42,102 bases of DNA from positions 1-42,102 of the forward strand of contig JAICMO010000007.1 of NCBI GenBank assembly GCA_025929185.1, given 5' to 3'. Under the pieces are notes generated by a model. The model was not told where the DNA came from. It worked only from the letters and a program-made list of their open reading frames with translations, and searched no databases. This DNA comes from Pseudolabrys sp. (lineage in GTDB: Bacteria > Pseudomonadota > Alphaproteobacteria > Rhizobiales > Xanthobacteraceae). Below are positions 1 through 42,102 of the stretch, piece by piece (the stretch's first letter is position 1; the number at the start of each line of letters is the position of its first letter). The translations under genes and the position numbers were made by a program.

Positions 1-1687
1 ATACGTGCTCAATCCGACGCTCGACGAGATGAAGGAAAGCCAGCTCGATCTCGTCATCGCCGGCACGCAGGACGCCGTGATGATGGTTGAATCGGAAGCA
101 AAAGAGCTCTCCGAAGAAATCATGCTCGGTGCGGTGATGTTCGGCCATCGGCATTTTCAGCCGGTGATCGAGGCGATCATCAAACTCGCCGAGAAGGCCG
201 CGAAAGAGCCACGCGAGCTCGTCGCGCCCGACAACAAGGCGCTTGAGCAGGAAATTCTCGGCCTCGCCGAAAAAGACCTGCGCGCCGCCTATTCGATCGT
301 GAAGAAGCAGGACCGCCAGGACGCGGTTGCCGCCGTCAAGGAAAAGGTGATGGCGCATTTCTTCCCGGAAGGCGCGGAGCCGAAACACGACAAACTGCAA
401 GTCGCGGCCGTGTTCAAAGAGCTCGAAGCCAAGATCGTACGCTGGAATATCCTTGACACCGGAACACGCATCGACGGCCGCGACGTGAAGACGGTGCGTC
501 CGATCGTGGCGGAAGTCGGCGTCCTTCCGCGCACGCACGGCTCGGCGCTGTTCACGCGCGGCGAGACGCAGGCTCTGGTCGTCGCCACGCTCGGCACGTC
601 CGAGGACGAGCAGTTCATCGACGCGCTGCAGGGAACGTATAAAGAGACCTTCCTGCTGCATTACAACTTCCCCCCTTATTCGGTCGGCGAGACCGGCCGC
701 ATGGGCGCACCAGGACGGCGCGAAATCGGCCACGGCAAGCTCGCCTGGCGCGCGATCCATCCGATGCTGCCGAGCGCGGCGGAATTCCCCTACACGATCC
801 GCGTCGTCTCGGAGATCACCGAATCGAACGGCTCATCGTCGATGGCGACCGTGTGCGGTTCGTCGCTCGCGCTGATGGATGCCGGAGTACCGCTGAAGCG
901 GCCGACCGCCGGCATCGCCATGGGGCTCATCCTCGAAGACAAGCGCTTCGCCGTGCTCTCCGACATTCTCGGCGACGAGGATCATCTCGGCGACATGGAC
1001 TTCAAGGTGGCGGGCACCGACCAGGGCGTCACCTCATTGCAGATGGACATCAAGATCGCCGGCATCACCGAAGAGATCATGAAAGTCGCTCTCGCCCAGG
1101 CGAAAGACGGCCGCATGCATATCCTCGGCGAGATGTCGAAGGCCATCACGGCTGCGCGCGCCGAGCTCGGCGAGCATGCCCCGCGCATTGAGATGTTCAA
1201 GATCCCGACCGACAAGATCCGCGAAGTGATCGGCACCGGCGGCAAGGTCATCCGCGAGATCGTCGAGAAGACCGGCGCTAAGATCAACATCGAGGACGAC
1301 GGCTCGGTGAAGGTTGCTTCGGCCTCCGGCGAATCGATCAAGGCGGCGATCAACTGGATCAAATCGATCGCATCCGATCCGGAGCCGGGCAAGATTTACG
1401 AAGGCACCGTCGTCAAGGTGATGGACTTCGGCGCGTTCGTGAACTTCTTTGGCTCGCGCGACGGCCTCGTGCACATCAGCCAGCTTGCGCCGCGCCGGGT
1501 GAACAAAGTCACCGACGTGGTCAAGGAAGGCGATAAGGTCAAAGTGAAGCTGCTCGGCATGGACGAGCGCGGCAAAGTGCGTCTGTCCATGAAGGCAGTC
1601 GACCAGACGACCGGCGAGGACATCGAGAATAAGCCGCGCCCCGAGGGCACCGAGCAGCCGCAGGCCGCGAGCGGCGGCGCGGAGTAA
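1..1687 (+). CDS. pnp: Polyribonucleotide nucleotidyltransferase (PNPase), 5'-truncated by window edge
   Basis: Reading frame open from the window start (YVLNPTLDE...); RNase PH core ([18 protein letters not shown]), KH motif ([29 protein letters not shown]) and C-terminal S1 domain ([28 protein letters not shown]). Confidence 0.98.
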
Positions 1688-1694
1688 AATTGGG

Positions 1695-1790
1695 CCTCAT
1701 CCTGACGAGTGCGCGAAGCGCACGTCTCGAAGGATGAGGCCGCCTCACTCATCGAGACGCGTCCTATCGGACGCTCGTCAGGGTGAAGCG
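1695..1790. repeat. Palindromic intergenic repeat, family A (CCTCATCCTGA...TCTCGAAGGATGAGG) plus a second hairpin-like unit
   Basis: Arms CCTCATCCT / AGGATGAGG with inner GTGCGCGAAGCGCAC hairpin; same family seen at 17741, 18101, 22231 and 35447. Confidence 0.8.
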
Positions 1791-1820
1791 GAATGAAAAG
1801 GGCGGCTTCGCGGCGGCCCT

Positions 1821-2729
1821 TTATTTTGCCCTGCGCGCCTTGGCCGGCGCCGCACCGACGGCCCGGCGCACCACGTCGCCGATTGCTTCGAAATCGCGCC
1901 GGCGCGGCGAGGTGCGCCGCCAAGCGAGTCCGATGGCGCGCGACGGTTCAGGCACAGCGAAACGCAACAGCCGCACGCGCTCGTCGCGCACCTCGGTCTC
2001 GGCGGCAACTTCCGGCACCAGCGTGACACCGTAGCCGTTCGCCACCATCTGCATCACCGTGGTTAGCGAGGTCGCACCGAGGCTCGCCGCCGCATCGCGG
2101 CGCGGCGCGGCGCAAAAAGCGAGCGCCTGGTCGCGCAGGCAATGTCCTTCCTCGAGCAGGATCAGCCGGCGCTGGTCGACATCCTCGACATCGACGCGGC
2201 CGCGCAATTTATCGCCCGCCGGCACGGCCAACAGGAATGCATCGTCGAAAAGCGCGAGCGTCTCGAGGTCGGAGCCTTCGACCGGCAAGGCGAGCATGAC
2301 GACATCCAGACTGCCGCCGCTGAGCTCCTCGAGCAATGTCCTGGTCTGCGTCTCGCGCACGTCGAGCCGCAACTTCGGATAGTCGCGCTGAAGCCGCGGC
2401 AGCACGCGCGGCAAAATATAGGGGGCAAGCGTCGGGATGATGCCGAGCCGCAAATTGCCCATGAGCAGGTCCCGGTGGCGGGCGAAATCGACGAGGTCGC
2501 GCGTCGCGGTGAGGATGCGCTCGGCGCGCTGCGCCACTTCGAGGCCCGTCTCGGTGAGCGCGATGTCACCTGACCGGCGTTCGATGAGTTCGACGCCAAG
2601 CTCGCGCTCAAGCTCCCGCACCTGCATCGACAACGCTGGCTGCGTCACCGCGCATTCCGTCGCGGCGTGGCCGAAGTGTCGGGTGCGCGCGAGCGCACTC
2701 AAATAGCGCAACTGACGCAACGTGATCAT
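1821..2729 (-). CDS. oxyR: LysR-family hydrogen peroxide sensor OxyR
   Basis: N-terminal LysR HTH (MITLRQLRYLSALARTRHFGHAATECAVTQPALSMQVRELE); redox motif EEGHCLRDQALAFC typical of OxyR; divergent from katG. Confidence 0.93.
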   Translation of the reverse strand: MITLRQLRYLSALARTRHFGHAATECAVTQPALSMQVRELERELGVELIERRSGDIALTETGLEVAQRAERILTATRDLVDFARHRDLLMGNLRLGIIPTLAPYILPRVLPRLQRDYPKLRLDVRETQTRTLLEELSGGSLDVVMLALPVEGSDLETLALFDDAFLLAVPAGDKLRGRVDVEDVDQRRLILLEEGHCLRDQALAFCAAPRRDAAASLGATSLTTVMQMVANGYGVTLVPEVAAETEVRDERVRLLRFAVPEPSRAIGLAWRRTSPRRRDFEAIGDVVRRAVGAAPAKARRAK

Positions 2730-2730
2730 C

Positions 2731-2751
2731 CCGATAAGCTAGGCTTATCGG
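2731..2751. promoter_or_regulatory. Perfect palindrome CCGATAAGC-TAG-GCTTATCGG, candidate OxyR/LysR-type operator
   Basis: 9-bp perfect arms with 3-bp spacer in the oxyR-katG intergenic region; contains T-N11-A LysR-type box TAAGCTAGGCTTA. Confidence 0.6.
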
Positions 2752-2779
2752 CATAGGCAAGCAATACGATTAGACCTGA

Positions 2780-5056
<2,277 letters not shown>

Positions 5057-5118
5057 TCGGCGCGGCGCAGCGCAGCAAGAACGAAACGACCGGGGAATCC
5101 CCCCGCCGTTTTGTGTAT

Positions 5119-5221
5119 GTCATTCCGGGACGGCGCGAAGCGCCGGACCCGGAATCCATACTCCGCAGTGCCGGGATTATGGATTCCGGGTTCGCGGCCT
5201 TTGGCCGCGCCCCGGAATGAC
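5119..5221. repeat. Palindromic repeat family B (GTCATTCCGGG...CCCGGAATGAC)
   Basis: Terminal inverted GTCATTCCGG/CCGGAATGAC and inner CCCGGAATCCA/TGGATTCCGGG; similar copies at 6069, 19074 and 28404. Confidence 0.9.
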
Positions 5222-5223
5222 AT

Positions 5224-6051
<828 letters not shown>

Positions 6052-6068
6052 TCGTCACTTCCGTTACG

Positions 6069-6168
6069 GTCATTCCGGGGCGCGAGCAGAGCGAGCGAAC
6101 CCGGAATCCAGATGCTTGCAAGTGTCACTGGATTCCGGGTCCGGCGCTTCGCGCCGTCCCGGAATGAC
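6069..6168. repeat. Palindromic repeat family B
   Basis: GTCATTCCGGGGCGCGAGC...CCCGGAATCCAG...CTGGATTCCGGG...CCCGGAATGAC. Confidence 0.9.
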
Positions 6169-6178
6169 AAGAAACTCA

Positions 6179-7396
6179 TCACGCGTCCAGCCGCTTGAAG
6201 ACGACCGACGCATTGGTGCCGCCGAAGCCGAACGAGTTCGACAGCACGCAGCCGAGCTTCACGTCGTCGCGCCGCTCGCGCACGATCGGCACTCCCTCGA
6301 ATGCCGGGTCGAGATTTTCGATGTTGGCGCTCTCGCAAATGAAGCCGTTGTTCATCATCAGCAGCGAGTAAATAGCCTCCTGCGCGCCGGCAGCGCCGAG
6401 CGAATGGCCGGTGAGCGACTTGGTCGCCGAGATCGGCGGGCACTTGTCGCCGAACACCTCGCGGATCGCCTCGATCTCTTTCAGATCGCCGATCGGCGTC
6501 GCGGTCGCATGCGGATTGATGTAATCGACCGGCGCTTTGATCGTCTGCAGCGCCATCTTCATGCAGCGGATGGCCCCCTCGCCCGAGGGCGCCACCATGT
6601 CGTAGCCATCCGAGGTCGCGCCGTAGCCCGCGACTTCCGCGTAGATTTTCGCGCCGCGCGCTTTCGCATGCTCGAGCTCTTCCAGCACCAGCACGCCCGC
6701 GCCGCCGGCGATGACAAACCCGTCGCGGTCGCGATCGTAGGCGCGCGATGCTTTTTGCGGCGTGTCGTTGAATTTCGACGACATCGCGCCCATCGCGTCG
6801 AACAGCACAGACAATGTCCAATCGAGGTCCTCGCACCCGCCGGCGAAGACCATGTCCTGCTTCCCCCATTGGATCAGCTCGGCGGCATTGCCGATGCAGT
6901 GATTGGACGTCGCGCACGCCGACGATATCGAATAGTTCACGCCCTTGATCTTGAACCAGGTGGCGAGCGTCGCCGACGCGGTCGACGACATCGCCTTCGG
7001 CACCGCGAACGGACCGACGCGCTTCGGGCCTTTTTCTTTTGTGGTCAACGCCGCTTCGACAATCGTCCGCGTCGACGGTCCACCGGAGCCCATCACGATC
7101 CCGGTGCGCTCGTTCGAAATATCACTTTCTTCGACGCCGGAATCGCGGATTGCCTGCTCCATCGCGACATGATTCCAGGCCGCGCCGCGGCCGAGAAAGC
7201 GCATGGCGCGGCGATCGACCGCTTCTTCGGGCGCTAGCGTCGGCGCGCCGTGCACCTGGCAGCGAAAGCCGAGTTCGGCATAGGCATCCGCGCGAACGAT
7301 GCCGGATTTGGCCTCGCGCAAGCTCGCCAAAACTTCCTGCGTGTTATTGCCGATGGATGAGACGATGCCCATTCCGGTAACGACGACGCGTCTCAT
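6179..7396 (-). CDS. fabB: 3-oxoacyl-[acyl-carrier-protein] synthase I (FabB-type)
   Basis: [18 protein letters not shown], active-site [38 protein letters not shown]. Start chosen at MRRVVV (7396); the ORF can extend to 7456. Confidence 0.95.
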
Positions 7397-7505
7397 ATCG
7401 TCAAACCTTTGCCCCTGCTGTTTCTTCATTGATTGGGCCACACTTGGGCCGGCCAACGCAATCCCGCAAGCCCTCGCTCGCCGCGCAAGCGCGCCCTATC
7501 GCCGC

Positions 7506-8078
7506 TCACGCGCCGCTGGGCTGAAGCATCTGATCCTGCTTGAACAAGCCGACCTTGAGATCGTTGGCGCGATAAATCACGGTGCCATCTGCCGATAGCC
7601 AGCCATCGGCGATGCCGAGCACTAGCTTGGAGCGCATCACGCGCTTCACGTCGATGCCGTAGATGACCTTTTTCACCGAGGGTAACACCTGTCCGGAAAA
7701 TTTCAGTTCGCCAAGGCCGAGAGCACGACCTTTGCCCGGCGCACCGAGCCAGCCAAGAAAAAACCCGACCAACTGCCATAGGGCGTCGAGACCGAGGCAG
7801 CCCGGCATTACCGGATCGCCCTTGAAGTGGCAGAGGAAGAACCAGAGGTCCGGCTTCACATCGAGCTCGGCGCGGATCAGACCTTTGCCATGTTCGCCGC
7901 CCTCTTCCGCGATCTCCGCAATGCGGTCGAACATCAGCATCGGCGGCAGCGGCAGCTGCGGGCCTTCGGGGAACAGTTCGCCACGGCCGCAGGCCAACAA
8001 ATCCTCATACTCGAAGCTATTGCGCCGCTCCGGCGCTGACATTGGGGCGGCGGTTGCTTGAGCCTGCTGTGTTCCCAT
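7506..8078 (-). CDS. fabA: 3-hydroxydecanoyl-[acyl-carrier-protein] dehydratase FabA
   Basis: [12 protein letters not shown]..., [28 protein letters not shown]; start at MGTQQAQ (8078). The upstream part of the 344-aa ORF is antisense to irr. Confidence 0.96.
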
Positions 8079-8261
8079 GCGGAAATCCCTAACACACGTC
8101 CTCAAGGTGGCAAAGCCGGACGGGCGCCGCAGTTCCGTTGCCGGAAGCCCGGATGGCGCCCAAAAGCGTGATTTGCGAGGGAGTTGCATCCGTGAAATAG
8201 CTTCGTATATGGTCTGGCGGAACAGCAATTTCGCCGGGCCTCGCCGCCTGGCCCTAGGCAT

Positions 8262-8762
8262 TTGGAAATGGCAGAAACGCGTACCATGATGCTGATGCAG
8301 GCGCAGTCGCGCGCTGCGCATCCGGCGACTACCGACCGCTCCGAACTGACCGGCTGTCCCTGGCACGACGTGAAAGCCATGTTGCGCCAAGTCGGCTTGC
8401 GCCCGACGCGCCAGCGCATGGCGCTCGGCTGGATTTTGTTCGGCAAAGGCGACCGTCACCTCACGGCTGAGATGCTTTACGAAGAGGCAACGCGCGCCAA
8501 GGTGCCGGTGTCGCTCGCGACCATCTACAATACGCTGCACCAGTTCACCGAAGTGGGCCTGCTGCGTCAGGTCGCGGTGGACGGCTCAAAGGCGTATTTC
8601 GATACCAACGTCTCCGCGCATCACCATTTCTTCGTCGAAGGCGAAGACGAGTTGCTCGATATTCCTGACGCCGATGTGGTGATGGGCAAAGCGCCGACCG
8701 CGCCGGAAGGTTACGAGGTCGCGCGCATCGACGTGGTCGTGCGTCTGCGGCGGAAGGCTTAA
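8262..8762 (+). CDS. irr: Fur-family iron response regulator Irr
   Basis: [32 protein letters not shown] with GCPWHD haem regulatory motif, HHH cluster (SAHHHFF), Fur-type HTH; divergent from fabA. Confidence 0.93.
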
Positions 8763-8785
8763 GCGCTCACATCAGGGGTTTCGAT

Positions 8786-8875
8786 TGTCATGGCCGGGCT
8801 TGTCCCGGCCATCTCGCTTAGGGACGCATTGTACCCACCTAAGCGGGATCACCGGGACAAGCCCGGTGATGACAA
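8786..8875. repeat. Palindromic repeat family C (TTGTCATGGCCGGGCTTGTCCCGGCCATC...ACCGGGACAAGCCCGGTGATGACAA)
   Basis: Similar copies at 17023 and 41929; between the 3' ends of the convergent genes irr and the SH3 protein. Confidence 0.9.
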
Positions 8876-8881
8876 GTAGGG

Positions 8882-9436
8882 CTAATCCACCTTCTCGTTC
8901 GGGTAGGCGCCCCAGAGGCGATCCTGTCGTATCCAGCCGTCGAAATTCTTGCCGGTGAAATGGCACCAAGTGCCGCTGCAGGATTTGATCGCGCCGACCA
9001 CGCCCGCTTGCAGCTTCGCGGTCACCGCGGACTCGACGTCTGCATTTTCGTAAAGCGGCACAAGCTCGGCATTGAGCTTCGGCACCACCACGGCGGTACG
9101 CTTGCCGGACAGCAACGAGTGATAGACCCAGCCTTCCGCCCCTTCCCAATCGCGAATGCGGCGCCAGTTTTCGAATTCGGCGGTAATTTCGACCGGCATG
9201 CCGACGCGGGTGTAGACCCAGCGCACGTCCTGGTCGCGGTTCGGACCGGCGCGCACATTGACGCGATCGGCTTTGAGGCTGACGAACCGCGGGATTGGCA
9301 GCCCGCTCACCGAACCCGTCGTCAATGCTGCGGCGGCGAAGGCGGACGGCACGGATGCTGCGGCTGCGAGAATTGCGACAAGCCCGCAGGTGGCGTTTCG
9401 GAACAAGGGGGCGATGCTTTTTCTTGTTATGGTCAT
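8882..9436 (-). CDS. Secreted bacterial SH3-domain protein
   Basis: Signal-peptide-like N-terminus (MTITRKSIAPLFRNATCGLVAILAAAASVPSAFA) and SH3_3-like repeats (ADRVNVRAGPN...; GVVGAIKSCSGTWCHFTGKNFDGWIRQDRLWGAYPNE). Confidence 0.8.
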   Translation of the reverse strand: MTITRKSIAPLFRNATCGLVAILAAAASVPSAFAAAALTTGSVSGLPIPRFVSLKADRVNVRAGPNRDQDVRWVYTRVGMPVEITAEFENWRRIRDWEGAEGWVYHSLLSGKRTAVVVPKLNAELVPLYENADVESAVTAKLQAGVVGAIKSCSGTWCHFTGKNFDGWIRQDRLWGAYPNEKVD

Positions 9437-9581
9437 CTGGTAGGAAGGGTGGGATTGATGGCCGAATGCGCGCGGAAACTGGCGCCAGTTTCGGTGAGCC
9501 CGGTTAAAGAGGACTAAATCGGCCGTCCGGAGTGCCGATCGCCGCGGCAATTTGGGCGTGTTTCGCGCCGAGGCCTAAAGC

Positions 9582-10583
9582 ATGCCGAAAAACAAGAAAC
9601 CGCTCGTCATCGTCACGCGCAAGCTGCCCGACAGCATCGAATTGCGCATGCGCGAACTGTTCGAGGTGCGCTTTAATCCCGACGATAAGCCCTTGACGCA
9701 GGGGCAACTCGCTGAAGCGGTCCGCACCGCCGACGTGCTGGTTCCGACCGTCACCGACCGCATCGACGCCGCCGTGCTCGGCAAGTCCGGCGAGCAGCTC
9801 AAGCTGATCGCCAATTTCGGCAACGGCGTCGACAACATCGACGTTGCCACCGCCGTCGCGCGCGGCATCACCGTTACCAATACGCCCGGCGTGCTCACCG
9901 AAGATACCGCCGACATGACCATGGCGTTGATCCTTGCCGTGCCGCGCCGGCTCGCCGAGGGCTCAACCGTGCTCACCGCGGATAGCGATTGGGACGGCTG
10001 GGCGCCGACCTGGATGCTCGGCCACCGCATCTGGGGCAAGCGCCTCGGCATCATCGGCATGGGGCGGATCGGGCAAGCGGTGGCGCGCAGGGCGCGCGCC
10101 TTCGGCTTGCAGATTCACTATCACAACCGCCGCCGGGTCGCCCCGCGCATCGAGGAAGAACTTGACGCGACGTATTGGGAAAGCCCCGACCAGATGCTCG
10201 CGCGCATGGACATTGTGTCGGTGAACTGCCCGCACACGCCGGCGACGTTTCATCTGCTCTCGGCGCGGCGGCTGAAGCTGATGCGGCCTGAGGCCTACAT
10301 CGTCAACACCTCGCGCGGCGAGGTCATCGACGAGAACGCGCTCGCTCGTCTCATCGAGGCGGGCGAGATCGCCGGCGCAGGGCTCGACGTGTTTGAGCGC
10401 GAGCCCGCGGTCAACCCGAAGCTCGTCAAGCTCGCGCGCACCGGCAAGGTCGTGCTGCTGCCGCACATGGGGTCGGCCACCATCGAAGGCCGCGTCGACA
10501 TGGGCGAGAAGGTGATCATCAATATCCGCACCTTCATGGACGGCCACAAGCCGCCGGATCGTGTCCTGCCGAGCATGTTGTGA
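9582..10583 (+). CDS. D-2-hydroxyacid dehydrogenase (D-glycerate dehydrogenase/glyoxylate reductase type)
   Basis: NAD-binding motif LGIIGMGRIGQAVARRARAFG, VNTSRGEVIDENALARLIEAGEIAGAGLDVFEREP, LLPHMGSAT. Confidence 0.92.
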   Translation: MPKNKKPLVIVTRKLPDSIELRMRELFEVRFNPDDKPLTQGQLAEAVRTADVLVPTVTDRIDAAVLGKSGEQLKLIANFGNGVDNIDVATAVARGITVTNTPGVLTEDTADMTMALILAVPRRLAEGSTVLTADSDWDGWAPTWMLGHRIWGKRLGIIGMGRIGQAVARRARAFGLQIHYHNRRRVAPRIEEELDATYWESPDQMLARMDIVSVNCPHTPATFHLLSARRLKLMRPEAYIVNTSRGEVIDENALARLIEAGEIAGAGLDVFEREPAVNPKLVKLARTGKVVLLPHMGSATIEGRVDMGEKVIINIRTFMDGHKPPDRVLPSML

Positions 10584-10592
10584 CCGTGTGCC

Positions 10593-10620
10593 GGATGCGG
10601 TGCACCGCTGATCCGGGACT
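10593..10620. repeat. Partial copy of the GCGGTGCACCGCTG-TCCGGGAC repeat (family D)
   Basis: ATGCGGTGCACCGCTGATCCGGGAC resembles AAGCGGTGCACCGCTGGTCCGGGAC at about 32229. Confidence 0.6.
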
Positions 10621-10640
10621 TAGCTTTCGCTAGCCGCTCC

Positions 10641-11051
10641 CTACGCCCGCTGGGCTTCGGCTTTGCTCAGTCCATTCCGGAAAACGATCCAGGCGAACAG
10701 CGCCATGCCGACGAAAACGATCAGCGAGCCGACGATCGGCAGCACTACGAACTGCTCACCTTTGATCGCCACCACGCCGATGCCGATTGGAAACACGATG
10801 GCGCCGATCACGGCGATCCACGCGTGTATCGTCGCGACCGTGGTTGCGGCCGCGTGCGGCGCGGCATTGTAGTAAAGGCCGGCCAGGAACAGCGCGACGA
10901 ACCCAAGCAGATTGAGGTGCGCGTGCGCGGGCGCCAGTCGGAAGTCCTGCGCCACGCCCATGCCGATACCGGCAGCCATTCCGATCAAAATCAGCACCAC
11001 ACTGACGCGCAGCAGATTTCTCGCGAGCATTGTTCCCTCCGTAAAGTTCAT
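10641..11051 (-). CDS. Small integral membrane protein (predicted four TM helices)
   Basis: MNFTEGTMLARNLLRVSVVLILIGMAAGIGMGVAQDFRLAPAHAHLNLLGFVALFLAGLYYN...; start ATG overlaps the upstream glycosyltransferase stop (ATGA). Alternative start at 11030 has a good SD (GGAGGG). Confidence 0.75.
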   Translation of the reverse strand: MNFTEGTMLARNLLRVSVVLILIGMAAGIGMGVAQDFRLAPAHAHLNLLGFVALFLAGLYYNAAPHAAATTVATIHAWIAVIGAIVFPIGIGVVAIKGEQFVVLPIVGSLIVFVGMALFAWIVFRNGLSKAEAQRA

Positions 11052-12241
11052 TGGCAGCCGGCCAAGCCTTCGACGGCCGCAGCGCTTATCGAAGAACCTC
11101 GGACAAATTTTGGCATCGCCAGGTTTTCGAGAACTTTCGCGGCATCGCCGGCAGCATCGATACCGCGCAATGCGGCAGCGCGTTGTGCCGCGCGCGGCCG
11201 ATAGGATGATGTCGTGAGGATATCTTGCGCCGCTGCGCGGATGGCGTCGGCGCCCGCATCGCCGGGAAGGGCGCGGCCCACGCCCCATTCCTGCATCAGC
11301 GCGGCGATATGCGGCTGGTCCGCCGCCAGACCGGGCATCAGCACCATCGGCACGCCGTGCCGCAGGGACCGCATCGCGGTGCCGTGGCCGCCGTGGGTCA
11401 CAACGAGAGCGGCGCGCGCGATGATCGGATCGTGCGCGGCATAATCGACAACGAACGCGTTTGCCGGCGCGCGCAATTCCGCCGCCGCAACAATGCCGGC
11501 CGTCGTTGCGACCACATGAACCGGGAGCTCGCCGAGCGCGTCGAGCGTGCGCTGAAGTTTGTCCGCATTGCGCTGCTCGAAACCGGTGCTGAAGCTGGCC
11601 AGTACGAGCGGCGTCGGATCGTTCTCGGCCCATGGTAGCGACACGGGCACAGCGATCTTTTCGTTCTCCAGCACAGGCCCGACATGCCGCACCAGGTCCC
11701 AGCCCGGCAAGGGCGAAGCGTCGAAGGCGGCGAGCGCGGTGCAGACGATGCAATCCATGCGCCGCCAGAGCGTGTCGACGTCCGGCAGGCTTCCGAAACC
11801 TGCCTGCTGACGCATGCCGCCGAACATCGTGAACACGTTTCGCCACATGTCGATCTGCCGGAAGAGAAATGTATGCAGGATGAGAGAGCACGGCAGGCCG
11901 AAGCTCGGCGCTTGCGCCAACGCAGCGGGAAACATGGCATCGATCAGCACGACATCGGGCGCTTCCGACGCAACGATCGACTTTGCCTCGTCCGCAACGG
12001 CGGGCGACGTGAGATAGCAGGACGCATGCGTGAGCGGATGATTTTGGGGGTAGCGATCAACTTGCGCATAGGCCCGCTTGAATTCGATAGCCTCGAAGCC
12101 GGCTGCTTCGACGCGCGGCACCATCTCAGGCCGTCCTGCGAAAATAACTTTATGGCCGCGCTCCGTCAGCGCGCGGGCGATGCCGAGGCTAGGCGGCAGG
12201 TTGCCGCCGCCGGACCAGTTCAGCCACAGGAATCGTGCCAT
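11048..12241 (-). CDS. Glycosyltransferase, UDP-glucuronosyl/MGT-like (GT1-type)
   Basis: GGGNLPPSLGIARALTERGHKVIFAG N-terminus and C-terminal donor motif VVTHGGHGTAMRSLRHGVPMVLMPGLAADQPHIAALMQEWGVGRAL. Confidence 0.88.
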   Translation of the reverse strand: MARFLWLNWSGGGNLPPSLGIARALTERGHKVIFAGRPEMVPRVEAAGFEAIEFKRAYAQVDRYPQNHPLTHASCYLTSPAVADEAKSIVASEAPDVVLIDAMFPAALAQAPSFGLPCSLILHTFLFRQIDMWRNVFTMFGGMRQQAGFGSLPDVDTLWRRMDCIVCTALAAFDASPLPGWDLVRHVGPVLENEKIAVPVSLPWAENDPTPLVLASFSTGFEQRNADKLQRTLDALGELPVHVVATTAGIVAAAELRAPANAFVVDYAAHDPIIARAALVVTHGGHGTAMRSLRHGVPMVLMPGLAADQPHIAALMQEWGVGRALPGDAGADAIRAAAQDILTTSSYRPRAAQRAAALRGIDAAGDAAKVLENLAMPKFVRGSSISAAAVEGLAGCQ

Positions 12242-12860
12242 TGGCGTCCTCCAGGTTTAGCAATCCCGTAATCGTCCGGCGCATGCTGGCCTCGGTCGCC
12301 TGTCGCGTGAGGCCCATGTCGCGGCGAAGGATTTTCCAGACGTAAATGTCGGTGGCTACGAGCAAGCCGTTGAGCAACTGCGTGCGTGCCGCTCCGCTAC
12401 GCGCCTTCAATTGAGGCGCAAAAACGCCCTTGACCCAGGCGCAATGAGAATTGCGTCCGTGATCCACCAACGGCTTGAGCGCCGGATTGCGCTGCTCGTC
12501 GTTCAGGTTCTGGATCACCAGATCGCCGATCGTCTCATAGACGCTGACGATCTCGGCGGTCGCCGCCGCGACATCGCCCGGAGGCGTCGGCGAAAAGCCG
12601 CCCGGCGATTGGGCCAGTTGCGGCGAACTTTCCTTGGTGAATCGCGTCAGCGCTTCGTAGACCAGATTGTCCTTGCTCTTGAACGCCCGCAGCACCGTCT
12701 GCACCGTCGTTCCGGCGCGACCCGCCGCGTCCTCGAGCGTAAAGCCATCCATGCCACGCTCGCGATAGAGCGCCATGACCGCATCGCAAATACGTCCCCG
12801 CGTCGCTTCCGCCTTGGCCGAGCGGGCAATCATCACGTAAGCGCGCTTCTTTCGTTTCAT
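12189..12860 (-). CDS. TetR/AcrR-family transcriptional regulator
   Basis: N-terminal HTH: RGRICDAVMALYRERGMDGFTLEDAAGRAGTTVQTVLRAFKSKDNLVYEAL. 3' end overlaps the start of the glycosyltransferase gene. Confidence 0.85.
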   Translation of the reverse strand: MKRKKRAYVMIARSAKAEATRGRICDAVMALYRERGMDGFTLEDAAGRAGTTVQTVLRAFKSKDNLVYEALTRFTKESSPQLAQSPGGFSPTPPGDVAAATAEIVSVYETIGDLVIQNLNDEQRNPALKPLVDHGRNSHCAWVKGVFAPQLKARSGAARTQLLNGLLVATDIYVWKILRRDMGLTRQATEASMRRTITGLLNLEDANGTIPVAELVRRRQPAA

Positions 12861-12881
12861 GTTATATGAACTAACATGAAA
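12855..12881. promoter_or_regulatory. Palindromic operator candidate TTTCATGTTA-N7-TAACATGAAA at the tetR start
   Basis: 10-bp perfect inverted arms separated by TATGAAC, covering the tetR start codon; further GAACTAA[C/T] copy just upstream at about 12900. Confidence 0.65.
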
Positions 12882-12997
12882 TGTGATTTGGTGTCAATAG
12901 AACTAATGTCAAATCAGTGAGTAGGGCGCGCCGCTTTTGTGCGCGGGTACCGGCTTCGATACACTGAAACGCCCGCAACGATCGGTGGCCTGCCGCA

Positions 12998-13738
12998 ATG
13001 ACAGATCGCTCATCGAGCTATACCTACCCGCCGCTCGATACCCTGAAGCCGGTCGCTGAAAATATCTGGATCGTCGACGGCCCTCTCATCTCGTTCGGGC
13101 CGCGCTGGCTCAGAATGCCGTTCCCGACCCGAATGACCGTGCTGCGGCTTGCCGGCGGCCTGCTGGTCCATTCACCCACACCCTTGACGCCCGCCCTCAC
13201 AAAGGAAATCGAGGCGGCCGGACCGGTACGCTGGATCGTGGGGCCGAACCGGATTCATTACTGGTGGACGCCCGATTGGCGCGCCGCCTTTCCACGCGCA
13301 AAGATTTACATGGCGCCGCGCGTCAAGGAGCAAGCGGGCGCCCGCATCGATTTCGATTTTTCTCCCCTTGAGGCATCGAGCGGCTACCCCTGGGATTCGG
13401 AAGTCATCACCCTTCCGATCGCCGGCAATTACATGACGGAAGTCGAATTCTTCCACCGCGCCAGCCGGACGCTTGTACTCACGGACCTCATCGAAAATTT
13501 TGAGCCGCACAAGCTCTCGCTGTTCATGCGCATGTTGACGCGCTTCGGCGGCGTGCGAGACCCGGATGGTCAGATGCCGCGCGACATGCGGGTAACGTTT
13601 CCCCGGCAAGCGCTGAAAGCGGCCGTGCAAACCATGATCGGTTGGCAACCCGACCGGATCATCCTTGCGCACGGGCGGTGGTACGAAAAAGATGGCGTGG
13701 CCGAATTGCGCCGCGCGTTCCGCTGGCTTCTCGATTGA
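12998..13738 (+). CDS. DUF4336-like protein (metallo-beta-lactamase-fold related)
   Basis: ENIWIVDGPLISFGPRWLRMPFPTRMTVLRLAGGLLVHSPTPLT...; IVGPNRIHYWW...; ILAHGRWYEKDG. Confidence 0.7.
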   Translation: MTDRSSSYTYPPLDTLKPVAENIWIVDGPLISFGPRWLRMPFPTRMTVLRLAGGLLVHSPTPLTPALTKEIEAAGPVRWIVGPNRIHYWWTPDWRAAFPRAKIYMAPRVKEQAGARIDFDFSPLEASSGYPWDSEVITLPIAGNYMTEVEFFHRASRTLVLTDLIENFEPHKLSLFMRMLTRFGGVRDPDGQMPRDMRVTFPRQALKAAVQTMIGWQPDRIILAHGRWYEKDGVAELRRAFRWLLD

Positions 13739-13750
13739 ACTGACTTGGTG

Positions 13751-14551
13751 TCACTTGTGGATCGATAAATCGGTGATTGTCGGATTTTTTCCCGACAAGG
13801 AATTGTCCGGATTCCATTCGTAATTGAGCGTCTCAAACCGCATCGAGCGCGCGTCGACCATCAGCAATCTCCCGAGCAATCCCTCGCCAAAGCCAACGAT
13901 CTCGCGGATCGCCTCCAGCGCCATCATCGAGCCGAGAATGCCGGGTAATGCGCCGAGAATGCCCGCTTCCGAACACGCCGGGATAGCGCCGGGCGGCGGC
14001 GGCTCGGGAAAAAGGCAGCGATAGGTCGGGTTGGGTTTTCCGTCCGAGTGCTTCTCGTGCGCGCGGATCGTGGTGAGCGTTCCGTCGAAGGTGCCGACGG
14101 CGGCGGTGATCAGCGGCCGTTTCGCGAAGTAGCAAGCATCCGACACGAGATAGCGCGTGGCGAAATTGTCGCAGCCGTCCAGAACAAGATCATAGCGCGC
14201 AATCAAATCGAGCGCGTTTTCGGCTGTGAGGCGGACCGCGTGCGTTTCGACCGCAACGTGCGGATTGAGCCGCGCGACAGCCGCCGCCGCGCTTTCAACT
14301 TTTTCGCTGCCGATATCGCCGGTCGCGAAGATGATCTGCCGCTGCAAGTTCGACAGCGAAACCTTGTCGTCGTCGACAATGCCGAGCGCGCCGACGCCCG
14401 CCGCCGCTAAATAAAGCAGCGCCGGCGCGCCAAGCCCGCCCGTGCCGACCACCAGCACACGCGCGCGCTTGAGCGCCGCCTGCCCGGCCCCGCCCACTTC
14501 GCGCAACACGATGTGGCGCGCATAACGCTCCAGTTCTTCCTTTTCCAGCAT
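13751..14551 (-). CDS. moeB: MoeB/ThiF-family sulfur-carrier adenylyltransferase
   Basis: RYARHIVLREVGGAGQAALKRARVLVVGTGGLGAPALLYLAAAGVG, DGCDNFATRYLVSDAC, YRCLFPEPPPPGAIPACSEAGILGALPGILGSMMALEAI. Confidence 0.9.
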   Translation of the reverse strand: MLEKEELERYARHIVLREVGGAGQAALKRARVLVVGTGGLGAPALLYLAAAGVGALGIVDDDKVSLSNLQRQIIFATGDIGSEKVESAAAAVARLNPHVAVETHAVRLTAENALDLIARYDLVLDGCDNFATRYLVSDACYFAKRPLITAAVGTFDGTLTTIRAHEKHSDGKPNPTYRCLFPEPPPPGAIPACSEAGILGALPGILGSMMALEAIREIVGFGEGLLGRLLMVDARSMRFETLNYEWNPDNSLSGKNPTITDLSIHK

Positions 14552-14678
14552 CGGTGCAACCCTATGACAGCAAACACATTTTGCCTAGCGGCCTGTCCCC
14601 TATGGCCACGCTGTGAATGATGGGAGCGATTTCCGTCTCGTCTTGCGCCGCTCTAATGCTCAGCTAGGCTCATTCTGG

Positions 14679-16151
14679 ATGGCTGGATCCTTCCTGATGC
14701 GTTCTGCTGCCGCGGCCACGCTGCTTGCGCTGTTGCTCGCCGCCGTTTCGGCGCACGCACAACAGACTCCGCCGGGCGTCATTCCGCCGCCCGTACAGGC
14801 GGACGGAACGCCGGTTGCATCGGAAAGCAAAAAAGAAGCGACAGCGAAGGCCGCAGCCAAGCCGCGCGCCAAGGTAAAGACCGCAAAGACCGTCACCGCA
14901 AAGCGAAAAGCCGGCGATGCGGAGCGCAAACAGATTGAGGGCAGTAGCGACCTGCTCCCCGATATTCCGCACGATGAGCAGCTTGCCATTCAATCGGCGC
15001 TGATGTGGGCCGGCGATCTTGCGAGCTCTGCGAGCGGCGACGACGCCATGCGCGAAGCGGTCAAGACCTTTCAAAAGCGAAAAAGATACAAAGTGACGGG
15101 CACGCTGACCGACGCGGAGCGCGCCGAGCTCGTCGCCGCCGCGAAAGAACGGGAAGCCGAATACGGCTGGCGCGTCGTGATCGATCCCGCCACCGGCGTC
15201 CGCATGGGCCTGCCGACCAGGATGGTGCCGCATGCGCGGCCGGATGGCACCGGCACCCGCTGGTCGTCCACGCACGGCGAAGTTCAGGTTGCGACGTTCC
15301 GCGTGAAAACAGGTCGCGTCACGCTTTCGGCATTGTTCGAGCAAGAGAAAAAGAAAGCATCGCGCCGTATCGAGTCGAGCGCCCTGCGTGACGACTCCTT
15401 TTCGATCAGCGGCACGCAAGGCCTGAAAGACTTTTCGGTCCGCGCGCAGATGCGCGACGGCGAAATTCGCGGTTATACGATTCTATACGACCAGATGATG
15501 GAAACGATCGTTTCGCCGGTCGCGACCGCGATGGCGAGCACGTTCTCGCCCTTCGCGACGCGCAAGGCGCCACTCGCCGCGCCGGCGCGCAAGGTTCAAT
15601 ACGGCAGCGGCGTTGTGGTCGGCAGCGACGGATATGTCCTGACCGACCGCCGCAACACGGAGAATTGCCAGGTGATCGTGGCGGCCGGCATCGGCGACGC
15701 CGAGCCGATTGCGGAAGATGGCGAGGGCGGCATTGCCCTGCTGCGCGTCTACGGCGCGCATGGGCTTCAGCCTCTTTCGTTTTCGCGGCCATTACAGCAA
15801 AGCGCGCTGACGCTTGTCGGCATCCCCGATCCCCAGGAGCAGGACGGCGGCGGCAAGCCGGCCGAGATCAAGGCGCGGCTTGTAGGCGAGAACGAGATCG
15901 AGCTGCGCGATTCGATTCCGATCGCCGGCTTTTCCGGCGCGGCAGCAATCGGTCGCGACGGGCACGCGCTCGGCATGGTCGAAACACGCGGCGCCGTGCT
16001 GGCCAGCACCCGTCCCGCTTTGCCGCCGCTGCGGCTCGTAGGGGCGGATGCAATTCGGAAGTTTCTTGAAAGTAATAACGTGCCGCTCGCTACGACATCC
16101 GGCGCCGAGGCGAAGGCGTCAATCGTGCGCGTGATTTGCGTACGGAAGTAG
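14679..16151 (+). CDS. Exported peptidoglycan-binding / trypsin-like domain protein, probably catalytically degenerate
   Basis: Signal-like MAGSFLMRSAAAATLLALLLAAVSAHA; PG-binding-like region (AIQSALMWAGD...FQKRKRYKVTGTLTDAERAEL); protease-like GSGVVVGSDGYVLTDRRNTENC...IALLRV...GFSGAAAIGRDG. Upstream start at 14613 also possible. Confidence 0.75.
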   Translation: MAGSFLMRSAAAATLLALLLAAVSAHAQQTPPGVIPPPVQADGTPVASESKKEATAKAAAKPRAKVKTAKTVTAKRKAGDAERKQIEGSSDLLPDIPHDEQLAIQSALMWAGDLASSASGDDAMREAVKTFQKRKRYKVTGTLTDAERAELVAAAKEREAEYGWRVVIDPATGVRMGLPTRMVPHARPDGTGTRWSSTHGEVQVATFRVKTGRVTLSALFEQEKKKASRRIESSALRDDSFSISGTQGLKDFSVRAQMRDGEIRGYTILYDQMMETIVSPVATAMASTFSPFATRKAPLAAPARKVQYGSGVVVGSDGYVLTDRRNTENCQVIVAAGIGDAEPIAEDGEGGIALLRVYGAHGLQPLSFSRPLQQSALTLVGIPDPQEQDGGGKPAEIKARLVGENEIELRDSIPIAGFSGAAAIGRDGHALGMVETRGAVLASTRPALPPLRLVGADAIRKFLESNNVPLATTSGAEAKASIVRVICVRK

Positions 16152-16211
16152 CACCGTCATCCTGACGTGGCCGCGAAGCTACGCGCTCCTCAAAGACGAC
16201 GACGAACAAAC

Positions 16212-16985
16212 TCACTTATTCTTCCACTGCGGCTTGCGCTTTTCGATGAAGGCTTTCATGCCTTCCTTCTGATCTTCCGTCGCGAACAGCGAATGGAAGA
16301 CACGCCGCTCGAAGCGGATGCCTTCCGCGAGCGGCACCTCGAACGCGCGGTTCGCCGCTTCCTTGGCAAGCAGCATCGAAGGCAGCGACATGCCGGCAAT
16401 CGCCTCCGCCGTCTTCATCGCTTCATCCATCAGGCTCGCAAGTGGAACGACACGCGCGACGAGATTGGATCGCTCGGCTTCCCCCGCATCCATCATGCGG
16501 CCGGTGAGAACCATCTCCATCGCCTTGGCTTTGCCGACGGCACGTATCAGACGCTGCGTGCCGCCGATCCCGGGGATGACGCCGATCTTGATCTCCGGCT
16601 GGCCGAACTTCGCGTTGTCCGCGGCGATGATGATGTCGCACATCATCGCCAGTTCACAGCCGCCGCCAAGCGCGAAGCCGGCAACGGCCGCGATCACCGG
16701 CTTGCGGGCACGCGCGGCCTCGTCCCAGTCGCCGGCGAAGTTGCCCATCAGCGCTTCGTTGTAGGTCTTGTCCGCCATCTCCTTGATGTCGGCGCCGGCG
16801 GCGAATGCCTTTTCGCTGCCCGTGATGATCATGCAGCCGATCGCCGCATCCGCGTCGAATTTCTTGATCGCGTCGCCGAGTTCCGCCTTTAGCTTGAGAT
16901 TGAGCGCGTTGAGCGCATCCGGCCGGTTAAGCCGAATGATGCCGACCCGGCCTTTGCTTTCGACAAGAATGTGCTCATAGCTCAT
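16212..16985 (-). CDS. Enoyl-CoA hydratase
   Basis: Crotonase fold: [85 protein letters not shown]. Confidence 0.93.
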
Positions 16986-17022
16986 GATGATTTCTCCGGC
17001 TCAGGTGGCGATCGTGGCTATT

Positions 17023-17112
17023 TTGTCATGGCCGGGCTTGTCCCGGCCATCCCGCTCAGGAGCGCACATGCCTTCCTAAGCGAGATCGCCGGGACAAGCC
17101 CGGCGATGACAA
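17023..17112. repeat. Palindromic repeat family C
   Basis: TTGTCATGGCCGGGCTTGTCCCGGCCATC...CCTAAGCGAGATCGCCGGGACAAGCCCGGCGATGACAA. Confidence 0.9.
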
Positions 17113-17118
17113 ATTGAA

Positions 17119-18096
17119 TCATTTCTGGCAACTCGGGCAATAAAACGTCGAGCGCCCCTGCTGCACGATGCGCTTGATCTTGCCCTTGCAACCCCGCGTC
17201 GGACACGGCTTGCCCTCGCGATCGTAAACAAGAAAGTGGTGCTGAAAGTCGCCGAGCGACCCGTCGGCGCGGCGATGATCGCGCAAGGAGGAGCCGCCGG
17301 CCTCGATCGCGTCGTTGAGCACGGCCTTGATCGCGTCAACGAGCGCTGTAGCGCGCTCGTTCGGCTTGCCGTTGCGATCTGCAATCGAGGAGGCAACGCG
17401 TTTCGGCGACAGCCGCGCCCGAAACAGCGCCTCGCAGACATAAATGTTGCCGAGGCCGGCAACGACGCGTTGATCGCTCAGCGCCGCCTTTAGCGATGTC
17501 TTCTTTCCCGCGCAGGCTTTGGCGAGCATCGCCGCGTCGAATTCGTTGCCAAGCGGCTCCGGCCCCAAATTGCGCAACAAGGGTTCGGCGTCGAGCTTTT
17601 TGCGCGGCACGAGCTTCATCGAGCCGAAGCGGCGGGGGTCGTTGAACGTCACCACCGCGCCGTTCGACATGTGAAACACGACATGGTCGTGCGACGCGCT
17701 CTTCGAGCGCTCGTGATAGTAGGAGCCGGGGGTTCGGTGGCCGTCATCCTGAGGCGCCGGCTGCAAGCCGCCCTCGAAGGACGGCGTCGTCCTTCGAGGC
17801 TCGCGACCTGCGGTCGCTCGCGCCTCAGGACGACGATCTTGTTCCTTCCCGACACGGAACGAGCCCGACATGCCGAGATGCATCAGCAGCACGTCGCCCG
17901 ACGACAAATCGGCGAGCAGATATTTCGCGCGCCGGCCGAGACCTTCGACAGTCTTGCCCTCGATGAGTTTCTCGAAGTCGCGGGCGATCGGCCATCGCAG
18001 CCCGCGGTGGCGCACCTCGACCCTGGCGATGCGAGCGCCTTCCATCGCCGGCTCAAGGCCACGGCGCACGGTTTCGACTTCGGGAAGTTCGGGCAT
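17119..18096 (-). CDS. mutM: Formamidopyrimidine-DNA glycosylase MutM (Fpg) containing an in-frame palindromic-repeat insertion
   Basis: [17 protein letters not shown]-terminus, [28 protein letters not shown]-terminal zinc finger [28 protein letters not shown]. Confidence 0.95.
17741..17836. repeat. Family A palindromic repeat inserted in frame within mutM
   Basis: CCGTCATCCTGAGGCGCCGGCTGCAAGCCGCCCTCGAAGGACGGCGTCGTCCTTCGAGGCTCGCGACCTGCGGTCGCTCGCGCCTCAGGACGACGAT; resembles intergenic family A copies. Confidence 0.8.
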
Positions 18097-18100
18097 GCGC

Positions 18101-18198
18101 ACCTCATCCTGAGGAGCCCGCAAAGCGGGCGTCTCGAAGGATGAGGTGCGTCAATCCTCATGGTTCGAGACGGCGCTTCGCGCCTCCTCACCATGAGG
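18101..18198. repeat. Two adjacent palindromic repeats (family A, then CCTCATGGTTCGAGACGGCGCTTCGCGCCTCCTCACCATGAGG) between mutM and ubiE
   Basis: ACCTCATCCTGAGGAGCCCGCAAAGCGGGCGTCTCGAAGGATGAGGT at 18101-18147 and the second hairpin at 18156-18198. Confidence 0.9.
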
Positions 18199-18279
18199 GC
18201 TGACGGGCCGCGCGCAGCAGACATAGCGCCCCCGCGCCCTTCGCGCTATGGTCCTGCCTGCAAAGGAGAATTGGCCATC

Positions 18280-19056
18280 GTGCCCGCCAGCAAAAGCAAG
18301 CGTCCGGCCAAGCGAACGCACTTCGGCAGCAAGACCGTCGGCCTCGATGAAAAGCAGGGGCTGGTGGACGGCGTCTTTCATTCGGTCGCCCGCCGCTACG
18401 ATCTGATGAACGACCTGATGTCGGGCGGCCTGCACCGCGCCTGGAAGGACGCGCTGGTTGCCGCCGTCAACCCGCCGCGCTCGGACAAGCCCTTCGCGCT
18501 GCTCGATCTTGCGGGCGGCACGGGGGATGTCGCCTTCCGTGTGACGGATGCAGGCGGCTCCGGCACGCGAGTCACGGTTTGCGACATCAACGCCGGGATG
18601 CTCGCCGTCGGTCGCGAGCGCGCGATCGTGAACGGCCGTGACAGCGTGGTGACGTTCGCGCAAGGCAACGCCGAAGAACTTACCTACGCGGATCGCAGCT
18701 TCGATTGCGTCACCATCGCTTTCGGCATCCGCAACGTGCCGCGCATCGAGCGCGCGCTCGCAGAAGCGCATCGCGTCTTGAAGATCGGCGGGCGTTTCCT
18801 CTGCCTCGAGTTTTCGTCAGTCGATGTGCCCGGCTTCGACAAGCTGTACGAGCTTTATTCGTTCAACGTCATTCCCGCAATCGGCCGCGCCGTGACAGGT
18901 GACCGGGACGCCTATCAGTATCTCGTCGAATCGATCCGCAGGTTTCCCAAACCAAAAGTTTTCGCGCAGATGATCGAAGCCGCCGGATTCCGCCGCGTGT
19001 CGTTCAAGCCGATGACCGGCGGCGTGGTCGTGCTGCATTCGGGGTGGAAACTGTGA
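18280..19056 (+). CDS. ubiE: Ubiquinone/menaquinone biosynthesis C-methyltransferase UbiE
   Basis: [100 protein letters not shown] start with AGGAG about 11 nt upstream. Confidence 0.95.
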
Positions 19057-19073
19057 CAAGCGATCCAAACCAC

Positions 19074-19177
19074 GTCATTCCGGGGCGCGAGCGCAGCTCG
19101 GGAACCCGGAATCCAGGGGCGATACAGCAAATGGCTCTGGATTCCGGGTTCCGGCCTCCGGCCGGCCCCGGAATGAC
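19074..19177. repeat. Palindromic repeat family B between ubiE and ubiB
   Basis: GTCATTCCGGGGCGCGAGC...CCCGGAATCCAG...CTGGATTCCGGGTT...CCCCGGAATGAC. Confidence 0.9.
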
Positions 19178-19183
19178 GAAAAA

Positions 19184-20755
19184 ATGATCTCCGGCCTTTC
19201 CCACCTCGCGCGTCTCGCCCGCGCCGGTTTTGTGTTTGCGCGCGAAGGCGTGTTCGCGCTGGTCGACACGCGGATGCTGCCGTTGCCCGCGAAGGCAGCC
19301 ATCGCTTTCGCGCGCCTGTTCGAGCGGCCGAGCGCGCGCTCCGGTCATGGCAGGCTTTCCGCCGCGCTCACCCGCCTCGGGCCGACCTACGTCAAGCTCG
19401 GGCAATTTCTGGCGACGCGCGCCGACGTTGTCGGCCCGGTGATCGCGCGCGATCTGGAAAGCTTGCAAGACAAGATGGCGCCGTTCCCGCAGGCCGACGC
19501 GGAAGCCGCTATCATGGCCGCATTCGATAAGCCGCTCTCAAGCGTGTACCTGACGTTCGGCCCGGCGGTCGCCGCCGCCTCCATCGCGCAAGTGCACCGC
19601 GCCGAAGTCGAAGAGAACGGCGAGCGCAAAACCGTGGCCGTAAAAGTGCTGCGCCCCGGCATCGAGCGGCGCTTCAAATCCGAGCTCGCCAGCTTCTTCT
19701 TTATCGCGCGGCTTGCCGAGAATTGGTCGGCGGAAGCGCGCCGGCTGCGGCTGATCGAAGTCGTCGCCACGCTCGCCCGCTCGGTCGCCATCGAAATGGA
19801 TTTCCGTCTGGAAGCAGCGGCGCTCTCCGAAATGGAGGAGAACACGCGCGAAGATCCCGACTTCCGCGTCCCCGCGGTCGACTGGAATCGCACCGCGCGC
19901 GAAGTGCTGACGCTCGAATGGATCGAGGCAACGCCGCTCAACGATCATGCGACGCTCGCAGTCAAAGGCCACGATCTGCCGACGCTCGGCCGCAAGGTGA
20001 TCCAGAGCTTCCTCCGCCACGCGCTGCGCGACGGCTTTTTCCATGCCGACATGCATCCGGGCAATCTGTTTGTCGACGATGCCGGCAATCTCGTCGCCGT
20101 CGACTTCGGCATCATGGGGCGGCTCGGGCCGAAGGAGCGCCGTTTCCTCGCGGAGATCCTGTTCGGCTTCATCACCCGCGACTATCAGCGCGTCGCCGAA
20201 GTGCACTTCGACGCCGGCTACGTGCCGCGCACTCACTCGGTGGAGAATTTCGCGCAAGCGATCCGCGCCATCGGCGAGCCGATCCATAACCGCACGGCGG
20301 AAGAAATCTCGATGGCGAAGTTGCTGATGCTGCTGTTCGAGGTGACGGGTCTGTTCGACATGCGCACGCGACCCGAGTTGCTGCTGCTGCAAAAGACGAT
20401 GGTCGTGGTCGAGGGCGTCGCCCGCGCGCTCGATCCGAAGCTCGACATGTGGAAGACCGCCGACCCGGTCGTGCGCGAATGGATCGGCCGCAAGCTTGGG
20501 CCGGTCGGCAAGGTCGAGGACGCAATCGAAGGCGCGGGCGAGATCGGCCGCTTCCTGGGCGACGTGCCGAGCCTGCTGATGCGCGCCGGCACGCTTACCG
20601 AGCAGATCGATACGGCCACCCGCGACGGCATCGTTTTGGCGCCGGAAACGGTTGTTGCGATCGGCGCAGCCGAGGCCAGGCGGAACCGCTGGCTCACAGC
20701 GGGGGTCTGGATCGGGGTTATCGTGTTGATCTGGATTGCTTTTTCAATGTATTGA
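19184..20755 (+). CDS. ubiB: Ubiquinone biosynthesis regulatory kinase-like protein UbiB
   Basis: LTRLGPTYVKLGQFLATRADVVG, AAASIAQVHRAEV, DGFFHADMHPGNLFVDDAGNLVAVDFGIMGRL, C-terminal TM segment. Confidence 0.96.
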   Translation: MISGLSHLARLARAGFVFAREGVFALVDTRMLPLPAKAAIAFARLFERPSARSGHGRLSAALTRLGPTYVKLGQFLATRADVVGPVIARDLESLQDKMAPFPQADAEAAIMAAFDKPLSSVYLTFGPAVAAASIAQVHRAEVEENGERKTVAVKVLRPGIERRFKSELASFFFIARLAENWSAEARRLRLIEVVATLARSVAIEMDFRLEAAALSEMEENTREDPDFRVPAVDWNRTAREVLTLEWIEATPLNDHATLAVKGHDLPTLGRKVIQSFLRHALRDGFFHADMHPGNLFVDDAGNLVAVDFGIMGRLGPKERRFLAEILFGFITRDYQRVAEVHFDAGYVPRTHSVENFAQAIRAIGEPIHNRTAEEISMAKLLMLLFEVTGLFDMRTRPELLLLQKTMVVVEGVARALDPKLDMWKTADPVVREWIGRKLGPVGKVEDAIEGAGEIGRFLGDVPSLLMRAGTLTEQIDTATRDGIVLAPETVVAIGAAEARRNRWLTAGVWIGVIVLIWIAFSMY

Positions 20756-20778
20756 TTGCAATGATTGCAATGCAATCA
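20753..20778. promoter_or_regulatory. Iterated repeat/palindrome TGATTGCAA-TGATTGCAA-TGCAATCA upstream of coaBC, candidate operator
   Basis: Tandem 9-mer TGATTGCAA x2 followed by inverted half TGCAATCA; 20762-20778 is a perfect palindrome TGATTGCA-A-TGCAATCA; ends 22 nt before the coaBC ATG. Confidence 0.6.
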
Positions 20779-20800
20779 CCGTTGCGGCACACTCTACCGC

Positions 20801-22219
20801 ATGGCCAGCATCACCATCCGCCAGCTCGACGAGGCGCTGAAAAAGAAACTGCGCCTGCGCGCCGCGCGCAACGGTCGCTCGATGGAAGATGAAGTGCGCA
20901 CGCTCTTGCGCGAGGCCGCCGATGAGATCGGCGGCGAAATTCCGCAAAAGGCCGCGCGGCCCGGCAAAGCTGCTTCCGCGCCACGACGCGCACCGATACC
21001 CGCAGCGGAAGGTGACAGGCGCGTGCTGCTCATCGTCGGCGGCGGCATCGCGGCTTACAAATCGCTCGATCTCGTCCGCCGCCTGAAAGAGCGTGACATT
21101 TTCGTGCGCTGCATTCTCACGAAAGCGGCGCAGGAATTCATCACGCCGCTCTCTGCTGGCACGATCACCGGCGAGCGCGTCTTCACCGATCTGTTCGACC
21201 CCGCGCATGAATTCGATGTCGGCCACATCCGGCTCGCGCGCGAATGCGACCTCATTGTTGTCGCACCCGCTACCGCGGACCTGATGGCGAAGCTCGCCGG
21301 CGGACGCGCCGACGATCTCGCGACCGCCGCGCTGCTGGCGACAAGCGCGACGGTGCTGCTCGCGCCGGCGATGAATCCGCACATGTGGAGCAACAAAGCG
21401 ACGCAGCGCAATTTCGCGCAGCTTGCCGCCGACGGATTCGAATTCGTCGGCCCCAACGAAGGCGAGATGGCGGAAGCAAACGAGCGCGGCGTCGGCCGCA
21501 TGGCCGAGCCGCTGGAGATCGCGGCCGTGGCCGAGCGTTTGCTCGCGCCGCAAACACTTGCGCTCGCCGGCAAGCATGTGCTCGTCACGTCGGGACCGAC
21601 GCACGAGCCGATCGATCCCGTGCGTTACATCGCCAACCGCTCGTCGGGCAAGCAGGGAAACGCCATCGCGCTTGCCGCCGCGCAAGCAGGCGCGCATGTC
21701 ACGTTGATATCCGGGCCGGTGAATCTGCTCGATCCCGCAGGCGCGTCCGTCATCAAGGTCGAGACCGCGCGCGAGATGTTGAAAGCGGTCGAGCGCGCGT
21801 TGCCGGCGGACGTCGCGATCTTTGCCGCCGCGGTCGCCGATTGGCGCGTGGCAAACGCCGGCGCGCAAAAAATCAAGAAGAAGGCAGGCCAAGCGACACC
21901 CGAATTGCCGCTCGTCGAAAATCCCGACATTCTTGCGACCATCGCGAAACGCAAATCGCAGCGTCCGAAGCTGGTGATCGGGTTTGCCGCCGAGACGGAA
22001 AATGTCGTCGCCAATGCGAAGGCGAAACTCGCGAGCAAAGGCTGCGACTGGATTCTGGCGAACGATGTTTCGCCCAAAACGGGCATCATGGGCGGCGACC
22101 GCAACACCATCACGCTGGTGACCGCGACAGCATCGGAAAATTGGCCGACGCAATCGAAGGAGGGCGTCGCACGGATGCTGGTGGAGCGGATTGCGAAGGA
22201 GATGGCACGGAATGACTGA
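20801..22219 (+). CDS. coaBC: FitA-like RHH domain fused to bifunctional phosphopantothenoylcysteine decarboxylase / phosphopantothenate-cysteine ligase
   Basis: N-terminal RHH MASITIRQLDEALKKKLRLRAARNGRSMEDEVRTLLREAADE; then CoaC (VLLIVGGGIAAYKSLDLVRRL, PAMNPHMWSNKATQRN) and CoaB (VTSGPTHEPIDPVRYIANRSSGKQGNAIA, KIKKKAGQATPELPLVENPDIL). Confidence 0.95.
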   Translation: MASITIRQLDEALKKKLRLRAARNGRSMEDEVRTLLREAADEIGGEIPQKAARPGKAASAPRRAPIPAAEGDRRVLLIVGGGIAAYKSLDLVRRLKERDIFVRCILTKAAQEFITPLSAGTITGERVFTDLFDPAHEFDVGHIRLARECDLIVVAPATADLMAKLAGGRADDLATAALLATSATVLLAPAMNPHMWSNKATQRNFAQLAADGFEFVGPNEGEMAEANERGVGRMAEPLEIAAVAERLLAPQTLALAGKHVLVTSGPTHEPIDPVRYIANRSSGKQGNAIALAAAQAGAHVTLISGPVNLLDPAGASVIKVETAREMLKAVERALPADVAIFAAAVADWRVANAGAQKIKKKAGQATPELPLVENPDILATIAKRKSQRPKLVIGFAAETENVVANAKAKLASKGCDWILANDVSPKTGIMGGDRNTITLVTATASENWPTQSKEGVARMLVERIAKEMARND

Positions 22220-22230
22220 TCGAGTGTTTA

Positions 22231-22355
22231 TCCGTCATCCTGGGGCGCGGCCCCGGCCTCGAGCCGGGAGAGCCTCGAAGGATGACGGGCGCAGACTCGC
22301 AGGCCGTCGCCCCTCGCGGCTCGGTGCTTCGCACCGAGCACCTCAGGGTCACGGA
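22231..22355. repeat. Composite family A palindromic repeat between coaBC and dut
   Basis: CCGTCATCCTGGGGCGCGG...CCTCGAAGGATGACGGGC... and GGCTCGGTGCTTCGCACCGAGCACCTCAGGGTCACGGA. Confidence 0.8.
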
Positions 22356-22363
22356 TCAAACGC

Positions 22364-22819
22364 ATGACCATCGACCTCCGCATCACGCGCCTGTCGCACG
22401 GCACGGGCCTCCCGTTGCCGTCCTATCAAAGCGCGCATGCGGCCGGCCTCGATCTGCTGGCGGCGGTCGCGGCCGACGCGCCGCTCACGATCGCGCCGGG
22501 CGGCCGCGCGCTGGTGCCTACCGGCATCGCCGTCGCCTTGCCGCCGGGCATGGAGGGACAGGTGCGGCCGCGCTCGGGGCTCGCCGCGCGGCATGGCCTG
22601 ACCGTGCTGAACGCGCCGGGCACGATCGATGCTGATTATCGCGGCGAGGTGCAGGTGCTGCTGATCAATCTCGGCGCCGACGCCGTCACCATCACGCGCG
22701 GCACGCGCATCGCGCAACTTGTCATCGCGCAGATCGCCCGCGCAACACTGCGCGAAGTCGTCGCACTCGACGAAACGCCGCGCGGAAGCGGCGGGTTCGG
22801 CTCGACCGGGACTGAATAA
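22364..22819 (+). CDS. dut: dUTP diphosphatase
   Basis: [66 protein letters not shown]. Confidence 0.97.
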
Positions 22820-22877
22820 CAGACCGGCTTGCGAATATCCGGCTGGACGGCGGGACTCCCGTAGCATATTACCGTTT

Positions 22878-23309
22878 ATGGACGCTACGAGACCCGTTAT
22901 GCCGCTTCTTTCCCGCCGCTGCACGCTCGCCATTGCCGCCGTCATAGACATCGCGATCAACAGCAACGGCCGGCCCGTTTCCGCCAAGACCCTCGCCCGC
23001 CAACACAAGCTGCCGCCGCGCCACCTTGAGCCGGTACTGCAGGCGCTGGTGCACGATGGCATTCTGCGCGGCATCCGCGGGCCGCACGGCGGCTACGAGC
23101 TCGCGCGCCAGGGCAACAGCATCACCGCCGAGGACATCCTGCGCGCCGCCGGCCGCGCGGCCGACGCGGAAGAAGAGCCGATGCCGGCATCCGGCCTGCT
23201 GAGCGGCGTGGTGCGGCCCGCGCTCTCGGAAGCCGAGCAGGTCTTCTCTGCGGCGCTGCGCCAGATCACCGTCGAAGGCATGATGCAGCAGGCGATCAGC
23301 ATGAAATAG
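22878..23309 (+). CDS. Rrf2-family transcriptional regulator without Fe-S cysteine cluster
   Basis: Rrf2 wHTH: LSRRCTLAIAAVIDIAINSNGRPVSAKTLARQHKLPPRHLEPVLQALVHDGILRGIRGPHGGYELAR; only one Cys, near the N-terminus. Confidence 0.8.
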   Translation: MDATRPVMPLLSRRCTLAIAAVIDIAINSNGRPVSAKTLARQHKLPPRHLEPVLQALVHDGILRGIRGPHGGYELARQGNSITAEDILRAAGRAADAEEEPMPASGLLSGVVRPALSEAEQVFSAALRQITVEGMMQQAISMK

Positions 23310-23402
23310 CCGCGCCTCGCGCAGCTTGCGGCGCCTGTTCACGATCTGGACTCTTTCGGCTCGATTCCCCTTGGAGGTAAAGTCGTTCGATTCGCGGGCA
23401 GC

Positions 23403-25949
23403 GTGGCGGACGTTGCCCGAATCCTGGGGCAATTCCGAATGCCGGAGACGATCCGGACGGCGAACGAGAGGCTGCGTTCTCGTCCGAGGCAAGGTTCAAT
23501 CCTCGCCTCCTGCGTCGTAACCTTCTCCGCGTTGGCAGCGGTTCCGGCGCATGCCGAAAGCGCCATCCCGCTCGCGCGCGCCTATCTCGCCGCGCTTTCC
23601 ACGCTCAATCAGAAAGACACCGCCGGGCTTGCGCTCACGCTCGGCCTGCTTTGCTTCGCAGTGCTCACCGCAATCCTGCTCGTACGCACTCGCGCGGAGG
23701 CCGCGCGCGCCGCCGCCAGCGCGCAAGACGAAGCGCTCGCCGCGAAAGCGGATATCGATCGGCTAAAGGCGCTGCTGATGTCCGAGCCGCAAGTTCTGGT
23801 GTCATGGCCGGCAGCCGCGAGCGAGCCCGACATCGTCGGCGACACCGGCCTGATCGTACCCGGCATGCAGCCACAGCGCGTGCTCGCCTTCGGCACCTGG
23901 CTCAATTCGGCTGCCGCGCGCGACATGGAAACGGCCGTCCATATCTTGCGCAGCCACGGCCGCGGATTTGTCATGACGCTGGTGAGCATCGCCGGCCGGC
24001 CGATCGAGGCGGAAGGTCGCGCCGTCGGCGGCCGCGCAATCCTGCGCCTGCGCGACGTGAGCGGCCTGAAGCGCGAGCACGCCGAGCTTGCCGGCCGCTA
24101 CGCGCGCCTGCGCGAGGACGCTGAAACGCTGCGCGCGCTCATCGATGCACTGCCGGCGCCGGCCTGGGCGCGCGACAATTCAGGCAACCTGACGTTCGTG
24201 AACGCGGCCTATGCGCGCGCGGTCGATGCAATCGATGCAGATGATGCAATCGAACGCGGCGGCGAACTGCTTCCGCGCGCGGTGCGCGACGAGCTGGCGC
24301 AAGCTTTTGTTGCCGGTAAAGTGTTCTCGAGCCGCGTGCATGCGGTCGTCGGCGGCAGGCGGCGGCAGTTCGATGTCGTCGATGCGCCGAGCTCCCACGG
24401 CAGCGCGGGCATTGCGATCGACGTGAGCGAGATCGAAACGCTGCGCGCGCACCTCGCACACATGACCGAAGCGCACCGGCGCGTGCTCGATCAGCTTGCC
24501 ACGGGCGTCGCCGTTTACGCCGCCGACCAGAAGCTTGCGTTTTACAACACAGCTTTTCGCGCCTTGTGGGGCCTCGATGCGAGCTTCCTCGACCGCGCGC
24601 CAGCCGACGGCGCCGTGCTCGACAAATTGCGCACCGAACGCAAGCTGCCGGAAGAGCAGGACTTCCGGCAGTGGAAAGCGCAATTGCACGAAGCCTATCG
24701 CGCAGTGGAGGCGAAGGAGCATCTCTGGCACCTGCCGGACGGCCGCGCGGTGCGCGTGGTCACCACGCCCAATCCGGAAGGCGGCGTGACGTATCTTTTC
24801 GACGAGGTGACGGAACGTCTCGACATGCACCGCCGCTTCGAGGCGCTGATCAAGGTGCAGAGCGAGACGCTCGACCATCTGGCGGAAGCCGTCGCCGTGT
24901 TCGCAAGCGACGGCCGCGTGCGGCTGTTCAATCCGGCGTTCGCGTCGATGTGGAAGCTCACGCCGGAGGCGCTGGAGCAGCGCCCGCATGTCGAGGCGGT
25001 GACCGCCTGGTGTCAGGCGCTGCACGATGACAACGCGATGTGGCGCTCATTGCGCGCAGCCGTGACCGCTATCGACAACCGCCAACCGGTCACAGGACGC
25101 ATCGAACGTCGCGACGGCATCCTGATCGATTACGCCAGCATGCCGTTGCCCGACGGCGCGACGCTTGTGACGTTCCAGGACGTGACCGCCACGGCGAATG
25201 TCGAGCGTGCGCTGCGCGAGCGCAACGAGGCACTTGAAGCCGCCGATCACATCAAGATCGACTTCGTTCATCATGTCTCGTACGAGCTGCGCTCGCCGCT
25301 GACCAACATCATCGGCTTCGCGCATTTGCTGCGCGATCCGGCGTTCGGCGCGCTGACCGTCAAGCAGCGCGAATACGTCGACTACATCACCGTGTCGAGC
25401 AACGCGCTGCTCGCGATCACCAACAATATTCTCGACCTCGCCACCATCGACGCCGGCGCCATGCCGCTCAATCTCGGCGAAGTCGACATCCGCGCCGCCA
25501 TGCAGGCGGCGGCTGAAGGCGTGCAGGACAGGCTGGTGAAGAACAACATCGCGCTCGATATCCGCACCGCGCCCGGCATCGGCAGCTTCACCGCCGACGA
25601 GCGGCGGCTGCGGCAAATCCTGTTCAACTTGCTCGCCAACGCCGTCGGCTTTTCGCCGCCCGGCGAAACCGTCACGCTCGCCGCCGAGCGCAAACCCGAC
25701 GCGATCGTATTTTCGGTCATCGATTATGGACCCGGGATCCCGGCCGACAAGAAGCATCGGGTGTTCGACTGGTTCGAAACCGATTCGCTCGGCTCGCAAC
25801 ATCGCGGCGCCGGTCTCGGGCTGTCGCTGGTACGCTCGTTCGTCCAATTGCACGGCGGCACGGTGATGATCGATTCCGCCGTCGGAGCAGGCACGACGGT
25901 CACGTGCACCTTCCCGGTAGAGCAAGCCGCGAAGCAAACCGCGGCGTGA
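23403..25949 (+). CDS. divL: DivL-type multi-PAS sensor kinase (Tyr replaces phospho-acceptor His)
   Basis: N-terminal TM segment, PAS-like repeats, HisKA-like box FVHHVSYELRSPLTNIIGFAHLL with Y at the H position, HATPase motifs (RQILFNLLANAVGFSPPGE; DYGPGIPADKKHRVFDWF; GAGLGLSLVRSFVQLHGG). Confidence 0.88.
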   Translation: MADVARILGQFRMPETIRTANERLRSRPRQGSILASCVVTFSALAAVPAHAESAIPLARAYLAALSTLNQKDTAGLALTLGLLCFAVLTAILLVRTRAEAARAAASAQDEALAAKADIDRLKALLMSEPQVLVSWPAAASEPDIVGDTGLIVPGMQPQRVLAFGTWLNSAAARDMETAVHILRSHGRGFVMTLVSIAGRPIEAEGRAVGGRAILRLRDVSGLKREHAELAGRYARLREDAETLRALIDALPAPAWARDNSGNLTFVNAAYARAVDAIDADDAIERGGELLPRAVRDELAQAFVAGKVFSSRVHAVVGGRRRQFDVVDAPSSHGSAGIAIDVSEIETLRAHLAHMTEAHRRVLDQLATGVAVYAADQKLAFYNTAFRALWGLDASFLDRAPADGAVLDKLRTERKLPEEQDFRQWKAQLHEAYRAVEAKEHLWHLPDGRAVRVVTTPNPEGGVTYLFDEVTERLDMHRRFEALIKVQSETLDHLAEAVAVFASDGRVRLFNPAFASMWKLTPEALEQRPHVEAVTAWCQALHDDNAMWRSLRAAVTAIDNRQPVTGRIERRDGILIDYASMPLPDGATLVTFQDVTATANVERALRERNEALEAADHIKIDFVHHVSYELRSPLTNIIGFAHLLRDPAFGALTVKQREYVDYITVSSNALLAITNNILDLATIDAGAMPLNLGEVDIRAAMQAAAEGVQDRLVKNNIALDIRTAPGIGSFTADERRLRQILFNLLANAVGFSPPGETVTLAAERKPDAIVFSVIDYGPGIPADKKHRVFDWFETDSLGSQHRGAGLGLSLVRSFVQLHGGTVMIDSAVGAGTTVTCTFPVEQAAKQTAA

Positions 25950-25987
25950 CGCGCCTCAGGATGACGGATCAGCGGTCGCGCTGCTTC

Positions 25988-26126
25988 CTTATCCCTCCCC
26001 TCTACAAGGGGAGGGCGGCTCCGAGTGAGCGAAGCGAACGAGGAGCCGGGTGGGGCCACGTCTTGTCACCCCCACCCCGGCTCGCTGGCGCTCGCCGACC
26101 CTCCCCCGCAAGCGGGGAGGGATAAG
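25988..26126. mobile_element. MITE-like or REP-like 139-bp element with 13-bp perfect terminal inverted repeats
   Basis: CTTATCCCTCCCC ... GGGGAGGGATAAG; internal GAGGAGCCGGGTGGGG and CCCCACCCCGGCTCGC inverted segments; no coding capacity. Confidence 0.65.
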
Positions 26127-26130
26127 GCCA

Positions 26131-26168
26131 AGAAAAAACCTCCGCGGCGGGCCGCGGAGGTTTGTTTG
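26131..26168. terminator. Bidirectional rho-independent terminator
   Basis: AGAAAAAACCTCCGCGGC-GG-GCCGCGGAGGTTTGTTT: 13-bp perfect stem with T-runs on either strand, between the convergent genes divL and the hypothetical gene at 26211. Confidence 0.8.
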
Positions 26169-26210
26169 CTGGTTCGCAGTTCTTTATTGCGCGTTCGACG
26201 CGCCGGCGGA

Positions 26211-26648
26211 TCACCGATAGTGATGCCGATAGACGCGGCGCGGCGGAGGCGGCGGCGCATAGCCGACGAACTCGCCGTTTACGCACGCTTGCTTGTTCAA
26301 GCCCAGCAGCGCCTGGAAACCGCGGCAAGGCTCGATCGCCGCATCGAGCAGCGCGACAGTGCCGACGCCGGCCACACCGCCAACCGTTGCTGCGCCAGCA
26401 GCCGTCGTCGGGAAGACGGTGCCCGCAACCGTCGGGCCCCACCAGCCTTCGGAAAAGCCAAGGCCGACGACCGTGCCGGTCACCGCACCGGCGCCGACCT
26501 CGACCGGCTGCGCCGCGTAACCGTCGACCGGCTGCGCCGCATAATCATTGTAATAACGAGGGGGTTGTGCGAACGCCGGCGTCGCCACAGCAGCAGCAGC
26601 AGCAGCAGCGCAAACGGCAAGCATCGGAATAATTTTACGCATCATCAT
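26211..26648 (-). CDS. Small exported hypothetical protein with glycine-rich segment
   Basis: AGGAG before ATG; signal peptide-like MMMRKIIPMLAVCAAAAAAAVATPAFAQ; YAAQPV(D/E) tandem 8-aa repeat; glycine-rich hydrophobic region. Confidence 0.7.
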   Translation of the reverse strand: MMMRKIIPMLAVCAAAAAAAVATPAFAQPPRYYNDYAAQPVDGYAAQPVEVGAGAVTGTVVGLGFSEGWWGPTVAGTVFPTTAAGAATVGGVAGVGTVALLDAAIEPCRGFQALLGLNKQACVNGEFVGYAPPPPPRRVYRHHYR

Positions 26649-27066
26649 TGCTCCTTCGGTTCTTTTCCCCGAATCAGCATTGAAAATGCGCGATTTGACC
26701 GACCGTTCCCTCTTGAACCCGGTCAGCAAGCCGCACGCTGCGGAACCGTGGCGATGATGTGATACAATCGCGATTTCGTGCCGCCGAAGCGACGAAACCA
26801 TGGCATGACGACGGCATGGGCCGCTTGCCGAACGCGATTGAGCCAGAGACGACTGTTAATCGAATTTGCGCGTCGGCGCGCCAAGCCTGGCAACGACCCG
26901 CAGTGCAACCGCGCAATCCATGGCTCGGCGGCTGACAGGATATAATGCGTTGGCGATTATGGTTGAGCAGCGCAATTAGAATTCGACGCCCGCTTACCGG
27001 CCGGCAAAGAGTGGACCGAAGCAATTGAAGCGCGGCTAGCTGCCCGCAAATGGAACGAGCGAGGAG

Positions 27067-27690
27067 ATGGCGATGGATCGGAGCAACGGCGACACCGAAG
27101 TGAAGATGTATTCGGACTTCAAAAGTCCTTACGCCTATATCGCATTCGATCCCGGCATGGCGCTGCCGAAGCGCTTCAATGTCAATGTGCGCTGGATTCC
27201 GTTTCAACTGCGGCTGAAAGGAAAAGGCGAGCGCAGCATTTATTCGGAATACAAGGTCAAGTATTCCTACATGGATGCGCGGCGGCGCTCCAAAGATCGC
27301 GGCCTTTGGATTCGCGGGCCGCTGAAAATCTACGACACCATGCCGGCGGCAGTCGGCGGACTGTTCGCGCAAAAGCACGGCCGCTTCCTCGATTACGGAC
27401 GTGAAGCGTTCAGAAGATTCTTCCTGCGCGAATTCGAAGCCGATCAGCCGGAAGCGGTGGCGCAGCTTCTGGAGAGCCTCGGCCTTTCCGGAATGGAATA
27501 CGCCGCCTATTTGCAGGGCGAAGGCAAGGACGCCTACGAGCGTTGCCAGCAGGAAGCCGCTGCCGATCACGTCTTCGGCGTGCCGTTCTTCGTTTTTCGC
27601 GGCGAGCCGTTCTGGGGCCACGACCGCATCGAGTTGCTGGAAGAGCGGCTGACGGAAGCAGGCCTTGCCTTGCAAGCGTCGGCCGCGTGA
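27067..27690 (+). CDS. DsbA-family / 2-hydroxychromene-2-carboxylate isomerase-like protein
   Basis: MYSDFKSPYAYIAFDPG N-terminal thioredoxin-fold motif; C-terminal AAADHVFGVPFFVFRGEPFWGHDRIELLEERL. Confidence 0.8.
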   Translation: MAMDRSNGDTEVKMYSDFKSPYAYIAFDPGMALPKRFNVNVRWIPFQLRLKGKGERSIYSEYKVKYSYMDARRRSKDRGLWIRGPLKIYDTMPAAVGGLFAQKHGRFLDYGREAFRRFFLREFEADQPEAVAQLLESLGLSGMEYAAYLQGEGKDAYERCQQEAAADHVFGVPFFVFRGEPFWGHDRIELLEERLTEAGLALQASAA

Positions 27691-27691
27691 G

Positions 27692-28393
27692 ATGATCGAC
27701 CTTTATTTCTGGACGACGCCCAACGGCTACAAGGTCACCATCCTGCTCGAAGAGCTCGAGCTGCCGTACAACGTCATCCCCGTTCACATCGGCAAGGGCG
27801 AGCAGTTCGCACCGGAATTTTTGAAGATCAGTCCGAACAACAAAATCCCGGCGCTCATCGACCATGACGGCCCCGGCGGCAAGCCGATCGCGTTGTTCGA
27901 ATCGGGTGCGATCATGATGTACCTCGCCGAGAAATGCGGCTGGCGCTTCATGCCCGCCGACATGCGCACGCGCTACGAGATCGTGCAGTGGTTGATGTTC
28001 CAGATGGGCAGCGTCGGCCCGATGCTCGGGCAGGCGCACCACTTCCGCCGCTACGCGCCCGAGCAAATCCCTTACGCGGTCGAGCGCTACACCAGCGAAG
28101 CACGGCGCATCTACGGCGTCATCGACCGGCGGCTTGCCGAAGCGCCTTATCTTGCCGGCGACTATTCCATCGCCGACATGGCGACCTATCCATGGCTGCG
28201 CCCGCACAAATGGCAGGGCCAGAACCTCGACGATTTCCCAAATCTCAGCCGTTGGTATGCGGAGGTGCGCGCGCGTCCCGCCGTGCAGCGCGGCCTCGCG
28301 GTGCTGAAAGAGCGGCTCGAACGCAACAAGGACAAGCCGGAAGGCGAGGCCTGGGATGCACTGTTCGGCAAGCGGCAATATGGGGCGCGATAG
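27692..28393 (+). CDS. Glutathione S-transferase family protein
   Basis: MIDLYFWTTPNGYKVTILLEELELPYNVIPVHIGKGEQFAPEFLKISPNNKIPALID; ESGAIMMYLAEK; YSIADMATYPWLR. Confidence 0.93.
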   Translation: MIDLYFWTTPNGYKVTILLEELELPYNVIPVHIGKGEQFAPEFLKISPNNKIPALIDHDGPGGKPIALFESGAIMMYLAEKCGWRFMPADMRTRYEIVQWLMFQMGSVGPMLGQAHHFRRYAPEQIPYAVERYTSEARRIYGVIDRRLAEAPYLAGDYSIADMATYPWLRPHKWQGQNLDDFPNLSRWYAEVRARPAVQRGLAVLKERLERNKDKPEGEAWDALFGKRQYGAR

Positions 28394-28403
28394 TCACTAC
28401 GAA

Positions 28404-28542
28404 GTCATTCCGGGACTGCGCCAACGGGTCCGCGCCAAGCGCGGCCCGATGACAGGCTCCGCTCAGAGCCCGGAATCCATACTCCGCAGCACCGGGGTTA
28501 TGGATTCCGGGCTCGCGGCTTTCAGCCGCGCCCCGGAATGAC
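28404..28542. repeat. Palindromic repeat family B (long variant)
   Basis: GTCATTCCGGGACTGCG...CCCGGAATCCATACTCCGCAGCACCGGGGTTATGGATTCCGGG...CCCCGGAATGAC; core closely similar to the copy at 5119. Confidence 0.9.
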
Positions 28543-28561
28543 GCGAATCACAGGATCAGCC

Positions 28562-29830
28562 ATGACACCAAAACCGCCCATGCTCACCGGCTACCGCGTG
28601 CTCGACATCACGCAATTCGTCGCCGGGCCGACCGCGACGCGCATCATGGCCGAGATGGGCGCGGAGGTAATCAAGGTGGAGCTTGTGCCGTTCGGCGATC
28701 GTGGCCGCGCCGCCGGCGACAAGTCGCGCGATCCGCAATTCAAGAAAGCCTCCCAGAGCACCTACAACTTTCAGCACAACCACTCGAAACAAAGCCTTGC
28801 GCTCGACCTGAAGCAACCGCGGGGGCGTGCGCTGATCAAAGCACTCGCCGCCAAGGTCGACGTGGTCGTGGAAAATTTCGCGCCCGGCGTGATGGCGCGC
28901 ATGGGGCTCGACTACGCGGCGCTCAAAGCGATCAATCCACGCCTCATCATGTGCTCGATCTCGCTCGCGGGGCAAACCGGCCCGCTGAGCGACAAACCCG
29001 GCTACGACTACATGGGCGCGGCTTATGCGGGCATTACCGGCCTTGCCGGCGAGCCGGATCGCGGTCCGGCGCAATTCGCCACCGCCATCGGCGATGCGTC
29101 GACCGGCGTGACGGCGGCAATGGCCATCGGCTTCGCCCTCTTGCATCGCGAGCGCACCGGCGAAGGGCAATACATCGACTGCTCGCTCATCGACACCTAT
29201 TTCAACATGCACGAAGTCAACGTGCCGAAGTCGACGCTGCGCGGGCGCGGCTTCGCGCCGAAACGCGCCGGCTCGTTGCACCCGGACGGCGGGCCGACCG
29301 GCATTTTCCGCTACAAGGGCGAAGAGTTCATCGCCATCATGGTGATGCCGCACCAATGGAAGCAGATGGTCGCCGCGATGAACAGGCTGTCGCTGGCGGA
29401 CGACGCCCGCTTCGCCACCCCGCGCGCGCGGCGCGACAACAACGAGGCGCTGAAAGAGATCATCGAGACGTGGCTGCGCACGTTTTCGAGCCGCGACGCC
29501 GCCATCGCCGCGCTCGAAGCCGCGCGCATTCCGTGCGCGCCGGTGCTGACGTTACACGAGGCGATTGTGCATCCGCATCTGCGCGAACGCGGGACCGTGC
29601 GGCGGGTGAAAGACCGCATGATCGGCGAATTCGACATTCCCGGCATGCCGGCGAAATTCTCGGCCTGGCCGGAGCGGAAAGACTTGCGCGCCGATCTTCT
29701 TGGCGAGCACAACGAGCAGGTGCTGCGCCATTTCCTGTCGCTGCCGGAGGCCGAAATCGCCGCCCTCTATCGAGACAAGGTATTGGTCCGCGATCCGCTG
29801 CTCAATGAAGGTCCGGCGCCGTCCGGCTGA
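28562..29830 (+). CDS. CaiB/BaiF family CoA transferase
   Basis: MLTGYRVLDITQFVAGPTATRIMAEMGAEVIKVE, LDLKQPRGRALIKALAAKVDVVVENFAPGVMARMGLDY, KPGYDYMGAAYAGI. Confidence 0.93.
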   Translation: MTPKPPMLTGYRVLDITQFVAGPTATRIMAEMGAEVIKVELVPFGDRGRAAGDKSRDPQFKKASQSTYNFQHNHSKQSLALDLKQPRGRALIKALAAKVDVVVENFAPGVMARMGLDYAALKAINPRLIMCSISLAGQTGPLSDKPGYDYMGAAYAGITGLAGEPDRGPAQFATAIGDASTGVTAAMAIGFALLHRERTGEGQYIDCSLIDTYFNMHEVNVPKSTLRGRGFAPKRAGSLHPDGGPTGIFRYKGEEFIAIMVMPHQWKQMVAAMNRLSLADDARFATPRARRDNNEALKEIIETWLRTFSSRDAAIAALEAARIPCAPVLTLHEAIVHPHLRERGTVRRVKDRMIGEFDIPGMPAKFSAWPERKDLRADLLGEHNEQVLRHFLSLPEAEIAALYRDKVLVRDPLLNEGPAPSG

Positions 29831-29923
29831 GCGCGGCCCGCTTTTTTCGCGGAGAGCCCGAGGAATCTGGCGCATTGCCCGCGGCCGCGCCTATAACAGC
29901 GCGAATTCGAGGCGAGTGATTCG

Positions 29924-31468
29924 ATGTTTCCCACGATCTCCGGCGGATCGGGTTTCACCGTGGCGCTCGCCGATGAGCGGGCGACGCACCGCTTGATGAT
30001 GGACGTTGCCCCGCTGATCGAGCCCGGCGACCTCATCACGCTCTCGGGCGACCTCGGTGCGGGCAAGACCACGTTCGCGCGCGCGCTCATTCGCCATCTT
30101 GCCGGCAACGAAACAATCGAGGTGCCGAGCCCGAGTTTCACGCTGATGCAAACGTATGAGTTGCCGGGCCTGACCGTCGTGCACGGCGATCTCTATCGCC
30201 TGTCAACTGCCTCGGAGCTTGCCGAACTCGGCTTCGATGACGCGCCGGAGAACGCTTTGGTGCTGCTCGAATGGCCGGACCGCGCGGCCGGCCTGTTGCC
30301 CGTGGACCGGCTCGATATTGCTTTCACGCTGTCGCCGCAGCACGGCCTGTCCTTCCGCAACGCGCGCGTCACCGGCTACGGCAGAATGGCCGATCGCGCC
30401 GAGCGCATCGCCGCGCTGCGGCGATTTCTCGACGCGTCCGGATTTGCCGATGCCGCGCGGCGCCGCATCCAGGGCGACGCCTCGACGCGCTCCTACGAGC
30501 GGCTGAGGCTTGCCGGCAAAAGCTACATCCTGATGAACTCGCCGCCCCGCCCCGACGGCCCGTCGATCCGTAACGGGAAACCATACAGCGCCATCGCGCA
30601 TCTTGCCGAAAACGTGACGCCGTTTATCGCAATCGCGCGCGGCTTGCGCGAGCGCGGGCTTTCCGCACCCGCCGTCCTGCACGCGGATCGCGACGCCGGC
30701 ATGCTCATTCTCGAAGATCTCGGCAATGCGCCGGTCGTCGGAGGCGATCCACCGGCACCGATCGAGGAGCGCTACGAGGCGGCGGTCGACGTGCTCGCAA
30801 AACTTCACGGCGAAGCGCTGCCGGATATGCTTCCCGTCGCGCCCGGCCTCGACTACCGGCTGCCGCGCTACGACATGGACGCGCTGCTGATCGAGGTGGA
30901 ATTGCTCACCGACTGGTATCTGCCGCTGCTCGGCGGCAACATCATGCCGGCCGCCCGCGAAGGATATCTCGCGCTCTGGCGCAGCGCGCTGCGTCACGCG
31001 CTCGATGCCGCACAAACTTGGGTGCTGCGCGACTTTCATTCGCCTAATCTGATGTGGCTTCCTGAGCGAAGCGGCGTCGCGCGCGTGGGCCTCATCGACT
31101 TCCAGGACGCGTTGCTGGGGCATCCCGCATACGATGTCGCCTCGCTGTTGCAGGATGCGCGCGTGGACGTGCCTGAGATGATGGAGATCGCGCTGCTCTC
31201 GCGCTATACCCGCGCGCGCCTGGCTGCCGACGAAGACTTCGACGCGGCCGGTTTCGTGCGCGTCTATTCGACGCTTGCCGCGCAACGCGCCTCGAAAATT
31301 CTCGGCATCTTCGCGCGCCTCGAGCGGCGCGACCGCAAGCCGCAATATCTGCGTCATATGCCGCGGGTACGCGCCTATCTGCAACGCGCGCTGACGCATC
31401 CGGCGCTGGCGGCGCTGAACGCCTGGTACATCGCCAACGTTCCGGCGCTGCGGAAAGTCGAGAAATGA
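29924..31468 (+). CDS. tsaE: Fusion of TsaE (tRNA t6A ATPase) and an aminoglycoside-phosphotransferase-like (AmgK-like) kinase
   Basis: N-terminus: LSGDLGAGKTTFARALIRHLAGNETIEVPSPSFTLMQTYE (TsaE Walker A). C-terminus: SYILMNSPPRPDG..., MLILEDLGNAPVVGG, LRDFHSPNLMWL...GLIDFQDALLGHPAYDVASLLQDARVDVP. Confidence 0.92.
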   Translation: MFPTISGGSGFTVALADERATHRLMMDVAPLIEPGDLITLSGDLGAGKTTFARALIRHLAGNETIEVPSPSFTLMQTYELPGLTVVHGDLYRLSTASELAELGFDDAPENALVLLEWPDRAAGLLPVDRLDIAFTLSPQHGLSFRNARVTGYGRMADRAERIAALRRFLDASGFADAARRRIQGDASTRSYERLRLAGKSYILMNSPPRPDGPSIRNGKPYSAIAHLAENVTPFIAIARGLRERGLSAPAVLHADRDAGMLILEDLGNAPVVGGDPPAPIEERYEAAVDVLAKLHGEALPDMLPVAPGLDYRLPRYDMDALLIEVELLTDWYLPLLGGNIMPAAREGYLALWRSALRHALDAAQTWVLRDFHSPNLMWLPERSGVARVGLIDFQDALLGHPAYDVASLLQDARVDVPEMMEIALLSRYTRARLAADEDFDAAGFVRVYSTLAAQRASKILGIFARLERRDRKPQYLRHMPRVRAYLQRALTHPALAALNAWYIANVPALRKVEK

Positions 31469-32196
31469 GCGATCCCGCAAGGCCCTTTCCTCGCCGGGCC
31501 ATGGTGCTCGCCGCAGGCCTTGGCACGCGCATGCGGCCGCTCACCGAACACAGACCGAAGCCGCTCATCGAAGTCGCCGGCAAGCCGCTGATCGATCATG
31601 GGCTCGACCGGCTCGCTGAGGCGGGAGTCGAGACGGCGGTGGTCAACGTGCATTATCTCGGCGATCTGATCGTGCGGCATCTCTCGACGCGAAAAAAGCC
31701 GCGCATCGAAATCTCCGACGAGCGTGGCGTTCTGCTCGGCACCGGCGGCGGTGTAATGAAAGCGCTCCCGCTGCTCGGCGGCGAATCCTTCTTCCATGTC
31801 AACTCCGACACCGTCTGGATCGAAGGCCCGCGTCCGAATCTCATCCGCCTGGCAGAAGCCTTCGACCCGAAAGCGATGGACGCGCTTCTGCTGCTCGCAT
31901 CCGCGGCCAGCATCGGCTATGAGGGAACGGGCGACTACACAATGGCATCGGACGGGCGGCTGCGGCGCCGGAGCGAGCGCGAAGTCGCGCCATTCGTTTT
32001 CGCCGGCGCCGCGATTCTTTCGCCCGCGCTGTTTGCCGATGCGCCCGCCGGCGATTTCGCGCTCACCGCGTTGTTCGATCGCGCCGAGCAATCGGACCGG
32101 CTGCACGGCTTGCGTCTCGAAGGCCTGTGGATGCATGTCGGCACGCCGGAAGCCATCGGCGCGGCGGAAGCGGCGATCCGGGCAAGCGCGAGATAA
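31465..32196 (+). CDS. murU: Nucleotidyltransferase, MurU/mannose-1-phosphate guanylyltransferase-like
   Basis: AMVLAAGLGTRMRPLTEHRPKPLIEVAGKPLIDHGLDRL; start overlaps the stop of the TsaE-kinase ORF (ATGA). Confidence 0.8.
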   Translation: MSDPARPFPRRAMVLAAGLGTRMRPLTEHRPKPLIEVAGKPLIDHGLDRLAEAGVETAVVNVHYLGDLIVRHLSTRKKPRIEISDERGVLLGTGGGVMKALPLLGGESFFHVNSDTVWIEGPRPNLIRLAEAFDPKAMDALLLLASAASIGYEGTGDYTMASDGRLRRRSEREVAPFVFAGAAILSPALFADAPAGDFALTALFDRAEQSDRLHGLRLEGLWMHVGTPEAIGAAEAAIRASAR

Positions 32197-32203
32197 AGTC
32201 AGG

Positions 32204-32328
32204 TATCCCGGACGCGGTGCAGCGCGCAAGCGGTGCACCGCTGGTCCGGGACCTTTCCAGACTCGGAATTTGCAACGGTCCCGGGTCTGCGGCGTCATTG
32301 TCATGCCGCGCCGCGCCCGGGACACGAC
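32204..32328. repeat. Palindromic repeat family D (TCCCGGACGCGGTGCAGCG...GCGGTGCACCGCTGGTCCGGGAC)
   Basis: Complementary arms visible; partial copy near 10593. Confidence 0.75.
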
Positions 32329-32357
32329 ACGGCTGCAAATACATGTATGATTCCGGC

Positions 32358-35300
32358 ATGTCGGCAACATTCCCCCGCGTCTTCAACATTCCTGCCTCCG
32401 CCCCGTTTCTGCCGGTGCTGATCGACGCGCTGGTGAACGACAAGCTCGGCCTCGATTTCCCGCACTCCGGCGATCCGCTCGCACTTGCGCAGGCGACGCT
32501 TTATCTACCGACGCGGCGCGCCTGCCGGCTGGCGCGCGACATCTTTCTCGATACCTACAAAGGCGGGGCCGCCATCCTCCCCCGCATCGTTCCGCTTGGC
32601 GACATCGACGAAGACGAGATCGCGTTCGCGGAGGCCGCCGCCGGCGAACTGGCCGAAACCGCGCTCGCGATTCCGCCGGCCTTGGGCGGGCTCGAACGCA
32701 CGATGCCGCTCGCAGCGCTGATCCTGCGCTGGGCAAACACAATCGCGCCGGCTGAGCGCGGCCATGTGCCGCTCGTCGCCAACAACCCGCGCACTGCCTT
32801 CGCGCTGGCGCAAGACCTGGCGCGGTTGATGGACGACATGACCACACGGCAGGTGGAATGGGAAAAGCTCGACGACCTGGTGCCAGACGAGTTCGACCGA
32901 TATTGGGATGAGACGCTCAATTTCCTGAAGTTCATTCGCGCACAGTGGCCGGCATTGCTGGCCGCGCAGCATCGCATCGAGCCGGCCGAGCGGCGCGACA
33001 GATTGATCGCCGCGGAGGCGGCGAGACTTGCAAGGCACAGCGGCCCCGTCATCGCCGCGGGCTCCACGGGCTCGATACCGTCAACCGCAACGCTGCTTGC
33101 GACCATTGCGAAACTGCCGCGCGGCGCCGTGGTGCTGCCCGGCCTCGATACCGAGCTCGATGCGGCGACGTGGTCCGCGATTTCGGACAATTCAGAATCC
33201 AATCAGGGTCATCCTCAATTTGCCATAGCCGGGCTCATCAAGCGGATCGGCATTGCGCGCTCCGACGTCGTGCAACTCGGCGCGCGTGAGCTGCACGGGC
33301 GCGAGCGCCTCATTTCCGAAGCCTTGCGGCCCGCGACGGCGAGCGAACTCTGGAAAGATCGGCTGGCGGAGCCCTCTTTTGCGGCGCACGCGGACGCTGC
33401 GATGAAGGACATCGCGGCGATCGAGGCGGCTAACGCGGAAGAGGAAGCCCTCGCGATTGCCGTCGCGCTGCGCGAAGCGATCGAAGCGCCGGGCAGGACC
33501 GCCGCGCTGGTGACGCCCGACGTGAGCCTTGGCCGGCGCGTGATCGCCGCGCTGGCGCGCTGGAATGTGCCGGTCGACGACTCGCGCGGCATATCGCTCG
33601 CCGACGCGCCGGAAGGCGTGTTTGCGCGGCTCGCCGCCGAAACGGCACTCGAAAGGCTCGCGCCGGTGCCGCTACTCGCCCTGCTCAAGCATCCGCTGAG
33701 CAAGTTCGATGCAGCGGCTGTGACGGCGCTGGAACGCGCTATTCTGCGTGGGCCCCGTCCGAAGCGCGGCAGCGCCGGCTTGCAAGACGCTCTGACCTAC
33801 GTGCGCGATGAGATCGCCAACTACCGCGCGCGCAGAGAATCTTCATTGCATCATTCCGACAGGCGCCTGCTGCTGACCAATTCACACGTCGATGCTGCCG
33901 CGGCGCTGATCGCGGAGATCAAGACCGCGTTTGCGCCCCTGGAAGATTTGCCGCCATCCGCGCAACCGATTGCGACCATAGCGGCGCGGCATTCCGAGGT
34001 GATCGCGGCGCTCGGCGGCATGACGGACGATCTCGCCGATGTATTCGGTGAAATCGCGCAGGTCGGCGCTCTCGACATCGCTCCCGCCGACTATTCGCAG
34101 CTCTTTCACGCGATCATCGCCGAGAAAAAATCGTACGCCGCCGAGACCGGTGCGCGCGTGCGCGTCTTCGGCCTGCTCGAAGCGCGGCTGCAATCGGTCG
34201 ATCGCTTGGTGCTGGGCCGCCTGGTCGAAGGCGTCTGGCCGCCGGAAAGCCGTGGCGACCCCTGGCTCAGCCGGCCGATGCGCCACGCGTTAGGCCTCGA
34301 TCTGCCGGAACGCCGCCTCGGCCTCTCGGCGCACGACTTCGCGCAGTCGCTCGGCGCGCGTGAAGTCATGCTGAGCCGCGCCGCAAAGCTTGGCGGAACG
34401 CCGACGGTCGCCTCACGTTTTGTGCAAAGGCTCGCCGCCGTCGCCGGCAAGGTCCGCTGGGACGCGGCGCTGGGGCGCGGCGCGCGTTACATCTCGCTCG
34501 CGCGCGCGCTCGATGAAACCGGCGCGCCCGATCCCGCCAAACGTCCTGCGCCGGCGCCGCCGCTCGAGGCGCGCCCGAGGCGGCTCAGCGTCACCGAAAT
34601 CGAAGACCTGCTGCGCGATCCTTACACCATTTATGCCAAGCATGTGCTTGATCTTGCCCCGCTGGAAGAGATCGACGAGGCGCCCGGCGCCGCCACGCGC
34701 GGCAGCATCATCCACGAGGCGATCGGAAAATTCGGCAAAGCTTATCCCGACAAATTGCCGGACGAGCCGGCGCGGGTACTGACCGAAATCGGCGGCGAAT
34801 TGTTCAAGCCGCTGTCGGCGTTTCCGGAAGCGCGCGCGTTCTGGTGGCCGCGGTTCAAGCGGGTCGCCGAATGGCTTGCCGGATTTGAAGTCGCGCGCCG
34901 CGCCAACGCTCGCAAGGTCGACGTCGAAATCGGCGGACGCATTCCCATTCCGTTCGGCAACGACGAGTTCACACTGACCGTTCGCGCCGACCGCATCGAG
35001 TGCCTGGCGGACGGCCGCTACGCCATCCTCGATTACAAGACCGGAAAGCCGCCAAGCGAGCCGCAGGTGCGCGCGGGGCTTTCGCCGCAGCTCACGTTGG
35101 AAGCCGCCATTTTGCGCAAGGGCGGCTTCGATAACATTCCGGCCGGCGGTTCGGTTGCGGAATTGCTTTACGTGCGGCTGCGCGGCGGCGCGGAGCCCGG
35201 CGAAGAAAAGCCGATCCTGTTCGAGGAAGGCACGCCCGACAGCCAGGCCGATCGCGCGCTCGCCGAACTGACCAGGGTGCTTGCCGAATTCGCCGAGCCG

Positions 35301-35426
35301 CAAAAGCCCTACTACTCGTTGCTGCATCCGATGTGGTCGAATCACTATGGCACTTACGATCATCTTGCGCGCGTGCAGGAGTGGTCGCTCACCGGCGGCC
35401 GGAGCGATGAAGGGAGCGGCGGATGA
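32358..35426 (+). CDS. addB: Double-strand break repair protein AddB, alphaproteobacterial type
   Basis: PRVFNIPASAPFLPVLIDAL, LYLPTRRACRLARDIF, VFGLLEARLQSVDRLVLGRLVEGVWPPESRGDPWLSRPMRHALGLDLPERRLGLSAHDFAQ, C-terminal RecB nuclease-like YAILDYKTGKPPSEPQVRAGLSPQLTLEA. Confidence 0.93.
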   Translation: MSATFPRVFNIPASAPFLPVLIDALVNDKLGLDFPHSGDPLALAQATLYLPTRRACRLARDIFLDTYKGGAAILPRIVPLGDIDEDEIAFAEAAAGELAETALAIPPALGGLERTMPLAALILRWANTIAPAERGHVPLVANNPRTAFALAQDLARLMDDMTTRQVEWEKLDDLVPDEFDRYWDETLNFLKFIRAQWPALLAAQHRIEPAERRDRLIAAEAARLARHSGPVIAAGSTGSIPSTATLLATIAKLPRGAVVLPGLDTELDAATWSAISDNSESNQGHPQFAIAGLIKRIGIARSDVVQLGARELHGRERLISEALRPATASELWKDRLAEPSFAAHADAAMKDIAAIEAANAEEEALAIAVALREAIEAPGRTAALVTPDVSLGRRVIAALARWNVPVDDSRGISLADAPEGVFARLAAETALERLAPVPLLALLKHPLSKFDAAAVTALERAILRGPRPKRGSAGLQDALTYVRDEIANYRARRESSLHHSDRRLLLTNSHVDAAAALIAEIKTAFAPLEDLPPSAQPIATIAARHSEVIAALGGMTDDLADVFGEIAQVGALDIAPADYSQLFHAIIAEKKSYAAETGARVRVFGLLEARLQSVDRLVLGRLVEGVWPPESRGDPWLSRPMRHALGLDLPERRLGLSAHDFAQSLGAREVMLSRAAKLGGTPTVASRFVQRLAAVAGKVRWDAALGRGARYISLARALDETGAPDPAKRPAPAPPLEARPRRLSVTEIEDLLRDPYTIYAKHVLDLAPLEEIDEAPGAATRGSIIHEAIGKFGKAYPDKLPDEPARVLTEIGGELFKPLSAFPEARAFWWPRFKRVAEWLAGFEVARRANARKVDVEIGGRIPIPFGNDEFTLTVRADRIECLADGRYAILDYKTGKPPSEPQVRAGLSPQLTLEAAILRKGGFDNIPAGGSVAELLYVRLRGGAEPGEEKPILFEEGTPDSQADRALAELTRVLAEFAEPQKPYYSLLHPMWSNHYGTYDHLARVQEWSLTGGRSDEGSGG

Positions 35427-35446
35427 GAGCGATCGCTCGCGCGCCT

Positions 35447-35568
35447 TCATCCGTCCTCCTGAGATGCGAGGCGCGCAAGCGCCGAGCCTCGAAGGATGAT
35501 GGCCATAGCGCCTCGGGCCGTCGCCCTTCGAGGGCTTCGCTGCGCGAAGCCACCTCAGTGGTGACGGA
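35447..35568. repeat. Composite family A palindromic repeat between addB and addA
   Basis: CATCCGTCCTCCTGAGATGCGAGGCGCGCAAGCGCCGAGCCTCGAAGGATGATGG... and CCCTTCGAGGGCTTCGCTGCGCGAAGCCACCTCAGTGGTGACGG. Confidence 0.8.
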
Positions 35569-35583
35569 GAAAGGGCGTCAATA

Positions 35584-38500
35584 ATGGCAGCGCCTAACAT
35601 TCCCGCGGCCGTCATCCAGCGGCAAACCACCGCGTCCAATCCGGATTACTCCGCCTGGGTCTCCGCCAATGCCGGCTCGGGCAAGACGCACGTGCTCGCC
35701 CAACGCGTGGTCCGCCTGCTGCTCGCCGGCGTCGATCCCGCGCGCATTCTCTGCATCACCTTCACCAAAGCGGCCGCCGCCAACATGGCGAACAAAGTGT
35801 TTGCCGATCTGCGCGCGTGGACGCTGCTTGACGATACGGCGCTGGACGACGCCATGCGCAAGGCCGGCGTGAAAAAAATCGACGCCGTGCAGCGCCTGCG
35901 CGCGCGGCAATTGTTCGCCTTGGCGCTGGAAACGCCGGGTGGGCTCAAGGTGCAGACGATTCACGCCTTCTGCACCCAGTTGCTGCATCTTTTTCCGTTC
36001 GAGGCCAATGTCGCCGCGCGCTTCGAGGTGCTCGACGAGATTTCCGAAACGCGCATGCTCAACAAGCTCGGCCTCGAGGTTCTGCTCGAAGCGGCGGAGG
36101 CTCCCGGCAGCGCGCTTGGACGCGCGCTGTCACAGGCCGTGCTTGCCGCCGATGACGTTCGATTTCAGGACGTCCTGCGCGAGGTGATCGGAAAGCGCGA
36201 CGCATTCTCGCGTTGGATCGATCAGGCCGGCAGTATCGAGCAGGCCACCGCGCAGCTTTCACGCGCGCTCGGCGTGCGCGGCGACGAGACCGTCGCGGAA
36301 GTGGAGAAGCGGATTTTCGACGAGAGCCTCGTTGCCCGTTCGGAATGGGCGTCGATCGCCGCGGCGCTGACGGGCGGCTCGAAAACGGACAAGGAGCAAG
36401 GCGACCGATTTCACGCGCTTGCCACGCTTAGCGGCGGCGATTTGCTGGAGAAGTATATCGACATCTTCTGCACCAGGAATCGCGACAAGACGCGGGAGCG
36501 GATCGCCACCAAGACGATTGAAAAAACCGATCCTGCTCTTTGCGAGAAGCTGAATGCGGAACGCGACCGCGTGTGGGCTCTTGTGTTGCGCCAGCGCGCC
36601 CTCGAAACACGCGACCGCAGCGCCGCGCTGTTCGCCATCGCCTATGCCGTGACCGCGCGCTTCCGCGCGGAAAAGGATCGGCGCGGCCTGCTCGATTACG
36701 ACGACTTGATCGACAAGACGCTCGATTTGCTCAAGGACCAGCGCGCCGCCTGGGTGCACTACAAGCTCGATCGCGGCATCCATCACGTGCTGATCGACGA
36801 GGCGCAGGACACGAGCCCGAAGCAATGGGAGATCGTGAAAGCTCTGGTCAGCGAGTTTTTCGCGGGCGCCGGCGCGCACGGGCAGCCGCGCACCATCTTT
36901 GCGGTCGGCGATGAAAAGCAGTCAATCTTCTCGTTTCAAGGCGCCGCGCCTCGCGCTTTCGCCGATATGCGCCGGCATTTCGAAACGGCGCATCGGCGCG
37001 CGAGCCTCGAATTTGTCGCTGCCGAATTCAAGCACTCGTTCCGTTCCGGCGAGAATGTGCTCAATGCGGTCGATACCGTTTTTGCGCGCGCCGAGGCGTT
37101 CAAAGGTCTTACCGCCGATCCGGTTGCGCCGGCCCACGAAGCGCTGCCGGAAAAGGCGCCGGGCTTGGTGGAAATCTGGGAGCTTTTGCAATCCGACAAG
37201 CACGAAAAGAAAGAAGGATGGAAAGCGCCCTTCGACGTGCAGACCGTGACCAGCGGCACGGCGAAGCTCGCGCGCCGTATCGCCGCCACGGTCGCGGCCT
37301 GGCAGAAGCAAGGCCGACGTCCCAAGGACGTGCTGATTTTGCTGCGTCGGCGCGGCGCATTGTTCGAGGCGATCATCCGCGCGCTCAAGAACGCCGGCAT
37401 CCCGGTGGCCGGCGCGGACAGGCTCTCGTTGACGGCGCACATCGCGGTGATGGATCTGATGGTGCTGGCGGACGCGATCCTGCTGCCGGACGACGATCTG
37501 GCGCTTGCAACCGTGCTTAAGTCACCGCTGTTCGGGCTCGACGATGACGCCTTGTTCGCTCTGGCGTACGACCGCAAAGGAAGCTTGTATCGATCGCTGC
37601 GCAGCCGGCAGCCTGAGCTTGCGTCGCAATTCGACGCGATGCGCGAGAGAGCTCGCCGCACGACGCCGTTTGCTTTTTACGCCTGGCTGCTCGGCGCCGG
37701 CGAAGGCCGGCGCAAGATACTGGCGCGGCTTGGGCACGAGGCAAACGACGCGCTCGACGAATTTCTCAATCTTGCGCTCGATTACGAGCGCATCGAGACG
37801 CCGTCGCTGCAAGGTTTCGTCGCGTGGCTTCGCGCCGCGGACGTGGAAATCAAGCGCGACATGGAGATGGAACGCGACGAAGTGCGCGTGATGACTGTGC
37901 ACGGCGCCAAGGGCCTCGAAGCGCCGATCGTCATCCTCGCCGACACAACTACCCCGGCTCAGGGCTGGCATCCGCCGCGGCTGTTGCAACTGCCGGCCGA
38001 GAAGCCGGTGCCCAACGCGGCCAAGCCGCTCGTCTGGGCCGGCGCGAAGGGAAACGATATCGGCCCGATGGCCGCCGCGCGCGAGGCGGCGCTTCGCGAC
38101 ACTCGCGACGAATACCGGCGGCTGCTCTATGTCGCGTTGACGCGCGCGATCGAGCGGCTCGTCGTCTGCGGGATCGACAACGGAAAAAAGCTTCCCGAAG
38201 GATGTTGGTACGATCTGGTGCTGAGCGCGCTCAAGGACCAATGCACGCTGGAGCTCGCCGACGACGGCAACGGCGAGGTCATGCGATTCCGGAAAATTCC
38301 GGAAGAAAAGGAGAGTGCCAGCCCCGCAGCCGTTTCCACTCCCGAAAAGATCGAGATCCCGAAATGGCTGCGCGAACGTGTCCGCGCCGAACCGCCGGCC
38401 CGTCCGCTCATCAGGCCATCACGGACGGATAAAGCGGACGCTGCGCCGGCGAACGCCGCGAACCGCAGCGCTGCGCTGATGCGCGGACGGCTTATGCATC

Positions 38501-38976
38501 GACTGCTGCAATCGCTGCCGGACATCCCTGAAGCCCGCCGCAAGAAAGCGGCGGACGATTTCGTCGCTCGCGTTGCCGCGAGCATGAGCGCAGAACAACG
38601 CCGACCGATTGCCGAACTCGCCGATCAAGCGCTGGTCCTGCTCGCCGATAGACGCTGTTCGGCTCTCTTCGCAGCAGGCAGCCGGGCCGAAGTGCCGATT
38701 ACCGGCGACCTGCCGCAAGGCCGCGTCTCCGGCCAGATCGACCGGCTTGCCGTCACAGGCGACGCTGTATGGATTGCCGATTTCAAGACCGGCAAGCGGC
38801 CGGCGGAAGCGCCGCCGAGCTATGTGACTCAACTCGCGCTCTATCGCGCCGTGCTCGCCAAGCTCTATTCGGGCCGGCCCATCCGCGCCGCGCTGATCTG
38901 GACGGAAGGTCCTGATTTCACGGAGGTTCCAGCATCCGCACTTGACGCCGCCTTGGCTGAGGTAACCAGCCCGTGA
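35584..38976 (+). CDS. addA: Double-strand break repair helicase-nuclease AddA
   Basis: UvrD-like helicase: SANAGSGKTHVLAQRVVRLLLAGVDPARILCITFTKAAAANM, HVLIDEAQDTSPKQWEI, VGDEKQSIFSFQGA, VMTVHGAKGLEAPIVILAD; C-terminal nuclease ADFKTGKRPAEAPPSYVTQLALYRAVL. Confidence 0.96.
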   Translation: MAAPNIPAAVIQRQTTASNPDYSAWVSANAGSGKTHVLAQRVVRLLLAGVDPARILCITFTKAAAANMANKVFADLRAWTLLDDTALDDAMRKAGVKKIDAVQRLRARQLFALALETPGGLKVQTIHAFCTQLLHLFPFEANVAARFEVLDEISETRMLNKLGLEVLLEAAEAPGSALGRALSQAVLAADDVRFQDVLREVIGKRDAFSRWIDQAGSIEQATAQLSRALGVRGDETVAEVEKRIFDESLVARSEWASIAAALTGGSKTDKEQGDRFHALATLSGGDLLEKYIDIFCTRNRDKTRERIATKTIEKTDPALCEKLNAERDRVWALVLRQRALETRDRSAALFAIAYAVTARFRAEKDRRGLLDYDDLIDKTLDLLKDQRAAWVHYKLDRGIHHVLIDEAQDTSPKQWEIVKALVSEFFAGAGAHGQPRTIFAVGDEKQSIFSFQGAAPRAFADMRRHFETAHRRASLEFVAAEFKHSFRSGENVLNAVDTVFARAEAFKGLTADPVAPAHEALPEKAPGLVEIWELLQSDKHEKKEGWKAPFDVQTVTSGTAKLARRIAATVAAWQKQGRRPKDVLILLRRRGALFEAIIRALKNAGIPVAGADRLSLTAHIAVMDLMVLADAILLPDDDLALATVLKSPLFGLDDDALFALAYDRKGSLYRSLRSRQPELASQFDAMRERARRTTPFAFYAWLLGAGEGRRKILARLGHEANDALDEFLNLALDYERIETPSLQGFVAWLRAADVEIKRDMEMERDEVRVMTVHGAKGLEAPIVILADTTTPAQGWHPPRLLQLPAEKPVPNAAKPLVWAGAKGNDIGPMAAAREAALRDTRDEYRRLLYVALTRAIERLVVCGIDNGKKLPEGCWYDLVLSALKDQCTLELADDGNGEVMRFRKIPEEKESASPAAVSTPEKIEIPKWLRERVRAEPPARPLIRPSRTDKADAAPANAANRSAALMRGRLMHRLLQSLPDIPEARRKKAADDFVARVAASMSAEQRRPIAELADQALVLLADRRCSALFAAGSRAEVPITGDLPQGRVSGQIDRLAVTGDAVWIADFKTGKRPAEAPPSYVTQLALYRAVLAKLYSGRPIRAALIWTEGPDFTEVPASALDAALAEVTSP

Positions 38977-39066
38977 GACCGCTTGACGCTATAGTCGGGC
39001 GTTCATAGGTTTTGCCCATCCTTCCCGGCGCTGAGTCGCGCTTACATTCACGAAAAGAGGTGTTCC

Positions 39067-39387
39067 ATGGCCGTCGGCAAAGTGTCGGACGCAAGCTTCG
39101 AATCGGACGTGCTGAAGGCGGCCGAGCCTGTCGTGGTCGACTTCTGGGCGGAGTGGTGCGGCCCCTGCCGCATGATCGCGCCTGCCTTGGAGGAAATCGC
39201 CGGCACAATGGGCGGCAAGGTCAAGATCGTGAAGCTCAATGTCGATGAAAATCCGAATACCGCGGCGAAGTACGGCATCATGTCCATCCCGACGCTGATG
39301 CTGTTCAAGAACGGCGAGATCGCCTCGCGCCAGGTCGGCGCCGCTCCCAAGCAAAAGCTGGAGCAGTGGATCAGCGGCTCGGTCTGA
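39067..39387 (+). CDS. trxA: Thioredoxin 1
   Basis: [44 protein letters not shown] upstream of ATG. Confidence 0.97.
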
Positions 39388-39457
39388 CACCGCCTGAGCC
39401 CACAAATATCGTTGCGGCGGCCGGCCACAAGCCGGCTGTTTGCGTTGTTGCAGCATC

Positions 39458-40489
39458 ATGACCCTCCCGCTGCGCCCGCCTTTTCCGCCCATGGAAGCAA
39501 AATCGGTCGACGAAATCCCGACCGGCGCGGCATGGCAATACGAACCGAAATGGGATGGCTTTCGCTGCCTCGTCTTCCGAGACGGCGACAAGATCGAATT
39601 GCAATCCAAATCGGGCCAACCGCTGACGCGTTATTTTCCCGAGCTCGTCGCCTGCATGCGCGCTTTGCATGCCAAGCGCTGCGTCCTCGACGGTGAAATC
39701 GCCGTGCCGAGCAATGGCGGGGTCTCCTTCGACGCGCTGCTGCAACGCATTCATCCTGCCGCCAGCCGCATCACTCGCCTTGCAAAGGAAACACCGGCGA
39801 TCCTCATCGTCTTCGATTTGCTCGTCGATGCAAATGGAGAACTGCTCGGCAAGAGTCCTCTCAGCGAGCGCCGCAGCGCGTTAGAGCGCTTTGCCAGAAA
39901 ATTTTTGCGCGGCAATGGATGCATCCGCCTGTCGCCGGCAACAACGCGCCTTGCCGACGCACAAAAGTGGCTGAAAAGCGTCGGCGCGAATCTGGACGGG
40001 ATCGTCGCAAAAGACCGTACCGCCGATTATCGCTCGGGCGAGCGCAGCGGCATGCAGAAGATCAAGAACTTTCGCAGCGCCGACTGCGTGGTCGGCGGCT
40101 TCCGCTATAACGAAGGCAAGCCGGTGGTCGGCTCGCTGCTGCTCGGGCTCTACGACGGCAAGGGGCTGCTCAATCACGTCGGCTTCACGTCGACAATCAA
40201 GGGCGATGAGAAAAAGGCGCTCACCGCAAGGCTTGAAAAACTCATCACGCCGCCAGGCTTTACCGGCAACAAACCGGGCGGACCAAGCCGCTGGTCCACA
40301 AAACGCTCGGCGGAATGGCAGCCGCTCAAGCCGAAGCTGGTTGTCGAAGTTTGCTACGACCACTTCACGGGCGAGCGCTTCCGCCACGGCACGCGTCTGA
40401 TGCGTTGGCGGCCGGACAAATCGCCGAAACAATGCACGATGGAGCAGGTGCACCAGAAGAAAGCGAATTTGGCGAAGCTGTTGAAGTAA
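39458..40489 (+). CDS. ATP-dependent DNA ligase
   Basis: Adenylation motif YEPKWDGFRCLVF, LDGEIAVP, LDGIVAKDRTADYRSGERSGMQKIKNFRSADCVVGGF, C-terminal VEVCYDHFTGERFRHGTRLMRWRPDKSPKQCTMEQV. Confidence 0.93.
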   Translation: MTLPLRPPFPPMEAKSVDEIPTGAAWQYEPKWDGFRCLVFRDGDKIELQSKSGQPLTRYFPELVACMRALHAKRCVLDGEIAVPSNGGVSFDALLQRIHPAASRITRLAKETPAILIVFDLLVDANGELLGKSPLSERRSALERFARKFLRGNGCIRLSPATTRLADAQKWLKSVGANLDGIVAKDRTADYRSGERSGMQKIKNFRSADCVVGGFRYNEGKPVVGSLLLGLYDGKGLLNHVGFTSTIKGDEKKALTARLEKLITPPGFTGNKPGGPSRWSTKRSAEWQPLKPKLVVEVCYDHFTGERFRHGTRLMRWRPDKSPKQCTMEQVHQKKANLAKLLK

Positions 40490-40493
40490 GTTG

Positions 40494-40606
40494 CTGTCGC
40501 CCTCGCGGAGGCGAGGACCCATACGCCGTGCCCCTGTCGATCGACTGCGGAGTATGGCCGGCTCGCGCGCCCTCCGGGCGGGGCCGGGACGACACGCGAC
40601 TACTGC
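40494..40606. repeat. Possible degenerate palindromic intergenic repeat between ligase and folC
   Basis: Hairpin-forming GC-rich segments (CCCTCGCGGAGGCGAGG; GCGCCCTCCGGGCGGGGCCGGGACGACACG), non-coding, between convergent genes. Confidence 0.5.
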
Positions 40607-41919
40607 GGCAGCGTCCCGTTCTCGCGCAGAACCTCTCCGGCAAGGTAAAGCGAGCCGGTAATCAGAATGCGCGGCGGCGGATCGAGATCGAGCTTGCGCA
40701 CGGCATCGAGCGCAGAATCGAGATCGTCCCGACTTGTCGCCGCAAGACCGATACGCCGCGCGGCATCGGCGATGGAATCGGCCGGCAATCCTCTTTCCGC
40801 GTTCGGCACCGGCACCGCGACGACACGCCGCGCGAGGCCGGCGAAGTTGCGCAGGAACCCGGCGCAGTCCTTTGTCGAGAGCATGCCGACAATGATCACG
40901 AGCGGCCGCGACACGCGCTCTTCGAGGTCGGCGAGCGCGGCTGCGGTGGCGCGGCCACCGTCGGGATTGTGGCCGCCGTCGAGCCAGAGTTCGCTGCCCG
41001 GCGGCGCGAGGTCGACGAGGCGCCCTTGCGCCAGCCGTTGCATCCGCGCAGGCCATTCCGCCTTCACCATGCCGGCTTCATAAGCGGCGGGTGGAATTTT
41101 CAATGGCTTTAGCGCGCGCAAAGTCGCGATCGCAACGCCTGCATTCTCGAACTGATGGCGTCCGTAAAGCTTCGGCGCCGGCAGATCGAGCAGGCCCGCA
41201 TCGTCCTGATAGACGAGCCGGCCGCGCTCTTCGGTCGCCGTCCAGTCCTCGCCGGCGATTTTCAGCGGCGCACGCCAGCGCACCGCCTGCCGCTCGATGA
41301 CGGCAAGTGCGTCGCGCGGTTGCGCGGCGACAATGACCGGCACGCCCGGCTTGATGATGCCCGCCTTCTCAAACGCGATCTTTTCGAGCGTGTCGCCGAG
41401 AAAATCGGTGTGATCGATCGCAATCGGCGTAATGACCGAAGCGAGCGGCGCGTCGACGACATTGGTGGCATCGAGACGGCCGCCGAGCCCGACTTCCATC
41501 ACCATCACGTCGGCCGGATGGCGCGCGAACAACACCATGCCGACCGCGGTGGTGATCTCGAACACCGTGATCGGCGCGCCGGCATTGATGCGCTCGCACT
41601 CTTCCAATGTCGCGGAAAGCTCCTCATTCGACACGAACCCGCCCTCGTCTCGCGCACCCAACCGAAAGCGCTCGTTGAAGCGCACCAGATGCGGCGACGT
41701 ATAGGTGTGCACGCGCAGGCCCCCCGCTTCCAGAATCGCGCGCAGGAAAGCGACCGTCGAGCCCTTGCCGTTCGTGCCGGCGACGTGGATCACCGGCGGC
41801 AGCTTGCGCTCCGGATTGCCCAGCGCCGCCAGCAGCCGTTGCATGCGATCAAGCGACAAATCGATGCGCTTGGGATGCAGCGCCGTCAGCCGTGCGACAA
41901 TGGAATCGACTGGGGTCAT
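40600..41919 (-). CDS. folC: Bifunctional folylpolyglutamate synthase/dihydrofolate synthase
   Basis: HVAGTNGKGSTVAFLRAILEAGGLRVHTYTSPHLVRFNERF, MEVGLGGRLDATNVV, IDHTDFLGDTLEKIAFEKAGIIKPGVP, WLDGGHNPDGGRA. Confidence 0.96.
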   Translation of the reverse strand: MTPVDSIVARLTALHPKRIDLSLDRMQRLLAALGNPERKLPPVIHVAGTNGKGSTVAFLRAILEAGGLRVHTYTSPHLVRFNERFRLGARDEGGFVSNEELSATLEECERINAGAPITVFEITTAVGMVLFARHPADVMVMEVGLGGRLDATNVVDAPLASVITPIAIDHTDFLGDTLEKIAFEKAGIIKPGVPVIVAAQPRDALAVIERQAVRWRAPLKIAGEDWTATEERGRLVYQDDAGLLDLPAPKLYGRHQFENAGVAIATLRALKPLKIPPAAYEAGMVKAEWPARMQRLAQGRLVDLAPPGSELWLDGGHNPDGGRATAAALADLEERVSRPLVIIVGMLSTKDCAGFLRNFAGLARRVVAVPVPNAERGLPADSIADAARRIGLAATSRDDLDSALDAVRKLDLDPPPRILITGSLYLAGEVLRENGTLPQ

Positions 41920-41928
41920 GGCTTTACG

Positions 41929-42036
41929 TTGTCATCGCCGGGCCGGCAGCTCAGCGCCACGACCCGGTAGTCCCGAGATGGTGGCACAGCCTTGCCTTCC
42001 TGAGCGAGATGGCCGGGTCAAGCCCGGCCACGACAA
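41929..42036. repeat. Palindromic repeat family C (diverged)
   Basis: TTGTCATCGCCGGGCCGG... CCTGAGCGAGATGGCCGGGTCAAGCCCGGCCACGACAA. Confidence 0.75.
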
Positions 42037-42046
42037 TGTGGAGAAA

Positions 42047-42102
42047 TTAAGCGTGCGCAGGAACAGGCAATTGCGCCTGCGCGGAGCCGCCCTGGGCTGG
42101 CG
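42047..42102 (-). CDS. C-terminal tail of an upstream CDS, possibly AccD (acetyl-CoA carboxylase carboxyltransferase subunit beta)
   Basis: Minus-strand frame reads ...PAQGGSAQAQLPVPAHA-stop; accD identity inferred only from common accD-folC order in Rhizobiales. Confidence 0.4.
   Translation of the reverse strand, partial: PAQGGSAQAQLPVPAHA

Follow-up and report, generated by a model that had tools for sequence, protein, structure and literature searches.

A conserved three-box array as the probable operator of a FitA-like RHH domain fused to CoaBC in Pseudolabrys-type Xanthobacteraceae

Little is known about how the supply of CoA is controlled, and before inhibition by CoA thioesters was reported no information on the regulation of CoaBC was available (PMC7794376). 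In the stretch of Pseudolabrys sp. DNA analyzed here (42,102 nucleotides, referred to as the window), coaBC encodes an enzyme with an N-terminal RHH domain, and a short repeat lies directly before the gene. The locus raises the question of whether the repeat is the operator of the fused domain and, if so, where both came from. We consider it very probable that the FitA-like RHH of CoaBC uses this 26-bp array as its operator and thereby regulates coaBC, most likely by autorepression, and that domain and operator derive from a FitAB/VapBC-type toxin-antitoxin (TA) operon. If true, an essential enzyme of the pathway would be under direct feedback control by a repressor that is part of its own chain.

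The array and the fusion protein

The array reads TGATTGCAA TGATTGCAA TGCAATCA (whole string, TGATTGCAATGATTGCAATGCAATCA), and the letters bear out the initial annotation, which had described two tandem 9-mers followed by an inverted half. It is better described as three 8-bp boxes of the form TGNNNNCA at a 9-bp pitch, with the layout TGATTGCA-a-TGATTGCA-a-TGCAATCA (Table 1). Boxes 2 and 3 form the perfect 8-1-8 palindrome already reported at 20762-20778, and a second 8-1-8 palindrome at 20755-20771 overlaps it. The array had also been called AT-richer than its surroundings, and its G+C content is indeed 35%, compared with 64% in the window as a whole and 58-67% in the flanks; likewise, the coordinates agree with an element that overlaps the ubiB stop codon and ends 22 nt before the coaBC ATG at 20801.

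Table 1. Coordinates of the array and the adjoining features in the window
Feature	Position	Strand	Basis or remark
Putative operator array, whole 26 bp, three boxes at 9-bp pitch	20753..20778	.	Footprint; single copy found in genome
Box 1, TGATTGCA	20753..20760	+	Overlaps ubiB stop TGA 20753-20755
Box 2, TGATTGCA in the window	20762..20769	+	Genus footprint
Box 3, TGCAATCA on + (= TGATTGCA on -)	20771..20778	-	Window letters, genus footprint
ubiB, gene upstream of coaBC	19184..20755	+	Stop codon within box 1
coaBC, RHH-CoaC-CoaB fusion, 472 aa	20801..22219	+	PF22513, PF02441, PF04127, TIGR00521
FitA-like RHH domain, CoaBC residues 2-40	20804..20920	+	PF22513, FitA match, T5/R7 invariant
Flexible linker, CoaBC residues 45-69	20933..21007	+	pLDDT below 50

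The RHH domain scores 60.6 bits against the PF22513 profile (cut-off 27) and is followed by Flavoprotein and DFP domains, and the protein reaches 403.6 bits against the TIGR00521 equivalog (cut-off 219.7). Mycobacterium smegmatis CoaBC (PDB 6TGV) is the same bifunctional enzyme (match E 1.5e-99), and the PAMN motif (P189-A-M-N192) and the KxKK motif (K357/K359/K360) are invariant in 29 fusions. The only antitoxin structure to match the RHH was that of FitA (2h1o, 2bsq), with E 5.7e-6 for the family profile and 0.004 for the single sequence. T5 and R7, on the presumed DNA-facing strand, occur in 76 of 76 distinct fusions, although T/Q/K and R/K/H would also have passed the detection pattern, and S27 and E29 are likewise invariant across these 76. 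An AlphaFold2 monomer model has two confident RHH helices (11-24 and 28-43), and its CoaBC body is modelled well; an RHH monomer by itself is modelled poorly, and the strand pair of the RHH cannot appear in a model of a monomer. Judged from these matches, an enzyme and a DNA-binding domain appear to be joined in one CoaBC chain, as expected of a trigger enzyme. A literature search, which missed the subscription journals and is weak evidence for that reason, found no CoaBC with an RHH or other DNA-binding domain.

Within the window, the statistics of the array are modest. Simulated first-order Markov windows contained on average 2.2 8-1-8 palindromes and 0.66 tandem 9-mers each, and a palindrome together with a tandem 9-mer within 18 bp arose in 3% of the simulations, so that chance is only mildly low. 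The in-window case being not strong, we rely on comparison with relatives, and this comparative evidence is decisive for the reality of the repeat.

Conservation and copy number of the array

Relatives were collected by the similarity of their proteins, with no regard to their DNA; the genus here means Pseudolabrys-type Xanthobacteraceae, and the footprint statistics leave out loci L090-L151, which were selected by the pattern itself. The initial annotation had staked its proposal in advance on finding the repeat in relatives with the RHH fusion, and the array stands just upstream of coaBC in all 35 genus RHH-CoaBC loci for which the coaBC start was recovered. It was found before none of the unfused coaBC genes among 34 upstream regions of the order, which gave 7-13 mismatches over the longer stretches searched, as in shuffled sequence. 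The 35 genus loci hold 31 distinct arrays, each with at most three mismatches in 24 positions, and their proteins differ by 20-30%; column information is about 2 bits at the fixed columns inside the array and falls to about 0.1 bit beyond both edges. Of the 35 loci, 34 have TGATTGCA as box 1 and the remaining one has a single change in it, box 2 keeps TG....CA in 34 of the 35 around a variable center (among relatives, TGATATCA, TGGTATCA, TGGCATCA and TGACATCA), and box 3 is TGCNATCA in most. The mean number of mismatches is 1.3 at the 9-bp pitch versus 7.6-9.4 at other pitches (80 loci, some of them chosen by pattern). Outside the genus, fused loci likewise have the array or boxes of it, partly rearranged: Bradyrhizobium-like genomes (6-9 Mb; the name is provisional) have TGATTGCA-n-TGCAATCA plus TGATAGCA-n-CGCTATCA before fused coaBC, with box pairs about 6 bp apart and a third box that is weak in some, features that count against the operator reading, and families f24 and f16 have TGATTGCA-t-TGCTATCA and TGATTGCA-t-TGCAGTCA-t-TGCATGCA.

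The modest in-window statistics, taken alone, would suit an array that is there by chance or is a dispersed REP-like repeat at a gene junction, but the array is single copy in the genome and is kept across families at coaBC, only where the RHH is present. The 42-kb window holds no TGATTGCA or TGCAATCA boxes beyond the three of the array, and a search of the 3.6-Mb genome that allowed up to two mismatches gave the 17-bp palindrome once. Of 44 genus genomes searched, 42 gave exactly one array and two gave none (reversed control, 0); of these two, G036 has its coaBC cut by a contig end, and in G006 box 3 has diverged (locus L025). Copy number and comparison with relatives refute the identity as a dispersed repeat, and an origin by chance or as a REP-like element is vanishingly improbable.

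The variation among relatives also bears on the reading of the array as an RNA element, either a hairpin of boxes 1 and 3 in the 5' leader or a terminator, which is suggested by the reverse complementarity of these two boxes in the window. Over 35 loci no compensatory change was seen and box 3 varies against a constant box 1: at pair 4-21, A, C, T or G in box 3 stands opposite an invariant T, and at pair 7-18 C stands opposite A. Furthermore, box order is either all direct (L025) or inverted, there is no U-run, and standalone RHH genes have the same array. The hairpin was rejected on the absence of compensatory changes, and an RNA element of any kind is barely credible.

We also scanned 85,462 species genomes for TGATTGCANTGNNNNCANTGCAATCA while ignoring proteins, a search in which about 0.2 matches would be expected by chance (our own arithmetic, assuming even base composition). 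It returned 62 places, of which 56 stand upstream of a FitA-like RHH gene. In 48 cases this gene is an RHH-CoaBC fusion, in 6 a standalone FitA-like RHH and in 2 an RHH truncated where the fetched sequence stops. The 6 places without an RHH comprise five TGCATGCA repeats (Arthrobacter, Paenarthrobacter) and one hairpin in a Lachnospiraceae MAG. The Arthrobacter and Paenarthrobacter loci (L106, L107, L111, L115 and L135) contain several TGATTGCA-n-TGCATGCA-n-TGCAATCA arrays that are not followed by an RHH gene and seem to form a distinct family of palindromic repeats.

No PF22513 protein other than CoaBC was found in the window's genome, which is 90% complete, and since the array is unique as well, the simplest reading is that of one regulator with one target, itself. 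A specific operator at its own gene, another hallmark of a trigger enzyme, thus appears to be present as a conserved single-copy footprint. Together, the footprint, the protein-blind matches and the pairing of a single array with a single FitA-like RHH support the initial prediction that the repeat fits an operator for the fused domain. The array could instead serve a separate FitA-like antitoxin acting in trans on coaBC, the fused RHH being a passive relic, as standalone FitA-like antitoxin genes do bear the same array. However, that 90% complete genome yielded no second PF22513 protein, the invariance of T5, R7, S27 and E29 indicates that the fused RHH is under selection, and with one array per genus genome a separate antitoxin would lack its own; control in trans is therefore distinctly improbable.

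Relation to toxin-antitoxin operons

The RHH-CoaBC locus is not a TA module, because no toxin gene adjoins: no PIN gene lies beside RHH-coaBC in the window, where the neighbors are ubiB and dut. Elsewhere, the same array or its boxes accompany a standalone FitA-like antitoxin gene and a PIN toxin gene (L045, and, with the PIN gene assigned by eye and following the antitoxin, L104, L109, L137 and L142). The gene order in Aliihoeflea sp. 2WW is ubiE-ubiB-array-RHH antitoxin-PIN toxin-coaBC, an array-RHH-PIN cassette lies directly before unfused coaBC in G251 and G194, and L097 has the order ubiB-array-antitoxin-coaBC-dut, with the toxin absent. FitAB/VapBC-type genes directly upstream of unfused coaBC were observed in L131, L181, L183, L182 and L097; a PIN gene is present beside the antitoxin in L131, L181 and L183, and the L097 antitoxin stands alone.

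In a CoaBC tree, L097 branches basally to the fused clade of Xanthobacteraceae (99/97). On well-supported branches of this tree the RHH label has to change at least three times, and therefore RHH capture or loss occurred more than once. The putative operator and the RHH match those of FitAB/VapBC-type TA operons, and the gene orders trace a path from TA operon to fusion. Our data suggest a model whereby a TA operon of this type first occupied the ubiB-coaBC junction, its toxin then disappeared, and the DNA-binding part of the antitoxin was subsequently fused to CoaBC via the flexible linker, with the operator retained; this order of TA operon, toxin loss and fusion is deduced from the arrangements found in present-day genomes. 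Genome comparison establishes a conserved candidate operator that is strictly tied to the RHH and occurs once per genome, and it also establishes the intermediate gene orders. The series of free TA operon, TA operon beside coaBC, antitoxin with coaBC and fusion, in which the operator would have been kept throughout, would represent a rare record of stepwise domestication.

Predicted autoregulation and related systems

We infer that the RHH of CoaBC binds the array, that the sign of regulation is repression and that one enzyme and one operator form a feedback loop. Judging from RHH structures in general, each RHH dimer would read one TGNNNNCA box, and the CoaBC oligomer may gather RHH dimers so that the three boxes are occupied side by side at the 9-bp pitch, a spacing of adjacent boxes that would suit lateral contacts between dimers. 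RHH bound before coaBC would repress the gene, lowering transcription once the enzyme is plentiful, and the many RHH copies per oligomer would raise the local concentration and could allow the ligand state to be sensed. Control of RHH-DNA binding by CoA or acyl-CoA, by substrates or by the FMN state is conjectural.

A sigma-70 promoter scan of the window recognized none, so that an overlap of the array with RNA polymerase sites is a prediction. The overlap with the ubiB stop codon, the short gap to the ATG and array-ATG distances that range from 10 to 49 nt among loci would also be compatible with a fused RHH that activates at the array, or blocks read-through from ubiE-ubiB, instead of repressing a coaBC promoter. 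Against this, RHH antitoxins of TA operons generally autorepress (PMC3920265, PMC4803016), and a CTAAGT-like sequence lies 8-9 nt downstream of the array in a subset of loci, which would put the -35 inside the array. Activation or a read-through block is therefore unlikely, and autorepression, as in RHH antitoxin operons, is the likely outcome by analogy.

Several known systems resemble RHH-CoaBC in part. The 8-bp box of FitA is TGATAGCA/TGCTATCA, and its operator boxes lie about 20 bp apart. PutA is a flavoenzyme with an N-terminal RHH and the domain order RHH-PRODH-P5CDH, and BirA, NadR and other such trigger enzymes use HTH-type domains. FitA/FitB (VapBC-type, Neisseria gonorrhoeae, PDB 2BSQ and 2H1O) shares with CoaBC the RHH family PF22513 and an N-terminal strand with R7, and FitA-form boxes occur in the Bradyrhizobium-like relatives of RHH-CoaBC; in contrast, RHH-CoaBC is toxin-free, has its RHH on an essential enzyme and has boxes that abut at a 9-bp pitch. 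FitA binds the regulatory region of the operon that encodes it (PMC3920265). PutA, which acts in proline utilization, is a single-target regulator of its own gene, and BirA, NadR and other trigger enzymes combine a biosynthetic enzyme and a DNA-binding domain in one chain (PMC8249747). Self-regulation, as in PutA, is predicted for CoaBC, likewise a flavoenzyme with an N-terminal RHH, and so is feedback on its own pathway, as exerted by BirA and NadR; RHH-CoaBC differs from PutA in serving essential CoA biosynthesis, in the FitA-like antitoxin type of its RHH and in an operator apparently inherited from a TA operon. Mycobacterial CoaBC is a dodecamer inhibited by CoA thioesters, but the M. smegmatis enzyme lacks the RHH, and no transcriptional role is described for it in the same report (PMC7794376). 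By analogy, RHH-CoaBC probably works like PutA and other trigger enzymes, with a member of the FitA-like RHH family as its DNA-binding part.

CoaBC is fused to a different DNA-binding domain elsewhere. An N-terminal HTH_3 (Cro/CI-type) was observed on CoaBC in families f32 and f16 (L152-L158 of genus g114, L184 and L067/L160); seven of the eight g114 genomes (family f32) and G204 carry the fusion. In most of the f32 HTH_3-CoaBC genes an inverted repeat closely precedes the ATG, with the form TTACAT-N3-ATGTAA in L153-L155, TTAC-N7-GTAA in G204 and a looser form in L156-L158. Another HTH_3-CoaBC, in G099 (f16), has GGATATATCC twice. The HTH_3 and RHH fusions differ in DNA-binding fold but share the placement of a symmetric repeat, which, on the sequences compared, is convergence. 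Residues 1-65 of the CoaBC of L185 (G241) form an extension that by eye resembles a degenerate HTH and has no Pfam match; it was excluded from the HTH fusions counted, although the tree labelled it as HTH.

These parallel HTH fusions suggest that selection for CoaBC autoregulation acts repeatedly. We tentatively propose, at somewhat less than even confidence, that CoaBC became a CoA-responsive single-target repressor in Hyphomicrobiales through capture of a TA antitoxin and its operator, and in other lineages through a Cro/CI-type HTH, the essential vitamin-pathway enzyme repeatedly becoming its own sensor and repressor, with DNA binding switched by ligand or oligomer state.

Some further observations concern coaBC matches elsewhere and other parts of the window. 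Matches in G227 and G320 (f32) and G218 (f16) lie in very long open frames of 956-959 aa; the upstream frame of G320 is unlike a normal protein, so a true ubiB-coaBC fusion is probably not present. The Fpg frame of mutM/fpg (window 17119-18123, minus strand) seems to hold an in-frame insert, which matched no other DNA in a comparison within the window. Between coaBC and dut, positions 22226-22360 hold an interspersed repeat that is about 70% identical to a copy at 35446-35568.
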